Assembly (NCBI RefSeq): GCF_947077775.1
Contig: NZ_CAMTTE010000001.1
Span: 2,880,501-2,944,500 of the forward strand
Reading direction: 5' to 3'
Length of the DNA stretch: 64,000 bases
From: Salinibacter pepae
GTDB lineage: Bacteria > Bacteroidota > Rhodothermia > Rhodothermales > Salinibacteraceae
Positions 1 through 64,000 of this stretch are shown here, in pieces. Numbering within the stretch: the stretch's first letter is position 1; each line of letters begins with the position of its first letter. Made by a program: the position numbers and the translations under genes. The notes beneath the pieces are model-generated. The model had not been told where the DNA came from. It saw nothing but the letters and a program-made list of their open reading frames with translations, and made no database searches.

Positions 1-244
1 GGTCGCTGTCGAACTTGAGGGACTGGCTGCAGAACGCGCAGTCCTCCGGGCACACGCCGCTCTTGGCGTTTTGAAGGACGTGGATGCGCACGCGCCGCCC
101 GTGATGATGCCGCCGGACGCGAAAGGCGGCGTCGAGCAGGGCGAGCACCTCATCGTCGTCGGCGTGCACGACGTCGAGCGCCTGCGATGAAGAAAGGGGC
201 GTACCGTTCAATACTTGAGTCGCCAGGGTTCGCCAGGCTGTCAT
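1..244 (-). CDS. bioB: Biotin synthase, N-terminal part (runs off window)
   Basis: This is the first 81 codons of a radical-SAM enzyme that inserts sulfur into dethiobiotin, the last step of biotin synthesis. The ATG lies at 244 and the gene continues past the left edge. The cluster motif CPEDCAFCSQS gives the CxxxCxxC triad at C65, C69 and C72, and the preceding QNAKSG is typical of BioB rather than of lipoyl synthase or HydE. The first 60 residues form the usual helical lead-in before the radical-SAM barrel. The rest of the enzyme, including the second iron-sulfur site, cannot be seen. The upstream 260 bases separate it from a gene on the same strand, so it probably has its own promoter. 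Confidence 0.9.
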   Translation of the reverse strand, partial: MTAWRTLATQVLNGTPLSSSQALDVVHADDDEVLALLDAAFRVRRHHHGRRVRIHVLQNAKSGVCPEDCAFCSQSLKFDSD

Positions 245-357
245 GGGCACCGGGAAGGTGGTTGGGGTAGCGTGCGGGGGGGCATCGGGAGGCAACCCTT
301 CCTCTCGTGCTCCGCCGAAACGATGTTGGGCTTGTGGGGGGAAGCCCTTTCACAGGG

Positions 358-378
358 AAAGAAAATCCTGCTTCAGGA
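358..378 (-). terminator. Weak hairpin terminator after the DUF3267 gene
   Basis: Read on the minus strand, TCCTG-AAG-CAGGA makes a 5-bp stem with a 3-nt loop (366-378), followed by TTTTCTTT. It lies about 130 bases beyond the stop at 507 and before bioB. The stem is short, so termination may be weak. Confidence 0.4.
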
Positions 379-506
379 AAAACCCTGACCGTTCCTTTTG
401 GGACTGTCTTCGAAAAATATGACAGAGCGTACGGGCGAGGCGACGATGCCCCCCTTGAAGTCTCGGCCTCGACGAGATCGACCGGGGAGCCGGAGTGCCT
501 CGGGAG

Positions 507-1319
507 TTACCCGAGGGCAATCACAAACCCGACGGCTGCCGCGACGGCGGAGAGAGCCGCGAGGAACAGGAGGTGGAGGAACGACGGCGAACTGTCGCCC
601 GCCGTGGCGTCCGGCAGGTCGTCTTCCGAAACGGGTGGGGGCGGGTCGGGCCCGGCGTCGTCCACGACGAGGCAGCCGACCTGCCGAGGGTGGTCCTGGA
701 CCCAGGCGTCGGCGGGCACCCCCACGAGAATCCAGAGAATGAGGAGGTCCCCGGCCGCGGCCACCAGCATCAGAAACCCATAGAACGTTGGGGGCCAGTG
801 GCCCGTCACCAGTCCGACGCCCAGTGGGCCCGCGCCCAGTACCAGGCCGGGCAGGGCGAGGGTGCGCCGGTACGAGCGGGCCCGGGTGGGGACGGTGCAC
901 TCCGCGAAGGGGGTGAGGGCCGCCCAGTGCACCCCGAACCGGACCTCCGGCCACGACGCCCCGCCCCACACGTGCCCGAGGCCATGCAGGGCCTCGTGGA
1001 GCACCACGCCGACCGTGAAGGCCGAGAGGAACAGCAGAATGCCGCTCGGGTCGGTGGGAAACGGCGGATCGGGCAGGCCCCAAAGCGCAAGGTACGGCCC
1101 GAGGGTGAGAAGGGCGATGGGGGCGAGGAGGGCTGCGCCCCGGACCTGCGCCTCGGCTGGGGGCAATACGGCACGGCGCGGCCGACGCGGAACGCTGGAG
1201 GCGGAGGGCGGACCGGAGTCGCTGATGTGGACGGGCGGGTTGCGTGAGCGGTAGCGGGCGAATCGTGGTGCCCCGCAGCCGGACACCCAAAAGACAGTCG
1301 TTGAAAGACAGTTGTGCAA
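507..1319 (-). CDS. DUF3267-type membrane metalloprotease-like protein
   Basis: A membrane protein of up to 270 residues with an HExxH zinc-binding signature, HEALHGLGH (H108, E109, H112), inside a hydrophobic segment, followed by two or three further membrane helices (about residues 145-185 and 245-268). This arrangement matches the DUF3267 family, putative site-2-type zinc peptidases; the substrate is unknown. The longest frame starts with TTG at 1319 and a GTG lies at 1286. The first 60 residues are Arg/Pro-rich and look unlike the rest, so the true start may be further in; no ribosome binding site settles it. Family call moderately sure, activity inferred only from the motif. Confidence 0.65.
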   Translation of the reverse strand: MHNCLSTTVFWVSGCGAPRFARYRSRNPPVHISDSGPPSASSVPRRPRRAVLPPAEAQVRGAALLAPIALLTLGPYLALWGLPDPPFPTDPSGILLFLSAFTVGVVLHEALHGLGHVWGGASWPEVRFGVHWAALTPFAECTVPTRARSYRRTLALPGLVLGAGPLGVGLVTGHWPPTFYGFLMLVAAAGDLLILWILVGVPADAWVQDHPRQVGCLVVDDAGPDPPPPVSEDDLPDATAGDSSPSFLHLLFLAALSAVAAAVGFVIALG

Positions 1320-1480
1320 AAAATACGCCGGATCGGCATCCTGTTCTCCTTCGTTTCCGGGATCGGAACGACCGTGTCGCCGGGAATTTCGATGAGGAGT
1401 GTGACCCGCACCTGCCCGGCGATCGCCGGGCCCGGACGCGCTCGTCTCTCCGTTCCTCCCCCCACACGCTTGCCTGTCTG

Positions 1481-1879
1481 ATGCGCGTGACCCTGACGCA
1501 CGTTGACGTCCAGGTCGTCCCCTTCGGTTCCGGCGAACAGGACGACCGGTGGGACCTATTCTCGGGCCCGGATCTCTACTACGAGGTGTACGATCCGGAT
1601 GGGGCGTGCCTTCACACCAGCGCGGTGGTTGACGACGTAGGCCCCCGTGATCTCCCCGTAACGCTGGACGCCGAGGTCGTCCTGCAAGAAGCTGGGTGGC
1701 ACGTTCTGCGGCTGCTGGACGCGGATCTGATTGAAGACGAAGTCGTGGGGTGCGTGGACTTTGCGCCGGATCGAATTCTCGACGGGCGCTCGGCCTCTAC
1801 GCCGGCCCGCGCCGTTCGGCTGAGCGATGGGGACCTGACCCTACAGCTACAACTGGCGTGGACAGACGACCAGTCGTGA
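1481..1879 (+). CDS. Conserved hypothetical protein, possible C2-like beta-sandwich
   Basis: A 132-residue acidic protein starting MRVTLTHVDVQVVPFG. The pattern of alternating beta-strand stretches and the segment WDLFSGPDLYYEVYD resemble C2-like beta-sandwich domains, in which an acidic loop follows a Trp-Asp. There is no signal peptide or membrane segment. An in-frame extension to a GTG at 1244 exists, but it is Arg/Pro-rich and overlaps the 5' end of the divergent DUF3267 gene, so the ATG at 1481 is preferred. Function is not known; the domain suggestion is tentative. Confidence 0.6.
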   Translation: MRVTLTHVDVQVVPFGSGEQDDRWDLFSGPDLYYEVYDPDGACLHTSAVVDDVGPRDLPVTLDAEVVLQEAGWHVLRLLDADLIEDEVVGCVDFAPDRILDGRSASTPARAVRLSDGDLTLQLQLAWTDDQS

Positions 1880-2064
1880 CGTCGGGGGGCGACGGCCGGT
1901 GGAAGCGATAACGCCAGGGGATGGAACGGGGCTTGCTCCTGCTATCCTTACACGTGCAGGGGATTTTCCGTCGGTCGTTTCCCCCGAGGACGATCTGCCG
2001 GCATATTCTCGTTTGGGGATCGGTGCTCTCGTGCCGCAAATCGGGACGTGTAGATTCCCCACAC

Positions 2065-2070
2065 AAGGAG
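2065..2070 (+). promoter_or_regulatory. Shine-Dalgarno AAGGAG that favours a TTG start
   Basis: AAGGAG lies 4 nt before TTG at 2075 but 37 nt before the first ATG at 2108. Its position argues that the histidine kinase starts at TTG, adding 11 residues, although the spacing is short. Confidence 0.5.
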
Positions 2071-2074
2071 AAAT

Positions 2075-4381
2075 TTGTTCCGCTCCACGCTGTCGTCAAT
2101 TCCGGCCATGTCTTTGTCCGTTCCGTCAGGGGGGGCCGTGTTCTGGGGATATCTGTTGGCGTTCGTCGCCGCAAGTCTTGCGTGTCTGGGGGCCGCCTGG
2201 CGGGCCTGGTCCATCCCGTATGCCGGCACGCGGCACAGCCTTCTCGCGTTTTTCCTGACCAGTGCCGCGTGGGCGGGGGCGTACATCGGATTTCTTCTGC
2301 CGGTGTCCCCCCTTGCCAGACACGTTTTCTATCAGATCAGTCTGGTCGTGGGGTTTGGCACCGTGTGGGCGTGGCTGTGGTTCTGCTCCGCGTACACCGG
2401 ACGGGCAATCCATCGCGACGCCTCGGCCCAGTGGTTTGCGATCGTGGTGTACGGGGGGGTGACCCTGCTAAAGGTGACGAATCCCTTCCATCACCTCTAC
2501 TACACGCTGGAGACAGGACAGGGAGGGGTCTTCGACCTCGTCATTCGCCATGGGCTTTTCTACTGGGTCGTGATGGGCGTGGCCTACGCGTTGGCGACGG
2601 CCGGCTACCTGATGCTGTTCGAGATGTTCTGGAAGACGGAGACCCGAACGGGGCCGCTGGCGGCGCTCACGGCGCTCACGGCGGTTCCGGCGGTGCTCAA
2701 CATTACGGGGCACGTCAATCCGACCCTGCAGGACATTCCCCACGAGCCGCTGGGCGTGGCGGTGTTCGCCATCGGCGTCCTGTTCGTATACAGCTACCAG
2801 TTTCAGGCCGTCCGCCTGGCCGGGAGCCTGTCGGCCCCCACCATCATGCTCAGTGCCGACGGGCGCATTAAGGACTACGGGCGGCGGGTCATCGACCTGT
2901 TTCCGAGGATGGAAGACCGATCCGCAATCGGCAAGCCCCTGGGGGCGGCCCTGCCGGAACTGGCACAGACGCTCGAAGAGGACCGGTCCCTACTGGAAAC
3001 CACCGACGGGTCCGCCCCGCGATACTACCGAATCGTCGAGACGAGCCTGGGGGCGACCGGCGGGAGCGACGTGGTGGTGCTTTCCGACATCACCGAGCGG
3101 GAGCGGCGCGAGCGGGCCCTGCGCGACCGGCAGGAGAAGGTGGAGGCCCTCTACGCGGCCGTCAGCCGGCTGCTGCGGGCCCAGGACAGGAAGGAGGTGG
3201 GGAGCGTCGTGCTTCGGCTCGTGAACGAGGTGTTCGGGTACCCGCTGGTGAGCACCCGGTTCGTGGAGGACGGCCGGCTCGTGCCGGTGCAGGGGTCCCC
3301 ACAGATCGCGGAGCACATGCCGTCCCAGCGCCCGCCCGTCGACATTGAGGGGGAAAGCCTCCTGGCAGAGGTGTACCGGGACGAAGAGCCCTTCGTGGTC
3401 GACGACCTGCGTGCCGTTGAGACACAACTCGACTACGGGGCGGCCCGCGCGGCGGCCTGTTTCCCAATCGGGACGCACGGCACCATCGCGGTCGGGGACG
3501 TGGAACGGGGGGCGATCGATTCGTTCGACAGTGGCCTCGTTGAGGTGCTTGCGGCCCACGCCGCCGTGGTGCTCGACCGGCTGGATCAGGAAGAGGCGCT
3601 CCGAACGGCGAAGCAGGAGGCCGAGGAAGCGAGCCAAATGAAGTCGGCCCTTCTGGCCAACACGAGCCACGAATTCCGCACGCCCCTGACGTCCATCATC
3701 GGGTTTGCGGAGGAGATCGCAACCATGGCCGAGGACGACGACGCCCCGATTGGTCGGTTCGCCGACCACATCGAGAACAGCGGGCGTCGTCTGCTCGGCA
3801 CCCTCGACGCAATTTTGAACCTGTCGCGCCTGCGGGGGGGGACCCTGCGACGCCCGTCGGAGCCCACCGACATCACCACCGTCGCCGAAGAGGCCGCCGA
3901 CCAATTCTATCCCGAGGCCGTGGAGGCGGACATCACGCTGCGGATGGAGGCGAACGGAGGGCCGGTCTGGACGCGGGCCGATCCCGAAGGGCTCCGGATT
4001 GCCCTCCAGAACCTGATCTCCAACGCGGTCAAATACACCGATCCCGGCGGCGCCATCTGGATCCGCGTCCGGACGGGCGACGAGGCTGCGGTTCTGGAGG
4101 TTGAAGATACGGGGGTGGGCATGGACCCGGCGCAGACCGAAACGTTGTTTGAGCCCTTCCGACAAGAGTCAGAGGGCATGGGCCGTGAATACGAGGGCAC
4201 CGGGCTCGGGCTCGCAGTCACGAAGGAGGCCGTCGAGCAGATGGGCGGCGCCGTCGAGGTAGAAACGGAGAAGGGAGCAGGCTCCCGCTTTACCGTGCGG
4301 CTTCCGGAGGCGGAGGCGCCCGAGAAGGTTGGCGCCCCGAGCGCGTCCGCTCCGGTTGGGAACGCAGACGCATCCTCCTGA
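2075..4381 (+). CDS. Sensor histidine kinase with 7TM-PAS-GAF-HisKA-HATPase architecture
   Basis: A 768-residue membrane sensor kinase. About seven hydrophobic helices cover residues 20-250, with YTGR and VTNPFHHLYY segments typical of the HisKA_7TM sensor family. A PAS domain (about 255-345, ending DITERERRERALRDR), a GAF-like domain (about 360-510) and a short coiled coil follow. The phosphoacceptor box is NTSHEFRTPL with His532 (TTG numbering). The ATPase carries N-box NLISNAVKYT, G1 EDTGVGMD and G2 GTGLGLAVTK. No receiver domain is fused and no response regulator lies beside it, so its partner is unknown. The signal is probably sensed in the membrane. The domain order is one common in haloarchaea. 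TTG 2075 is chosen for its Shine-Dalgarno; ATG 2108 is the alternative. Confidence 0.9.
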   Translation: MFRSTLSSIPAMSLSVPSGGAVFWGYLLAFVAASLACLGAAWRAWSIPYAGTRHSLLAFFLTSAAWAGAYIGFLLPVSPLARHVFYQISLVVGFGTVWAWLWFCSAYTGRAIHRDASAQWFAIVVYGGVTLLKVTNPFHHLYYTLETGQGGVFDLVIRHGLFYWVVMGVAYALATAGYLMLFEMFWKTETRTGPLAALTALTAVPAVLNITGHVNPTLQDIPHEPLGVAVFAIGVLFVYSYQFQAVRLAGSLSAPTIMLSADGRIKDYGRRVIDLFPRMEDRSAIGKPLGAALPELAQTLEEDRSLLETTDGSAPRYYRIVETSLGATGGSDVVVLSDITERERRERALRDRQEKVEALYAAVSRLLRAQDRKEVGSVVLRLVNEVFGYPLVSTRFVEDGRLVPVQGSPQIAEHMPSQRPPVDIEGESLLAEVYRDEEPFVVDDLRAVETQLDYGAARAAACFPIGTHGTIAVGDVERGAIDSFDSGLVEVLAAHAAVVLDRLDQEEALRTAKQEAEEASQMKSALLANTSHEFRTPLTSIIGFAEEIATMAEDDDAPIGRFADHIENSGRRLLGTLDAILNLSRLRGGTLRRPSEPTDITTVAEEAADQFYPEAVEADITLRMEANGGPVWTRADPEGLRIALQNLISNAVKYTDPGGAIWIRVRTGDEAAVLEVEDTGVGMDPAQTETLFEPFRQESEGMGREYEGTGLGLAVTKEAVEQMGGAVEVETEKGAGSRFTVRLPEAEAPEKVGAPSASAPVGNADASS

Positions 4382-4542
4382 ACGTTCCGCCTCCCTCACA
4401 CACGTGGAGGAACCCGTCCGGCACCACGCCAATGCCAGCACTCCTGCCAACCACCCGAGGCCCCTCATCCCGGAGCACAGAGAACGGGCCGCCTTGTCAT
4501 AGAATTCGCACGCGGGACGTGTCGAGTGTGCGCCCGCGTGGT

Positions 4543-4578
4543 TACATTTCGCCCTGTTCACAAGCCGTACAGAAGGAG
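4543..4578 (+). promoter_or_regulatory. Possible -7 box TACATTTC and Shine-Dalgarno for the PfkB gene
   Basis: TACATTTC (4543-4550) matches 7 of 8 positions of the Bacteroidota -7 box TAnnTTTG, but no TTG is found 20 nt upstream, so the promoter call is weak. AAGGAG at 4573-4578 is a good ribosome binding site for the GTG at 4590. Confidence 0.35.
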
Positions 4579-4589
4579 CTTAACCGCCC

Positions 4590-5528
4590 GTGAGCATCCT
4601 TGCCGTAGGGACTGTTGCCTTTGACTCCATCGATACCCCGTTCGGTTCTGCCAAGCGTGTGCTAGGGGGCAGTGCCTCCTACCTGACGCTCGCCGCCCGC
4701 CACTTTTGCGAAGACGTCCGCCTCGTGGGCGTCGTCGGGGGCGATTTCCCCGACGAGTACCGCCGGACGCTGGCCGACGGGGGGGTCGACCTTGAGGGCC
4801 TTGAGGTCGAGGAGGACGGCGAGACGTTCTTCTGGCACGGCGAGTACCACTACGACATGAACGAGCGGGACACGCTCGACACGCAGCTCAACGTCCTCGC
4901 TTCGTTCGAGCCGGACCTCCCGGAGAGCTACCTCGACAGCGACATCGTGTGCCTCGGCAACCTGGAGCCGGGCATTCAGCGCGATGTGCTGGATCAGGTG
5001 GACGATCCCGACTTCGTGATGGCCGACACGATGAACTACTGGATCGAGAACACCCCGGACAGCCTCCGGACGACCCTCTCGCAGGTCGACTGCTTCGTCA
5101 TCAACGACGCCGAGGCCCGCGAGCTGGCGGACGAGCCCAACCTGGTCCGCGCCGCGTCCCTGATCCGTGAGATGGGCCCCGAGACGCTCATCATCAAGAA
5201 GGGGGAGCACGGCGCGCTTCTCTTCACCGACCACTCCGTCTTCAGCGCGCCCGCCTACCCGCTGGACGACATTCAGGACCCCACGGGGGCCGGCGACGCG
5301 TTTGCGGGCGGGCTTGCCGGGCACCTGTACCAGTCGGGCGGCCTCGACCCGGAGGCCCTCCGCCGTGGGGTGATCTACGGAAGCGTGATGGCGTCCTTCG
5401 TCGTGCAGCGCTACGGCCCGGACAAGCTGCTCGACCTCACCCGGACCGACATCACCGAGCGGGCCCGCTCGTTCCGCGAGCTGGCCGCCATCCCCACGCT
5501 GGTGCCGCTCGACAAGCAGCTGGCGTAG
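4590..5528 (+). CDS. PfkB-family carbohydrate/nucleoside kinase
   Basis: A 312-residue cytoplasmic kinase of the ribokinase/PfkB fold. The C-terminal signature DPTGAGDAFAGG carries the anion hole and the catalytic Asp236; the N-terminal VLGGSASYLTLAAR is the substrate-side glycine motif. Such enzymes phosphorylate a sugar or nucleoside hydroxyl with ATP; the substrate cannot be read from the sequence. The GTG start at 4590 is supported by AAGGAG 11 nt upstream. It is followed after 59 nt by folB, probably in one transcript. The protein is strongly acidic, as expected of a salt-in cytoplasm. Confidence 0.85.
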   Translation: MSILAVGTVAFDSIDTPFGSAKRVLGGSASYLTLAARHFCEDVRLVGVVGGDFPDEYRRTLADGGVDLEGLEVEEDGETFFWHGEYHYDMNERDTLDTQLNVLASFEPDLPESYLDSDIVCLGNLEPGIQRDVLDQVDDPDFVMADTMNYWIENTPDSLRTTLSQVDCFVINDAEARELADEPNLVRAASLIREMGPETLIIKKGEHGALLFTDHSVFSAPAYPLDDIQDPTGAGDAFAGGLAGHLYQSGGLDPEALRRGVIYGSVMASFVVQRYGPDKLLDLTRTDITERARSFRELAAIPTLVPLDKQLA

Positions 5529-5587
5529 CGCGTGGCCGGGCGAGACGGCCCCTCCTCTTCTCGTCACTCCGTTGCAGTCTGCCTTCC

Positions 5588-6016
5588 ATGTCTGAGTCTG
5601 TCCCTGACACCGAGCCCGAGGCGTCCCCCTCGACCGATTACACCACCACCGGGACGGTCCGTCTCGTCAACGCCGTCTTCTACGGCCACCACGGCGTCAT
5701 GGAGGAGGAGCATCGCATCGGCGGCCGGTACGAGGTCGACGTGAGCGTGGGGCTTGATTTCGAGGACGCAGCCCTGCACGACGACCTAGACCGCACGGTC
5801 AACTACGAGCAGGTCTACGAGTTCGTCCGGCAGCTGGTGACGGAGAACAACTTCTACCTCATTGAAAAGCTGGCGTACCGCATCGCACACAAGGTGCTGG
5901 ATACCTATCCCGACCTGGAGGGCGTGGAGGTGACGGTCCGGAAGCCGGACCCCCCGGTCGGGGGGACGTGCGATCGGGCCGAGGCGACCTACACCATCGA
6001 CGATCCCGGCACGTGA
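5588..6016 (+). CDS. folB: Dihydroneopterin aldolase
   Basis: A 142-residue protein in which residues 18-137 match FolB, the enzyme that cleaves 7,8-dihydroneopterin to 6-hydroxymethyl-dihydropterin in folate synthesis. Characteristic segments are NAVFYGHHGVMEEE near the start, TVNYEQVYEFV in the middle, LIEKLAYRIA, and the C-terminal VTVRKPDPPVGG. The conserved Tyr (FYGHHG), Glu and Lys (IEKLA) are present. The first 17 residues are an acidic extension. It lies just after the PfkB kinase and ends convergently close to a glutamine amidotransferase gene. Confidence 0.9.
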   Translation: MSESVPDTEPEASPSTDYTTTGTVRLVNAVFYGHHGVMEEEHRIGGRYEVDVSVGLDFEDAALHDDLDRTVNYEQVYEFVRQLVTENNFYLIEKLAYRIAHKVLDTYPDLEGVEVTVRKPDPPVGGTCDRAEATYTIDDPGT

Positions 6017-6023
6017 GGCGGAG

Positions 6024-6878
6024 TCAGGCCGGACGCGGGGACGACCGGCGTCGGTCGACGGACGGTGCGACATCGAGCGCCCCCGTGTGGTCCGTGGGGT
6101 GAAGGGAGGCGGGCGCGACCGACGGATGAGGACGGGCCACGAAGGTCACGAGAAAGTCGTAGAGCAGGTTGTCCACCTCCGTGGTGTCCGCCAGGGTGTC
6201 GAGCACGCGCTGCACGGTTTCCGCGTCGGGGAGCGCCGAGCGGTAGTACTCGCGGTACACGAGGATGCGCTCCCGCTCCCGCCTCGCGTCGAGCTCGCTG
6301 TGAAACTGCGTGCCGTAGACCGGTGCGCCGTTCAGGCGGAAGGCCTGGTGGGGCTGGTCGTTGCGGGCGAGCTCTGTGCTGTCGGGGGGAAGCTCGACCA
6401 CCCGGTCGTGGTGGCCCATGTTCGCCTGAAAGCGGGGCGAGAATTGGCAGAAGAGGGGGTCGGCGGCCCCGGCATCGGTCCGTTCCACCCACCCACAGCC
6501 CAGTTCGGAATGGTCGGGGTCGTGCACCACCTGCCCCCCGAGCGCGCGGGCCAGCACCTGGTGCCCCCAGCACGAGCCGAGGGTGGGCAGCGCCCGGTCG
6601 ACGGCGCGACGAATGAGGTCGTGCAGCCCGTCGGTCCAGGGGTAGGTCTGGGTGGCGGAATACTTGCCGGCGCCGCCGATGAGCAGGGCGTCGACCGCGT
6701 CGAGCGAGACGGAGGTGGGGTCGTCGCCGCGGGCGACGTTGACGGTCTGGAACTGATCGGGACGGAGGCGCGTCCGCTCCAGGAAGCAGGTCTGCTCCTG
6801 TGCTTCCATCCGGGGGGCGCTCCGGCACTGGACGAGCAGGGCGCGAAGGGACGACGACGTGAGGGGCGAGTCCACCAT
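6024..6878 (-). CDS. Class I glutamine amidotransferase-like protein (GMP-synthase-type GATase1)
   Basis: A 284-residue stand-alone GATase1 domain. The nucleophile elbow GSCWGHQ holds Cys103, and YGTQFHSELDARRE gives the catalytic His and Glu of the triad. Similar free-standing proteins resemble GuaA's amidotransferase domain but have no synthetase half; they act on varied substrates, including glutamine derivatives. The last 60 residues are low-complexity and Pro/Ser-rich and probably disordered. Its stop lies 7 nt from that of folB on the other strand. The ATG at 6878 fits the family N-terminus. Confidence 0.8.
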   Translation of the reverse strand: MVDSPLTSSSLRALLVQCRSAPRMEAQEQTCFLERTRLRPDQFQTVNVARGDDPTSVSLDAVDALLIGGAGKYSATQTYPWTDGLHDLIRRAVDRALPTLGSCWGHQVLARALGGQVVHDPDHSELGCGWVERTDAGAADPLFCQFSPRFQANMGHHDRVVELPPDSTELARNDQPHQAFRLNGAPVYGTQFHSELDARRERERILVYREYYRSALPDAETVQRVLDTLADTTEVDNLLYDFLVTFVARPHPSVAPASLHPTDHTGALDVAPSVDRRRSSPRPA

Positions 6879-6989
6879 AAATTAGGGAGGCCCCGTGCGG
6901 TGGGAGGGCCCTGGATGAGCAAGAATGCGAGGCGCTGCGGCGCCTGTCCATACGCTGGTCCCCGGAACAGGTTGACGAAACGGGACCCG

Positions 6990-7604
6990 CTAGGCGGACG
7001 ACGCCTCCAGGAGGTCGGCAAACGACGCGCGCAGCGTGCGGTAGAGCCGGCGGAGGGGGAGGCCCACGACGTTGTAGTAATCGCCCTCAATCCGCTCGAC
7101 GAAGAACGGGGCGGTATGGTCCTGGATCCCGTAGCCCCCGGCCTTGTCCAGCGGCGACCCGGAGGCGACGTAGGCCCGAATCTCTGCGTCCGAGAGGGGC
7201 CCGAGCACCACGGCGGTCGTCTCCACGGCGGTGGCCGTCCGATCCGACCCGGCATGCACGAGGGACACGCCGGTGTAAACGGTGTGGGATGTGTCCTGGA
7301 GACGGCGAAGCATGGCCCGAGCGTGGGAGGAATCTTCGGGCTTATTGAGAATTTCCCCATCGTGGGCGACCACCGTGTCGGCGGCCAGGACGAGGGCCGA
7401 GGGGCGGTCGGCCGCCACCGGACGGGCCTTTCGGCGCGCAAGGGTGCGAACCGCCTCAGCGGGCGCCACCGAGGGCGCCAGCGTCTCGTCCGCGGGGCTC
7501 CCCCGCGTCTCGAAGGGAACGTCGATGCGGTCGAGCAGGGCACGCCGCCGCGGCGACTGGGAGGCCAGAAGAAGTGGGCAGGAAAGTTGCAGAAGTGGGT
7601 TCAT
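6990..7604 (-). CDS. maf: Maf-like nucleotide pyrophosphatase (dTTP/UTP type)
   Basis: A 204-residue protein with the Maf signature LLASQSPRRRALL near the start, AADTVV (catalytic Asp) and the C-terminal GGYGIQDHTAPFF and GDYYNVVGLPL. The family hydrolyses non-canonical or excess nucleoside triphosphates to monophosphates and has been linked to septum inhibition. ATG 7604 is used because the in-frame upstream extension lacks family character. It lies upstream of, and divergent from, parA. Confidence 0.9.
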   Translation of the reverse strand: MNPLLQLSCPLLLASQSPRRRALLDRIDVPFETRGSPADETLAPSVAPAEAVRTLARRKARPVAADRPSALVLAADTVVAHDGEILNKPEDSSHARAMLRRLQDTSHTVYTGVSLVHAGSDRTATAVETTAVVLGPLSDAEIRAYVASGSPLDKAGGYGIQDHTAPFFVERIEGDYYNVVGLPLRRLYRTLRASFADLLEASSA

Positions 7605-7709
7605 CGGATGTGTCGAGCCCTTGCTGGACCTGTGCGTCGAGAAAAACGGGAGGGGGGCGCAAAAGTTACGCTTTGCTCTCACCACGTCGGGCGGGGCCCC
7701 GCGTCGGGG

Positions 7710-7740
7710 TTGACACCGGTCCGGAAAGCACCTACTTTTT
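7710..7740 (+). promoter_or_regulatory. Bacteroidota-type promoter for parA
   Basis: TTG at 7710-7712, then 20 nt, then TACTTTTT at 7733-7740, which matches TAnnTTTG in 7 of 8 positions. Transcription would start near 7747, about 24 nt before the parA ATG. Confidence 0.55.
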
Positions 7741-7770
7741 CCTCCTCTACCTCCACCGGCCGTCTACGCT

Positions 7771-8628
7771 ATGACCGTCCTGTCTGTCTGCAACCACAAG
7801 GGGGGCACCGGAAAGACCACCACGACCATCCACGTCGCGGCGGCGCTGGGATTGTCGGGCTGGCGGACGCTCGTCATCGACCTCGACCCGCAGGGCTTCC
7901 TCACGCACACGATGGGCATTGAGGAGCCCCCCTCCGACCAGTCGGTGGCGGCCTTCTTTGACGCCGACGCGGACCCGGGGCGCATTCCGATTCAGGAGGC
8001 CGCGGGGTTCGACCTAATCCCCTCCTCCAGCACCCTGACCCGCCGGATGCGGGACCTCAACAAACCGACCGATGTGCTCTGGGTGCGGGAGGCCCTCCAG
8101 CGGCTCGACCTGGAATACGACCTGTTGCTCTTCGACACGGCCGCCGCCGTGACGGTCTACAGCCTCAACGCGCTCGTTGCGAGCCAGCACGTGCTGATCC
8201 CTGTGCTGCCGGAGTACCAGTCCGTGGTGGGGGGGGAGCAGACCTACCAGACCACGCAGCTCGTCGAGAAGAAGCTCAATCCGCGCCTCGACACCCGGCA
8301 GTTCCTGTTTACGCAGGTCGACGCGCGCAAGCGCATACACAAGACCTACCGCGAGTACATTCGCGAAAAGTACGGGGGGAAGGTGCTGGACACCATCGTC
8401 CGCACCAGCACGTCGCTGGCAAAGACGCGGGACGGAGCGACCACGGTTTTCGACCACGACTCCAGTTCGCGCGGGGCGCTCGACTACGCCAACGCCACCG
8501 ACGAACTGATGACACGTCTGCAGTCGGCGTCCGAGGACGCGAGTCCGGAGGCGGACCCGGCCGCTATCGCCCCGAACGACCTCTCGGCGGGGGCCGCCCC
8601 GGAGGTCAGTGAAATGCTAAGCTCGTGA
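7771..8628 (+). CDS. ParA-family ATPase
   Basis: A 285-residue MinD/ParA-type P-loop ATPase. The deviant Walker A KGGTGKTT (residues 10-17) with signature lysine, the Walker A' motif VIDLDPQGF and the LLLFDTAA segment are all present. Such proteins position DNA or protein cargo along the nucleoid. No parB or parS-like cluster is visible nearby, so it may be an orphan cargo positioner rather than the chromosome ParA. The last 45 residues are acidic and Ala/Pro-rich. A well-placed promoter lies just upstream. It converges with the small membrane protein that follows. Confidence 0.85.
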   Translation: MTVLSVCNHKGGTGKTTTTIHVAAALGLSGWRTLVIDLDPQGFLTHTMGIEEPPSDQSVAAFFDADADPGRIPIQEAAGFDLIPSSSTLTRRMRDLNKPTDVLWVREALQRLDLEYDLLLFDTAAAVTVYSLNALVASQHVLIPVLPEYQSVVGGEQTYQTTQLVEKKLNPRLDTRQFLFTQVDARKRIHKTYREYIREKYGGKVLDTIVRTSTSLAKTRDGATTVFDHDSSSRGALDYANATDELMTRLQSASEDASPEADPAAIAPNDLSAGAAPEVSEMLSS

Positions 8629-8706
8629 TTCCGCGACGCCCGCCCCCCAGAGCAGAATCCCCGTGGGGGGACATGCTCCGATCCAGGGGGCCGTTCCACG
8701 ACGCCC

Positions 8707-9033
8707 CTAAAGCGGATCGAGGCGGTCGACCTTGGTCCTCGACCACCCGTAGAAGTGACGATCCGTGGACTGGAGGGTGTCCACACAGTCGTTGTAGGCC
8801 GCCCGGGCCGCCGCCACGTCCGGATGGGTCGGGTCCGGGTGGGTCTCGATCCAGTGTCTGAGGTCGTCCAGCGCGCGAGGCGAATAGGTATCGAGGTCGC
8901 TTTCGGTGTCGAGCAGGGCCATCTTCTGTTCTTCCTGGCGGAGCGTATAGACGAGCGTCCAGATCGAGACGCCGAAGAAGGCCAAAACGCAGAAGGCCAT
9001 CGTGGCCCATACGTCCACGGGCAGTCCAAGCAT
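8707..9033 (-). CDS. Small single-helix protein, putative NSS transporter small subunit
   Basis: A 108-residue protein with one membrane helix (about residues 8-29, WATMAFCVLAFFGVSIWTLV) followed by an acidic cytoplasmic tail with an amphipathic helical region. Its ATG lies 3 nt after the stop of the NSS-family transporter on the same strand, so the two are very likely co-translated. Some bacterial NSS transporters (MetP/MetS) need a one-helix small subunit of about 60 residues; this protein occupies the same position but is longer. No family motif is recognised, so the role is inferred from context. Confidence 0.7.
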   Translation of the reverse strand: MLGLPVDVWATMAFCVLAFFGVSIWTLVYTLRQEEQKMALLDTESDLDTYSPRALDDLRHWIETHPDPTHPDVAAARAAYNDCVDTLQSTDRHFYGWSRTKVDRLDPL

Positions 9034-9036
9034 GGG

Positions 9037-10494
9037 TTATCGGGTCTGTTCGCGGGGCAGTGAATCAGAGCGGTCCTCCAGGGACGCCATGAGCGCGTAG
9101 CCGAGGACGGGAATGCCGAAAAAGACGGCGATGCCCCCAATCATCTCCGGCGTGCCGAAATTCGCCCAGGCGTAGTTCGCGACGATCAAGAGCATCACGA
9201 GCGGAATCACGTACTGCACCACCGGCCCCCAGAGCGACCCCACGTACAGCCCGGCGTTGCGGTTGATCTCGAGCACCCGGAGCTTCTCGGGGCCGAGGTG
9301 CCCCATGGACCAGCCGATGGCGCCGATGATGGCGAGCGTGGAGAGGGGCAGGCCGAAGTTGCCAAACACGAAGTCGAGGAAGTTCAGCACGCCGGGCGAG
9401 TACGCGCTCCCGAGGCCCAGAAGCCAGATGACCCCGCACACCCCGATCACCGTCTGCTCCCGGCTCAAGCGCGTTTCTTCGCTGAGGGTCGTCACGCTCA
9501 CCTCCGTGATGAGGATGGCCGAGGTGAAGGCGGCCAGAAAGAAGCCGAGGAAGAACAGGATGGCCCACAGCGCGCCCCCCGCCATCTGCGGAAAGACCTG
9601 CGGCAGGGACACGAACGTGAGGCTCGCCCCGGACCCCGGGTCCAGGTCGAACGCGAAGACAATCGGGAAAATGGCGAAGGCCGCCAGGATGCCGATGCTC
9701 GAGTTCCCGATGACGGTGAAGACGCCCCCGCCGGTCGGAATGTCGTCGTAGTCCGGCAGGTAGCTGCCGACGGTGAGGGCGATGCCCCACCCGAGGCCGG
9801 TCGAGAAGAGAACCTGTCCCAGGGCGGTGATCCAGGTCTGGCCGAGCCCGAGCTTGCCCCACTCGATGCCGAACGTGAAGGCGAGGCCCTCGGCGGCCCC
9901 GGGCAGCGTGAGGGCGCGGATCATGATCGCGACGAGGGCGAGCACGAGCCCCGGCACTGCGTAGATCACGAGCCGCTCCACGCCCCGCCGGATGCCGAGG
10001 TACAGAATGGCCGCGACCAGGGCCATTACGGCCGTGTGGCTGCCGATGGACCAAACGCCGCTTGCGCGAAAGCCCTCCCAAAATGCCTCCGGCGCGAAGC
10101 CCGCCGACGTGAAGGTGAAGAGCAGCGAGTGCACGGCATAGTACAGCGTCCACCCCACGACGGGCGCGTAGTACGACATCAGGGCAACGTTCACGATCAG
10201 CACCACCACCCCCAGTCCCACCATCCCCCGCGACGAGGCCACCTTGCGGAAGGCCCCGATTACGCCCTTGCCGGCGTAGCGCCCGAACGCGACCTCGGCG
10301 ATGAGGCCGGGAATGGCGAGCACGAGCAGGAGCACGAAGTACGCGAGGAGAAAGGCCCCGCCCCCGTTCTCGCCGGTCACGTAGGGGAAGCGCCAGATGT
10401 TGCCGGCCCCCACCATGGCCCCGAGCATCGCCATCAAAAACCCGAAGCGCGAGCCCCACTGGGCGCGCGAGAGTTCAACGTCTTGGTCGGGCAT
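9037..10494 (-). CDS. Sodium-dependent transporter of the NSS (SNF) family
   Basis: A 485-residue inner-membrane symporter with about 11-12 helices. The N-terminal signature GSRFGFLMAMLGAMVGAGN followed by WRFPY is that of NSS proteins, with TM1 unwound around GAGN to bind Na+ and substrate. Such transporters take up amino acids or related solutes using the Na+ gradient, which suits a halophile. The substrate cannot be told from the sequence. The ATG at 10494 is preferred over a TTG one codon earlier. It is followed 3 nt later by a small one-helix protein and is divergent from an M20 amidohydrolase. Confidence 0.92.
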   Translation of the reverse strand: MPDQDVELSRAQWGSRFGFLMAMLGAMVGAGNIWRFPYVTGENGGGAFLLAYFVLLLVLAIPGLIAEVAFGRYAGKGVIGAFRKVASSRGMVGLGVVVLIVNVALMSYYAPVVGWTLYYAVHSLLFTFTSAGFAPEAFWEGFRASGVWSIGSHTAVMALVAAILYLGIRRGVERLVIYAVPGLVLALVAIMIRALTLPGAAEGLAFTFGIEWGKLGLGQTWITALGQVLFSTGLGWGIALTVGSYLPDYDDIPTGGGVFTVIGNSSIGILAAFAIFPIVFAFDLDPGSGASLTFVSLPQVFPQMAGGALWAILFFLGFFLAAFTSAILITEVSVTTLSEETRLSREQTVIGVCGVIWLLGLGSAYSPGVLNFLDFVFGNFGLPLSTLAIIGAIGWSMGHLGPEKLRVLEINRNAGLYVGSLWGPVVQYVIPLVMLLIVANYAWANFGTPEMIGGIAVFFGIPVLGYALMASLEDRSDSLPREQTR

Positions 10495-10631
10495 CAACGC
10501 GGTGTCGCTGTGGAAAAAGCGCGAGCAGCCCTAAGGTAGGAACAACGAATCGAAATTTCGAACGCCCGTCGGGAGCAGGAAAGAGGCGGTCGGCCGGGTG
10601 GGGAGGACGAATCATCCAAGAGAACCGTTGG

Positions 10632-11876
10632 TTGTCGGACACGCCGCAGACCAACCGAACTGCTCCGCCCCCGCCCCCCTATCCGATGCTCGATGCCGTT
10701 AAGTCTGACGCCGACGACCTATACTCGGAGATCGTTGCATTTCGCCGCACGTTGCACCGGCGGCCCGAGCTGTCGGGGGCGGAGCACGAGACCGCGCGGC
10801 GCGTGGCGGAGCGGCTGACGGCCCTCGGCCTCGATGTCCGCACAGGGGTGTACGACACGGGCGTGGTGGGCACCCTGCACGGGGGGCGGCCGGGGCCGAC
10901 CCTGCTGCTGCGGGCGGACATGGACGCGCTCCCCATTCAGGAAGAGACGGGCCTCGACTGTGCCTCGGAGCACGAGGGGGTGATGCACGCGTGCGGGCAC
11001 GACCTCCACACGTCCTCGCTGTTGGGCACGGCCATGATTCTGGCACGCCACCGCGAAGAGGTGCACGGGCAGGTGCGATTCTGCTTCCAGCCCCACGAGG
11101 AGCGGGTTCCCGGCGGGGCTAAGTTTATGATCGACGAGGGCGTGCTCGACGAAACGGGCGATACGCCGGCCCCCGAGGCCGCCTTTGGGCAGCACGTGAA
11201 GCCGAGCCTCCCCCCCGGGACCCTGGGCATCCGCGCCGGCGACTTCATGGCCTCGGCCGACGAGGTGTTCGTGACGGTGACGGGCGAGGGCGGACACGCG
11301 GCGAACCCGCACGAGGCGGTGGACCCGACCTACGTCGCCAGCGAACTCGTCGGCGGGCTCCAGTCGCTCATCAGCCGCCGGTGCCCGCCGGGCGTGCCGT
11401 CGGTCCTTACCATCGGGCGCCTGGTGGCGGACGGGGCCACGAACGTAATTCCCGAGGCGGCCCGCCTGGAGGGCACCTTTCGGGCGATGGACGAGGCGTG
11501 GCGCTTCCGGGCGCACGCCCTCTTCCGTCAACTCGTGCACCGCACCGCCGAGGCGCACGGGGCGACGGCCGAGGTGGAGGTGCGCGAAGGATACCCGGCG
11601 CTCCACAACCACGAGACGCCGACGACGCTCGTGCAGGAGGCCGCCCGCGAATACGTGGGGCCGGAGCGGACCGTGGAGGCGGATCGGTGGTTCGCGGGCG
11701 AAGACTTTGCCTATTTCCTGCGCGAGTGTCCGGGCACCTTCTACCAACTCGGGGTGGGCAGCGAGCACGGCCTCCACACGTCCCGGTTCAACCCGGACGA
11801 GGAGGCACTCCGCACCGGCACGGGGTTTATGGCGTACTTGGCGTGGCGCTACGGCCGCGAGCACGCCAGGGCGTAG
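10632..11876 (+). CDS. M20-family amidohydrolase (hippurate/N-acyl amino acid hydrolase type)
   Basis: A metal-dependent peptidase-family hydrolase of about 400 residues. LLRADMDALP, MHACGHDLHT and the C-terminal FAGEDFAYF are hallmarks of the M20D aminoacylase/hippuricase group, where the Cys and His of ACGHD bind the two metals. A dimerisation domain covers about residues 205-320. It probably removes acyl groups from amino acids in the cytoplasm. The frame opens at TTG 10632; ATG 10686, 18 codons later, is a likely alternative because the first residues are Pro-rich. Confidence 0.88.
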   Translation: MSDTPQTNRTAPPPPPYPMLDAVKSDADDLYSEIVAFRRTLHRRPELSGAEHETARRVAERLTALGLDVRTGVYDTGVVGTLHGGRPGPTLLLRADMDALPIQEETGLDCASEHEGVMHACGHDLHTSSLLGTAMILARHREEVHGQVRFCFQPHEERVPGGAKFMIDEGVLDETGDTPAPEAAFGQHVKPSLPPGTLGIRAGDFMASADEVFVTVTGEGGHAANPHEAVDPTYVASELVGGLQSLISRRCPPGVPSVLTIGRLVADGATNVIPEAARLEGTFRAMDEAWRFRAHALFRQLVHRTAEAHGATAEVEVREGYPALHNHETPTTLVQEAAREYVGPERTVEADRWFAGEDFAYFLRECPGTFYQLGVGSEHGLHTSRFNPDEEALRTGTGFMAYLAWRYGREHARA

Positions 11877-11901
11877 GAGCGCCCCGGACACGCGCAACGC
11901 G

Positions 11902-12555
11902 TCAGGACGCGACCAGCGCCCGCAACGGGGCCGGGTCGATCTGGTGCCCGCCCTCGAAGGTACGCGTCGTCACGGGAATGTCGTGGGCCCGGAGGCGGCG
12001 CCGAACGGCGGCCCATCGGTCGTCGGTCACGTATGGGTCCTCCGTTCCGGCCACGAGGGTCAGGTCCAGGGCGCGCAGGGCAGCGGCGTGCTCCGCGAGG
12101 TCGAGGTCGTGGGCCGGGGCCCCGCCCCACAGCACCAGTCGGTCGACGGCCGTGTCGCCCAGCAGGGCCCACCGGCTGGCGGTGGCGGCCCCCTGCGAGA
12201 AGCCCAGCACGTGTAGGGAGGGGGGCACGTCGTCGGCAAGGTGACGGATCGTCGCGTCGAGGGCGTCGACGTAGTCGGACACCTCGGCCTCGCGTGCCTC
12301 GCGGGTCATCCAGGAGGCGCCCACCTGCTCGTGCTGGGCCATCCCGTCCACGTAAAACCGGGACAATCCCTCCGGCGCAACGACGCAGCGGTCGGGGGCC
12401 ACGAGGGGGGCGAACGCCGACACGAAGTCGGCGGCGAGCTGGCCGTAGCCGTGCAGCACCACCCACCACGACGCGGCGGTGGCGGGCGTCCCGAGGGTTG
12501 CCACGCGGGCCGTGCGGGCGACCTGGAGCGTATGGAGGCGCGGCTCGGCGGACAT
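11902..12555 (-). CDS. Alpha/beta-hydrolase, phospholipase/carboxylesterase type
   Basis: A 217-residue serine hydrolase. The oxyanion segment VVLHGYGQ, nucleophile elbow GFSQG (Ser120), the acid in GTEDPYV and the histidine in GGHQID make a complete triad. Size and order match small cytosolic carboxylesterases of the YpfH/Est family. The substrate is unknown. It is the downstream member of a run of minus-strand genes and lies 46 nt after the LOG-family gene. Confidence 0.85.
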   Translation of the reverse strand: MSAEPRLHTLQVARTARVATLGTPATAASWWVVLHGYGQLAADFVSAFAPLVAPDRCVVAPEGLSRFYVDGMAQHEQVGASWMTREAREAEVSDYVDALDATIRHLADDVPPSLHVLGFSQGAATASRWALLGDTAVDRLVLWGGAPAHDLDLAEHAAALRALDLTLVAGTEDPYVTDDRWAAVRRRLRAHDIPVTTRTFEGGHQIDPAPLRALVAS

Positions 12556-12601
12556 GGACGGCTTGGCTTCGATAAACGATGCGTTGAGGGCCGAAGCGGG
12601 C

Positions 12602-13165
12602 TCAGGCCATCTGGCCGTCGGCGGCCGTCATTCTTTCGATTCGGTCCAGCACCGCCTCGGCGGACGACACGACCTCGACCAGGTCGGTCGCGGCGGCCCG
12701 CGCAAACCGGCCGTCCCGCAGCTCGTCGAAGAACGAGAGGAGCGTGTCGTAGAAGCCGTCCGCATTCAGAAGGGCGATGGGACGGTCGTGATAGCCGAGC
12801 TGCCTCAGGGTGAGCACCTCCATCAACTCCTCCAGGGTGCCGTAGCCGCCGGGCAGCGCGGCGAACGCGTCCGCGTTCTCGTACATGATCCGCTTGCGCT
12901 CGCGCATCGTCTCGGTTACGACCAGCTCGTCGGCGTCGTACGCGATGCCCTCCCGGTCCTGCAGTTTCGACGGGATGACGCCCGTCACCGTCCCGCCGGC
13001 CTCGTGGGTTGCCTCGGCCAGCACGCCCATCAGGCCCACCGCGCCGCCGCCGTAGATCAGCTCGTGGCCCCGGCGCCCCATCTCTCGCCCGAGCGCCTCG
13101 GCCACCGGCGGGTAGGTCTCGGCGATGGCGTTGCTCGAGGAGCAATAGACGCAGATGGCGGACAT
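12602..13165 (-). CDS. LOG-family (TIGR00730) Rossmann-fold protein
   Basis: A 187-residue protein with the LOG signature ALPGGYGTLEE and the upstream MRERKRIMYE that hold the catalytic Arg and Glu. Members cleave nucleoside 5'-monophosphates to release the base; the plant LOG enzyme makes active cytokinin, while many bacterial members have an uncertain role. ATG 13165 gives the canonical MSAICVYCSSS start; a longer upstream frame is Pro-rich and non-homologous in appearance. Confidence 0.9.
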   Translation of the reverse strand: MSAICVYCSSSNAIAETYPPVAEALGREMGRRGHELIYGGGAVGLMGVLAEATHEAGGTVTGVIPSKLQDREGIAYDADELVVTETMRERKRIMYENADAFAALPGGYGTLEELMEVLTLRQLGYHDRPIALLNADGFYDTLLSFFDELRDGRFARAAATDLVEVVSSAEAVLDRIERMTAADGQMA

Positions 13166-13269
13166 AATCGGCAGGAGGGGAGGGGGAGGAAAAAAAGACG
13201 TGTGCTCGGGCCGGCGCGGCAGGCCCGTGGTGGGCCTGGAGCAAGAACCAGGCGGGCCCAACCGCTACG

Positions 13270-13830
13270 TTAAGACGAGTGGAGGGCGCGCAGGGTTCGT
13301 CGGGCCTGGTCCAGGTGCCGCCGCTCGTGGGCCAGGGTGGCCTCAAACCAGGCCCCCAGGCTGATGCGCAGAAGGGGAATGGCGGGGGATCCGAATCGTA
13401 TCCGGCGCAGGTCCAGGCCCTCCGCGCCCCCCACGCAGTCCGCGAACCGACCCTGCAGGCCCAAAAACTCGTCCACCGCCTCATTGGGGTAGAGCGTATT
13501 CGGGGCGTCCGGCTCGAATAGAGAGGGCGCGTCGAAGGTCCAGCCCGACGACGGCTCCAGAACGTGCGCAAACCAGCGACTGACGACGCCATACTCGAAG
13601 GGCGGTGTGCCGTACGGCCCCTCGGCGCGGCCCTGCCGGATCTCGTCCTCCATCGCCCGCAACAGCAGCCACCCGGCCGTGTTCAGGTGATCGATGCACT
13701 GGACGACGGACCACGCGTCCGGATCCGGTCGGCGTCGCATCGTGGCGGCGTCCGCGTCGGTCACGAGTGCGGTCGCCTCGTCCTTGAGGTCGACGAATCC
13801 GGTACGGTACTCGTCGAGCTGGGGGTGCAT
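13270..13830 (-). CDS. DinB-family four-helix-bundle protein
   Basis: A 186-residue protein with the DinB/YfiT pattern: an early His in WSVVQCIDHLNTAGW and a later HERRHLDQARR that would complete a three-His metal site. Members of the family include thiol-dependent transferases such as bacillithiol transferases, but the substrate here is unknown. ATG 13830 follows 38 nt after the stop of the ribosomal oxygenase gene, suggesting an operon. Confidence 0.85.
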   Translation of the reverse strand: MHPQLDEYRTGFVDLKDEATALVTDADAATMRRRPDPDAWSVVQCIDHLNTAGWLLLRAMEDEIRQGRAEGPYGTPPFEYGVVSRWFAHVLEPSSGWTFDAPSLFEPDAPNTLYPNEAVDEFLGLQGRFADCVGGAEGLDLRRIRFGSPAIPLLRISLGAWFEATLAHERRHLDQARRTLRALHSS

Positions 13831-13868
13831 CGGCAGGGGCAAAGACAAGAGGATCGATCGGCGGGCGC

Positions 13869-15053
13869 CTACGCCGCGTCCCACTCCAGAAGGCCATCGT
13901 TGACCAGGGCCACGAGCAGGTCCACGAACGCGTCGTCCTCAAGGTGGGGGGTGAGGGCGTCGCTCGGGATCTGCTGGCGCCCCGTCACGAGGCGGGCCGC
14001 GTAGGCCCGGTCGGGGGACAGGTCGATGGGCGATCCGTTCGCGAAGAGGGTGACCGACCCGTCGTCGTGTTCGATGAAGGCGAGCCGGGATACCGGTCCA
14101 GGCCGCAGCCCGTGGCCGGCCCGGAGCATGTCGGTAAGTTCGTCGTCCGTGACCGGCGTCTCCGGGGGCACCGCCTCGCGGTCCCGACCGGGACGCGTCA
14201 GGTACTGCCCGAACCACTGATCGATGGCGTCATCATCGCGCACGAGGTCGCGGAGGAGGCGGCGTACCGTCTGGCGGGCGTCGTCGTGGATTTCACCGGG
14301 GTGGTCGACCGGCGACAGGTCCGGGTCGCTGTACCGTGCGTCCGGGCCGACCGTGTCCATGGCCTGCTGCAGAAAGTTCCCCACGAGGTCCTGGTGCCGC
14401 GGGGCCCGGAAGCCGACCGAGTAGGTCATGCACTGGTCGTCGGTGGCGACCCCGTAGTGGGCCACCCGCGGCGGCAGGTACAGCAGGTCGCCGGGGCCGA
14501 GCACGAACTCCTCCTCCGCCTCAAAATCGGCGAGAATGCGCACGTCGAGGTCCGGCACGATCTCCTCGTTGTCCACCGGCTCGGACCCAATTTGCCAGCG
14601 TCGGTGCCCCGCGCCCTGCAGCAGAAAGACGTCGTAGTTGTCGATGTGGGGGCCGACGGTGCCGTGCGTGGGGGCGTAGCTCACCATCACGTCGTCGAGC
14701 CGCCAGTCGGGCAGGAAGCGGAAGCGGTCTAGCAGGGCGCCGACCTCGGGAATCAGGCGGTCCACCTCCTGCACGAGAAGCGTCCAGTGCGTCTCGGGCA
14801 GGTGGAGAAACTCCTCCGAGGCAAACGGGCCGTGCCGCAGCTCCCACGGGTATTCACCGCCCTCTTCCAGGAGGAGCCGGCTCGCGACGCCGTCCTCGCA
14901 GGCCAGGCCGGCCAGCTCCTCCGGAGACAGGGGCGACCGGAAGTCCGGCAGCGCGTCGCGGACCACGAGGGGCCGTTCCTGCCAGTAGGTGTCGAGAAAG
15001 TCGGCGGGCGAGCGGTCGCCCAGGACAGGCGACGTGGGTGGGGCGGGCTGCAT
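13869..15053 (-). CDS. roxA: JmjC-type ribosomal oxygenase (50S L16 arginine hydroxylase-like)
   Basis: A 394-residue Fe(II)/2-oxoglutarate oxygenase of the YcfD/RoxA family. It opens with FLDTYWQERPLVVRDALP and carries GTVGPHIDNYDVFLLQGAG, where H136 and D138 are iron ligands; H199 in PPRVAHYG is the third. A dimerisation helix region and a C-terminal winged helix follow, as in the E. coli enzyme that hydroxylates Arg81 of ribosomal protein L16. Length and domain order agree with the family. The L16 target is inferred. Confidence 0.88.
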   Translation of the reverse strand: MQPAPPTSPVLGDRSPADFLDTYWQERPLVVRDALPDFRSPLSPEELAGLACEDGVASRLLLEEGGEYPWELRHGPFASEEFLHLPETHWTLLVQEVDRLIPEVGALLDRFRFLPDWRLDDVMVSYAPTHGTVGPHIDNYDVFLLQGAGHRRWQIGSEPVDNEEIVPDLDVRILADFEAEEEFVLGPGDLLYLPPRVAHYGVATDDQCMTYSVGFRAPRHQDLVGNFLQQAMDTVGPDARYSDPDLSPVDHPGEIHDDARQTVRRLLRDLVRDDDAIDQWFGQYLTRPGRDREAVPPETPVTDDELTDMLRAGHGLRPGPVSRLAFIEHDDGSVTLFANGSPIDLSPDRAYAARLVTGRQQIPSDALTPHLEDDAFVDLLVALVNDGLLEWDAA

Positions 15054-15200
15054 GGGAAGAGAGGTTGCGAACGAAGAACGGACAGGTCAGGGCAACGAGC
15101 CTCGGTCTGGGGCATCGGTGATGCGTACAGAGTGAAACGTGACCTGCGCATCCGACGTGGGCCCCCACGCTTCCCGTTGCCACGCATCACACCTCACGCG

Positions 15201-15389
15201 TCACGCCCCCAGCAAGTACATCAGCCCCTCAAGGGCGGGCCAGAGGAGGAGCAGGGCGAGAATCCACGCGACCCACCGCACGCTGGCGCTGCGCTGCGGA
15301 AACTCGTAGCCGCAGTAGGGGCACTCTTCCACGTCCCCGGTGTCTTCGAATTCGAGGGCGCAGGCGGGACACTCCCGAGGGGACGGCAT
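15201..15389 (-). CDS. Small zinc-ribbon membrane protein
   Basis: A 62-residue protein with two CxxC pairs (CPAC and CPYC, about 17 residues apart) forming a zinc ribbon, followed by one membrane helix (about residues 40-58). A longer frame upstream is not needed and would run into the next gene. Function unknown; such proteins often serve as small membrane-anchored adaptors. Not a recognised family. Confidence 0.65.
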   Translation of the reverse strand: MPSPRECPACALEFEDTGDVEECPYCGYEFPQRSASVRWVAWILALLLLWPALEGLMYLLGA

Positions 15390-15447
15390 GGTCGAGGGGA
15401 TGGCATGGTGGGAGGCGTTCGGGTTTGGGGCGTCGATTGGCGGTGGG

Positions 15448-15636
15448 CTAGAGCTGCGAGGCCAGCTCATTCAGCATCATTTCCACATCCTCCTCGGCAA
15501 TGTCGTCGGGGTTGGGGCCGGGAAACCCGGGGTCCGGCTCCGCCGGGGCGGCGTCGAGGTCAAGCTGGTTGAGGGCCAGGGCGGCTGCTCCGGCGGCCGC
15601 GGCGGAGAAGAGGAGGGCCTTCGTGAACTTGGTCAT
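15448..15636 (-). CDS. Small acidic protein with N-terminal membrane anchor
   Basis: A 62-residue protein: MTKFTKALLFSAAAAGAAAL looks like a signal anchor, followed by a Pro/Asp/Glu-rich tail ending in VEMMLNELASQL. It lies upstream of the zinc-ribbon protein with a 58-nt gap, on the same strand, so the two may be expressed together. No function recognised. Confidence 0.5.
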   Translation of the reverse strand: MTKFTKALLFSAAAAGAAALALNQLDLDAAPAEPDPGFPGPNPDDIAEEDVEMMLNELASQL

Positions 15637-15737
15637 GGCGGTCGGCAGACAGGGCGAGAAACAATCGAGTCACATCAACGGGAAGAGGGAGGGGGAGTTC
15701 TCCAGTCGGTCCGAACCTAGTCGGGGCATGCAGGTTC

Positions 15738-16472
15738 GTGGCAGTGCACAGTCTGATCTCCCACTCCCCCGTGGCGCCCGTGTTGCGTTCCCTTCTGGTT
15801 CGCCTTCCGATTGTGGTGGGGCTCGGTCTCGTGGGGCTCGTTGCGAGTGCGACCGACGCCCGGGCGCAGGACGACGCCTCCGTCCCCGTGGCCCGCGTGA
15901 AGTATGATGGGGGAGGCGACTGGTACAGCGACGAGGAGTCGTTGCGGGAGCTCTTCGCGTTTGCGCGCCAGCACACGCTCCTCGACGTAGGGCCGCAGGA
16001 AGAGGCCGTCGAGCTCAGCACGGACAAGCTCTTCACGTTTCCGTACCTGTACCTCACCGGCCACGGAAACGTCACCTTCTCCGAGGCGGAGGCCGACCGC
16101 CTGCGCCGGTACCTGCGTCAGGGCGGCTTCCTCCACATTGACGACAACTATGGCCTCGACGAGCACATCCGCCCCGAATTGGAGAAGGTCTTTCCGGACA
16201 AGAAGCTCGTGGAAGTGCCCTTCGATCACTCCATCTACACGACGCCCTACGACTTCTCGGACGGGCTCCCCAAAATCCACGAGCACGACGGCGAGGCGCC
16301 GAAGGGGTACGGCTACTTCGACGACCACGGCCGGCTCATGGTGTTCTACACCGTCGAGACGGACCTGGGGGACGGATGGGAGCCGGCCCCGGTGCACAGC
16401 AATCCCCCAGAGAAGCGACGGGCGGCCCTCCGGATGGGCACGAACATTCTCATGTACGCCATGACGCACTGA
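15738..16472 (+). CDS. Exported DUF4159-domain protein
   Basis: A 244-residue protein with a signal peptide (hydrophobic stretch about residues 20-38, cleavage likely at DARAQ) and a DUF4159 domain. Recognisable segments are FPYLYLTGHGNVTF, LRRYLRQGGFLHIDD and LVEVPFDHSIY, which resemble a glutamine-amidotransferase-like fold without a clear catalytic Cys. DUF4159 proteins often occur near MoxR/BatA gene clusters, but none is here. The GTG at 15738 is chosen as the most upstream codon leaving a normal signal peptide; function unknown. Confidence 0.8.
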   Translation: MAVHSLISHSPVAPVLRSLLVRLPIVVGLGLVGLVASATDARAQDDASVPVARVKYDGGGDWYSDEESLRELFAFARQHTLLDVGPQEEAVELSTDKLFTFPYLYLTGHGNVTFSEAEADRLRRYLRQGGFLHIDDNYGLDEHIRPELEKVFPDKKLVEVPFDHSIYTTPYDFSDGLPKIHEHDGEAPKGYGYFDDHGRLMVFYTVETDLGDGWEPAPVHSNPPEKRRAALRMGTNILMYAMTH

Positions 16473-16518
16473 ACACAGCGGCAGTGCCACGCCTCTCCAC
16501 TCGTCCCTCCCGGTTGCG

Positions 16519-16749
16519 ATGAACCCCCTTTTCGTGGCCCTCGTGCTGGTAGCGGGCGGGTTGATTGTCACAAACCCAGGCATGGAGGCCTTTCAGTCGT
16601 TCGGTCGGACCCAGGGGGCGAACCCCATCTTCCGCATTCACGTTCGATCCTCACGTCCATTTGTACTTCCACACGTTGGGAGGGCCTCGGCGACCGATCG
16701 TCGGGGCCGCCCTGCACCGTTGCTTTCACAGTGTTTTCTGTTCCGATGA
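16519..16749 (+). CDS. Possible small membrane protein, DUF4359-like start, tail degenerate
   Basis: The first 28 residues, [14 protein letters not shown] then [14 protein letters not shown], look like the start of DUF4359 proteins (one membrane helix then TNP..E.F). The rest is Arg-rich and does not resemble any family, and the frame ends in a TGA overlapping the glyA ATG by 4 nt. It may be a truncated or frameshifted remnant, or a real small gene translationally coupled to glyA. Confidence 0.3.
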
Positions 16750-18044
16750 GTGCGCTCCGCAACCAAGATCCCGAAATCCACGACGTCATCCAGAAGGAGG
16801 TCCAGCGCCAGAACGACGGGCTGGAGCTCATTGCGTCCGAAAACTTCGCCTCCCGGGCCGTCATGGAGGCGATGGGCACGGCCCTTACGAACAAGTACGC
16901 GGAGGGCCTGCCGGGCAAGCGCTACTACGGCGGATGCGAGGTGGTCGACCGGGCCGAGGACCTGGCCCGCGAGCGGGCGAAAGAGCTCTACGACTGCGAC
17001 TGGGTGAACGTGCAGCCGCACGCGGGGGCCCAGGCCAACTCCGCGGTGTATCTGACCCTCCTGGACCCCGGCGACACCTTCCTCGGCCTCGACCTGTCGC
17101 ACGGCGGCCACCTCACGCACGGGTCGCCCGTCAACTTCTCCGGCATTCTCTACGAGGCCGAGTACTACGGGGTGGAGGAGGCGACCGGCCGCATCGACAT
17201 GAACAGGGTCCGCGACCGGGCGAAGCAGGTGCAGCCGAAGATGATCTCGATCGGGGCCAGTGCCTACCCGCGCGACTTCGACTACGAGGCCTTCCGCGAG
17301 ATCGCCGATGAGGTCGGCGCGTTCCTGTGGATGGACATGGCGCACACGGCGGGGCTCATTGCGGGCGGGGTCCTGAACGACCCGATGCCGCACACCCACG
17401 TGGTGACCACCACGACGCACAAGACGCTCCGGGGCCCCCGGGGCGGCATGATCCTGCTGGGGGACGACTACGAGAACCCGATGGGCAAGACGGCCCGCAA
17501 GAGCGGGCGCACGAAGATGATGAGCGAGCTGCTCGACTCGGCCGTCTTCCCCGGCACGCAGGGCGGCCCGTTGATGCACGTGATCGCCGCAAAGGCCGTC
17601 GGCTTCAAGGAGGCCCTCCGGCCCTCGTTCGCCGAGTACACCCAGCAGGTCGTCGACAACGCGCAGGCAATGGGGGCCGAGCTCCGCGAGCGGGGCTACG
17701 ACCTCGTCTCCGACGGGACGGACAACCACCTCGTCCTCATCGACCTGCGCAACAAGGGGCTCACCGGCAAGGAGGCCGAGCAGGCCCTCGAAGCGGCCGG
17801 CATCACGGCCAACAAGAACATGGTGCCGTTCGACGACAAGAGCCCGTTCGTCACGAGCGGGCTGCGCCTGGGAACGCCCGCAATGACCACCCGCGGGTTC
17901 GGGCCGGATGCGTTTGTCCACGTGGCGGAGATGATCGACCGGGTCCTTCAGGATCCCGCGGACGAGGACACGCAGGCAGCGGTGGAGCGGGAGGTGAAGG
18001 CCCTCTGCGACCAGCACCCGCTGTACGAGGTCGCCATGGCGTAG
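16746..18044 (+). CDS. glyA: Serine hydroxymethyltransferase
   Basis: A 432-residue PLP enzyme that interconverts serine and glycine with tetrahydrofolate, feeding one-carbon units. The start [14 protein letters not shown], the [11 protein letters not shown] segment and [14 protein letters not shown] with PLP-binding Lys226 are diagnostic. The length is normal. The ATG at 16746 gives the expected N-terminus; a GTG five codons upstream is also in frame. FolB elsewhere in the window supplies the same folate pathway but is not linked. Confidence 0.97.
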
Positions 18045-18142
18045 GCGGGAACGACCCTGCGCGTCGGACGGTTCGAGATCCAGTGCGAAATCTCTGCTCG
18101 CGTTCGCCCGCCCTGCTCACTGGACGACCTGCGTGTGTCCCC

Positions 18143-18751
18143 ATGCCGTCGATGGATCGCGGTACATTTAGCTCTTCCTCCCGGGCCGAACTCATCGAGA
18201 TCGGCCGCAAGCTCTACGAAGAGGCCCTGGTGCGCCGGGAGGATGAGCTGATCACCGATCCGCGGGGCCAGCCGATCGGGTGGCTCCTGGACACACGCGT
18301 GCCCACACTCGACGGGGAACTGTTCACGGAAGTCGGGTCGGTGATTGCCGAGCGGCTCCGAGAGCGGGGCGCCCGCCAGGTGGTGGGGTACGGGTTCGGG
18401 GCTCATCCCCTCGTCTGCAGCGTGTTGGCCGTGAGTGAGGGCGACGAGTTTAAAGGAGGGCTCATCCGGGAGGAGCGGAAGGAGCACGGGCGGCGCCGGC
18501 TCGTGGAGGGGCCCATCGACGCCGACCAGCCCGTCGTGATGGTGGACGACATCATCAACAGCGGCCGCAGTGCCTCCGAGGCCCTTCGCCTCGTGCGCAG
18601 TGCCGGGTTTGCGGTTGACGGGCTCCTGACGCTCTTCAACTTCACTTGGAGCAACGGCCAGGACCGCATCGAGGCGGAGGGCCTGTGGGTCGACTCCCTC
18701 CTCGACCTCAACCTGCAGGAGGGGACGGGCAGCGGGTCCGACAGCGCGTAG
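18143..18751 (+). CDS. Orotate phosphoribosyltransferase-like protein
   Basis: A 202-residue type I phosphoribosyltransferase. The PRPP-binding loop VVMVDDIINSGRSA is clear, and the flexible-loop segment REERKEHGRRRLVEGP resembles PyrE's KEHG motif. This points to orotate phosphoribosyltransferase or a close paralogue that has changed substrate; the fold around the N-terminus (ITDPRGQPIGWLLDTR) differs from classical PyrE, so no symbol is given. ATG 18143 is chosen, with a second ATG three codons on. Confidence 0.75.
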   Translation: MPSMDRGTFSSSSRAELIEIGRKLYEEALVRREDELITDPRGQPIGWLLDTRVPTLDGELFTEVGSVIAERLRERGARQVVGYGFGAHPLVCSVLAVSEGDEFKGGLIREERKEHGRRRLVEGPIDADQPVVMVDDIINSGRSASEALRLVRSAGFAVDGLLTLFNFTWSNGQDRIEAEGLWVDSLLDLNLQEGTGSGSDSA

Positions 18752-18808
18752 GGACGAAATCGAAACAGCTCAGGACGAACGCTTTCGCCGGATTGCAGTC
18801 ACGGTCGT

Positions 18809-19669
18809 ATGCCCGAGGTTCCATCCTCACAGACGGACACGCCCGCCGGGGTGCAGGGAGACGGCGCTCCGGGCAACGGGGCGCCCCCGGACGAGCAGGG
18901 GGTCATGTCGTTTCTGGACCACCTTGAAGAGCTGCGTTGGACCCTCATCAAAGCCGGGGCCGGCGTGCTCGTCGCCATCGCGGTGTGCTCGTTCTTCAGC
19001 GAATGGATTGTCGACCAGGTCCTGATCGGGCCCACGCGGCCGGATTTTTTCATGTACGACGTGCTGGCCCTGGAGCCGGAGAGCCTGGAGCTGCTCAACC
19101 GGACGATCACCGGCCAGTTCTTCGCGGACATCGGGACCATCATCGTCGTGGGGCTCATCGCCGGGTCGCCGGTCGTGGTCTTCTACCTCTGGCGGTTCAT
19201 CGAGCCGGCCCTCTATCCCAGCGAGAAGAAGGGCATGCGCTTCTCGGCGGTCTCGGCCACCTTCTTCTTCCTGCTCGGCGCGGCCTTCGGGTACCTCATC
19301 CTGACCCCGCTGGCCCTTCAGTTTTTCGCCCAGTACACCCTCTCCGAGCAGATCGTCAACCAGTTCGACATCATGACCTACTTCAGCATGGTGACGTTCT
19401 GGACGATGGGCACGGGGCTGCTCTTTGAGCTGCCGGTGGTCGTGTACTTTCTAGCAAAGGTGGGCATCCTGACCCCGGAGGCGATGCGGGCGTACCGGAA
19501 GTATGCGCTCATCGCGGTGCTCGGCGTGGCGGCGTTCCTGACCCCGCCGGACCCGATCTCGCAGATCATCGTCGCCGTGCCCCTGCTGGGCCTGTACGAG
19601 CTGTCGATTTACGTGGCCAAATGGGTTGCGCGGCGCCGGGCCCAGGCGCTCGGCATGACGGACGAGTAG
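18809..19669 (+). CDS. tatC: Sec-independent (Tat) translocase subunit TatC
   Basis: A 286-residue inner-membrane protein with six helices. The N-terminal MSFLDHLEELRW is the signal-binding motif of TatC, and the first periplasmic loop and the conserved Glu (LLFELPVV) are present. It exports folded proteins with twin-arginine signals, a route heavily used in extreme halophiles. A 33-residue Pro/Gly-rich N-terminal extension precedes the core. No tatA/B lies beside it. The S41 protease gene starts 39 nt downstream, possibly in one operon. Confidence 0.95.
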   Translation: MPEVPSSQTDTPAGVQGDGAPGNGAPPDEQGVMSFLDHLEELRWTLIKAGAGVLVAIAVCSFFSEWIVDQVLIGPTRPDFFMYDVLALEPESLELLNRTITGQFFADIGTIIVVGLIAGSPVVVFYLWRFIEPALYPSEKKGMRFSAVSATFFFLLGAAFGYLILTPLALQFFAQYTLSEQIVNQFDIMTYFSMVTFWTMGTGLLFELPVVVYFLAKVGILTPEAMRAYRKYALIAVLGVAAFLTPPDPISQIIVAVPLLGLYELSIYVAKWVARRRAQALGMTDE

Positions 19670-19708
19670 GCGCTGTCGCGTTCCCCCGCATCAGTCCCCA
19701 CCGGGCCC

Positions 19709-21364
19709 ATGCGTCGATCCCGGGCAACCGTGTCGCTACTGGGAATGGCCCTCGCCGTGTCGATGGGCATGGGGGTGCTCGTCGGATTCTGGGCGCCGGA
19801 TGACGACCTGTTCGAGCTCCGCAAGGGCCTCCGGATCTTCGGGGCGGTCTACGAGGAGGTGGTCACCGGCTACGTGGAGCCGGTGGACCCGGGGCACCTC
19901 GTGCGCGTGGGGGTCGACGCCATGCTGAAGGAGCTGGACCCCTACACCACGTACGTCGACGAGGCGGAGAATGCGCGGATCGACATCATCACGGACGGGC
20001 AGTACGGGGGCGTGGGGCTCGACATCGGGCGCCGCAACGGCGCCCTGACGGTGGTGGCGCCTGTTGCCGGGGGCGACGCGTACCAGCAAGGGGTGCGCAC
20101 GGGGGACGTGATCACCGAGGTGGCGAACCAGCCGGCGGCCTCGCTGTCGGTGGAGGACGTGGAGGCCCTGCTCCGCGGGCCGCCCGGCACCACCGTCCCC
20201 GTGACGGTGGAGCGGGCGGGACGGCCCTCGCCCTTGACGCTGACCCTGACCCGCGAGCGCGTGGAGCTCCGGGACGTGACGTATCAGGGGCGTGTGGGTT
20301 CGGAGCGGGAGCTCGGGTACGTGAAGCTGGAGCGCTTTACCCGTGGCGCACCGGGGGCGGTGGAGGCGGCGCTCGACGCCCTTCGGGACACGGGGCCCCT
20401 TCAGGGAATTGTGCTCGACCTGCGGGACAACCCGGGAGGGCTGTTGCGGGCGGCCGTCCGGATCACGGCGCTCTTCGTGCCGCAGGGCACCGAAGTCGTC
20501 TCCACGCGGGGGCGTGACGACGGTGAGACCGAGTCGTACACGACCGACCGTGTGCCCCTGCTGCCCGAGACGCCGGTCGTGGTCCTCGTGAACGGACAGA
20601 GCGCCTCGGCGAGCGAGATCGTGGCCGGCGCCCTGCAGGACCACGACCGGGGCGTGGTGATGGGCACAACCACTTACGGAAAGGGCCTCGTGCAGAACGT
20701 CCGGTCCCTGCCCCACAACACCGCCCTCAAGCTGACGACGGCCCAGTACTACACCCCGAGCGGCCGCACCATTCAGCGCCTCGATGCGAACCCAACGGAC
20801 ACCACGGCCCCTCCATCCCGGGTGCACGAGACGACGGGAGGCCGCACTGTGCGCGACGGACACGGCATTCGGCCGGACGTGCGCGTGGCGTCCCCGTCCC
20901 CGAGTGCACTGGGGCAGGCCCTGACGCGTCGGGGCGTCTTCTTCCGCTACGCCAACCACTACGCCGCCACCCACGACACACTCGCCGCTGACTTTTCGGT
21001 CGACGAGTCCGACCTGGGGGCCTTCCGGGCGTGGCTCGACCGCGAGGAGGTGGCGTACCCGCTCCGGGCAGAGCGGACCCTCGACTCCCTCCGGGCACGC
21101 ATCGAGGCGAACGGCTACGAGGGCCTGCGGGACGAGACGGCGGCGCTGGACGAGGCGCTGGGCGAGGCGAAAGCAGCGGCGTTCGAGCGGCACGCCCCGG
21201 CCCTGATGCGCCACCTCCAGCGCGAAATCCTGGCCCGGTACGTCAGTGCCCGTCGGCGCATCGAGGCCCTGCTCCCAGCGGACGAGCAGGTAACGGCGGC
21301 GACGGCCCTCCTCCAGAATGCGGACCGCTACGAACGGATTTTGACCCCGGAGACGGAACGGTGA
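19709..21364 (+). CDS. S41-family C-terminal processing protease
   Basis: A 551-residue exported protease. A signal anchor (residues 1-28), a CTP helical domain, a PDZ domain (about 95-180, GVGLDIGRRNG) and the S41 catalytic domain follow in order. The nucleophile is in NGQSASASE (Ser near 300) and the general base in TTYGKGLVQ. The 180-residue C-terminal helical extension after PSGRTIQR is typical of Bacteroidota versions. It probably trims C-terminal tails of periplasmic proteins. Confidence 0.92.
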   Translation: MRRSRATVSLLGMALAVSMGMGVLVGFWAPDDDLFELRKGLRIFGAVYEEVVTGYVEPVDPGHLVRVGVDAMLKELDPYTTYVDEAENARIDIITDGQYGGVGLDIGRRNGALTVVAPVAGGDAYQQGVRTGDVITEVANQPAASLSVEDVEALLRGPPGTTVPVTVERAGRPSPLTLTLTRERVELRDVTYQGRVGSERELGYVKLERFTRGAPGAVEAALDALRDTGPLQGIVLDLRDNPGGLLRAAVRITALFVPQGTEVVSTRGRDDGETESYTTDRVPLLPETPVVVLVNGQSASASEIVAGALQDHDRGVVMGTTTYGKGLVQNVRSLPHNTALKLTTAQYYTPSGRTIQRLDANPTDTTAPPSRVHETTGGRTVRDGHGIRPDVRVASPSPSALGQALTRRGVFFRYANHYAATHDTLAADFSVDESDLGAFRAWLDREEVAYPLRAERTLDSLRARIEANGYEGLRDETAALDEALGEAKAAAFERHAPALMRHLQREILARYVSARRRIEALLPADEQVTAATALLQNADRYERILTPETER

Positions 21365-21505
21365 CGACGCTGACGAGCGGAAGATGAAACGACGAGGCGA
21401 TGGGGGCACGGCGGCCCCGTCGCCGTCCATATTCCGAGGGGCCCCTTTGCGCCGGGGACGGTGGCCGGCCCTTTCGTTTGTTGATCCTTTCCTCCCGGAC
21501 CGCCC

Positions 21506-22117
21506 ATGTCCCTCTACCAACGCTTTTTTGCCCACACCCTTGCCTGGGGCGATGACGCCCAGGACCGCCTCTACGGCGACCACAAGCGTCGGCTCTTCGC
21601 GGGCCTGGAGGGCACCGTGGTCGAGATTGGGCCGGGCACGGGCGTCAACCTGCCGCACCTGCCCGACGGCCTCCGGTGGATCGGGCTGGAGCCGAATCCG
21701 CACATGCACGGGTACATCCGGGAGCAGCTGGAGGGCCGCGCCCTCGACGCCGAGATCCGCACCGCCCCGGCCCAGAAGACGGGCCTGCCGGACGAGAGCG
21801 TAGACGCCGTCGTCAGTACGCTCGTCCTCTGCTCCGTCCCCGACGTGATGGACACGCTGGCCGAACTGCGGCGCGTCCTGCGCCCCGGTGGGCGGCTCCT
21901 GTTTATCGAGCACGTCGCGGCGGAGCGGCACACGCCGCTCTGCTGGTTTCAGCGCGGAATTCGGCCCGTGTGGCGGGCCGTGGCCGACGGGTGCCGTCCG
22001 GATCGCGACACCGGTGCGCAGCTCCGGCGAGCGGGGTTCTCGACGGTCGAGATGGAGCGGTTCGACATTGGGGTCCCGCCGGTGTCGCCCCACATCGTGG
22101 GAACGGCGACGAAATGA
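21506..22117 (+). CDS. Class I SAM-dependent methyltransferase
   Basis: A 203-residue methyltransferase. Motif I is VVEIGPGTGVNLPHL, motif II is GLEPNP, and VVSTLVLCSVPDV with LRRVLRPGGRLLFIEH are motifs III-IV. The order and STLVLCSV segment resemble the UbiE/METTL7-like group acting on small lipophilic molecules, but the substrate is not evident. ATG 21506 fits a cytosolic enzyme of this size. Confidence 0.85.
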   Translation: MSLYQRFFAHTLAWGDDAQDRLYGDHKRRLFAGLEGTVVEIGPGTGVNLPHLPDGLRWIGLEPNPHMHGYIREQLEGRALDAEIRTAPAQKTGLPDESVDAVVSTLVLCSVPDVMDTLAELRRVLRPGGRLLFIEHVAAERHTPLCWFQRGIRPVWRAVADGCRPDRDTGAQLRRAGFSTVEMERFDIGVPPVSPHIVGTATK

Positions 22118-22204
22118 GTCCAAAAGGGGCCCGTGGCGGGAGGGACCCCGGCGTGTGAGTACGGGGGATGTTCAGTGTTCGCCCATAGACCCAGTGTTGT
22201 GTCG

Positions 22205-22642
22205 ATGCCTACGGTCCATCTTCTTGCGCGCGCCGTCGTGCGGGAGGCCAATCACGTGCTCGTCGTTCGGGCCGAGGGGCAGCCCCACACGTTTCTGCCG
22301 GGCGGCCATCGGGAGCCCGGGGAGGGCCTGGAGGCCTGCCTGCGCCGCGAGCTCCACGAGGAGCTGGGGGTGCGCGCCGAGGTGGGCCGCTACCTGGGGG
22401 CCGTGGAGCACCAGTGGCGCCGCGACGGGGAGCGTCAGTACGAGATCAACCACTGCTACGCGACCACGAGTCCCGCGCTCACGGTCGACACGCCTCCGCA
22501 GGCCGAGGAGGGGTACCTGTCGTTCGCCTGGGCGCCCGTCGACCAGCTCGACCGGGTGTCCCTGCAGCCGCCGCCCCTGCGTGCCCTGCTGGCGCGGACG
22601 GACGCGGCGGACGCTGCGTGGTGGGGGTCTACGGTTCGTTGA
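22205..22642 (+). CDS. NUDIX hydrolase
   Basis: A 145-residue pyrophosphohydrolase. The Nudix box is complete: GGHREPGEG then RRELHEELGV, with the metal-binding Glu residues. The family cleaves nucleoside diphosphates linked to another moiety; the substrate is unknown. ATG 22205 gives the compact MPTVHLLARAVV start; the frame opens earlier at 22133 but the extra residues look unrelated. Confidence 0.85.
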   Translation: MPTVHLLARAVVREANHVLVVRAEGQPHTFLPGGHREPGEGLEACLRRELHEELGVRAEVGRYLGAVEHQWRRDGERQYEINHCYATTSPALTVDTPPQAEEGYLSFAWAPVDQLDRVSLQPPPLRALLARTDAADAAWWGSTVR

Positions 22643-22793
22643 CCGTCGCGGACCGCCAGCACATTCCGGCCCCGTAGAGCCAAGGGGGCTTCTGGGGCGT
22701 CGTCGCGCATTCCCCATTTCTTTAGAGGGGGACCGCATGGGATCCAGGATCCCGCCCCGACGACGCGTGTATAGACCGTGCTTTAAGAAAAAA

Positions 22794-22868
22794 GGGCCTG
22801 TAGCTCAGCCTGGATAGAGCATCGGCCTTCGGAGCCGAGTGTCGGGGGTTCGAATCCTCCCGGGCCCG
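22794..22868 (+). tRNA. tRNA-Arg (anticodon TCG)
   Basis: A full cloverleaf can be drawn: acceptor GGGCCTG/CGGGCCC (one G-T pair), D-arm GCTC/GAGC, anticodon stem TCGGC/GCCGA with loop CTTCGGA (anticodon TCG), and T-arm GGGGG/CCTCC with TTCGAAT (one G-T pair). The discriminator is G and no CCA is encoded. It reads CGA and wobble CGN arginine codons. Confidence 0.93.
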
Positions 22869-22884
22869 CCCTTGGTGCCCTGAG

Positions 22885-22918
22885 CCCGCCTCCAGTGTCG
22901 CTGGAGGCGGGTCTTTGT
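22885..22918 (+). terminator. Intrinsic terminator after tRNA-Arg
   Basis: A perfect 11-bp stem, CCCGCCTCCAG (22885-22895) and CTGGAGGCGGG (22901-22911), with a 5-nt loop, followed by TCTTTGT. It lies 17 nt after the tRNA. Confidence 0.85.
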
Positions 22919-23012
22919 GTCGGCGTCCGCGGTGCATCGCTCCCTGGTCCGTAAGGCGCACGGCCCGGATTTTGGGACGCACGCAGCCATCCCAGGAAGG
23001 GGGCCCCTGGTT

Positions 23013-23915
23013 TTAATCCGATGTCGGGAAGTCGCGGGCCGCGAGCACGGGCCCGTTCGCCTCCCGAAGCACCTCCTCGGTGACACTGCCCAGCATCGCG
23101 CGCCGGACGCCCCGAAGGCCACGGGTGGCCATGACGACCAGATCCGTCTCGTGTGGGGCACTGCGAAGAATGCTCGGCGCCGGCTCGCCCCGGTGCACAA
23201 CGTAGGACACCGTCAGGTCTCCGCCTGCCAGATCGCTGCCCCAGTCTTCGAGGGCCGTTTCGGCCTTCTCCTTCGTCTTGTGGCTCGTGACCGTCGGGGA
23301 CTCCGGGCCGTAGACCGAAGGGGTATCGGGCGTTTCGACGACGTGCACCAGCTTCAGGGGGGCCTCATAGATCGTCGCGAGACGACCGGCCTGCTGCAGG
23401 GCGCCCCGGGACGGATTCGAGAAGTCGACCGGCGCCACGATCCGCTCGACGGAGGCGGCCGCCTCTTCGTCGTCGGGGGACTGGACGGTAAAGACCGGAG
23501 TGGGGGCGGTCCGTAGGGTCTCCTCCGCCACGCTGCCGTAGAAGGCCCGCTCGACGCCCCGACGCCCATGGGTCCCCATCGCGATCATGCCGACGTCCTT
23601 GCTCTCGGCGTACCGTACGAGGGCGGGGGCGACGGCGTCTGCCCGCTCGGCGTTGAAGGTGAGGCGGCCGTCGTCTGCGTCGAGGCCGTGGGCCGAGAGG
23701 GCGTCCTGGCACCGCTCCTCAAACTCGTCTTCAAGCTTGTAGGTCGGGACGGGCGAGCGCGGCTCCCGCTGGAAGGGGCCCTGCGGCACCTCCTGAACGT
23801 GCATCAGGTGCAGCCGGGCGTCGGTTCGTTGGAGAAGATCGGCGCCGTAAGCGAGGGCCCGCTTCGAAGAGGGGGAGAAGTCGAAGGCGAGCAGAAGGTC
23901 GTTGAGTTCGAACAT
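23013..23915 (-). CDS. Tandem universal stress protein (two UspA domains)
   Basis: A 300-residue protein with two UspA folds. The first domain starts DLLLAFDFSPSSK and has GMIAMGTHGRRGVERAFYGSVAE; the second starts RIVAPVDFSNPSR and has VVMATRGLRGVRRAMLGSVTEE. The GxxGxxGS-like ATP-binding loops are present in both. UspA proteins bind ATP or AMP and aid survival under stress; the exact target is unknown. A second tandem UspA gene is at 49383, so the family is expanded here. ATG 23915 is the family start. Confidence 0.92.
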   Translation of the reverse strand: MFELNDLLLAFDFSPSSKRALAYGADLLQRTDARLHLMHVQEVPQGPFQREPRSPVPTYKLEDEFEERCQDALSAHGLDADDGRLTFNAERADAVAPALVRYAESKDVGMIAMGTHGRRGVERAFYGSVAEETLRTAPTPVFTVQSPDDEEAAASVERIVAPVDFSNPSRGALQQAGRLATIYEAPLKLVHVVETPDTPSVYGPESPTVTSHKTKEKAETALEDWGSDLAGGDLTVSYVVHRGEPAPSILRSAPHETDLVVMATRGLRGVRRAMLGSVTEEVLREANGPVLAARDFPTSD

Positions 23916-24280
23916 GAGATGGGGGAGAGGGGAACGTATCGGTTTTCAGGGCACTGAAGTGAAGGGGCGAGGCGGGGGCGTCCGGCCCCACCCGCTCGTA
24001 TCGAAGTCGTGAGGCACGATTGGCGTTCCGGGCCGCAACTGCTCGGACAGCAGGGGACGAAGACCAGGACTGACGCTCGCTGGGCAAGCAGGAAACAGAA
24101 ACCGCCAGGGGGGGTGCAGGGGAACAAGAAAAACGACAGGCGGCCGTCCGGGCATGCCCCACGCGCAAACGAAAGGCCCAGGGGTGAGGTCCATCTGGCG
24201 TGTGGAACCCGTGTGCACGGACCGGGGCCCAGGCCTCCAGACGGCCGGGCCGCCGTTGCACCGGGCGCGGCCACGATGGC
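23916..24280. other. Gap between tandem UspA and LptD-like genes
   Basis: About 365 bases on which no gene, tRNA or clear hairpin was found. It must hold the promoter of the UspA gene, but no TAnnTTTG box was recognised on the minus strand. Confidence 0.4.
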
Positions 24281-27181
24281 TTACGGAATGGAGCTGCCGG
24301 GTCCTCCCCCGCCGGCCACGCTGCTCGCCGTGTTGCGGAGGCGGTTTCCGAAGCCGCCCAGGGGACCGTCCCGGCCCGAGTTTGGAATCTGGAGCCGAAG
24401 CAACTGGGACAGCTGCCCGCTCTTGACCTGGAGGCTGAAGCTGTACGACTGGCGCGCCCCGAAGGGGACCCAACTGAAAGACATCACCCAACACCGGCAG
24501 CGCCCGATGTCCCGGTTGAGGTTGATGCTCGTAGTGGCCAGCTCGTTCTGAACAAAATCGTAGCCCGTGCGGCCTTCCAGGGACCATCGGGGCGTTACGT
24601 CGAAGCTGAACCGGGTGTTGAGTGTTGTGGTCTGGCCCTCAATCTGCTTCCGCGGCTTGCGGAAGCTGTAGTTGAAGTCAAAACTCAGCGTCCAGGGAAT
24701 ATCCGTGCCGAGATAGCCCGGCTGGGGCCCGGAGGCCCGGCCCCGTTCGGGGCGGCCTGTGGCGGTCCGCCCCCCGCCCGACTGCCGGCCGGGGCGGGTG
24801 CCGACCCCGCTGCCCCCGCCGCCTCCCTCGAACGAACTGCTGAGGTTAAGGCTAAAGCGTGTGAGGCGGACCGGCGTGAGGGGGCTTTCCGAAAACATGT
24901 AGCGGTCGACGCGTCGGAGGCGGCGCCCGTCGCCGTCCCCGGTGGGACGGAGTGCGTAGGGGGAGAAGGTCATGGACGACCGGACGCTAAAGTCGCGGAT
25001 CGAGGTGCGGGCCCGGAGGCCAATGTCGCTGAGCTTGAAGGCATCGGCCGTGAAGTTGTAGGCGGCATCCAGGTCGAAGTCCAGCAGCTTGATCGTCTCC
25101 TCGTCCGTCTCCCCGGTCGAGTCGACGCGCACCTGTTTCGTTTCGAGCTCGTTGTCGAGCCGGAAGCTCAGGGTGCGCTGCTCGTTGCTCCCGCGCACCC
25201 GGTTTCCGCTGAGAATGTCGTACCGGACCGGGTCGCCCTCGTCGTTCAGCACAGGGTCTCCGTTCGCGTAGCGGAGCGGGCGCGTCCGTCCCCAAAAGGG
25301 GGCGTTGAAATTGGGACTGTAGCTAAACGAGAGGGAGGGCGAGACCCGGTGGCGGAGGCCCTGGAAGGGGCCGACCCGGATTGGGAAGAGGCCGTACAGC
25401 TCCGTGTTCGCCGAGATGCCCGTCGAGAAGTCCCGCCGGGCGTAGAAGCCCTGGACCCGCCGTTCCTCGGTCGTGCGGGTGGTGTCCTCCGCGGTCGTGT
25501 CGCGGTCAACGACGCGGCGGAGGGTGCTGATGCGCCAGTCCGAGTTGTACCGAAAATTGGGGCTGAGGCTGAGGTTATAGCGGTTGACCCGGAAGGAGGC
25601 ACTCACCGGGATCTGGTGCGTCGCGCTGAAGTCGAACTGCTCGTCGTCGCCGGTGGCGGTCCGATACTTCTCCCGGTCCACGAGTGCCTCGTACCAGGCG
25701 ATGTCGGCGACCCGGTCCGCCTCCAGGGAGTCGCCCTGCTCGCGGAGTTGCTCGACGTCCCGCGGGGAGAACGAGTAGCTGTTGTCGACCGACAGGTCGT
25801 AGGAGGTCGTGATCTTCTCGAACCACCGCTCGTCGCCCACCGCCTGCTCCACCTCGAAGGGCTTAAACGAGCGCTGCGAGAAACTCAGGCTGGGAAGGGT
25901 CATGGACACCTCCCCGCTTTGAAGCTGCTGCCGCTGGTTGGCACTGAGGGTGAGGTCTTTGCCGCTTCCGGGCCAGCTTTTGCTGTAGCGCAGGTTCGAC
26001 GAAATCTCCTGGCTGACGGCGTCGTCGTAGTTGTTGCTGTTGCGGCGCGCGAAGTCCGTCGAGGTGGCCAGGTTGATGTCGCCGCGGATGGATGCGGTGG
26101 GGGAGAGGTCCTGACTGTGTTGCCACTGGAGCTGGCCCCGGTGCCGGTTGGTGAAGTCGGGGTCCTCCTCCTCCCCAATTTGGGTGCGCCGGTAGGTGAG
26201 GTCCACGCTCCCGTCGTAGTTGTATCGCTTGCTGTACCGGAATATGGGGTTAATCTCGAAGCTGCCCTTCGACCAGACGCTGGCCTGGAGCTGCAGGTCC
26301 GTGTAGGCGTTCATCGCGAAGTACCAGCCCCAGTTGCGGAGGAAGAGGCCCTTTTCCCGGTCTTGGCCGTAGTTCGGCGCCAGGGGGCCGCTCCGGCGGC
26401 CCGACACGTTGGGCAAAAACCCAAACGGGAGCCACAGGGGGGTGGGGATGTCGAACAGGTACAGGTGAATGGGGCCGGTGTAGACCCATTCCCCGTCGAC
26501 CTTCATCTGGTTGGAGCGCAGCGAGTAGGAGGGGGTCTCGCCGGGGGGGCAGTCACAGGTCGTGTACCTGCCCTCCTGCACAAACAGGGTGCTGTCCTCG
26601 AACGCCTTTACGGCATCGCCCTGCACGTAGCCGTCCTGCTGCTGGGTGCGGGCCGTCACGACCCGGCCCCGTTTGGTGCGGAGGCTGTAGGAGAGGGCCT
26701 CTCCGGTGAACGACTGGCCGCCGCCCTGTTGCCCGCCGCCCCGCTCGAACGTCGGGCGGGTTTGTGCGGTGTCGGAGGGGGAGCCGAACGCCTCCAGGAC
26801 GCTCGTCTCGAGGTTCATCTCGATGGTGCCGGCCTTCAGGGTCGCGCCCTGGTACGACATCTGTGCCTGGCCGTGGAGGGTCCCGTGGTCCGCCGAGTCG
26901 GTGGGGGTCACGATGACCAGCGAGTCTGACGCCGCGAACTCCACGCCGGCGGCGGCGTCGGAGCCGGCGCCCGGCGCCCCCGAGGCGGACGGTTGCTGAG
27001 ACGGGCGGGCCGAGTCGGGGATGGCGCGGCGGTCCTGGGCGGCGCCCGGAGGGGCCAGGAGGGCAAACACGAGTAGGGCGCCGAGCCCAACGGTCAATCG
27101 GTCCGGTCGGAGGGAGCGAAGCACAGTCACCAGGCGGTGGGGTAGGCACGAACCGTCCCGCCCCGGGCCCCGTGCGCACAT
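24281..27181 (-). CDS. LptD/OstA-like outer-membrane LPS assembly protein
   Basis: A 966-residue exported outer-membrane protein. A signal peptide with cleavage near PGAAQD is followed by an OstA/LptA-like beta domain (SADHGTLHGQAQMSYQ, LKAGTIEMNL, with a CDCP pair further on) and a long beta-barrel whose start, LWLPFGFLPN, matches the Bacteroidota putative LptD family. It is expected to insert lipopolysaccharide or a similar lipid into the outer leaflet with LptE, which is not visible nearby. ATG 27181 is used; GTG 27130 would give a shorter signal peptide. It follows the ROK kinase gene after 31 nt. Confidence 0.85.
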   Translation of the reverse strand: MCARGPGRDGSCLPHRLVTVLRSLRPDRLTVGLGALLVFALLAPPGAAQDRRAIPDSARPSQQPSASGAPGAGSDAAAGVEFAASDSLVIVTPTDSADHGTLHGQAQMSYQGATLKAGTIEMNLETSVLEAFGSPSDTAQTRPTFERGGGQQGGGQSFTGEALSYSLRTKRGRVVTARTQQQDGYVQGDAVKAFEDSTLFVQEGRYTTCDCPPGETPSYSLRSNQMKVDGEWVYTGPIHLYLFDIPTPLWLPFGFLPNVSGRRSGPLAPNYGQDREKGLFLRNWGWYFAMNAYTDLQLQASVWSKGSFEINPIFRYSKRYNYDGSVDLTYRRTQIGEEEDPDFTNRHRGQLQWQHSQDLSPTASIRGDINLATSTDFARRNSNNYDDAVSQEISSNLRYSKSWPGSGKDLTLSANQRQQLQSGEVSMTLPSLSFSQRSFKPFEVEQAVGDERWFEKITTSYDLSVDNSYSFSPRDVEQLREQGDSLEADRVADIAWYEALVDREKYRTATGDDEQFDFSATHQIPVSASFRVNRYNLSLSPNFRYNSDWRISTLRRVVDRDTTAEDTTRTTEERRVQGFYARRDFSTGISANTELYGLFPIRVGPFQGLRHRVSPSLSFSYSPNFNAPFWGRTRPLRYANGDPVLNDEGDPVRYDILSGNRVRGSNEQRTLSFRLDNELETKQVRVDSTGETDEETIKLLDFDLDAAYNFTADAFKLSDIGLRARTSIRDFSVRSSMTFSPYALRPTGDGDGRRLRRVDRYMFSESPLTPVRLTRFSLNLSSSFEGGGGGSGVGTRPGRQSGGGRTATGRPERGRASGPQPGYLGTDIPWTLSFDFNYSFRKPRKQIEGQTTTLNTRFSFDVTPRWSLEGRTGYDFVQNELATTSINLNRDIGRCRCWVMSFSWVPFGARQSYSFSLQVKSGQLSQLLRLQIPNSGRDGPLGGFGNRLRNTASSVAGGGGPGSSIP

Positions 27182-27212
27182 CGCGTGTGGCGGCGGATGG
27201 GCGGGCCGACGG

Positions 27213-28196
27213 CTATCGGGTTCCAACCTGGGCGTCCTTGCCCTCAAAGGCGAGGCGGGCCGCCCCGAGAAGGCTGGCCTCGTTCCCGAGGTCTTCCCGG
27301 TGAATTTGGAGGTCGTCCCGAAGGCCCGGCGTGACGAAGCGGGGGAGGACGTCGCGGGCAGGGTCGAGGATATAGTCCCCGGCCGCGGAAACGCCCCCGC
27401 CCACCACAATGGTTCGAATGTCCAGAAGATTTACGGCGGACCCGAGCACGCACCCGAGCTTGTGGCCGGCCCAGGCCAGCATGGCCTGCGCAAACGCGTC
27501 GCCCTGCGTGGCCGCGTCGTACAGCGTGCGGGGCGACATCTGGTCCAGGTCGCCCTCCACGAGGTCCCGGACGATGCTGTCGGGGTAGTTGACGATCCGG
27601 TCGCGGGCGTGACGGGTCAGGAATCTCTGGCCGAGGTAGCCCTCAATGGCCCCGCCCACGCCCGTGTTGGCGAACGGCCCTTCGTAATCGACCGTCATGT
27701 GTCCAATCTCGCCGGCCCCGCCCGTGCTCCCCCGAAAGATTTTGTTCTGGTATATGATGCCGCCGCCCACGCCGGTGCCGAGGGTGACCATGATAAAGGA
27801 GTCGACGGGCCGGCCGGCCCCGTGGAAGGCGGATCCGAGGGCGGCCACGTTCGCGTCGTTCTCCACGATGATGGGGAGGGACCGGCCGAGTCGCGACTGA
27901 AGGGATGCGCGCAGGTTGACGGATTCCCAGTCGTCGATATTGGGCGGGTGGGAGACCGTCGTGCGCTCCCAGTTCACGGCGCCGGGGGCCCCAATCCCAA
28001 CGCCCGTCACGGCCTCCGGCGGGGCACGATCGATCAGGTCCGCGACGAGGCCCGTGATCTGGGACGTGACGTGCTCGGGCCCCTGCCGGGCCTCCGTGGG
28101 ACATTCGGTTTGTTCGAGCAGGCCGTCCTCGCGGGCCACGAGGGCGGCCTTCAGGTTTGTCCCGCCAATGTCAACCCCAACGGCGTACGAACTCAT
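27213..28196 (-). CDS. ROK-family sugar kinase lacking the zinc cysteines
   Basis: A 327-residue kinase of the ROK family (glucokinase/N-acetylmannosamine kinase type). The ATP motif GVDIGGTNLKAAL and catalytic Asp114 in VENDANVAALG are intact, and GEIGHM gives His166. The following zinc loop, normally CxCGxxGC, reads here FANTGVGGAIEGYLG, so all the Cys ligands are gone. ROK kinases phosphorylate glucose and related sugars with ATP; glucose is the most likely substrate. No helix-turn-helix is present, so it is not a NagC/XylR regulator. Confidence 0.88.
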   Translation of the reverse strand: MSSYAVGVDIGGTNLKAALVAREDGLLEQTECPTEARQGPEHVTSQITGLVADLIDRAPPEAVTGVGIGAPGAVNWERTTVSHPPNIDDWESVNLRASLQSRLGRSLPIIVENDANVAALGSAFHGAGRPVDSFIMVTLGTGVGGGIIYQNKIFRGSTGGAGEIGHMTVDYEGPFANTGVGGAIEGYLGQRFLTRHARDRIVNYPDSIVRDLVEGDLDQMSPRTLYDAATQGDAFAQAMLAWAGHKLGCVLGSAVNLLDIRTIVVGGGVSAAGDYILDPARDVLPRFVTPGLRDDLQIHREDLGNEASLLGAARLAFEGKDAQVGTR

Positions 28197-28274
28197 GCTA
28201 GTCCGTGGAGTGGGTGATGGGCAGAGAGGTGGGGGCCGGGAGGCCCCGGTCGTGGGGCGCCGGCGTGTCTCGTC

Positions 28275-28571
28275 TCATTCGGCGGGCTCGACGCGGTAGA
28301 TGGTTTCGCCGGGTCGTTTCATGCCGTACTCCTCACGGGCGATCCGTTCGACGAGGCTATCCGACAGGGGGCGGTCGAGCTGAGAACGAAGGCGCTCAAT
28401 TTCTGCGCGGAGGTCGGCGTTCTCCCGAGCGGTCGCCTCCAGTTCCTGGTGCCAGCGGTATCGCTGCCAGAGGCTGTGGCTGTCGAAGAACGCAACCCAG
28501 ACCAGCACACCGCCCAGCAGAAGGCCGAGCCCCCACCGCACATGGCGACCGGAGAGCGTGGAGTCGGGCAT
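28275..28571 (-). CDS. ftsB: Septum formation initiator, FtsB/DivIC-like
   Basis: A 98-residue bitopic division protein. One membrane helix (about residues 12-29) is followed by a coiled coil (ELEATARENADLRAEIERLR) and the short conserved segment VERIAREEYGMKRPGETIY typical of FtsB/DivIC. Members form a complex with FtsL/DivIB and FtsQ. It starts 15 nt after the enolase stop on the same strand; the eno-ftsB pairing recurs in many bacteria and supports the call. Confidence 0.88.
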   Translation of the reverse strand: MPDSTLSGRHVRWGLGLLLGGVLVWVAFFDSHSLWQRYRWHQELEATARENADLRAEIERLRSQLDRPLSDSLVERIAREEYGMKRPGETIYRVEPAE

Positions 28572-28586
28572 GGTGGGCGGGGTCGC

Positions 28587-29960
<1,374 letters not shown>

Positions 29961-30072
29961 CTACGTGGTCGGCGTCCAGAACCACAAGACCGAGTCAGCA
30001 AGGGCGTTCAAAATGATCGGCCGTGCTCGCAGACGGCCGGCACACGGATGAGGCCCGGCCTTCCTCCGTGAC

Positions 30073-30110
30073 AACGAAAAGGGCCGACGGCCTCAACGGC
30101 ACGCCGGCCC
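30073..30110 (-). terminator. Intrinsic terminator after the TPR gene
   Basis: On the minus strand GGGCCGGC pairs with GTCGGCCC (one G-T pair) and is followed by TTTTCGTT. It lies 26 nt past the TPR stop and separates the envelope cluster from eno. Confidence 0.7.
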
Positions 30111-30135
30111 CTCTGCTCTGCCGAAAACGTCCGAG

Positions 30136-31491
30136 TCATCCGGAGGACGGGGCCGACCGGACGGAGGTCGACTCGCCGATCCAGGAGTAGCAGCCGTAGT
30201 CGATGGTAAACGACGCGCCGCGCTCCCAGTCCTCCCGGTAGAAGATGTCTTCCTTGGTCGGAAACACCTTTCGGTACGTCCGAATCTTGCTGTCCGCGAC
30301 CGAGGAGATTGAGGAGTCGACTTCCTTGGCCTGCCGATACTTGTCCACGGCGGCCCAGTACACGGCCTTGTCGTTCCGGGCCATTTCGCCCCCGCTGCAC
30401 TGGTTCACGGCACGTGCGTACAGGTCCCCGATGGCAATGTACGCCCGTCCAAAGCTGTCCTTCATGTCGATGGCCTTCTGGAAGGCCCGGCGGGCCTGGG
30501 CGAGCTGCTTCATCTTCTGGTAGGCCGTGCCCCGGTTGAAGTGATCCTCGGCCTTGAGCTCGGCCCCCTGCTTCTCGGCCCGCTTGTACGCCCGAAGTGC
30601 AGCCTCCGGGCGGCCGTCCTCAAGACGCATCTGTGCAATCTCCCGGACCGTCTCGGCCGACGGTTCCATCTTGATGAGGCGCTTCGAAAGCTCCGAGGCC
30701 TTCTTGATGTTGCCCTGCTGGTTGTACGCGTCGAAGAGCTCCGTGAGCAACTGGGTGCTGTCCGGGCTCTGCTCCACCTGCTCCTCCAGGTACGCGATCT
30801 GGGCCTGCGGGTTTTTGCCGAAGATGTCCTCACGGACCGAGCTGATCATTCCGGCCACCTCCTCGTCGTCGCCCCGCTTCGACTCGACCGTGTTGGCGAA
30901 GTCGAGGGCCTTTTGCAGATTGTTGTTCTCGAGATGCGACTGCAGCACCTGCTGAATGTAGTAGGGATCCAGCTCCTTCGGGGCCATCTCAAAGGCCCGT
31001 CGGTAGTGGGCCGTCGGGGTCTCAAGCCCCTCCATACCGTCCGGGAGCGAGCCCTGATGCTTTTCGAGGAACCGGCCCTTGCGCCGCTCCCACTTGTACG
31101 GCGTGTACTCGAGGTCGTACTTCTCGATGTTCTCCGAGGCGGACGCCAGGTAAGTCGCCGCGGTGTCCAGGTACGCCTTCCGGACGTCCTCCTTCGTGGC
31201 CTGCTCGGCGAGCCCCTCGTAGAGACTGATCACGCGGCGGTAGTTGTCGTCGTCCCCGTCGGGGGTGCCGGGGGCATTTTCGAGTATCCAGAGCAGATCG
31301 CTCCGCGCACTTTCGAAGTTATCGTTCTTGTAATTCTCGTAGTAGAGGCTGTAGTGCATCAGCTTCTCCCGTTTGCTCGGCTCGCTGTCCTGCGCGGAGG
31401 CCGGCGGAACCGCCACGAGGAAGGCAAGCCCTGCGCAGAGGGCACCGACCACGAGAGACTGAAACCGGAGGAGGGGGGCAGATTGAGGCAT
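30136..31491 (-). CDS. Exported tetratricopeptide-repeat protein
   Basis: A 451-residue protein with a signal peptide (residues 1-33, cleavage near ASAQD) and at least six TPR units between about residues 45 and 400; clear ones are AEDHFNRGTAYQKMKQLAQA and the following FGRAYIAIGDLYARA. The C-terminus (DYGCYSWIGESTSVR) resembles the end of Bacteroidota periplasmic TPR proteins. It probably scaffolds other envelope proteins. It is the last gene of the minus-strand cluster that starts at 35339. Confidence 0.82.
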   Translation of the reverse strand: MPQSAPLLRFQSLVVGALCAGLAFLVAVPPASAQDSEPSKREKLMHYSLYYENYKNDNFESARSDLLWILENAPGTPDGDDDNYRRVISLYEGLAEQATKEDVRKAYLDTAATYLASASENIEKYDLEYTPYKWERRKGRFLEKHQGSLPDGMEGLETPTAHYRRAFEMAPKELDPYYIQQVLQSHLENNNLQKALDFANTVESKRGDDEEVAGMISSVREDIFGKNPQAQIAYLEEQVEQSPDSTQLLTELFDAYNQQGNIKKASELSKRLIKMEPSAETVREIAQMRLEDGRPEAALRAYKRAEKQGAELKAEDHFNRGTAYQKMKQLAQARRAFQKAIDMKDSFGRAYIAIGDLYARAVNQCSGGEMARNDKAVYWAAVDKYRQAKEVDSSISSVADSKIRTYRKVFPTKEDIFYREDWERGASFTIDYGCYSWIGESTSVRSAPSSG

Positions 31492-31624
31492 ATTGGGGGC
31501 AGTTCTGTCCGATATTTTGAACAGGCTAGGGCCTTAGACTGGACGCTCATCGTTGAGTTTCAGTCAAGAGGGCCCGTGGCGGGACCTGTTCGGCGAGGGG
31601 ATGACCCGCGGATCCCGGAGAACG

Positions 31625-32965
31625 CTACCGGAGCTTGCGCCGCTGGAACCACCGTTCGCCGAAGTTCACGTGAAGAGAGACCCCGAAGAACCGGTCGCGG
31701 ACGAGGGAGTTGGTGGTCGTCCCTCGCGTTCCGGCAGTTGTATTCAGGTCAATTCGCGTGCCAGAGAGAGAGGTGGGGAGGCTGATGCCCGCAGTGAGGG
31801 CAAATTCGTAGAGGGTCGTCTCCCGATCCGGGCGCACGTACATCCGCTCCGCGTATCCCCCGAAGCGGTAGGCCGCCTGGGCAAAGTACCCGGCCAGCTG
31901 ATCGTCGCCGGCGGGCACCACCTCGGCCCCGGTGGAGAGGCGCCATCGATCCGCGAGGGTGCCCGGGCCGCCGGCCGGAAAGCGGGACGGGACGGTTTCG
32001 GAGGCCCCGGTGGAGAAGTCGTTGGAGAAGGTGCTCCAGGGCTCGAAGGCCCCATCGAGGACAACTGTCCAGCGGGCATTGGGCTGATAGGACAGCCCCA
32101 GGCGGCCCTTCCACGGCAGCGTGACGTTCCCCCGCTCGGTGGACAGGGTGTCCCGGGCGAGGTCCTCGTCGAGGGTGCGGTACTGCTCGCCCGACAGGTT
32201 GGCCGGGAGGGTCACGGAGGCCCCGATGGAAAAGGCGTCGTCCTCGGCGAACACGTCGGCGAGGGCGAGGTGGCCGCCGAGCGTGCTGGTCAGTCCGGAG
32301 AGCTGCACGCCGTCGGAGACGATGGTGTTGCGGAGCTGAGGGGCTGCCCACGTCGTGCGCCGCCGCCGCTCGAGGGTGCCAAACAGAAGGTCGGCGGTGG
32401 CCCCGACGCTCAGCATGTCGTTGACCCGGTATCCCAGCCCGCCCCGCAACCGATGAAGGCCGCCGGATCCGGAGAAGGTGGTCTCGTATCTCGCCTCTGC
32501 GTCCTGACGAGGGCCAATGGGCTCCTGTCCCGTGCGGGTGGCGCTGTAGTTCGAGCGGGAATAGGGCTGGAAGGAGATGCCCACCCCGAGAGAGCGTTCG
32601 TAGAGCGGGAAGTTGAACTGGAGGGCCTGCACGTTGCCGGAGCTGAGGCGCCCGGAGTTGCCCTGGCCGTCCTCCACGCTGGTGGAGCGGTAGGCGGCGC
32701 TCCCGGACAGGCGCGTGAACACCTGGTCGCTCCAGAGGGCCGGATTGGCGTCGGGGTTGTAGTTGAGGGAGCGGAGCGCGTAGCCGCCGCCGCCCATCGC
32801 GTCGCTCTGGGACGACGAGAACTCCACCAGGCTCCCCATCCCGAACCGGGAGTAGATCGTGCCCTCGCCGTTGGACTGGGCCTGCGCCGGGGCGGGAGCG
32901 CCCAGGAGTCCGAGGGCGAGGCAGACGATCCCGAAAAGCAGATGAAGACGCGTAAACACTCGCAT
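31625..32965 (-). CDS. Outer-membrane beta-barrel protein of Bacteroidota type
   Basis: A 446-residue exported protein with a signal peptide (cleavage near AQAQS). The first part, YSRFGMGSL with DAMGGGGYALRSLNYNPDANPALW, is the typical N-terminus of FadL/PorV-like barrels in Bacteroidota; the rest alternates polar and nonpolar residues and ends in a strand-like segment. Its role is unknown. ATG 32965 gives a normal signal peptide. It lies 48 nt after the DUF4270-like lipoprotein. Confidence 0.78.
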   Translation of the reverse strand: MRVFTRLHLLFGIVCLALGLLGAPAPAQAQSNGEGTIYSRFGMGSLVEFSSSQSDAMGGGGYALRSLNYNPDANPALWSDQVFTRLSGSAAYRSTSVEDGQGNSGRLSSGNVQALQFNFPLYERSLGVGISFQPYSRSNYSATRTGQEPIGPRQDAEARYETTFSGSGGLHRLRGGLGYRVNDMLSVGATADLLFGTLERRRRTTWAAPQLRNTIVSDGVQLSGLTSTLGGHLALADVFAEDDAFSIGASVTLPANLSGEQYRTLDEDLARDTLSTERGNVTLPWKGRLGLSYQPNARWTVVLDGAFEPWSTFSNDFSTGASETVPSRFPAGGPGTLADRWRLSTGAEVVPAGDDQLAGYFAQAAYRFGGYAERMYVRPDRETTLYEFALTAGISLPTSLSGTRIDLNTTAGTRGTTTNSLVRDRFFGVSLHVNFGERWFQRRKLR

Positions 32966-33013
32966 GAGACTGTCGTGCAGTCTACAGAAAGAAGGCCGGG
33001 CGGCAATCATTGT

Positions 33014-34360
33014 CTAGAGCGGCGTTACGGTCAGGGTGGCACGGGGGCCGTCGACAGGCACGAGAACGGGAAGTGTGGTGGGCAGGCCGGGCTGGACGGT
33101 GGCGGCCCGGTTGACGGAGGTGTTTTCCCGGTCGGCGACGTGGACCCGAAATGTCGTGAAGACCGGAGACCGGTCGTCGCGGACGCGCTGGAACGACTGC
33201 CGAAAGGTGGAGCGTGCCACACCGTCCGGGACGAGGGCCGACGCGGGGGCCGCCGACGGAACGAGCGGGAGGACGCAGGCCTCGTTCGCATCGGAAAGCG
33301 TCACGGCCCCCACCACGGGGCAGGAGGGAGCCCCCGAAGACCGAGTGGCGATGACGCGGTAGCCCTGCGGCTGGGGCCGCTCAAAGCCGGACCGGGTCTC
33401 CAGCGCGCTCGTGTCGTTGGGCACGAAAATATTGGCCTGGTTCAGCGGGGCGCTTTCGAGGGTGTCGAGGGGGCTTTCGCGAAAGGCCCATTCCATCGCC
33501 AATCCCTTGCCGACGCCGCCCTGCATCAGCCGGTAGCCGGGCGGTGGGGCGCCGGCGCCCGTCCGCTCAATGTGAGTGAAGGTCTTCAGGCCCGGGTAGT
33601 CGGCCGTGGTGGCGTCATCACCGGAACCCGTCCGGAGCCGAAGAGAAGCAGTCGACGAGGAGAAGCCCACGACGGCCTTGCTGTTCGGCGCGACGATCTT
33701 AAAGCCGAAGAACGCGTCCTCAAAATCACCCCCCGTCCTGCGCAACGTCCCTATGTTCTCGCGGACCCAGGACGCCTTGAGCCGAATGGTGACCAGCGAG
33801 TCGGACGGGTTGATCTGGGCCTCGTTTATGGACACCGGGGAGGGGGCGGCGTCGAAGCTCGCCGTCGCCCGGGCGGAGTCCATGTCGGCCTCCGACGTCA
33901 GGTCGTACACCTCCACGTCCATCGACTCGGACGAAGATCCATGTAGGTAGTCCGTCGTCGTCAGGCGCAGCTCGGCGGTGAGTGAGCTTGGATCAGCCGA
34001 AGCAATGTCGGAGGGGAGATCGTCACGGCCCGCAAAGTCGACATATCCGTCCGTCGTCACGACGCCCGTCCCCGGCGTCGGGTCGTCGACTTTCCCAACT
34101 AGAAACCGCCATGCCCCTTGGTTCTGAGACTGGGCCGGAGGGCGCCCCTGCGCACTATCTCTCGCAATCCCCGTGATGGGGGCCACCGTCGTGTCGCGGA
34201 CGTCAGGCGTCACGTCGAGGGTGGAGGGACTGCCGCCCTGCAGCCCAGAGCCCACCCCCAGCCCGACGTCCGACGAGTCGCTGCAGGCGGTGAGCGAGAC
34301 GAGTAGCGCGCCCCCAACGAGAAGCGCAGGGAGCCAGGAAGACCTCATAGACATCGGCAT
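33014..34360 (-). CDS. DUF4270-like outer-membrane lipoprotein
   Basis: A 448-residue lipoprotein. The signal peptide ends in a lipobox, VSLTACSDSS, followed by DVGLGVGSG, matching the CxxxxDLGLxL start of the Bacteroidota DUF4270 family. The body is beta-rich, with VDFAGRDD and MDVEVYDLTSE segments. Its place next to a short GlgA-like protein repeats an arrangement known from Bacteroides and flavobacteria. Starts at 34360, 34354 or 34348 are equally possible. Function unknown. Confidence 0.72.
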   Translation of the reverse strand: MPMSMRSSWLPALLVGGALLVSLTACSDSSDVGLGVGSGLQGGSPSTLDVTPDVRDTTVAPITGIARDSAQGRPPAQSQNQGAWRFLVGKVDDPTPGTGVVTTDGYVDFAGRDDLPSDIASADPSSLTAELRLTTTDYLHGSSSESMDVEVYDLTSEADMDSARATASFDAAPSPVSINEAQINPSDSLVTIRLKASWVRENIGTLRRTGGDFEDAFFGFKIVAPNSKAVVGFSSSTASLRLRTGSGDDATTADYPGLKTFTHIERTGAGAPPPGYRLMQGGVGKGLAMEWAFRESPLDTLESAPLNQANIFVPNDTSALETRSGFERPQPQGYRVIATRSSGAPSCPVVGAVTLSDANEACVLPLVPSAAPASALVPDGVARSTFRQSFQRVRDDRSPVFTTFRVHVADRENTSVNRAATVQPGLPTTLPVLVPVDGPRATLTVTPL

Positions 34361-34553
34361 TGCGAGCGGCGAACGCCGGTTCGGTACAAAAGGCGAGGAG
34401 GGGCCCCCGAATGCACGACGCACTGACGCAGAACATCCGAACGGGAGCGATGCCGTGGGGGGCCCGACGGTTTTGCGCCAAGGGCACGGGCCCGTCCCGG
34501 AATCGGGTCCCTGAATGCCACCTGGAAGCAGGGTGTTTCTCGGCGGGGGAATC

Positions 34554-35339
34554 CTACGCAGGGACTTCACCGAGCATTTGATCGTACAGCGCCACCGTTT
34601 GCTCGGTGCGCGGCTGGGGGTCGTCCTGAAATCTGGATGCGTCCTCGCCCGGCGTGCCATTGGCCGAGGCCCCGTCCGGAGGGAGAATTGTAGCGTCCGC
34701 GTGGGTGCGGCCGACCTCCGAGAGCGTCGCCCCGGCGTTGCCGTCGATCGGAAGGTCCATCGTGTCGGCAAACGAGGCCTCAAGGGTCGTGGCCGGCGCC
34801 TGTCCCCCGGGGGTGAAGACCGACTTCGTGGCGCTCAGCAGGTCGTCGTCCGCGTAGGTGGTGGCGAGAAGGGTCGGAAGGAGGCCACTGATCCACCCGA
34901 AGCCGTGGATCAGGTCCGGGCCCCAGCGCAGCTCCCGAAGCGTCTCCAGCACGGAGCGGTTGAAAAACAGCGCCCGGTCCGCGTTGTCGTCGAACGCGCT
35001 GCCGTCGCCATCGGTCGCGCGGCCCGAGCGGCCGAAGTATCCCTCATGGTCCATAAAGTAGACCTGCAACTGCACGTCCGGCACCGAGGCCACCTTCACG
35101 GAAACCGACTCGGTGTTCGTCCCCATCGGGACGTCTGTGTCCGAGAGGCGGATGACCTCGTGGAGGCTGTGCTTCCGCTCGTTGATGTCCCCGTAGCAGG
35201 GCATCATGATTCGTACTTCGAAGTCCCCGGCTTCCTGTACCTGCTCGGGGAGCGACCGGGTGAGGGTGGCGAGTGGGGACTGCTCGGTGAACGGCGCGAG
35301 TGCTTCGGCGACGTACAGAAGACGGTAGGAGGAGGCCAT
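34554..35339 (-). CDS. Short glycogen/starch-synthase-like protein (GT5 N-domain only)
   Basis: A 261-residue protein equal to only the N-terminal Rossmann domain of GlgA. Segments MPCYGDINERKHSLHEVIRL, VKVASVPDVQLQVYFMDHE and LRWGPDLIHGFGW match the Bacteroidota short starch-synthase-like proteins of about 270 residues. The C-terminal ADP-glucose-binding domain is missing and the GlgA KxGGL loop near the N-terminus is not conserved, so normal synthase activity is doubtful. It leads a cluster with the DUF4270-like lipoprotein. ATG 35339 is chosen. A strong promoter lies about 290 nt upstream. Confidence 0.82.
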   Translation of the reverse strand: MASSYRLLYVAEALAPFTEQSPLATLTRSLPEQVQEAGDFEVRIMMPCYGDINERKHSLHEVIRLSDTDVPMGTNTESVSVKVASVPDVQLQVYFMDHEGYFGRSGRATDGDGSAFDDNADRALFFNRSVLETLRELRWGPDLIHGFGWISGLLPTLLATTYADDDLLSATKSVFTPGGQAPATTLEASFADTMDLPIDGNAGATLSEVGRTHADATILPPDGASANGTPGEDASRFQDDPQPRTEQTVALYDQMLGEVPA

Positions 35340-35374
35340 GTGCATCAAAGGATTTGGGAAGACAACGGTGGGTG

Positions 35375-35406
35375 CGGACGAAAGGCGTCCTGCCCGGACG
35401 AAAGGC
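35375..35406. repeat. 12-bp direct repeat with 20-bp period in the GlgA-like leader
   Basis: CGGACGAAAGGC occurs at 35375-35386 and again at 35395-35406, exactly two helical turns apart, 36 bases before the ATG at 35339. This spacing would suit a protein binding one face of the DNA. Confidence 0.6.
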
Positions 35407-35629
35407 CCGAGCGGCCCTCGGTCCAATCGGTGGGGCGAGGCGCGGCCGGGCTGTTGCTGAGGGCGCGCACGAGGCAGGAGTGCCCCACAGCGGAAAGATC
35501 CCGGGTCGAAAACGGAGACTGGCCCGAAAACTGCGGCAACCAGGCCATAACGGCTCCGTGCCTCAGCGTTGATTCTGAAGGTTCTGTGTTAGCGGACGCA
35601 ATGATCCACTGGTGTGCTTTTCATAAAAA

Positions 35630-35660
35630 CAAAGATATTGCTATTTGCCCCGGAAATCAA
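35630..35660 (-). promoter_or_regulatory. Bacteroidota-type promoter for the GlgA-like/envelope cluster
   Basis: On the minus strand TTG (35660-35658), 20 nt, then TATCTTTG (35637-35630), a perfect TAnnTTTG. Transcription would start near 35622, giving a leader of about 280 nt. Confidence 0.65.
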
Positions 35661-36041
35661 CTTCAAAAACCACTGCCCCGAAGAAGTCGCGTCAAAACCG
35701 TGAAAATTTGAAATTGGCCGGGGGCTAATTGCTTCCTCGGGAGGGGACGTTGCTCGTCTGCGCTCAGCCCCCGTTAACGAGGGCTTCCAGCCGGGAAAAA
35801 GGACAATGTCAGAACGACGCGTGAGTGACGACCCTTGTCGAGGGGCCTCCTGGGAAAGAGAGACCGGTCGGCTGAAACCATCCTTCCGGCGAGGCACCGT
35901 CCGATCCGTCGGCGTCATGCCAACAATCCTGTGGGCCCCTGGTCCTGTAGTCCAGGGCCACGCGGCCTCGTTCGTCGATGTGCACGGCGGTATGGCGGTC
36001 CGGGCGACCGGCACGATGCCCCCGGATTGGCCGGCAATTTC

Positions 36042-36073
36042 TTTGGGGTTGGTGGGAGAAGGCTGTATCTTCC
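36042..36073 (+). promoter_or_regulatory. Probable promoter for the ABC ATPase gene
   Basis: TTTG (36042-36045), 20 nt, TATCTTCC (36066-36073), 6 of 8 positions of TAnnTTTG. The ATG at 36116 lies about 37 nt after the expected start. Confidence 0.45.
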
Positions 36074-36115
36074 GTACCACGAACGACTCTTCGCGACGAG
36101 CCGTTTTGCTGCCGC

Positions 36116-36742
36116 ATGCCGACCCTCACGGCCGAGCACGTCGGGCACTACTTTGGACGACTGCTGCTCTTTCGAGAGCTGTCGGTGACCCTGCACGCGG
36201 GGCAGACGCTGGCAGTGACGGGGGCCAACGGGGCCGGCAAGTCGACCCTTCTCCGCATCCTGGCCGGCCTGCTCACGCCCCGCACCGGTCGCGTGGTGCT
36301 TACCGTAAGCGGAGCCCCTGTGCCGGACGAGGAGCTCCCGCTTCGGGCCGGGCTCGTGGCCCCGGCCGTCGGCGTCTACGAAGAGCTCACGGCGCGCGAG
36401 ACCCTTCGCTTTCTGGCCCGTGCACGGAGGGTGGCGGACCCCGCAGCCCGGATCGACGAGGTGCTCGCTCGGGTCGGGCTCGCCGGTCGGGCCGACGACC
36501 GGGTGGGGACGTACTCCTCAGGCATGCGGCAGCGGGTGAAGTATGCGGCCGCGCTGCTCGCCACCCCCCCGCTCCTGCTTCTCGACGAGCCCGCTGCGAA
36601 CCTCGATGCGGCCGGGCGGGAGATGGTCGCGTCGATTACGGAAGCGTGGCGGGCACAGGAGCGCCTCCTCGTCGTGGCGACGAACCGACCCGATGAGGCA
36701 GATCGACACGATCGGCAGCTGCGCATCGAGAACCACCGGTAG
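36116..36742 (+). CDS. ABC transporter ATP-binding protein (orphan, CcmA/ABC-2 type)
   Basis: A 208-residue ABC ATPase. Walker A GANGAGKST (36-44), the signature YSSGMRQR (133-140) and Walker B LLLLDEP (153-159) are complete. The short length and SSGMRQR signature resemble exporters of the ABC-2 group and the haem-exporter subunit CcmA. No permease gene is adjacent, so its partner must lie elsewhere; substrate unknown. The frame is open further upstream but ATG 36116 gives the canonical start. Confidence 0.85.
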   Translation: MPTLTAEHVGHYFGRLLLFRELSVTLHAGQTLAVTGANGAGKSTLLRILAGLLTPRTGRVVLTVSGAPVPDEELPLRAGLVAPAVGVYEELTARETLRFLARARRVADPAARIDEVLARVGLAGRADDRVGTYSSGMRQRVKYAAALLATPPLLLLDEPAANLDAAGREMVASITEAWRAQERLLVVATNRPDEADRHDRQLRIENHR

Positions 36743-36811
36743 CGCCTGAGGCGTCCGGTGGGGGCGTCCCTCCTCGATTTCTGTTTCCTCAAGTGTGCAT
36801 TTCTTCCGCCC

Positions 36812-37186
36812 ATGGCCCACGACACGACCGAAATATACGTACGGGACCTTTCCGAAGACGCCGCTGCCGACTGGTTGCAGGGCGCCTTTGAGGGCCTCGA
36901 ACAGGTGCAAGAGGCCCCAATTGTCACCTACGAGGGGCGGTACGACGGAGAGGCCGTTCCGGTGCAGATTACCGAGCAGGTAAAAAACGGGCCGTACACC
37001 AGCATCTGGTTCAACGCGCCCCGGCTGCCGTGGGAGAGCATCCGGGAGTGTGCCCGGGCCGCGCACGACGCACTCGGGGCCGAGGTGCTCTGCTACCTGA
37101 ATCAACCCAAGGAGCCGTGGCGCATGCTGCGGATGGAAGCGGGCGAGATGGAGCGGGTCGACGAACGCACCCTGGACGACTTCTAG
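36812..37186 (+). CDS. Conserved hypothetical protein
   Basis: A 124-residue acidic soluble protein, beginning MAHDTTEIYVRDLSED. Segments VTYEGRYDGEAVPVQITE and TSIWFNAPRLPW look like a compact alpha/beta domain; WRMLRMEAGEMERV follows. No motif or family was recognised. It follows the ABC ATPase after 69 nt and its stop codon shares CTAG with the convergent DUF4097-like gene. Confidence 0.65.
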   Translation: MAHDTTEIYVRDLSEDAAADWLQGAFEGLEQVQEAPIVTYEGRYDGEAVPVQITEQVKNGPYTSIWFNAPRLPWESIRECARAAHDALGAEVLCYLNQPKEPWRMLRMEAGEMERVDERTLDDF

Positions 37187-38040
37187 GGCTGGTCGACGGC
37201 CTCGCGGGCCTCCAGGGGGTGTACCGTGACTGCACCGGGCGGGGCATCGAGGGCAAGCGTGGGCCCGCCGCCGTTGAAGGCACGGCCCTTGTCGTTGCTT
37301 GAAGGGGGGCCGAAGGCCTCATCGACGACGAGGCCGGTACTATCCAGGTCCGTCTGGAGCGTAAATCCGGCCTCCGCGGGCAGAAAGAAGCGCAACGTGC
37401 CCGAATGGATCTCCGCTGTGCTCGGCGCGGAAAGGGTCTCGAAGGCGACGGACGCGTCTCCGGAAAAGACATCGAGCGCGACCCCTCCCCGGATGCCGGT
37501 TGCCGTGATCCGTCCGGAGTGGGCGCCCAGGTCGAGCATCCCGTCGACCGAGTCGACTGCCACGGTGCCCGCGTGGGTGTCGATCTCCACGTCGCCCTCT
37601 ACACCAGAGACATCGATGGTGGAGGCGTAGTCCTCGATCTCGAGCGTTGCCGTCTCCGGCATCGTGACGTGGTAGTGGGCGGCCAGGTTGCCGCCCGCAC
37701 TCGGAGAAATGCGGAGGAGGCCCGGAATGTGAAGTGACCAGGAGGCTCCGTCCTGGTCGATCGAGAAGCCCTGATCGGTCCGGCGGACGATGGCGTTCGA
37801 CGCCACCATGGAGTCTTCGGCGCTCACCGGGGCGATCCTGTAGGCAAGCCGGTCCCGCTCCCAGGTGGTGACGGTGATGGTGCCCTCATGGGTGTCGACG
37901 GCGACCGCCCCGTCGGCGGCAAGGGGCACCGTATCCCCCACGGTGCGGGCCGGATCTTGTGCGGCGGCGGAGGGGGCGACGCCCAGGCTGAGGACAGCGG
38001 CGGCGAGCGGGGCACAGAGCGAGGGGACGGATCGAGGCAT
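37183..38040 (-). CDS. Exported DUF4097-like repeat protein
   Basis: A 285-residue exported protein. A signal peptide (cleavage near SAAAQD) precedes a domain of repeated short beta-strands of the DUF4097/adhesin-like type, seen in VEGDVEIDTHAGTVAVDSVD, LDLGAHSGRITATGI and IRGGVALDVFSGDASV: the pattern G.(hydrophobic)..... (T/S)G.. is characteristic. Such beta-helix-like proteins are often anti-sigma-linked or surface proteins of unknown role. ATG 38040 gives a normal signal peptide. Confidence 0.75.
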   Translation of the reverse strand: MPRSVPSLCAPLAAAVLSLGVAPSAAAQDPARTVGDTVPLAADGAVAVDTHEGTITVTTWERDRLAYRIAPVSAEDSMVASNAIVRRTDQGFSIDQDGASWSLHIPGLLRISPSAGGNLAAHYHVTMPETATLEIEDYASTIDVSGVEGDVEIDTHAGTVAVDSVDGMLDLGAHSGRITATGIRGGVALDVFSGDASVAFETLSAPSTAEIHSGTLRFFLPAEAGFTLQTDLDSTGLVVDEAFGPPSSNDKGRAFNGGGPTLALDAPPGAVTVHPLEAREAVDQP

Positions 38041-38379
38041 GGGGGACGAGGTGACTGCGCAACAGACGATGGGAGGGCCCGCGAGAACCCGCAGGGGCAT
38101 CCCATCAAACGAGAACACTCGCCAATCCGTTACACCCGTCGTCGAAATAAAGCCGCAGCGAGCCGGAACGCGGCCGTGTGTCGGCTCCCGGCCGTCCCCA
38201 CGAGAGGGAACAGCGTTCGCCCTGACCGCGCGTCTGCGCACGTGACGCCCTGCCGGGCGGCCCACGAGCCCTTTCCGTGCGGGAGACCGGCCGCGTTCAC
38301 CTGTGAATGCCCACCTGCCGCCCGAAAGGAGGGAGGCGGGGCGTCTCGTTCCTGAAGCGACTGCGGACTGGGCCGCGAA

Positions 38380-39378
38380 TTACACGTGCTCCTCGGCGTG
38401 GTAGGACGAGCGCGTGAGCGGACTGCTCTCGACATGATCGATGCCCTTTTCCTCGCCGACCTCCTTGTACCAGTCGAACACCTCGGGTTCGACCCACTTC
38501 TCGACGGGGAGGTGGTGGTCGGTCGGCTGCATGTACTGGCCGATCGTCATCACGTCGAGCCCAATCTCGACGAAGTCCTCCATGATCTCCAGAACCTCTT
38601 CTTGCGACTCGCCGAGGCCCACCATGATGCCGCTCTTCGTGCGCAGGCCCTCCTCCTTCGCCCACCGGAGGACCTTGAGGGAGCGCTCGTAATCGGCCTG
38701 GGGCCGGACGCGGCGGTAGAGGCTGGGCACCGTTTCCACGTTGTGGTTAAAGATGTCCGGCTCCGCCGCAAAGACCGTCTCGCAGGGGTCCCGCATGCCC
38801 CGAAAGTCGGGCGTGAGCACCTCGCAGGTCGCGCCCAGGTCGTGGATGCGCTCGATGACCTCCGCAAAGATGGGCGCGCCCCCGTCCTCCCGCTCGTCGC
38901 GGTTCACGCTGGTAATGACGGCGTGGTCGAGGTCCATCTTGTCGACGGCGTCGGCCACGCGGCGCGGCTCATCCCAGTCGAGGCCGTCCTGGGGCTGCCC
39001 CGTCTTGACGGCGCAGAAGCCGCAGGAGCGGGTGCACACGTCGCCCAGAATCATAAACGTCGCCGTGCCCCGGCTCCAGCACTCCCCCATGTTCGGACAG
39101 TTGGCGCTCTCACAGACCGTATGGAGGTCGTGGTCCTCCACGGTCTGGCGGACCTCGGTGTACGATTCGCCTTGGGGAAGGGAGACGCGGAGCCACTCCG
39201 GGCGCTCGCCGCGTTTGTTCTTGTTGGTGTTCTCGACGACGGGCAGTTCGACGAATCCAGGATCGCCGTCGCCCGAGGGGCCAATGGGGTCGGGCTCTAC
39301 GGCGCCCAGGTCCGTGTCGCCGGGCATCGTGGGCTCGTTCTCGGAGGTGTCCGGGTCGCGGGTCTCGGTGGTGGACAT
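38380..39378 (-). CDS. lipA: Lipoyl synthase
   Basis: A 332-residue radical-SAM enzyme that adds two sulfurs to protein-bound octanoate. The auxiliary cluster Cys are C89, C94 and C100 (CESANCPNMGEC) and the SAM cluster Cys are C115, C119 and C122 (CTRSCGFC); the C-terminal SSPLTRSSYHA carries the conserved serine. A 50-residue acidic N-terminal extension precedes the core. It would lipoylate the E2 protein encoded at 59.5-61.3 kb. Confidence 0.97.
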   Translation of the reverse strand: MSTTETRDPDTSENEPTMPGDTDLGAVEPDPIGPSGDGDPGFVELPVVENTNKNKRGERPEWLRVSLPQGESYTEVRQTVEDHDLHTVCESANCPNMGECWSRGTATFMILGDVCTRSCGFCAVKTGQPQDGLDWDEPRRVADAVDKMDLDHAVITSVNRDEREDGGAPIFAEVIERIHDLGATCEVLTPDFRGMRDPCETVFAAEPDIFNHNVETVPSLYRRVRPQADYERSLKVLRWAKEEGLRTKSGIMVGLGESQEEVLEIMEDFVEIGLDVMTIGQYMQPTDHHLPVEKWVEPEVFDWYKEVGEEKGIDHVESSPLTRSSYHAEEHV

Positions 39379-39611
39379 ACGCAAAAGGGAAGTGTCAATC
39401 AGCCGACCATCGGGGCGGACAAGCGGCCCGCCGGGGTCGGCACGAAAACACGGAAGAGAAAGTACGTAGGCCCGCGATGCCCGTTCCTCTCTCCGGGGCG
39501 GCCGGCCGGTTCGCGCCGGTCCCCAGCAGACAGGTAACAGGGACGTAGGCTTTACCAAAAAGGCGGAACGATGGAGGAGGCCGATCGACGGGGCGGAATG
39601 AGGCCTCCCGA

Positions 39612-40166
39612 TCAGCCACGGGCCCCGTCGAGGTCCGCACGCAGCAGGCCAAAGTAGCGGACGTCTACCAGGGCCCCGTCTTTTTCGCGGTGCTTGCGCA
39701 GGCGGCCCTCCTGGCTGAATCCGGCCTTGTGCAGAACCCGGGCCGACGCCTCATTCCAGGCGAAGACCTCTGCCGTGAGCCGCACCACGTCCAACTCCGT
39801 GACGGCGTACTCGGCGTACCGGGTGACCGCCTTGGTTATCAAGCCCCGCCCCCAGTAGGGCTTTGCGAGCCAGTAGCCGACCCGGGCACGGTGGGAGGCG
39901 CCGACGTCGAGGTCGTCGGCCCCCACCACGCCGACGAGTCGCCCATCGGCCCGACGGAGGGCGAAGGTCGTCTCTCTGGGCTGCTCGGCCCGGTGCTGGA
40001 TCCGGCCCTCAATCCAGGCGGTGGCGTCGTCCTCGGTGTAGGGCCACGGGATGTCGAGGGTGTTCTCCCAGATCTCTTTCTCCTGCAGGTGTTCGACCAC
40101 CGCCGCTTTGTCCCGCCGCTCCACGCCGGAGAGACGGAATTTGCCGTCGAGGGGCCGTTCGTTCAT
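39612..40166 (-). CDS. GNAT-family N-acetyltransferase (RimJ/RimL type)
   Basis: A 184-residue acetyltransferase. The acetyl-CoA motif V(G)YWLAKPYWGRGLITKAV, the neighbouring LTAEVFAWNEASARVLHKAGF and the C-terminal VDVRYFGLLRADL are typical of the RimJ/RimL-like subgroup that modifies N-termini or small molecules. The ATG at 40166 fits. It is divergent from the lipoprotein amidohydrolase. Confidence 0.88.
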   Translation of the reverse strand: MNERPLDGKFRLSGVERRDKAAVVEHLQEKEIWENTLDIPWPYTEDDATAWIEGRIQHRAEQPRETTFALRRADGRLVGVVGADDLDVGASHRARVGYWLAKPYWGRGLITKAVTRYAEYAVTELDVVRLTAEVFAWNEASARVLHKAGFSQEGRLRKHREKDGALVDVRYFGLLRADLDGARG

Positions 40167-40418
40167 GAGGGGATGCGTTCCATAGACAGACAGCGCGCCC
40201 AAAGAACGAGCGCAGAACGGGTGTGCTCCGCCGCGTCCGTACCGGATGGGCAGGCCATCGGGGGGGACGGGGCCGGTGGAGCGTCGCAGCGGCGTCGAAG
40301 CCGGCGCGTGAGGCCCGCACGCCTTGACAAGGCGTCCCGGAGTCGCGAGACTGTATAGGCCGTTCCGAAACCAAGAAGGAGACGGTTCTGATCTCACTGA
40401 CCGATCCGACGCTACGTC

Positions 40419-42134
40419 ATGGCCCGCCGGTCGCTTGTCCTTTTCGCTGCCCTTGCCCTGGTGGGCTGTTCGTCGTCCCCGACGGCCGACCTCGTGCTGA
40501 CAAATGGAACTGTCGCCACGCTCGACGACGACCACGGGCGAGTGGAGGCCCTGGCCGCCGCGGGCGATACCCTCCTGGCCGTCGGCAGTGCCGCCGAGAT
40601 GGACCGCTACGTGGGGGCAAACACCCGGGTCGTGGACCTCGACGGGCGCCTCGCCGTGCCTGGCTTCATCGAAGGGCACGGCCACTACATGGGCATGGGG
40701 CAGGCACAGATGCAACTCGACCTTCTGGGCACCGCGTCGTGGGGGCGGGTGGTGTCGAAGGTGGACTCGTCCGCCGACGAGACGGCCTCCGGCGCATGGG
40801 TGGAGGGGCGCGGCTGGCACCAAGAAAAATGGACCTCGACGCCCGAGCGCATGGTGCGCGGCTTCCCGACGAACGCGCGTCTCAACCAGGTGGCGCCCGA
40901 CACCCCGGTGTACCTGACCCACGCCAGCGGCCACGCCGCCATCGCCAACGACGCGGCCCTGGCGGCGGCGGGGATCGGGCCGGACACGCCCGACCCGGAG
41001 GGGGGCACCGTCGTGCGGGGCGCACAGGGGCGGGCGACCGGCGTGCTTCTCGAAACGGCGGCCGGGCTGGTCCAGGAGGCCCTCGACGCGTCGCGGAGCG
41101 ATATGCCCCCGGAGCAGCGTCGCGAGCGGCGCCGCGAGCAGGTGCGCCTCGCCGCCGAGGAGGCGCTCGCGAATGGCGTGACGAGCTTTCAGGACCAGGG
41201 GGCCTCGTTTGAGACCATCGAGCTGTACCGCACGATGGCCGCGAACGACGAGCTCGGCATTCGGATGTACGCGATGGTGTCGCAGGGCGAGGTGACGCCC
41301 GAGACCCAAGAGCGCCTGGCCGAGATCCGCACAGTGGGGGCCGCCGACCACCACCTGACGGTCCGCGCCATTGGGGAGGTGACGGTCGACGGCGCCCTCG
41401 GCTCCCGCAGCGCCTGGATGCTGGAGCCGTACGACGACGCCCCGACCGACACGGGCATCAACGTGACGCCGATGGAGCGCGTCCGCGACATCGCGGAGAT
41501 TGCGCTTGAAGAGGACTACCAGATCGCCGTGCACGCGATCGGCGACCGCGCCAATCGGGAAAGCCTCGACCTGTTCGCGTCCCTCTTCGACCAGGAAGGA
41601 GTGGAGGGCGAGGCGCTCCGCTGGCGCATTGAGCATGCCCAGCACCTCCACCCGGACGACGTTCCGCGCTTTGCCGACCTCGGGGTGATTGCTTCCATGC
41701 AGGCCATTCACGCCTGCTCCGATGCCCCGTACAATTACCAGCGCCTCGGGGCCCAGCGGGTGGACCAGGGGGCCTACCCCTGGAACACGCTGTGGGCGGA
41801 TGGGGCCGTGGTGGGCAACGGCACCGACGTGCCCGTCGAGAAGATCAATCCCCTCGCGAGTCTGCACTGCACCGTGGCCCGCCAGGTGCCCGGGACCGAC
41901 ACGACGTTCACCCCCGACGAGACCCTCACGCGTCGGCGGGCGCTCCAGTCCTACACGATCAACAACGCCCGCATGGCGTTCGAGGAGGACGTGAAGGGCA
42001 CCCTCACCCCTGGCAAGCTGGCCGACGTGACGGTGCTCTCCAAAAACATCCTGACGGGCCCGCCGGAGCGGCTCCGGGAGGCGACGGTCGACTACACGAT
42101 CGTGGGGGGAGAGGTGGCCTACGCCAACGAGTGA
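40419..42134 (+). CDS. YtcJ-like amidohydrolase lipoprotein
   Basis: A 571-residue envelope enzyme. The signal peptide has the lipobox ALVGCSSS, so it is probably a lipoprotein. The amidohydrolase core shows PGFIEGHGHYMGMG (first metal His pair), HAIGDRANRE, RIEHAQHLHPDD and the C-terminal GTLTPGKLADVTVLS typical of the YtcJ branch. It probably hydrolyses an amide or cyclic compound outside the cytoplasm; substrate unknown. It is 82 nt before the lysine aminotransferase gene. Confidence 0.88.
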   Translation: MARRSLVLFAALALVGCSSSPTADLVLTNGTVATLDDDHGRVEALAAAGDTLLAVGSAAEMDRYVGANTRVVDLDGRLAVPGFIEGHGHYMGMGQAQMQLDLLGTASWGRVVSKVDSSADETASGAWVEGRGWHQEKWTSTPERMVRGFPTNARLNQVAPDTPVYLTHASGHAAIANDAALAAAGIGPDTPDPEGGTVVRGAQGRATGVLLETAAGLVQEALDASRSDMPPEQRRERRREQVRLAAEEALANGVTSFQDQGASFETIELYRTMAANDELGIRMYAMVSQGEVTPETQERLAEIRTVGAADHHLTVRAIGEVTVDGALGSRSAWMLEPYDDAPTDTGINVTPMERVRDIAEIALEEDYQIAVHAIGDRANRESLDLFASLFDQEGVEGEALRWRIEHAQHLHPDDVPRFADLGVIASMQAIHACSDAPYNYQRLGAQRVDQGAYPWNTLWADGAVVGNGTDVPVEKINPLASLHCTVARQVPGTDTTFTPDETLTRRRALQSYTINNARMAFEEDVKGTLTPGKLADVTVLSKNILTGPPERLREATVDYTIVGGEVAYANE

Positions 42135-42216
42135 CGATTCCGAATGGAGGGAAACGTCCCCGCGGCTGGCGAATTTCTATATCCCACTCGGTCACTTTCA
42201 CGAGCCCGTCCCCCTT

Positions 42217-43605
42217 ATGGAAGCGGTTTCCCCAAACTCGGTTCGTCCTGCTGAGGTCAAAGAGCTTCTGTCCGAGCACATGCTGACGAAGGGCATGATG
42301 CCCATGGTGCTCGACATGGAGGCGAGTCAGGGCGTCCGGCTGCACGACCAGAAAAGCGGCCGCTCACTCATCGACCTGTTCGGCTTTTACGCCTCGAACC
42401 CCCTCGGGATGAACCATCCGAAGATGAGTGGGGACGAGGCGTTCATGGAGCGGCTGGTGGACGCGGCCCTCAACAAGGTGACCAACTCCGACGTCATGAC
42501 CGGACACATGGCGCGGTTCGTGGACACCTTCGACCGGGTGGGCATTCCGGACTACCTGCCGTACACGTTCTTCATCTCCGGCGGGGCCCTGGCCGTGGAG
42601 AACGCGCTGAAGACGGCGTTCGACTGGAAGGTGCGCAAGAACCATCAGAAGGGATACCGCCGCGAGGTGGGGCACCAGGTGCTGCACCTGGACCAGGCCT
42701 TTCACGGGCGCACGGGCTACACCATGTCGCTCACGAACACGGCCGACCCGCGGAAGACGATGTTCTTCCCGAAGTTCGACTGGCCGCGCATCACGAACCC
42801 GAAGGTCCACTTTCCGCTCGATGCCGACGAGCAGGAGCGCGTGCGGGCCCACGAGGAGGAGGCCCTCCGACAGGCCAAGCGCCACTTTCACGAGCGCGAG
42901 GACCAGATTGCCGCCGTCATTCTGGAGCCGATCCAAGGAGAAGGGGGCGACAACCACTTCCGGCCCGCCTTTCTGCGAGACCTGAAGGCCCTGGCCCACG
43001 AGAACGACACCCTACTCGTGTTTGACGAGGTGCAGAGTGGCGTCGGCATCACGGGCGAGTTCTGGGCGCACCAGGCCCTGGGCGTAAAGCCCGACATCAT
43101 GGCGTTCGGCAAGAAGTCGCAGGTGTGCGGCATCCTGGCCGGGCGCAAGCTCGACGAGGTGGACGATCATGTTTTCGAGACGCCCAGCCGCATCAACTCC
43201 ACGTGGGGCGGCAACATCGTGGACATGGTACGCTTCGACCGCATCCTCGAAATCATGGAGGAGGAGCAGCTCGTGGACCACGCGGGACGGGTGGGGACGC
43301 ACCTCCAGCACCGGCTGCACGAACTGGCGGAGGAGTTCCCGGCCGTGTCCAACGTGCGGGGCGAGGGCCTCATGACGGCCTTTACGCTTCCGAGCACCGA
43401 GTACCGCGACCATGTGGCCCAGCAGACGTACGAGGAGGGGGCCATCATTCTCGGGTGCGGCGACCGGTCCATCCGCTTCCGCACGCCGCTCACAATCACG
43501 GAGGATGAGGTGGACGAGGGCATGGCCTGCATCCGCCGCGCGCTAAAGACGATGGCGAGTGCGCACGGCCCACACGCCGACGAGACGCGGTCCCACGCCC
43601 AGTAG
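42217..43605 (+). CDS. lat: L-lysine 6-transaminase
   Basis: A 462-residue class III PLP aminotransferase that moves the epsilon-amino group of lysine to 2-oxoglutarate, giving 2-aminoadipate semialdehyde. It matches the mycobacterial Lat closely: FHGRTGYTMSLTNT, FFPKFDWPRITNP, ILEPIQGEGGDNHFR and DIMAFGKKSQVCGIL, where K300 takes the position of the PLP lysine. It could serve lysine catabolism or an osmolyte/secondary-metabolite route. The stop codon lies in the first copy of a 19-bp tandem repeat. Confidence 0.93.
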   Translation: MEAVSPNSVRPAEVKELLSEHMLTKGMMPMVLDMEASQGVRLHDQKSGRSLIDLFGFYASNPLGMNHPKMSGDEAFMERLVDAALNKVTNSDVMTGHMARFVDTFDRVGIPDYLPYTFFISGGALAVENALKTAFDWKVRKNHQKGYRREVGHQVLHLDQAFHGRTGYTMSLTNTADPRKTMFFPKFDWPRITNPKVHFPLDADEQERVRAHEEEALRQAKRHFHEREDQIAAVILEPIQGEGGDNHFRPAFLRDLKALAHENDTLLVFDEVQSGVGITGEFWAHQALGVKPDIMAFGKKSQVCGILAGRKLDEVDDHVFETPSRINSTWGGNIVDMVRFDRILEIMEEEQLVDHAGRVGTHLQHRLHELAEEFPAVSNVRGEGLMTAFTLPSTEYRDHVAQQTYEEGAIILGCGDRSIRFRTPLTITEDEVDEGMACIRRALKTMASAHGPHADETRSHAQ

Positions 43606-43633
43606 GGCACCTTGCGCCCAGTAGGGCACCTTG
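43596..43633 (+). repeat. 19-bp tandem duplication over the lat stop codon
   Basis: CGCCCAGTAGGGCACCTTG occurs twice head to tail (43596-43614, 43615-43633) without mismatch. The first copy contains the last two codons and the TAG of lat. It looks like a recent slippage event. Confidence 0.9.
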
Positions 43634-43691
43634 GCGTTGCGCGGGCCGGAGTGCCCCCCCGGCCGGGCGTCCCGACGGGGCCCCGACGAGG

Positions 43692-45410
43692 TCACTCCTC
43701 GCGCTCGCCGGCGGCCATCAGTTCGCGGGCGCTCGCGAGGGCGGCGTCGGTGATGTCCTCGCCGCTGATGAGGGAGGCGACCTGCGTGGCCTGCTCGTCC
43801 TCGTCGAGCCGGTGGATCGTGGTTTTCGTGGTGCCGTCCTCCACGATCTTTTCCACCTTGAAGTGGCAGTCTCCGAGGGCGGCGATCTGGGGAAGGTGCG
43901 TGATCGTGATGATCTGGTGGTAGCGGGCCAGGTCGTGCATGCTCTCGCCCACGCGGCGGGCCATGTTGCCGGAGATGCCCACGTCGATCTCGTCGAACAC
44001 GAGGATGGGGAGCCGCTCGCTCTTGGCGAGGATCGTCTTGAGCGCGAGCATGATGCGGCTGATCTCGCCGCCGGACGCGACCTCGGCGAGGGGCATGGGG
44101 GACACGCCGACGTTGGTGGAAATGAAGAACTCGACCTGGTCCATCCCCTTCTGAAACGCCCGGTAGTGGGCGTCCGCGTCGTCGGGCTGGATCCACCCGT
44201 CGGGGTCCTCCTGTCGCGTGAAGCGCACCTCGAACTGGCTGTCGGGCATCCCGAGCGTGCCCAGCTCCGCGAGGATGGCGTCTTCGATCCGGGTGGCCAC
44301 CTCGCGGCGCTTCTGGGAAAGGCGCTGCGCCACGTCCGTCAGGTCCGCCTTCGCCTCGTCGATCTGCGCGTCGAGGCGCTCCAGGTTGCCCTCAAAGTCC
44401 TGGGCCAGCTCGTACTTCTCGCCGATTTCGCGCCGGTGCTCCAGGACGGCCTCCAGGCTGCCCCCGTACTTCCGCTTCAGCTTCTCGATCTCCGTGGTGC
44501 GCTCCCGAATGTCCTGCAGGCGCTCCGGGTCGAACTCGACGTGGGCGTTGTAGTCCTGCAGGAAGTTGGCCAGCTCGCTGACGATGATGCGGGCCGACTC
44601 GATCTCGTCGACGTGCTCCTCGAACGCGTCGTCGATGCGGGCAAGGTCCTGCAGGTCGTTGCGCGAGATCACGAGCTGATCGTGCAGCGCGTCCTCGCTC
44701 TCGAAGAGCCGCTCGTAGAGCTCCTTGGTGGAGGCGTAGAGGTGCTCGGCGTTTTCGAGCACGCGCTGCTCGGCCCGCAGCTCGTCCTCCTCGCCGGGCT
44801 GGGGGTCGACGGCGTCAATCTCCTCGATCTGAAACTCGTACAGCTCCTTCTGCTGCCGCAGCTCCCGCTCGCGGGCGGCCAGCGCCTCGCGCTCGTCCAC
44901 GAGGGTGGCCACCCGGCTCCGCTGTTCCCGGTAGCTTTCGACGAGCCCGCTCAGCCCGCCGAAGCTGTCGAGCAGGCGGAGGTGGGTTTCGGTGTGGAGG
45001 AGGCTCTGGTGCTCGTGCTGGCCGTGCAGGTCGATCAGCTCGCCGGCCACCGTCCGCATCACGTCGAGCGTGGCCGGGGTGTCGTTCACGAAGCCGCGGC
45101 TGCCCCGCTCCGTGATGCGGCGGCGCAGGATGACGCGGGGGAGGGGATCGGTGGGAATCTCGTTTTCCCGGAGGACGGCCCGGATGCGCTCGGTGTCCGC
45201 GTCGTCGAAGATGCCCTCCACGACCGCCTTCGAGGTGCCCTCCCGCACCACGTCGGTGTTGGCCCGCTCGCCCAGAATCATGCGCAGCGCCCCGATCAGG
45301 ATCGACTTGCCGGCCCCCGTGGCGCCCGTGATGATGTTCAGCCCGCTCTCGAACTCCATCTCCAGCTCCTTGATCAGGGCATAGTCCTGAACGGACAACG
45401 ACTGCAGCAT
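43692..45410 (-). CDS. recN: DNA repair protein RecN
   Basis: A 572-residue SMC-like ATPase for double-strand-break repair. The start MLQSLSVQDYALIKELEMEF and Walker A GATGAGKSIL are typical, as are the HGQHEHQSLL segment and the long coiled coil (about 155-385) on either side of a short hinge. The C-terminal signature region GGEISRIMLALK and Walker B PILVFDEIDVGISG are present. It is transcribed just after secA on the same strand, 139 nt downstream. Confidence 0.96.
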   Translation of the reverse strand: MLQSLSVQDYALIKELEMEFESGLNIITGATGAGKSILIGALRMILGERANTDVVREGTSKAVVEGIFDDADTERIRAVLRENEIPTDPLPRVILRRRITERGSRGFVNDTPATLDVMRTVAGELIDLHGQHEHQSLLHTETHLRLLDSFGGLSGLVESYREQRSRVATLVDEREALAARERELRQQKELYEFQIEEIDAVDPQPGEEDELRAEQRVLENAEHLYASTKELYERLFESEDALHDQLVISRNDLQDLARIDDAFEEHVDEIESARIIVSELANFLQDYNAHVEFDPERLQDIRERTTEIEKLKRKYGGSLEAVLEHRREIGEKYELAQDFEGNLERLDAQIDEAKADLTDVAQRLSQKRREVATRIEDAILAELGTLGMPDSQFEVRFTRQEDPDGWIQPDDADAHYRAFQKGMDQVEFFISTNVGVSPMPLAEVASGGEISRIMLALKTILAKSERLPILVFDEIDVGISGNMARRVGESMHDLARYHQIITITHLPQIAALGDCHFKVEKIVEDGTTKTTIHRLDEDEQATQVASLISGEDITDAALASARELMAAGEREE

Positions 45411-45549
45411 GGCAGAATGGGGCTTTCAAATTACGGATTGAAGACCGTGCGGGGGCAAGGCCCGAACGCCCATCCTCAATCTGTAATCGTCAGTGGAAGA
45501 GGGGTCGCCCGGCCGACGCAGGGCCATCGTGCGCGGCGGCACGGCCGGA

Positions 45550-48500
45550 TCACGACACCAGGGACCAGCCGCCCTGATTGATCTTCTTCTTGGCGTACTT
45601 CCACTTCATCTCCGTGGTCTCGCCGTTGGCGTTGTTGCGGACGGTGACGTACTCGTTGCGGCCCGGCTCGTCGGCCACGGTCACCGGCTGCTTCTCCTCG
45701 ACGGTCGGGTCGCGCTCGGCGGCCTCGCCCTCCTGGCCCCCGCCCCCGTCGCCGTCGGCGTCGATGCTGTAGTCCGGCTGGGCGGAGTCGTGCTGGGTCT
45801 GGGCGTTGCGCTGGCTGAGACGGCCCTTCGGCCCCTCGCCCGTGGTCTGCACCTCGTCGTCGACCACCGGCCCGGCGCGGAAGACGAGGGAAACGACCTC
45901 CTGGCCGATCTCGGCCATCATGTCGGAGAAGAGGTCGAACGCCTCCATCTTGTACTCCACGACCGGGTCCTTGCGCCCGAACGAGCGGAGGCCGATGCCC
46001 TCCTTCAGCTCGTCGAGCTCGCGCAGGTGGTCGGTCCACTTCTCGTCGATCGTCTGGAGCATGGCGGTGCGCTCGAGCGCCTCGTTGATCTCCTCCCCGT
46101 TCGTCTCAAGGGCCTCGTCGACGTCCGCCACGGCCCGGATCGCGTCCTGGCCGTCGGTGAAGTCGACGAACACCTGCTCGATCATGTCGTCGCCGCGTTC
46201 CTGATTCAGGTCGCGCAGCGTCTGGTAGAACGGCTGAGCAATGTTGGCGCGCTTCTGTCGGTAGTAGTCGGTGGCCACGTCGTAGACGTGGTCCACGACG
46301 CCGTCCTCCCCGAGCTGCACGAACTCCTCGCGGTCCATCTCCAGGTCGAAGGCGAGGGTGCGGAGGAGGTCCTCCCGCAGGCCCGCGATGTTGCCCTGCC
46401 CGTAGTGCCGCTCCACGAGCGCCTCGATGTACTCGTAGAGCATGTTGAGCACCTGGCCGTGGAACCGCTCGCCGGTGAGGGCCTCGCGGCGGCGCTTGTA
46501 GATGACCTCGCGCTGCGAGTTGAGCACGTCGTCGTACTCCAGCTGGCGCTTCCGGATGGCGAAGTTGTTCTGCTCCACCTTCGACTGCGCCCGCTTGATG
46601 CTCTTGTTGATCCAGGGGTGCGTGATGACCTCACCCTCCTCGATGCCCATGCTGTCCATGACCTTTGCCACTCGGTCCGAGCCGAAGAGGCGCATCAGGT
46701 CGTCCTCGAGGGAGACGTAGAACTGGCTCTCGCCCGGGTCGCCCTGGCGCCCGGCGCGGCCGCGCAGCTGAAGGTCGATGCGACGGCTTTCGTGGCGCTC
46801 CGAGCCCAGGATGGCCAGCCCGCCGAGCTCGCGCACCTCGTCGGTAATCTGGATGTCGGTCCCGCGCCCCGCCATGTTCGTGGCGATCGTGACGGAGCCC
46901 TTCTGCCCGGCCTCGGCCACGATCTGGGCCTCCTCCTTGGCCCGGTCCTGCTTGGCGTTGAGCACGTTGTGGGGGATGCCTTCCCGCTCGAGGGTGCGGC
47001 TGATCGTCTCGGACACCTCCACCGAGGCCGAGCCCACGAGCACCGGCTGGCCGCGCTTGTTGTACTCCTTGACCTTCTCGACGATGGCGTTGTACTTCTC
47101 CCGCTTCGTCTGAAAGACGAGGTCGTCCTTGTCGTCCCGCCGCACCGGCTCGTGGGTGGGGACGACCACCACGTCCAGGTCGTAGATCTCGTTGAACTCC
47201 TCCGCCTCCGTCTCCGCCGTGCCGGTCATGCCGGACAGCTTGTCGTACATGCGGAAGTAGTTCTGGAGCGTGACGGAGGCGTAGGTCTGCGTGGCGTTCT
47301 GAATCTCGACCTCTTCCTTCGCCTCCAGCGCCTCGTGGAGCCCTTCTGAGTAGCGGCGCCCCTCCATGACGCGTCCGGTGTGCTCGTCGACGATCTGTAC
47401 CTTGCCCTCCTGCACGATGTACTCGGTGTCGCGCTCGTACAGGGTGAACGCCTTGAGAAGCTGCTCGATGGCGTGGACGCGCTCGGCCCGCTCCGAATAG
47501 GTGTTGTAGATCTCGCGCTTTGCCTCCTGGAGCTCCTTCTCCAGCTCCCGCTTGTCGTTCATGTACTTGTTCTCGCGCTTCTCCTGAGGCAGGTCTTCCT
47601 CCTGGAGCGCCTCCTCCAGCTCGTCGACCTTCTTCTGGTACTCGTCCTCGACCTCGGCAATCTTGTCGCCGACGACGGGGAGGACGAACAGGTCCTCCGA
47701 CGCGTCCATAATCTTGGCAATGTACGCCTGGCCCTTCTCCGTCATCTCCACGGTCTGCTTCTTCTCGTCGACCGAGAAGTAGAGCTCCTCGTCGACGAAC
47801 GGCATGCGCTTGGCGTTCTCCTGCAGGTAGAAGTTCTCGGTCTTCTGCCGCAGGCGCTCCATGCCGGGCTCGTTGAGGAGCTTCTGGAGCTGACGGTTCT
47901 TGGGGTAGCCGCGGGAGGCCCGGAAGAGGGACAGGCCCGCCTCGTCCTCCAGCTCCTGGGCGCGTCGCGAGTCGCCTTCTTCTTCGGCTTCTGCTTTCTC
48001 CTCCAGCAGCTCGCGCGTCTCCTTCACGAACGACCGCACGAGGCGGCGCTGGGCCTCCACGAGCTGCTCCACCGGGTCGCGCAGCTCCCGGTACTCGTCG
48101 TTCTCCTGGTCGGGCACCGGGCCGCTGATGATAAGCGGCGTGCGGGCCTCGTCGATCAGGACCGAGTCGATCTCGTCGATGATGGCATAGTGGTGGCCCC
48201 GTTGCATCAGCTGCTCGGGGCGCACGACGAACGAGTTGTCCCGCAGGTAGTCGAAGCCGATCTCGTTGTTGGTGCCGTACGTGATGTCGGCCTCGTACGC
48301 CTCCTTGCGGCCCTCCGTGTGCGGGTCGTAGCGGTTGACGCAGTCGACCGTGAGGCCGTGAAACTCGTAGATGGGCCCCATCCACTCGGTGTCCCGCTCG
48401 GCGAGGTAGTCGTTGACCGTCACGAGCTGGCAGCCCCGGCCCGTGAGGGCGTTGAGGTAGAGGGGCATCACGGCGGCCAGCGTCTTTCCCTCGCCGGTCT

Positions 48501-49032
48501 TCATCTCCGCGATGCGGCCCTGGTGGAGCACGATGGCGCCCAGGATCTGCACGTCGTAGGGCACCATGTCCCATTCAATCTTCGAGCCGCCGGCCCTCCA
48601 CGTCTCGCCGAGCATGCGGCGGCACGTCTCCTTCACGACGGCGAACGCCTCGGGGAGCAGCTCCCACAGCGTGTCCTCCACGACGTCCTGCCACTCCTCC
48701 TCGAGCTCGTCAAACTCATCGTACAGGGCGTCCCGCTCGTCGAGGGAGAGGGCCTCGCCCTCCATCTCGGTTACCTGTCCGTCCCCGCCGACGGGGCCCT
48801 CCAGGCCGGGGGCCCGTTTCAGCTTTTCCCGAATCTCGTCCTGCCGCGCTTCGATGTCGGCCACGGCCTCCCGAATCTCTGCCCGAAACGCGTCGGTCTT
48901 GGCGCGGAGCTCGTCGTCCGTGAGGTCCTGAAGCTCCTCGTAATGGTCGTTGATCTCTTCGACGATGGGCCAGAGCTTATTGAGCTCCCGCTCATTCGGG
49001 TCGCCGAACAGATTCTTGATCCATTCAAACAT
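45550..49032 (-). CDS. secA: Preprotein translocase ATPase SecA (long Bacteroidota type)
   Basis: A 1160-residue motor that drives unfolded proteins through SecYEG. Walker A is MKTGEGKTL, Walker B region is YAIIDEIDSVLIDEARTPL, and helicase motif MAGRGTDIQ is present. Extra length comes from an acidic insertion near residues 80-110 and a long charged, coiled-coil-prone insertion (about 330-530) in the preprotein-binding region. The C-terminus has no Cys zinc motif; it ends in a basic KWKYAKKKINQGGW segment as in other Bacteroidota. The ATG at 49032 gives the normal start. Confidence 0.97.
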   Translation of the reverse strand: MFEWIKNLFGDPNERELNKLWPIVEEINDHYEELQDLTDDELRAKTDAFRAEIREAVADIEARQDEIREKLKRAPGLEGPVGGDGQVTEMEGEALSLDERDALYDEFDELEEEWQDVVEDTLWELLPEAFAVVKETCRRMLGETWRAGGSKIEWDMVPYDVQILGAIVLHQGRIAEMKTGEGKTLAAVMPLYLNALTGRGCQLVTVNDYLAERDTEWMGPIYEFHGLTVDCVNRYDPHTEGRKEAYEADITYGTNNEIGFDYLRDNSFVVRPEQLMQRGHHYAIIDEIDSVLIDEARTPLIISGPVPDQENDEYRELRDPVEQLVEAQRRLVRSFVKETRELLEEKAEAEEEGDSRRAQELEDEAGLSLFRASRGYPKNRQLQKLLNEPGMERLRQKTENFYLQENAKRMPFVDEELYFSVDEKKQTVEMTEKGQAYIAKIMDASEDLFVLPVVGDKIAEVEDEYQKKVDELEEALQEEDLPQEKRENKYMNDKRELEKELQEAKREIYNTYSERAERVHAIEQLLKAFTLYERDTEYIVQEGKVQIVDEHTGRVMEGRRYSEGLHEALEAKEEVEIQNATQTYASVTLQNYFRMYDKLSGMTGTAETEAEEFNEIYDLDVVVVPTHEPVRRDDKDDLVFQTKREKYNAIVEKVKEYNKRGQPVLVGSASVEVSETISRTLEREGIPHNVLNAKQDRAKEEAQIVAEAGQKGSVTIATNMAGRGTDIQITDEVRELGGLAILGSERHESRRIDLQLRGRAGRQGDPGESQFYVSLEDDLMRLFGSDRVAKVMDSMGIEEGEVITHPWINKSIKRAQSKVEQNNFAIRKRQLEYDDVLNSQREVIYKRRREALTGERFHGQVLNMLYEYIEALVERHYGQGNIAGLREDLLRTLAFDLEMDREEFVQLGEDGVVDHVYDVATDYYRQKRANIAQPFYQTLRDLNQERGDDMIEQVFVDFTDGQDAIRAVADVDEALETNGEEINEALERTAMLQTIDEKWTDHLRELDELKEGIGLRSFGRKDPVVEYKMEAFDLFSDMMAEIGQEVVSLVFRAGPVVDDEVQTTGEGPKGRLSQRNAQTQHDSAQPDYSIDADGDGGGGQEGEAAERDPTVEEKQPVTVADEPGRNEYVTVRNNANGETTEMKWKYAKKKINQGGWSLVS

Positions 49033-49382
49033 ATGTGCGAAGAGGGCGCGTGCCTGGGAAGAGAGACGACGAGTCGCATGCTCCAGCGGCGGCGTCCGCC
49101 GTATCGACGCCGCCCAAACGAGGGGCGGCGGCGAGATACATCACGGTTGTCACGGAAGGCGCCGGGTTGCGTTCCCGCTCGGCCTGGCATAGGCGCCCGG
49201 GGGCTCCGGAGTGGCCTGGGGGGCAGAAGCCCGCTGAGGGGACGCAGCGGGGCCCCGAACCCAACGGGGCCCATGTAGTTTCTGTAAATGAAAACGGGTA
49301 GGGGGCGTCTCTCCAAAGCGGGGGCGGCGCTCGGGCGTCGAGGGGAGCCCGTCCCAATTTCATTGCCTGCCTCCACCGGGCC
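49033..49382. other. Divergent gap between secA and tandem UspA
   Basis: About 350 bases without a gene. A perfect inverted repeat, GGGCCCCG (49250-49257) and CGGGGCCC (49265-49272) with a 7-nt loop, is the only structure seen; an AT-rich patch follows it. It must hold promoters for both genes, but no full TAnnTTTG site was found. Confidence 0.5.
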
Positions 49383-50285
49383 ATGCTTGTTGTCAATAAA
49401 ATTCTGGTGCCCCACGACTTTACGCCCGCCTCGGCCCGGGTGCTGCCCCATGGACTCGCCCTCGCCGCGAAGATGAAGGCGCGGTTTTATGTGCTTCACG
49501 TGACCGATCGGTCCGACGCCCCCTACCCGGCCCGAGACCTGCCGGCCGTCCGAAAGACGCTGCAACGGACCGGGGCGGTCTCGGAAGAGGCCCTGCGCGC
49601 GGTGCCCATTGAGGGCGTGTCCCGCACCGACGGCGGCGTGGCCGAGACCATCCACCGCTTCGCCGACGAGGAAGAGATCGACCTAATTGCCCTCGGCACG
49701 CGGGGCCGGGAGGGGGCCCGCCGGCTTCTGCTGGGGAGCGTGGGCGAGACGGTGATCCGCCGCGCCGAACGCCCGGTGCTCGCCCTGCGCGGGAAGGGCG
49801 TTGGCACTCCGCCCGTGCCCGGAATGCTGGACCGCATCCTCGTGCCCGTGGATTTTTCGGAGAATGCGCGGGAGGCCGCACGGGTGGCGGCGGAGTGGGC
49901 CCGCGTCTTCGACGCACGGGTAGACCTCCTGCACGTCGTGACGGGCAGTTCGGCGTCGCCCCCTGAACAGGCGCCGTCCGTTTCGGACGAGGAGCACGCT
50001 GGCCCTCAGAAAAAGGCCCGACGGGCACTGGCGAGGATGGGCCGAGGGCTGGGGGCCCTGGGCGTTCCGGTGGCGGTGCACGTCCGATCCGGCGCGGCCG
50101 CGTCCACGATCGCTGCATTCGCCGAGGCCGAGGAGGCGGACGCCATCGTCATGTCGACGCGGGGGCGGACGGGGCTGGAGCGGTTCCTGCTCGGCAGCGT
50201 GGCGGAGGCCGTGATCCGGCACGTGCCCTGTCCCGTGCTCACGGTGCGGACGTACGGCCGGTCCATCCGGGCGCTCGCGGACTGA
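49383..50285 (+). CDS. Tandem universal stress protein (two UspA domains)
   Basis: A 300-residue protein with two UspA folds: domain 1 starts NKILVPHDFTPAS and ends with LIALGTRGREGARRLLLGSVGE; domain 2 starts DRILVPVDFSEN and contains IVMSTRGRTGLERFLLGSVAE. The ATP-binding glycine loops are present. Same layout as the gene at 23013-23915 but only moderately similar, so an old paralogue. Role in stress survival; partner unknown. ATG 49383 is the family start. Confidence 0.92.
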   Translation: MLVVNKILVPHDFTPASARVLPHGLALAAKMKARFYVLHVTDRSDAPYPARDLPAVRKTLQRTGAVSEEALRAVPIEGVSRTDGGVAETIHRFADEEEIDLIALGTRGREGARRLLLGSVGETVIRRAERPVLALRGKGVGTPPVPGMLDRILVPVDFSENAREAARVAAEWARVFDARVDLLHVVTGSSASPPEQAPSVSDEEHAGPQKKARRALARMGRGLGALGVPVAVHVRSGAAASTIAAFAEAEEADAIVMSTRGRTGLERFLLGSVAEAVIRHVPCPVLTVRTYGRSIRALAD

Positions 50286-50359
50286 GCGGCCCGGTGCATC
50301 GGGGGGCACATTGAGGGCCGGCGCCGCCTCGCCCCGCCCCCATCAGTGCGTTCGGCTCT

Positions 50360-51307
50360 CTACACGTCCAGCTCCTCCAGGTCCGCCGGGTCGCGTTTGA
50401 GGAGGCCCTGCTTCTTGTAGTAGATCATCGTCGTGTCCAGGGTGCCGTGGCGCATGCGCTCCTTCACCTCTTCGAGCGGCATGCCGTCGTTGAGCCAGAG
50501 GAGGGCGGCCGTATGGGTGAGGCTGTGCGGCGTGACCCCCTTGCGCTTGATGCCGGCCTCCTTGAGGTAGCCGTTGATGCGGCTTCGCACCGACCGGGTT
50601 TGGAGCCGCTGTCCCTTCGACCGGTGGCCGTGCGAGACAAACAGCGGATCCTCGGGGTGCACGTCGTCGCGGGTGTCGAGGTACGCCTCCACGGCTTCCA
50701 GCACGGGCGGATCGAGCGGCGCCTCCTGGTCCTTGACCTCGCGCCCCTTGCCCTGCACGCGTAGCACCGGGCCCATGAGGGTGTGCTCCAGGTCCTCCAC
50801 GTCGGCCCGCACGATCTCGATCTCGCTAAGGCCCGCGTAGAGCATGAGCGAGATGATGGCGTGGTCGCGCTTGTCGATCTGGGTCGCGTCGTCCACGACT
50901 GCCTCCAGCTCTTCGATGTCGGACTCCGTGAGCACGGAGCGGGAGTGCGTCTCGGGCCGCCGGTTGCCCTTCACGCCCGTGGCCGGGTTTTCGGTCAGCG
51001 CGCCGATGTCGGTCAGGTACTGGCAGAAGCGCCGTAGGGCTGTCAGGTAGGTGGACACGGAGACCTGGCTCAGGTCGCGGTCCTCCATCAGGTAGCGCTT
51101 ATACTCGCGCACCCCGTCCTCGGTGAACCGGAAGGTGTTCTGCTGGACGAACCACTTCTCAAACGAGTTCAGGGAGCGGCGGTACGTGCCCACCGTCTCG
51201 TCGCTTTTGTCCTCCAGGTAGTCGTCCTGGAAGGCCTGCAGGTGGTCGCGCAATTCCCGGAGGGAGAGCTCCAGCTCCGGGCCGGGTGAGGATGTGTCGT
51301 CGGGCAT
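50360..51307 (-). CDS. Tyrosine-recombinase-fold protein without catalytic arginines
   Basis: A 315-residue XerC/D-like protein: an N-terminal SAM-like core-binding domain (about 20-125) and a catalytic-type domain. Usual catalytic residues are partly present: Lys in VQGKGREV, His261 in PHSLTHT, His287 in RMRHG and Tyr296 in TTMIYYK. Both arginines are lost: GLR has become GLSEIE (Ser161) and HxLRH has become HSLTH (Thr264). Strand exchange is therefore unlikely; it may bind DNA only. ATG 51307 is chosen. No att sites or mobile genes are nearby. Confidence 0.85.
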   Translation of the reverse strand: MPDDTSSPGPELELSLRELRDHLQAFQDDYLEDKSDETVGTYRRSLNSFEKWFVQQNTFRFTEDGVREYKRYLMEDRDLSQVSVSTYLTALRRFCQYLTDIGALTENPATGVKGNRRPETHSRSVLTESDIEELEAVVDDATQIDKRDHAIISLMLYAGLSEIEIVRADVEDLEHTLMGPVLRVQGKGREVKDQEAPLDPPVLEAVEAYLDTRDDVHPEDPLFVSHGHRSKGQRLQTRSVRSRINGYLKEAGIKRKGVTPHSLTHTAALLWLNDGMPLEEVKERMRHGTLDTTMIYYKKQGLLKRDPADLEELDV

Positions 51308-51801
51308 GGGATGGGGCGCAGAGAAAAAGAGGAACCGTCGTCGTGTAATCAACGGCCCACGCTGGACGGTGTCAATAACGGAATCCGACAGGCGCCCTGT
51401 CCTGAGTGGCCGTCCCGTGTCCGACCCTTCTCCCTGGTGGGATCTTCGAAGACCGGCCCCGGCCTCCTGATCCCCAATCTGCCCGTACCGTTCGTCTCGT
51501 CCTTCAATGGCTGCCCACTTTCTTCACCGGACAGGTGGCCCGGTGGGGGCCTTTTCCTCGGCTACCACGGGGGGTACGTGGGATGCCTCTTCCTTGCTGC
51601 GACGCAGCACGACGCGCCTCCCGCATTCAGCACGGCCATGTGGACCGTTGTCGCTCCCCTGACGGGGCTCCCCCTGCTCGGGGCCTCCGCGCGAGGGGGG
51701 TGGGGCGAACGCCACTAGACGGGCCGCCACGCACGAGAATCCTTCGGGCAGTCCCCCCGTTGGCTCCCAAAGACGTTTCGCCCTCGTCAGCCAGTGCCTG
51801 C
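51308..51801. other. Divergent gap before corA
   Basis: 494 bases between the recombinase-like gene and corA. Open frames exist but are low-complexity and resemble no protein family. No promoter box or strong hairpin was recognised. Confidence 0.5.
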
Positions 51802-52884
51802 ATGTCTTTTGAGGACCGCGACCCGGCCTCCCTGTCCCCGGAGCAAAAGGTGGGGCTGCCCCCCGGCTCCGTCGTGTTTGTGGGAGAGGACCGCACCGAG
51901 CCCGTCCAGTTTCGGGTTCTGGAATACGGGCCCGACCATCTCGTTGAGACCGACAACGAAGGCCTCGACGAGGTGCTTACGTACCGGGACACGGCGCCCG
52001 TCACGTGGATCAACGTCACGGGGGTTCACGACGAGTCCGTAATCCGAACCGTTGGGGACCACTTCCACGTCCATCCGCTCATTCAGGAGGACATCGCCCA
52101 CACGGGCCAGCGGCCCAAGCTGGACCCCCAGGACGACTATCTCTACCTCGTTGTCAAGATGCTCTACTTCGACGAGGATCGGGGCGGCGCCCTCCGGGCC
52201 GAGCAGGTGAGCTTTCTGGTGGGGGAACGCAATCTCATCTCGTTTCAGGAAGACCCCGGCGACGTGTTCGATCCCGTCCGCAAGCGCATCCGCAACGGGC
52301 GGGGTCACATCCGCGACCGGGGCCCGGATTACCTTGCCTACGCCCTCCTCGATGTGATCGTCGACCACTACTTCGTGGTCTTGGACGAACTGGGGACCCG
52401 CACCGAAGACCTCGAAGACGAGATCATGAGGGAGAACGGTTACGACGTGGAGGACGACATCCACGACCTGCGCCGCGACCTGATCTTCATGCGCCGGATG
52501 ACGTGGCCGATGCGGGAGCTTCTTCACCAGCTCGAACGGCTCGACTCGTCCTTCTGGGCGGATGACAACCGGCCCTACGTGCGCGACACGTACGACCATG
52601 TGGTGCAGGTGCTCGACCTCGTGGAGGCGCTCCGCGACACGGCGAGCGGGCTGCACGACCTGCACATGACGTCCATCAGCAACCGCATGAACGAGATCAT
52701 GAAGGTGCTGACGATCATCGGGACGATCTTCATCCCGCTCACGTTCGTGGCCGGGATCTACGGCATGAACTTCGAATACATGCCCGAGCTGACATGGCAC
52801 TGGGCCTACCCCGCCGTATGGGGCCTGATGATCGTCACGGCCGGGGCGCTCCTGGTGTACTTCCGCCGCCGCGAATGGATTTGA
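51802..52884 (+). CDS. corA: Magnesium/cobalt transporter CorA
   Basis: A 360-residue pentameric channel for Mg2+. A large acidic cytoplasmic domain with long helices ends in two membrane helices; the YGMNFEYMPE loop with the GMN motif (321-323) is diagnostic of CorA. The C-terminus ends in a basic RRREWI. An in-frame extension to 51406 is Pro/Arg-rich and is not thought to be translated. It is followed by a tail-anchored protein 114 nt downstream. Confidence 0.95.
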   Translation: MSFEDRDPASLSPEQKVGLPPGSVVFVGEDRTEPVQFRVLEYGPDHLVETDNEGLDEVLTYRDTAPVTWINVTGVHDESVIRTVGDHFHVHPLIQEDIAHTGQRPKLDPQDDYLYLVVKMLYFDEDRGGALRAEQVSFLVGERNLISFQEDPGDVFDPVRKRIRNGRGHIRDRGPDYLAYALLDVIVDHYFVVLDELGTRTEDLEDEIMRENGYDVEDDIHDLRRDLIFMRRMTWPMRELLHQLERLDSSFWADDNRPYVRDTYDHVVQVLDLVEALRDTASGLHDLHMTSISNRMNEIMKVLTIIGTIFIPLTFVAGIYGMNFEYMPELTWHWAYPAVWGLMIVTAGALLVYFRRREWI

Positions 52885-52998
52885 GGGGACGTTCTATGCC
52901 CCTCGTCTCGCCACGCGAACTTCGGGGCTGCCCCTCGCGCGACACGGGTCCTCAGAACAACACGTTTTTCCGCACCATCCCTACCCCTCTTCTCCCTG

Positions 52999-53571
52999 AT
53001 GCCTTCTTCCGACTCTGCCGACCCAGCCGTCTATCAGCGCGGCGATGCCCTCGACGAGGTTCTGCCGCCCGAGTCGACCGGAAGGGGGCCCTCCGCCGCA
53101 CGCTCGACGGAGGAGTGGGCCGCAGACGCAGGAATCTACGACCTTTCGGAGCAGGAGTACTGGAACTGGCTTGCGACGCTGATCCGGGAGGGAAGCGAGC
53201 TCGATGAGCATCTGGACGACATCCTCGAGGACGTATACGACCTGGAGCCGGCCTTCTACAGCCGGAACGGGCGGCGAGCGCTCCAGGAGCGCCTCCGCCA
53301 GCTTCACGAGGTGCGCACCTCCGTGCGGGCGTTCGAGCAGGACGTGGAGCAGCTCTCGTTCGTCTTCGCGAGGGCCGACACGGTCGAGACCGGTGGGGCA
53401 GACAACGCTGAACTCGTCCTGTCGGGCATCAAACGGACGTACGACCGCGCCTACGACCTGTGCCTCTACAAACTGGACCGCATCAGTGACGGCTGGGTCA
53501 CGGCCACCAACCTCCTGATTAGCCTGACCATCCTCGTCGTCACCATCCTGTTCTGGTTGGAGTTCCGGTAG
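52999..53571 (+). CDS. Tail-anchored acidic helical protein
   Basis: A 190-residue protein with an acidic, mainly helical cytoplasmic region (EWAADAGIYDLSEQEYW, then a likely coiled coil around 95-125) and one C-terminal membrane helix, TNLLISLTILVVTILFWLEF. It resembles no family I know. It lies downstream of corA on the same strand, so it may modulate the channel or act independently. Confidence 0.65.
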   Translation: MPSSDSADPAVYQRGDALDEVLPPESTGRGPSAARSTEEWAADAGIYDLSEQEYWNWLATLIREGSELDEHLDDILEDVYDLEPAFYSRNGRRALQERLRQLHEVRTSVRAFEQDVEQLSFVFARADTVETGGADNAELVLSGIKRTYDRAYDLCLYKLDRISDGWVTATNLLISLTILVVTILFWLEFR

Positions 53572-53687
53572 CGGCGCGGCCCCGACGAGGCGGTTGATTG
53601 TGACCATCCGGGTCGCTGATTGGGACGGGGCCCCCCTGGATGTTTTCCTCGTGTTGCCCCTGGTTTTGGATGGCCGTGGCGCCGAGC

Positions 53688-54331
53688 GCTCTGCTCGACG
53701 CGTACGTGCAGCTCCCCCTTGCCAACCGGGTCCGGCTCCGTGGGGGGCTTTTCAAAGCGCCGTATAGCGCCGAATTTCTCACGCCGCGACCGCTACCCTG
53801 GGGGCCTTCAACGGCACGCGGGGCCTCAGCACGAACGACAACGACAACCTGCTCTACCTGGCTCGCCTGTCCGGGTCGCTGCCCGCGGGGTCCGGCACGC
53901 TCGACCTCGGCGCGAGTGGGGGGTATAGCATCGACGACGGCGTGACCATCCCGAACACGGCGACGTCGTATTCGGGCACGCGGGCCCTCTTCCAGGCCGA
54001 CGCCCAGTACGAGACGGAGCGGTGGCTCGTGGCCGGGGCCCTGCACGCGGCCGACCTGGAGCATGACGGGCCCACCGTCCCCGAAACACAGGCCCAGTCG
54101 CCCGTCGGCTACTACGTGACGGGCGGGCTGAACGTCCACGACCGGCATCAGGTGCTCGCGCGGGTGGAGGGCTACGCCCCCGATACGCCCGGTGCGTCTC
54201 CTGACGACCAACTCGTCCTGGGCTACAACTACGACGCCTCCTCGGTCTTCCGGGTGGTGGTAAACTATCAGGCCTCCACGGAGGACCTTGCGGAAGGCTT
54301 CCTTACGGGGCGGCTGCAGATGGCCTTCTAG
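53688..54331 (+). pseudogene. Decayed phosphate-selective-porin-like gene
   Basis: Two pieces of an OprO/OprP-type porin in different frames. The first (from 53688) reads LRGGLFKAPYSAEFLTPRP, the conserved N-terminal barrel motif. The second, one frame away, reads GAFNGTRG...LYLARLSGSL and then continues to a normal barrel end, TGRLQMAF, at 54331. The signal peptide and much of the front are absent, and the segment normally lying between the pieces seems deleted. So the gene is truncated and frameshifted. An intact copy may exist elsewhere. Confidence 0.7.
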
Positions 54332-54465
54332 TCCGACGTCGTGCCGGGCACCCCCGCACAACAAGAATGGGGGCATCCGCCGGTCGCACATCACGCGACG
54401 GGTGGAGGCCCTCATTTTCGATTTCCTATGGTGGAGAGGTCCGGGGCGGGTCCCCGCCAGACCTG

Positions 54466-55206
54466 TTAGAAGCGGTGGGCCAGGCCGAGGCCGGCGAAGA
54501 AGGCGCTCCGGTTCTCGTCGAGCTGAAGTCCGGTATTGACGTCCAGCTGCGTGTCCGGGCTTGACAGGAGGCTGAGGCCTGCCTCCACGTAGTTTGTGTT
54601 GAGGCCCGTGGAGTAAAAGCCGGCGTAGCCGACGTACGCGCCCACACGGTCGGTAACGCCGAAGCTCAGCGTCGGGATGAAAAGGTAGGAGGGGTCCGCG
54701 TCGCCGCCGTAGGGGACCTCCGTCCCGCCGTTGACCGAGATCCCGAGCCCCTCGCCGAGGGCCCCGTCGTAGGCGAGCGCCAGCGTTTGGGACACGCGGT
54801 CGGACTCAAATGCGCCCGTTCCGGTCGGGAGGGTCCAGGTGCTCACCAGGCTGAAGGCGGAGAGGGACGACTGGGCGAGGCGGAGCTTGCCGCCGACGCT
54901 CGTGCCGGTGTACTCGGTGCCGGGGGCGTCGAGCGCAACGGAGCCCACGCCGCCCCGCAGCTCCAGCACGTCGGCCACGCCGTACCGGAGCAGAAGCTGC
55001 CCGAGCTCGCCGTTCGTCCCGAAGTCGTCGTTGGCCGCGGCGGCCCCGAGCTCGGCCTGGACGGTGCCGGGGGCGACCGTCGTTGTGCCGTCCCCGAACC
55101 CGGGACGGTCGGCGGCGATCTGTCCCGTCGCGGACGAGGGGGCCAGCCATACAACGGCGAACGGGAGGACAAGAGCGAGAGCAAGGCGGGTCGAAGAGAG
55201 GTTCAT
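54466..55206 (-). CDS. Outer-membrane beta-barrel, MetA-pathway/transporter type
   Basis: A 246-residue exported barrel. Signal peptide cleaved near SATGQ; then ADRPGFGDGTTTVAPGTVQ, the hallmark of the Phenol_MetA_deg (PF13557) family, and alternating strands ending in a typical aromatic C-terminus, GLGLAHRF. Probably a small outer-membrane channel; substrate unknown. It converges with the decayed porin. Confidence 0.78.
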   Translation of the reverse strand: MNLSSTRLALALVLPFAVVWLAPSSATGQIAADRPGFGDGTTTVAPGTVQAELGAAAANDDFGTNGELGQLLLRYGVADVLELRGGVGSVALDAPGTEYTGTSVGGKLRLAQSSLSAFSLVSTWTLPTGTGAFESDRVSQTLALAYDGALGEGLGISVNGGTEVPYGGDADPSYLFIPTLSFGVTDRVGAYVGYAGFYSTGLNTNYVEAGLSLLSSPDTQLDVNTGLQLDENRSAFFAGLGLAHRF

Positions 55207-55301
55207 GCGTCGGAAAAAGGCGGTTACGAGAGGGAATGACGGAGAGACGAGTGAGGGCCGCAGGGGGCTATGTAAGCACGCAGAAATACGTTTATTCGAG
55301 G

Positions 55302-55457
55302 GTCATTCTGAGCGACCGACGACCGGAGGGAGGAGCGAGTCGAAGAATCTTACTGGGTCCAGCGCGAACGCTGATTTGAGAATATACCGGCCTGAAGGTC
55401 GCTTCTGCTGATCTTCGAAGAGATTCCTCGACTCCGCTTCGCTGCGCTCGGAATGAC
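55302..55457. repeat. 156-bp inverted-repeat element with GTCATTC ends
   Basis: The left end GTCATTCTGAGCG and the right end CGCTCGGAATGAC are inverted copies. Further in, GAGTCGA and GAATCT recur in both arms in the same order, giving imperfect arms of about 45 bp. The two ends are typical of a dispersed intergenic repeat family seen in many Bacteroidota and other genomes. It lies between the outer-membrane barrel gene and mscS. No coding capacity. Confidence 0.8.
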
Positions 55458-55486
55458 TTGTTGTTAAGGTTCTTTTGCGTGTCTAC

Positions 55487-56365
55487 TTAGGTCGGTTCCG
55501 GATCCGGGGCGGAGGGGGACGGGTCGTCCGTTTCGCCCGCCTGCTGTACCGGAAAGGGGGTCGTCTCGCTGCCGGTGTAGAGGGTGCGGTGGGGGAAGGG
55601 AATTTCGATATCGTGCTCGTCGAAGGCTTCCTTGATTTCGACGGGAATGCTGTTGCGGAGGTCGAGGAAGTGTTCGGTCTTGGCCCACACCGAGAACTGG
55701 TGATTGATGGACGAGTCCCCGTAGCCCTGAAAAATGATGAGAGGGGTCGGTTCTTCGAGGCACAGGGGGTTGCGGTCCGCCACCTCCATCAGCACCTCGC
55801 GCACCTCCCGTAGGTCTTCTTTGTAGGCCACCCCCACCTGCAGGTCGACCCGCCGGATGGGAAACCGGCGCAGGTTGGTCACCTCCGACTTGATCATCGT
55901 CTCGTTCGGGATGCGGACGAACAGGTTGTCGAAGGTGCGGAGCTTGACCGAGAGCAGGTCGACCGAGAGCACCTCGCCGGTGGTGCCGTTCACGCGGATC
56001 ACGTCGCCGACGGCGAAGGGCCGCTCGCCCAGCAGGAAGAGGCCACTGATGACGTTGGAGGCCGACGTTTGGGAGGCAAACCCGATTGCGACGGTCAGGA
56101 TGCCGGCCGCCCCGAGCAGTACGCTCAGGTCGAACCCAAGCTCCATGAGGGCCGAGGCCGTGAACAGCCCGGCGATGCCGTAGAGCGCGCCCCGCCGGAG
56201 GATCATGGCCCGCTGGGCGTCCTCCTCCGCGAACAGCCGCGCGAGCCCGTTGCCGGCCAGGCGGCCGAGCGCAAGGCCGACGAGGATTTTTAGCAGGGCC
56301 TTGAGGGCGCTTACGGCCTGCGGGCTCGTCAGGTAGTCGACGGCGAGGGTCCACCACTGCTCCAT
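55487..56365 (-). CDS. Small-conductance mechanosensitive channel (MscS family)
   Basis: A 292-residue channel. Membrane helices cover about residues 15-115, with the pore helix GFDLSVLLGAAGILTVAIGF and FASQTSASNVISGLF, then the beta domain (GDVIRVNGTTGEVLSVDLL) and the C-terminal mixed domain. It releases solutes on hypo-osmotic shock. It ends 30 nt from the inverted-repeat element, and follows the DUF432-like gene on the same strand (40 nt gap). Confidence 0.93.
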   Translation of the reverse strand: MEQWWTLAVDYLTSPQAVSALKALLKILVGLALGRLAGNGLARLFAEEDAQRAMILRRGALYGIAGLFTASALMELGFDLSVLLGAAGILTVAIGFASQTSASNVISGLFLLGERPFAVGDVIRVNGTTGEVLSVDLLSVKLRTFDNLFVRIPNETMIKSEVTNLRRFPIRRVDLQVGVAYKEDLREVREVLMEVADRNPLCLEEPTPLIIFQGYGDSSINHQFSVWAKTEHFLDLRNSIPVEIKEAFDEHDIEIPFPHRTLYTGSETTPFPVQQAGETDDPSPSAPDPEPT

Positions 56366-56405
56366 GGGACGGTTCGGTTGGGAAAGAGAACGTTGCGGGG
56401 AGGCG

Positions 56406-57266
56406 CTACGGGGCGAAGAGCGTGCCCACGGCGCTGAACGTGCTCGTGAAGAGGCTCTTCTTGGTCGTCTCGCGGGGCTCTTGGAGGCGCTCGGCCGCCT
56501 TCGCGTCGGCCGGAGGGCCGCTGCGGACCTGCACGTCGGCCCCCTCCCGGTCGGCCGAGTGCGTCATCGTGACGCCCTGGGTCCAGAGCTGGTCGTTGGG
56601 GGTCGCGTACAGGGCGAGGTGCTGCACCGGAAGCTGCACCCGCTCCAGCGCCAGTGGGTCCACAGCGGTGTTTCGGACCCGGAGCGGCGTCACGGCCCGG
56701 TGGTCGCGGCGCGGAAGGGCGTCGAGGCGGAGCCGGCCGGCGGTGCGGGTCGCGTAGCAGAACTCGCCGTCGACGGTGGAGGCCCCGAACCACGTGTCGG
56801 ACATGCGGAACGACGGCACCTCCTGCAGCTTCCGGTCCGAGTCCGAGAGCGTGATCTGAATCCAGAGGGCCGTGCTCAGGTACAGCGTCACCGACTCCTC
56901 CGGGGGCACGTACAGCGGATGCTCCGGCCGCGAGACGACCGGCCGGTCGGCCAGGGCCGGCCGCAGCGCAATGCGCGGCTCGGTGTCGCCGAAGCTGTAG
57001 CGGCTGGTGTGAACGGCCGGATCGTCTGTGTCGAGAACAGGCGCCATGTCCGCCTCCGAAAGGGGGCTCGTGACGTCGCTTCGGTTGGACAGGGGATCCG
57101 CGGGCCCGGCGTCGGGGGACGGCCGATGAACGATCCGCCACTCGCGGTCCGTGCGGTAGAGCCAGAGCGTCGACGGGCCGACGGCCCACCGGCCGCCGGT
57201 CTGCACGTCAAGGGAGACCGTGCCCCACCACGGCGTCGGGTCCCCGTCGGGCGTGGAGGGCTCCAT
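56406..57266 (-). CDS. DUF432-like protein next to MscS
   Basis: A 286-residue soluble, beta-rich protein. Segments PLYVPPEESVTLYLSTALWIQ, MSDTWFG and ERVQLPVQHLALY match what I recall of the DUF432 family, known from archaea and some bacteria. Its function is unknown. It sits 40 nt before mscS on the same strand, suggesting a shared role in osmotic response. ATG 57266 starts the family-like region; a longer frame is Cys-rich and unlikely. Confidence 0.6.
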   Translation of the reverse strand: MEPSTPDGDPTPWWGTVSLDVQTGGRWAVGPSTLWLYRTDREWRIVHRPSPDAGPADPLSNRSDVTSPLSEADMAPVLDTDDPAVHTSRYSFGDTEPRIALRPALADRPVVSRPEHPLYVPPEESVTLYLSTALWIQITLSDSDRKLQEVPSFRMSDTWFGASTVDGEFCYATRTAGRLRLDALPRRDHRAVTPLRVRNTAVDPLALERVQLPVQHLALYATPNDQLWTQGVTMTHSADREGADVQVRSGPPADAKAAERLQEPRETTKKSLFTSTFSAVGTLFAP

Positions 57267-57572
57267 GGTCCGGCTGGGGAATTGGAAGAAGAGGGCGAAG
57301 GGGCGCGAAAAGAAAGCGCAGTCTCGGCAATCGCCATCCAAGCAATCGCCATCCAAAAATAAAGGCAGAGGCGCCCGTGGGCAACCGGAAGAGACCGCGT
57401 GTGCAGGGCAGCCGTACGATGCCGCCGAGCCGGCCGAGTGCACGCCCCGACATTTCCATAAGATCGGAAGGATTTCGGGCGGCGTGGCCCTGGTGGTTGT
57501 GTCTCCGAGGCCGGCTCTTCACCATGTGCGTACCCATTCCTCGTCCTTCGCCTCGCTCCAGCCTCTCCACCC
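57267..57572. other. Divergent gap before the SLC13-type transporter
   Basis: 306 bases with a 15-bp tandem repeat (57327-57356) near the DUF432-like start. No other structure was seen. Confidence 0.5.
57327..57356. repeat. 15-bp tandem repeat
   Basis: GCAATCGCCATCCAA occurs twice in a row. It lies 61 bases upstream of the DUF432-like ATG and could be a binding site or a slippage product. Confidence 0.7.
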
Positions 57573-59405
57573 GTGGCTTCGCTTCTTTTGGCCCAAACGG
57601 CGCCCGTCTTTACCCTCGACATGTTCGTCGTGTTGGGGCTCATCGCCGTCGTGCTTGTCCTGTTCATCACGGAGGTCATCCCGATCGACATGACCGCCCT
57701 TGGGGTCATCGTGGCGGTGGTGCTGCTGGAGCCGTGGACGGGCGTGGGGCCGACGGATGGCGTGTCGGGCTTCGCGAGCCCGGCCACCATCACGGTGCTG
57801 GCGATGTTCGTGCTCAGTGAGGGCGTCCGGCGGACCGGGGTGCTTCGGCGGATCGGGAATTGGATCGTGGACTGGGCGAAGGGGAGCTTCTACAGGCAGT
57901 ACGGGGCGCTGGTGGGGCTTTCCGGCACCACGGCGGGCGTCATCAACAACACCCCCGTGGTGGCGATGATGATTCCGATGGCGATCAACATTGCACGCAA
58001 GACGAAGATGTCGCCGTCGAAGCTGCTGATGCCGATTTCGTTCGCGTCGATGCTGGGGGGAATGCTTACGGTGATTGGGACCTCCACCTCCATCCTGGCG
58101 AGCGACGTCAGCGCGCGCCTGATCGGACACCCGTTTTCGATGTTCGAGTTTACGGCGCTGGGGGCGCTCGTGCTGACGACGGGCGTCGGGTACCTGATGG
58201 CGGTGGGGCACCGGCTGCTGCCGGAGCGCATCAAGCCGGAAGAGGACCTGACCGACGAGTTTGAGATGAGCGGCTACCTGACCGAGGTCGTGGTGACTGA
58301 GGCCTCCCCCCTCGTCGGGGTGGCGGTCCGGCAGGCGCTGACCGCGCTGGACCTGGACATCGACGTCGTGCAGATGCGCCGCGACGGAGAGGCGTTCGCC
58401 GCTCCGCTCGGGCCCAAGCAGTTTCGCGCGGGCGACGTGCTTCTGCTGCGAACGAGCCGCGATTCGCTAGTGGAGCTGATGCAAACCCAGAAGCTGGAGC
58501 CGGTGGTGCACACGAAGATTACACAGAAGGACGTCGAGATTGAGCAGGAGAAGGAGGTGCTCATCGAGATTGTCCTCTTGTCCGACAACCCGATCATTGG
58601 AGAGACGCTCCGCTCCATTCAGTTCGCGCAGCGGTACGACGCCTTGGTGCTGGCCCTGCGGCGCTCTGGAAAGTTGCTCTACGACGAAATTGACGCGATG
58701 CCGCTGCGCGGGGGCGACACGCTGCTGGTCCAGGCGTCGGCCCCCGCCGTTGAACAATTCGAGCGGAACCGGACCTTCGTGGTCGTGCAGGACGACGAGG
58801 AGACGTCCTTTCGGAGCGAAAAGCTCCCGCTTGCCCTCGGCATCGTGGGAGGGGTAGTCGGGCTTGCGGCGCTGGAGGTGATGCCGATCCTCGTTTCGGC
58901 CCTGGGCGGGGTCGTGGCCATGGTGGCCACCGGCTGCGTGCGGCCCACCGAGGTGTACGAAGCGGTGGACTGGAGCGTGATCGTGCTCCTGGCGGGCCTC
59001 ATTCCGCTGGGGATGGCCATGGAGCGGTCCGGCACCGCGGCATACCTGGCCCACGGGGTGACGGCGGTGTCGGAGGGAATCCCCGCCGTCGCGCTCCTGC
59101 TCGTCTTCTACGTCTTCACCAGCCTCGTCACCCAACTCATCAGCAACAATGCCAGCGTCATCCTCATGATTCCGATGGCCGTGGAGGCGGCCCAGCTGAC
59201 CGGGGCGGACCCGTTCTCGTTCGTCCTGGCCGTCACGTTCGCCGCGAGCGGGGCCCTGCTCACGCCCATCGGCTACCAGACGAACCTGATGGTGTACGGG
59301 CCGGGCGGGTACCGCTTTACCGATTTCCTACGGATGGGGGCGCCGCTCCAGGTGCTGCTCGCCTTCGTGACCTGCGGGGGCATCTGGCTGCTGTGGGGCG
59401 TGTAG
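57573..59405 (+). CDS. SLC13/DASS-type transporter with two RCK_C domains
   Basis: A 610-residue inner-membrane transporter. Helices 1-6 (about residues 15-215) carry the hairpin motif GVINNTPVVAMM, two TrkA-C/RCK_C domains follow (about 230-310 and 325-405), then helices from about 420 with the second motif QLISNNASVILMIPM. This architecture is typical of Na+-coupled anion (sulfate/dicarboxylate) carriers with nucleotide-sensing inserts. Substrate unknown. GTG 57573 is the chosen start. Confidence 0.9.
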   Translation: MASLLLAQTAPVFTLDMFVVLGLIAVVLVLFITEVIPIDMTALGVIVAVVLLEPWTGVGPTDGVSGFASPATITVLAMFVLSEGVRRTGVLRRIGNWIVDWAKGSFYRQYGALVGLSGTTAGVINNTPVVAMMIPMAINIARKTKMSPSKLLMPISFASMLGGMLTVIGTSTSILASDVSARLIGHPFSMFEFTALGALVLTTGVGYLMAVGHRLLPERIKPEEDLTDEFEMSGYLTEVVVTEASPLVGVAVRQALTALDLDIDVVQMRRDGEAFAAPLGPKQFRAGDVLLLRTSRDSLVELMQTQKLEPVVHTKITQKDVEIEQEKEVLIEIVLLSDNPIIGETLRSIQFAQRYDALVLALRRSGKLLYDEIDAMPLRGGDTLLVQASAPAVEQFERNRTFVVVQDDEETSFRSEKLPLALGIVGGVVGLAALEVMPILVSALGGVVAMVATGCVRPTEVYEAVDWSVIVLLAGLIPLGMAMERSGTAAYLAHGVTAVSEGIPAVALLLVFYVFTSLVTQLISNNASVILMIPMAVEAAQLTGADPFSFVLAVTFAASGALLTPIGYQTNLMVYGPGGYRFTDFLRMGAPLQVLLAFVTCGGIWLLWGV

Positions 59406-59546
59406 GGGCGGGGCCGACCTTCTGGCTCCCGTACCGCCGCTCCCACTCGATGTGGGGCCATCCGACAATGGGGCCGGCGTCCTCGCACGGCAGGCTACAG
59501 GGACGGGGCCCCGCGACCGATCTGAGTGGGGCGGGGGGCGTCGGGG

Positions 59547-61312
59547 TTAGAACAGGTCCGCGTCCGCGGAAAAGGACTCCAGCTCCGTCACGACGCGCTG
59601 CAGGAAGCTGGACCCCATGGCCCCGTCGATGATGCGGTGATCGTAGCTGAGGGAAAGGTACATCATGTGGCGGACGGAGATGGCGTCGCCGAGGCCGTCG
59701 TTTTCCACGACGACCGGCCGCTTCTGAATGGCCCCGGTGGCGAGGATGCCCACTTGCGGCTGGTTGATGATGGGCGTGCCCATCAGGGAGCCGAGTGAGC
59801 CGATGTTGGTGACCGTGAAGGTGCCGCCCTGCAGCTCATCGGGCTGGAGCTCCTTGTTGCGGGCGCGGTCGGCCACGTTTGCCGCCTTGCGGGCCAGCCC
59901 CGACACGTTGTAGTCCCCCGCGCTGCGAATGACTGGGGCGAGGAGGCCCTTGTTGCCAATGGCCACGGCGATGCCGACGTGGAAGTCGTGCTTGATGACA
60001 ATCTTGTCGCCCTCCACGCTCGCGTTGAGCAGGGGATGTTCGCGGAGCGCCTCCACCGCGGCCTTCACGAAGAAGGGCGTGTAGGTGAGCTTTACGCCCT
60101 CACGCTCCAGAAAAGCCTCTTTGGTGGCCTCCCGGAGCTGGACGAGGCCCGTCACGTCGGCCTCGGCGAACGAGGTGACGTGGGCGGACGTGGCCTTCGA
60201 CCGCACCATGTGCTCGGCGGTCATCTTGCGCATCCGGTCCATGGGCTGGACCTCGATGCGGTCGCCGTACTGCTGGCGCAGCTCCTCGTCGCTCGGGCCT
60301 TCGCCGACCGTGTAGTCGCCGCGGGCGCCTGCTCGCGTTCGTCGAGGTAGGCGAGCACGTCCTCCTTCGTCACGCGACCGCCCCGGCCGGAGCCGTCCAG
60401 CGATTCCAGTTCGCTCATGCGAAGCCCTTCCTCCTTCGCGATCGAGCGCACGAGGGGCGAGTAGAAGCGCCCGTCGTCGCCGCGGCGCGTAATCGTTTCT
60501 TCGGGGGCGCGCTGCGGCTCGTCGGCGTCGGGCACCGCCCCGTCGCCGGAGGGGGGCGTAGAGGGCAGCTCCGCCTCGTCGGCCTCGGGGGCCGTCTCCT
60601 GCGTGGCGTCGGGCTCGTCGGACGCGGGGGGCTCCACCGACCCGGCCTCCGCCTCCGAGGCCAGGAGGGCCACGACCGTGCCCACCTCGACGGTTTCGCC
60701 CTCCTCGACGAGCTTCTCGGTGAGCACGCCCTCGGCGGGGGAGGGCACCTCCGTGTCCACCTTGTCGGTGCCAATCTCCAGAATGGTCTCGTCGATGGCG
60801 ACCGCCTCGCCGATGTCTTTGTACCAGGCGACGACGGTGCCCTCGGTAATGCTCTCGCCCATCTTGGGCATCACGACCTCCACCTCATCGCCGGAGGGGG
60901 CCGGAGACGCAGCCTCTTCTGAATCCGTCTCTGGGGGCGTCGCCTCCTCATCCGCATCCTCCTCGGCGTCCGCATCGGAGGCGTTGTCCGCCGCCTCGTC
61001 CGCGGCCGCGTCGTCGTCGGCCGGGGCCTCGGCGGGGGGGGCCTCGTCGGCGTCCACCTCCGCAGCTGCTGCTTCGGTGTCTAGCGTTGCGATGATGGTG
61101 CCCACCTCCACCGTGTCGCCCTCCTCGACGAGCGTCTCCGTCAGCACGCCGCCCTTGGGGGAGGGCACTTCCGTATCGACCTTGTCGGTCCCGATTTCGA
61201 GCAGAATCTCGTCCTGCTCCACCTCGTCGCCGGGCTGCTTGTGCCAGGCAATGACGGTGCCTTCGGTAATGCTCTCGCCCATCTTGGGCATTTCAACGTC
61301 AACTTGTGCCAT
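59547..61312 (-). pseudogene. 2-oxoacid dehydrogenase E2 gene with a one-base frameshift
   Basis: The frame from ATG 61312 encodes two lipoyl domains (each with the GTDKVDTEVPSP lysine; MPKMGESITEGTV), long Ala/Asp/Glu linkers and a peripheral subunit-binding domain (FYSPLVRSIAKEEGL). The catalytic domain (SYDHRIIDGAMG, GTPIINQPQVG) is in the next frame, from about 60320 to the stop at 59547. The frames join at EREQAP / GDYTVGEG near 60318-60325, so one base, probably a G, is missing. It may be a sequencing error or a true mutation. An intact product would be the E2 transacylase of a 2-oxoacid dehydrogenase, of OGDH or branched-chain type. Confidence 0.9.
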
Positions 61313-61664
61313 GATTTCGGTCGTGTGCCGTGCAGTGAGAATGCGTGGTGGCGGTCCGGGGAGACGCCGTGTGGAAGGACTTCCAATGTAGGGAATGACG
61401 CCCACGAATCAAATAGTGGGACGGTTCTGGCGCATGTGGAAAATCGGAGGGCGCGGCAAGAAACGATGGCAAAAAACGGAAGAATCAGGGCTGGCGGTTG
61501 CGTTCTTCGTCGCCAGCAAAGATCCTAAAGAACCTTCGCACAGCGCAGAATTGCCAACGCCTTTGAGCCGGGGCCGCTGCGCCTCCGCGCCCGTCACGGG
61601 GCTTCTAATCCAGAAGCCCGTCTTTCCGTCTCGTTTGAGAACCGATCACAGTCTCTCTTCTGTC
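61313..61664. other. Divergent gap between E2 and membrane pyrophosphatase
   Basis: 352 bases without a gene. Frames entering it from the pyrophosphatase side are Arg-rich and non-family. No promoter box or hairpin could be called with confidence. Confidence 0.45.
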
Positions 61665-63794
<2,130 letters not shown>

Positions 63795-63823
63795 CGCGTC
63801 CTCACATTCTGTGTCTTCCTGTC

Positions 63824-63859
63824 CCCCCGGCTGGGCGTTCCGGTCGGGGGATTTTGTTT
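63824..63859 (+). terminator. Intrinsic terminator after hppA
   Basis: CCCCCGGC (63824-63831) pairs with GTCGGGGG (63843-63850, one G-T pair), followed by ATTTTGTTT. It lies 29 nt after the hppA stop. Confidence 0.75.
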
Positions 63860-63883
63860 GAGGCCCACGCCGGCGGAGGCGCG

Positions 63884-64000
63884 TCAGTTGAAGCGGTTCA
63901 TCGCCGCGTCGATGTCGTCCCGGGCCATCGTGAGGACGGCGTCCTCGGCGTCCTCACGGGCCGACCGGGCCGCCGGCCGCTGCTCGTCGGTGAAGGGGGA
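63884..64000 (-). CDS. C-terminal end of an unknown protein (runs off window)
   Basis: The last 38 codons of a minus-strand gene, ending LTMARDDIDAAMNRFN at a TGA. It is acidic and helical in appearance, with high codon bias for G/C at third positions like its neighbours. No family can be named from this piece. Confidence 0.5.
   Translation of the reverse strand, partial: SPFTDEQRPAARSAREDAEDAVLTMARDDIDAAMNRFN

Follow-up and report, generated by a model that had tools for sequence, protein, structure and literature searches.

A gene of Salinibacter, a salt-loving bacterium, encodes an XerC/XerD-like protein in which both catalytic arginines of the tyrosine recombinases have been replaced, and this loss is shared by its orthologues across the order Rhodothermales. 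The gene was named xer* and the family XER* in this analysis. Taken as a whole, we consider it reasonably likely that XER* is a domesticated protein that binds or bridges DNA without cutting it and that is probably autoregulated; the binding and autoregulation steps are those that we infer from sequence comparisons.

The xer* coding sequence lies on the minus strand of the window (the whole stretch of 64,000 nucleotides that was analysed) at positions 50360..51307, from an ATG at 51305-51307 to a TAG at 50360-50362, and encodes 315 amino acids; the plus strand of the same interval is interrupted by internal stops. Its assignment to a catalytically dead Xer-family protein is based on domain matches and on the presence of single-copy orthologues in the order. 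Pfam returned both parts of the tyrosine recombinase superfamily fold, the SAM-like core-binding domain (SAM_1, PF02899, 4.3e-12) and the Phage_integrase domain (PF00589, 9.4e-22), and residues 33-297 align with E. coli XerD (PDB 1a0p; profile match 2.4e-24). The best relatives in the PDB are this XerD structure, archaeal XerA (5hxy and 4a8e) and XerH (5jjv). Scores against the XerC equivalog TIGR02224 (133.6 bits) and the XerD equivalog TIGR02225 (114.5 bits) are far under the curated cut-offs of 335.15 and 329.6, respectively, so that XER* is Xer-like and neither XerC nor XerD. An AlphaFold model computed with 12 sequences was poor (pLDDT 57, pTM 0.41), and a search of Rfam around the gene gave zero matches.

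The active site was read from the codons and from one MAFFT alignment including 16 XerD and 12 XerC-like proteins of the same phylum, together with 13 further tyrosine recombinases of the order; the latter belong to two families of Rhodothermales that we call R1 and R2. The two columns designated Arg I and Arg II carry Arg in 28/28 XerC/XerD, 7/7 R1 and 6/6 R2, whereas XER* has Ser161 (codon AGC, 50825..50827, minus strand as for all codons below) in the first and Thr264 (ACC, 50516..50518) in the second. The pentad R-K-H-R-H of the active enzymes is therefore without its arginines, as the original prediction had proposed, and both replacements are clear sense codons in a healthy frame. It had also been proposed that the fold and the rest of the active site are kept, and this is borne out by the Pfam and PDB matches and by the codons and alignment of Lys187 at the catalytic Lys position (AAG, 50747..50749), His261 as first His of the HxxR motif (CAC, 50525..50527), His287 as second His (CAC, 50447..50449) and Tyr296 at the nucleophile position (TAC, 50420..50422). 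A third canonical arginine, in the N-terminal domain and present in 100% of XerC/XerD, is Thr86 in XER* and is replaced in the family too. Misalignment as the origin of the missing arginines was ruled out by the 41 controls, which carry both of them in the same alignment and fix the columns; no arginines were found displaced to other positions of the alignment.

The presence of Lys, both His and, mostly, Tyr in the main clade of the family is what would be expected if XER* still cleaved DNA through a re-wired active site, using another arginine or Lys and His only. The integrase of CTnDOT (IntDOT) offers a precedent, as it also has Ser in the place of Arg I; IntDOT keeps Arg II. Its substitute arginine stands, we assume, two residues before the catalytic Lys, which is position 185 of XER*; there XER* has Gln185, a residue that the main clade conserves, and no displaced arginine of this type. 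In IntDOT the downstream Arg functionally replaces the Arg I that was exchanged for Ser (PMC8138268); unlike XER*, IntDOT is an active integrase with a substitute Arg. XER* is also without Arg II. Arg286, beside His287 (MRHG; Gly in XerC/XerD), was considered as a compensating residue and was rejected since Arg also occupies this position in the intact R2 enzymes. Furthermore, the Tyr is replaced in 4/53 main-clade members and in 11/13 members of a sister genome family (f3), and purifying selection persists. To our knowledge, the established biochemistry of the family makes cleavage of DNA without the arginines unexpected. A re-wired active site is therefore very unlikely, and XER* is almost certainly dead as a catalyst.

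A single xer* orthologue per genome was found in 104/114 Rhodothermales genomes (74 of the 77 near-complete ones), the carriers including Salinibacter, Salinivenus and Longimonas. Residues were counted in 66 sequences of the order, made up of 53 distinct sequences of the main clade and 13 of f3, and in 26 sequences from other families of the class and phylum. Main-clade sequences have Ser (46), Ala (3), Gly (3) or Thr (1) in the Arg I column and Thr in the Arg II column (53/53); none of these orthologues has either arginine, and Arg occupies the Arg I column in 0/66 sequences of the order. Conservation in related genomes thus extends to both replacements. Lys187, His261, His265 and His287 are each present in 53/53 main-clade sequences and Tyr296 in 49/53. 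In f3, which has the same gene neighbours, His261 and His287 are found in 0/13 and the Tyr in 2/13 sequences. Among the 26 more distant relatives, 23 are without Arg I and 21 have Arg II.

In a quick tree with a midpoint root, XER* forms a single clade across Bacteroidota, apart from XerC, XerD, R1 and R2 (SH-aLRT 99), and by parsimony the fewest changes are two for Arg I and five for Arg II. Given this single clade and the distribution of the arginines, the simplest account places the loss of Arg I at the foundation of the family, ancestral to all its members, followed by one reversal in a small clade. As reconstructed from the sequences, Arg II is shown to have been lost afterwards, at the root of Rhodothermales or close to it, and the Tyr to have been lost several times within the family. 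Three loci of another Bacteroidota family (L076 to L078, in genomes G373, G185 and G328) have Arg at position 161; one of them, L076, bears the full set of catalytic residues and represents a possible reversal to an active-like site.

The dN/dS values between xer* relatives range from 0.03 to 0.33 and are 0.16-0.18 in f3, where the Tyr and His are also gone, indicating that the protein is constrained although its chemistry is not. That xer* could be a decaying pseudogene or a sequencing artefact has a negligible probability, as sequence, length and position are conserved in about 100 genomes with dN/dS well below 1; this order-wide conservation and the dN/dS values refute a local decay. Judged from the comparison of sequences, the loss of the arginines is ancient and selected.

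The ancestral order of genes in Rhodothermales is prs-rplY-pth-hppA-sucB-xer*-secA-recN and is kept across much of the order, xer* lying 17-350 nt past sucB in most loci that keep sucB there (names of neighbours outside the window were read from translated ORFs). In the window, secA and recN remain downstream of xer*, sucB has been relocated and the upstream side is occupied by a divergent corA-like gene. The kept gene order indicates that xer* is inherited vertically and is not a mobile element; catalytic residues have been lost while the gene was vertically retained under purifying selection. Conservation, low dN/dS and fixed synteny agree with the domestication that had been suggested at the outset, and XER* would constitute a new family within a known kind, the dead domesticated tyrosine recombinases, with a function that is probably DNA binding. 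We found no description of the family in the open-access literature, a coverage outside which most subscription journals lie.

Some of these neighbours belong to translation: rplY and pth in the Rhodothermales cluster, and leuS, which directly follows xer* in some other Bacteroidota. They raise the alternative that the fold has moved to a role without recognition of DNA sequence, for example binding to RNA or the ribosome, or scaffolding of proteins. RaiA is a ribosome-associated translation inhibitor, and a ribosome-related PDB entry (9i5v, chain 14) holds a 401-aa chain named RaiA that matches an XerC-like recombinase over residues 20-279, so that its first ~280 residues are Xer-like; this chain is apparently a fusion of a Xer protein with a hibernation factor. 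However, both arginines are intact in the RaiA-named chain, which is therefore no member of XER*, genes for translation are frequent neighbours in general, and many of the conserved basic residues of XER* map onto DNA-facing helices. We regard a role of this type as distinctly unlikely.

No XerD match at 1e-60 was obtained in any of 113 Rhodothermales genomes, 5/14 control genomes being positive. Class-mates and other Bacteroidota tested, with or without XER*, have a second Xer in addition to a canonical XerD that passes the cut-off. Instead of XerD, the genomes of the order carry R1 (41/113), R2 (64/113) or both; one genome (G023) has XER* and neither of them. R1 or R2 lies 0.467-0.493 of the chromosome away from dnaA in four single-contig genomes with one dnaA (G064, G045, G061 and G041), and, in a further four genomes that contain dnaA twice, 0.468-0.499 from one of the copies. 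They are thus opposite dnaA in 8/8 genomes placed, one dnaA being chosen where there are two (loci L223-L230; L215 and L041 at G000 C1:101793-104393). XER* is found 0.13-0.29 of the chromosome from dnaA and so off the terminus. These positions make R1 and R2 the likely enzymes of dimer resolution and count against XER* performing it. R1 and R2 are candidate replacement Xer/dif systems tied to the terminus, like XerS/difSL; xer* itself, being unlinked to the terminus, does not form a single-recombinase dif module of this type.

Two side observations were made in Salinibacter. Firstly, the R2 that stands beside an intact R1 is degenerate, both arginines being kept while the Tyr and the HxxR His are gone (G000 C1:103530-104393, L041); as read from its sequence, this is a second, different inactivation of a recombinase in the same genome. 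Secondly, genomes of the Salinibacter type have two dnaA-like genes (G000 C1:3580754 and C1:1900357), and the geometry of the terminus points to the second of them (1,900,357) as the one at the origin.

The presence of other Xer proteins beside XER* is compatible with a non-catalytic partner that would occupy one arm of a dif-like site and activate or restrain XerC/XerD in other Bacteroidota, or R1/R2 in Rhodothermales. In the other Bacteroidota tested, XER* is accompanied by a canonical XerD and a second Xer; in many Rhodothermales its companion is R1 or R2. R2 (319 aa, intact) is its nearest active relative by position in the tree, by a common 4-aa insertion, Arg286 and a TTMxYxxQ motif; R2 differs in having kept both arginines and in its location at the replication terminus. 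Synapses of XerH, and those modelled for XerCD, pair an inactive subunit with one that cleaves (PMC5241119). However, R1 and R2 have a patchy distribution, XER* is present almost throughout the order and occurs in G023 with neither of them, the gene lies away from the terminus where R1/R2 sit, and in f3 the C-terminal region, which would provide the contacts between protomers, is degraded. We consider a partner role unlikely.

The arginine loss shared throughout the order suggests that XER* has been retained for binding DNA and not for cutting it. XerH inserts its N-terminal helices and helix alpha-K (285-299) into the major groove (PMC5241119). Using the offset of the catalytic residues, alpha-K was mapped onto XER* residues 237-251 (50555..50599, minus strand), a segment that includes the family-conserved Arg238, Arg241 and Arg243. 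Together with Arg229 and Arg234 in the loop before, these arginines are present in at least 85% of the XER* family and mostly absent from XerC/XerD, and the helix equivalent to alpha-K contains a mean of 3.2 Arg in the XER* family versus 1.6 in XerC/XerD. Conserved basic positions in DNA-facing segments comprise R229, R234, R238, R241, R243, R284 and R286, and the DNA-facing stretch S83-A90 of the N-terminal domain is invariant in the main clade. Mutants of Cre carrying R173A or R292A occupy and synapse their sites without recombination (PMC4381057); they correspond singly to the two losses that XER* has together. By analogy with these mutants and from the conserved residues, a DNA-binding role of XER* is quite probable. 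The protein would form a C-shaped clamp that closes on a specific site in DNA, with no cleavage, and might bridge two sites, as a regulator or an architectural protein. Against such a clamp, the conservation of Lys187 and of the three His in every main-clade sequence, and of the Tyr in nearly all, is more than a pure DNA clamp seems to need.

The first target of the clamp would most likely be CCGTTATTGAC, which overlaps the probable -35 box of the xer* promoter and through which XER* would repress its own gene. This sequence was found by comparing upstream regions that are otherwise unalignable, mostly 60-185 bp before the start codon. In the window it forms the core of the conserved element TTCCGTTATTGACACCGTC (51365..51383, minus strand), a candidate operator of which the 64,000 nt contain no second copy. 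A TTGACA inside the element (51370..51375) is the probable -35 box, and a TTGATT 17 nt further (51347..51352), weakly matching the consensus, is at the probable -10 position; because this -10 is weak, a sigma-70 scan gave no call for the promoter. The 260 bp upstream of the gene contain an exact match to the 9-mer CCGTTATTG in 25/34 non-redundant orthologues (<85% mutual identity), compared with a mean of 0.06 and a maximum of 1 in mononucleotide shuffles, the motif having been derived from the same data. Immediately 5' of the -35 box, the bases show roughly the same conservation as the box, a pattern suggestive of a bound protein.

The element was missing in f3, where the XER* protein persists. 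A variant, CCGTTATTGCAA, occurs at several places in genomes of another family (f14) and in one other genome (L118, L121 and L141), so that the element could be a type of promoter or a small dispersed repeat instead of a private operator. On account of both observations, we hold autoregulation of xer* through CCGTTATTGAC as a tentative proposal. A multi-gene regulon was set aside because CCGTTATTGAC occurs once only in its own genome, a weak argument since chance alone would place this 11-mer about once in a genome. The likeness of the element to half a Xer site (a TTAT core after a 6-bp spacer) was also considered and a dif site was rejected, since xer* lies well away from the terminus and the element has a weak left arm. 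A similar sequence, TTCTGTTATTG, precedes xer*-leuS in other Bacteroidota (L091, L097 and L138). A still more general reading, which we find somewhat doubtful, is that XER* proteins are Bacteroidota-wide Xer-derived DNA-binding regulators that read a Xer-like half-site in their own promoter and that have outlived XerC/XerD in Rhodothermales.

XER* has in common with the chromosome-dimer recombinases XerC, XerD, XerA and XerH the full-length two-domain fold, the Lys, the two His and the Tyr, and differs from them in the replacement of both arginines, the 4-aa insertion, the Arg-rich helix before HxxR and its position off the terminus. The streptococcal XerD-like protein encoded beside scpAB is presumably a Xer paralogue annotated without catalytic residues and not acting at dif; it differs from XER* in belonging to Firmicutes and in its neighbourhood. 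We found nothing in the literature on the residues of that protein, and a pneumococcal study (PMC6620402) is silent on them. Crypton-derived DUF3504 proteins (KCTD1, ZMYM2-4, QRICH1) contain a recombinase domain without catalytic residues that the host has kept under constraint (PMC3212892); in contrast to XER*, these are eukaryotic, multidomain proteins, and they have lost the Tyr and the second Arg.

XER* is a natural and ancient counterpart of the Arg-minus mutants of Cre and Flp made in the laboratory, and extant genomes still display the steps of its losses, first of Arg I, next of Arg II and after that of Tyr and His. The family also draws attention to a gap, as none of the 113 genomes searched in this order has a canonical XerD, and gives a tractable test of the roles of Xer proteins besides cutting. 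If the proposed reading is true, a recombinase would have turned into a transcription factor or DNA-bridging protein, with dimer resolution taken over by other recombinases.
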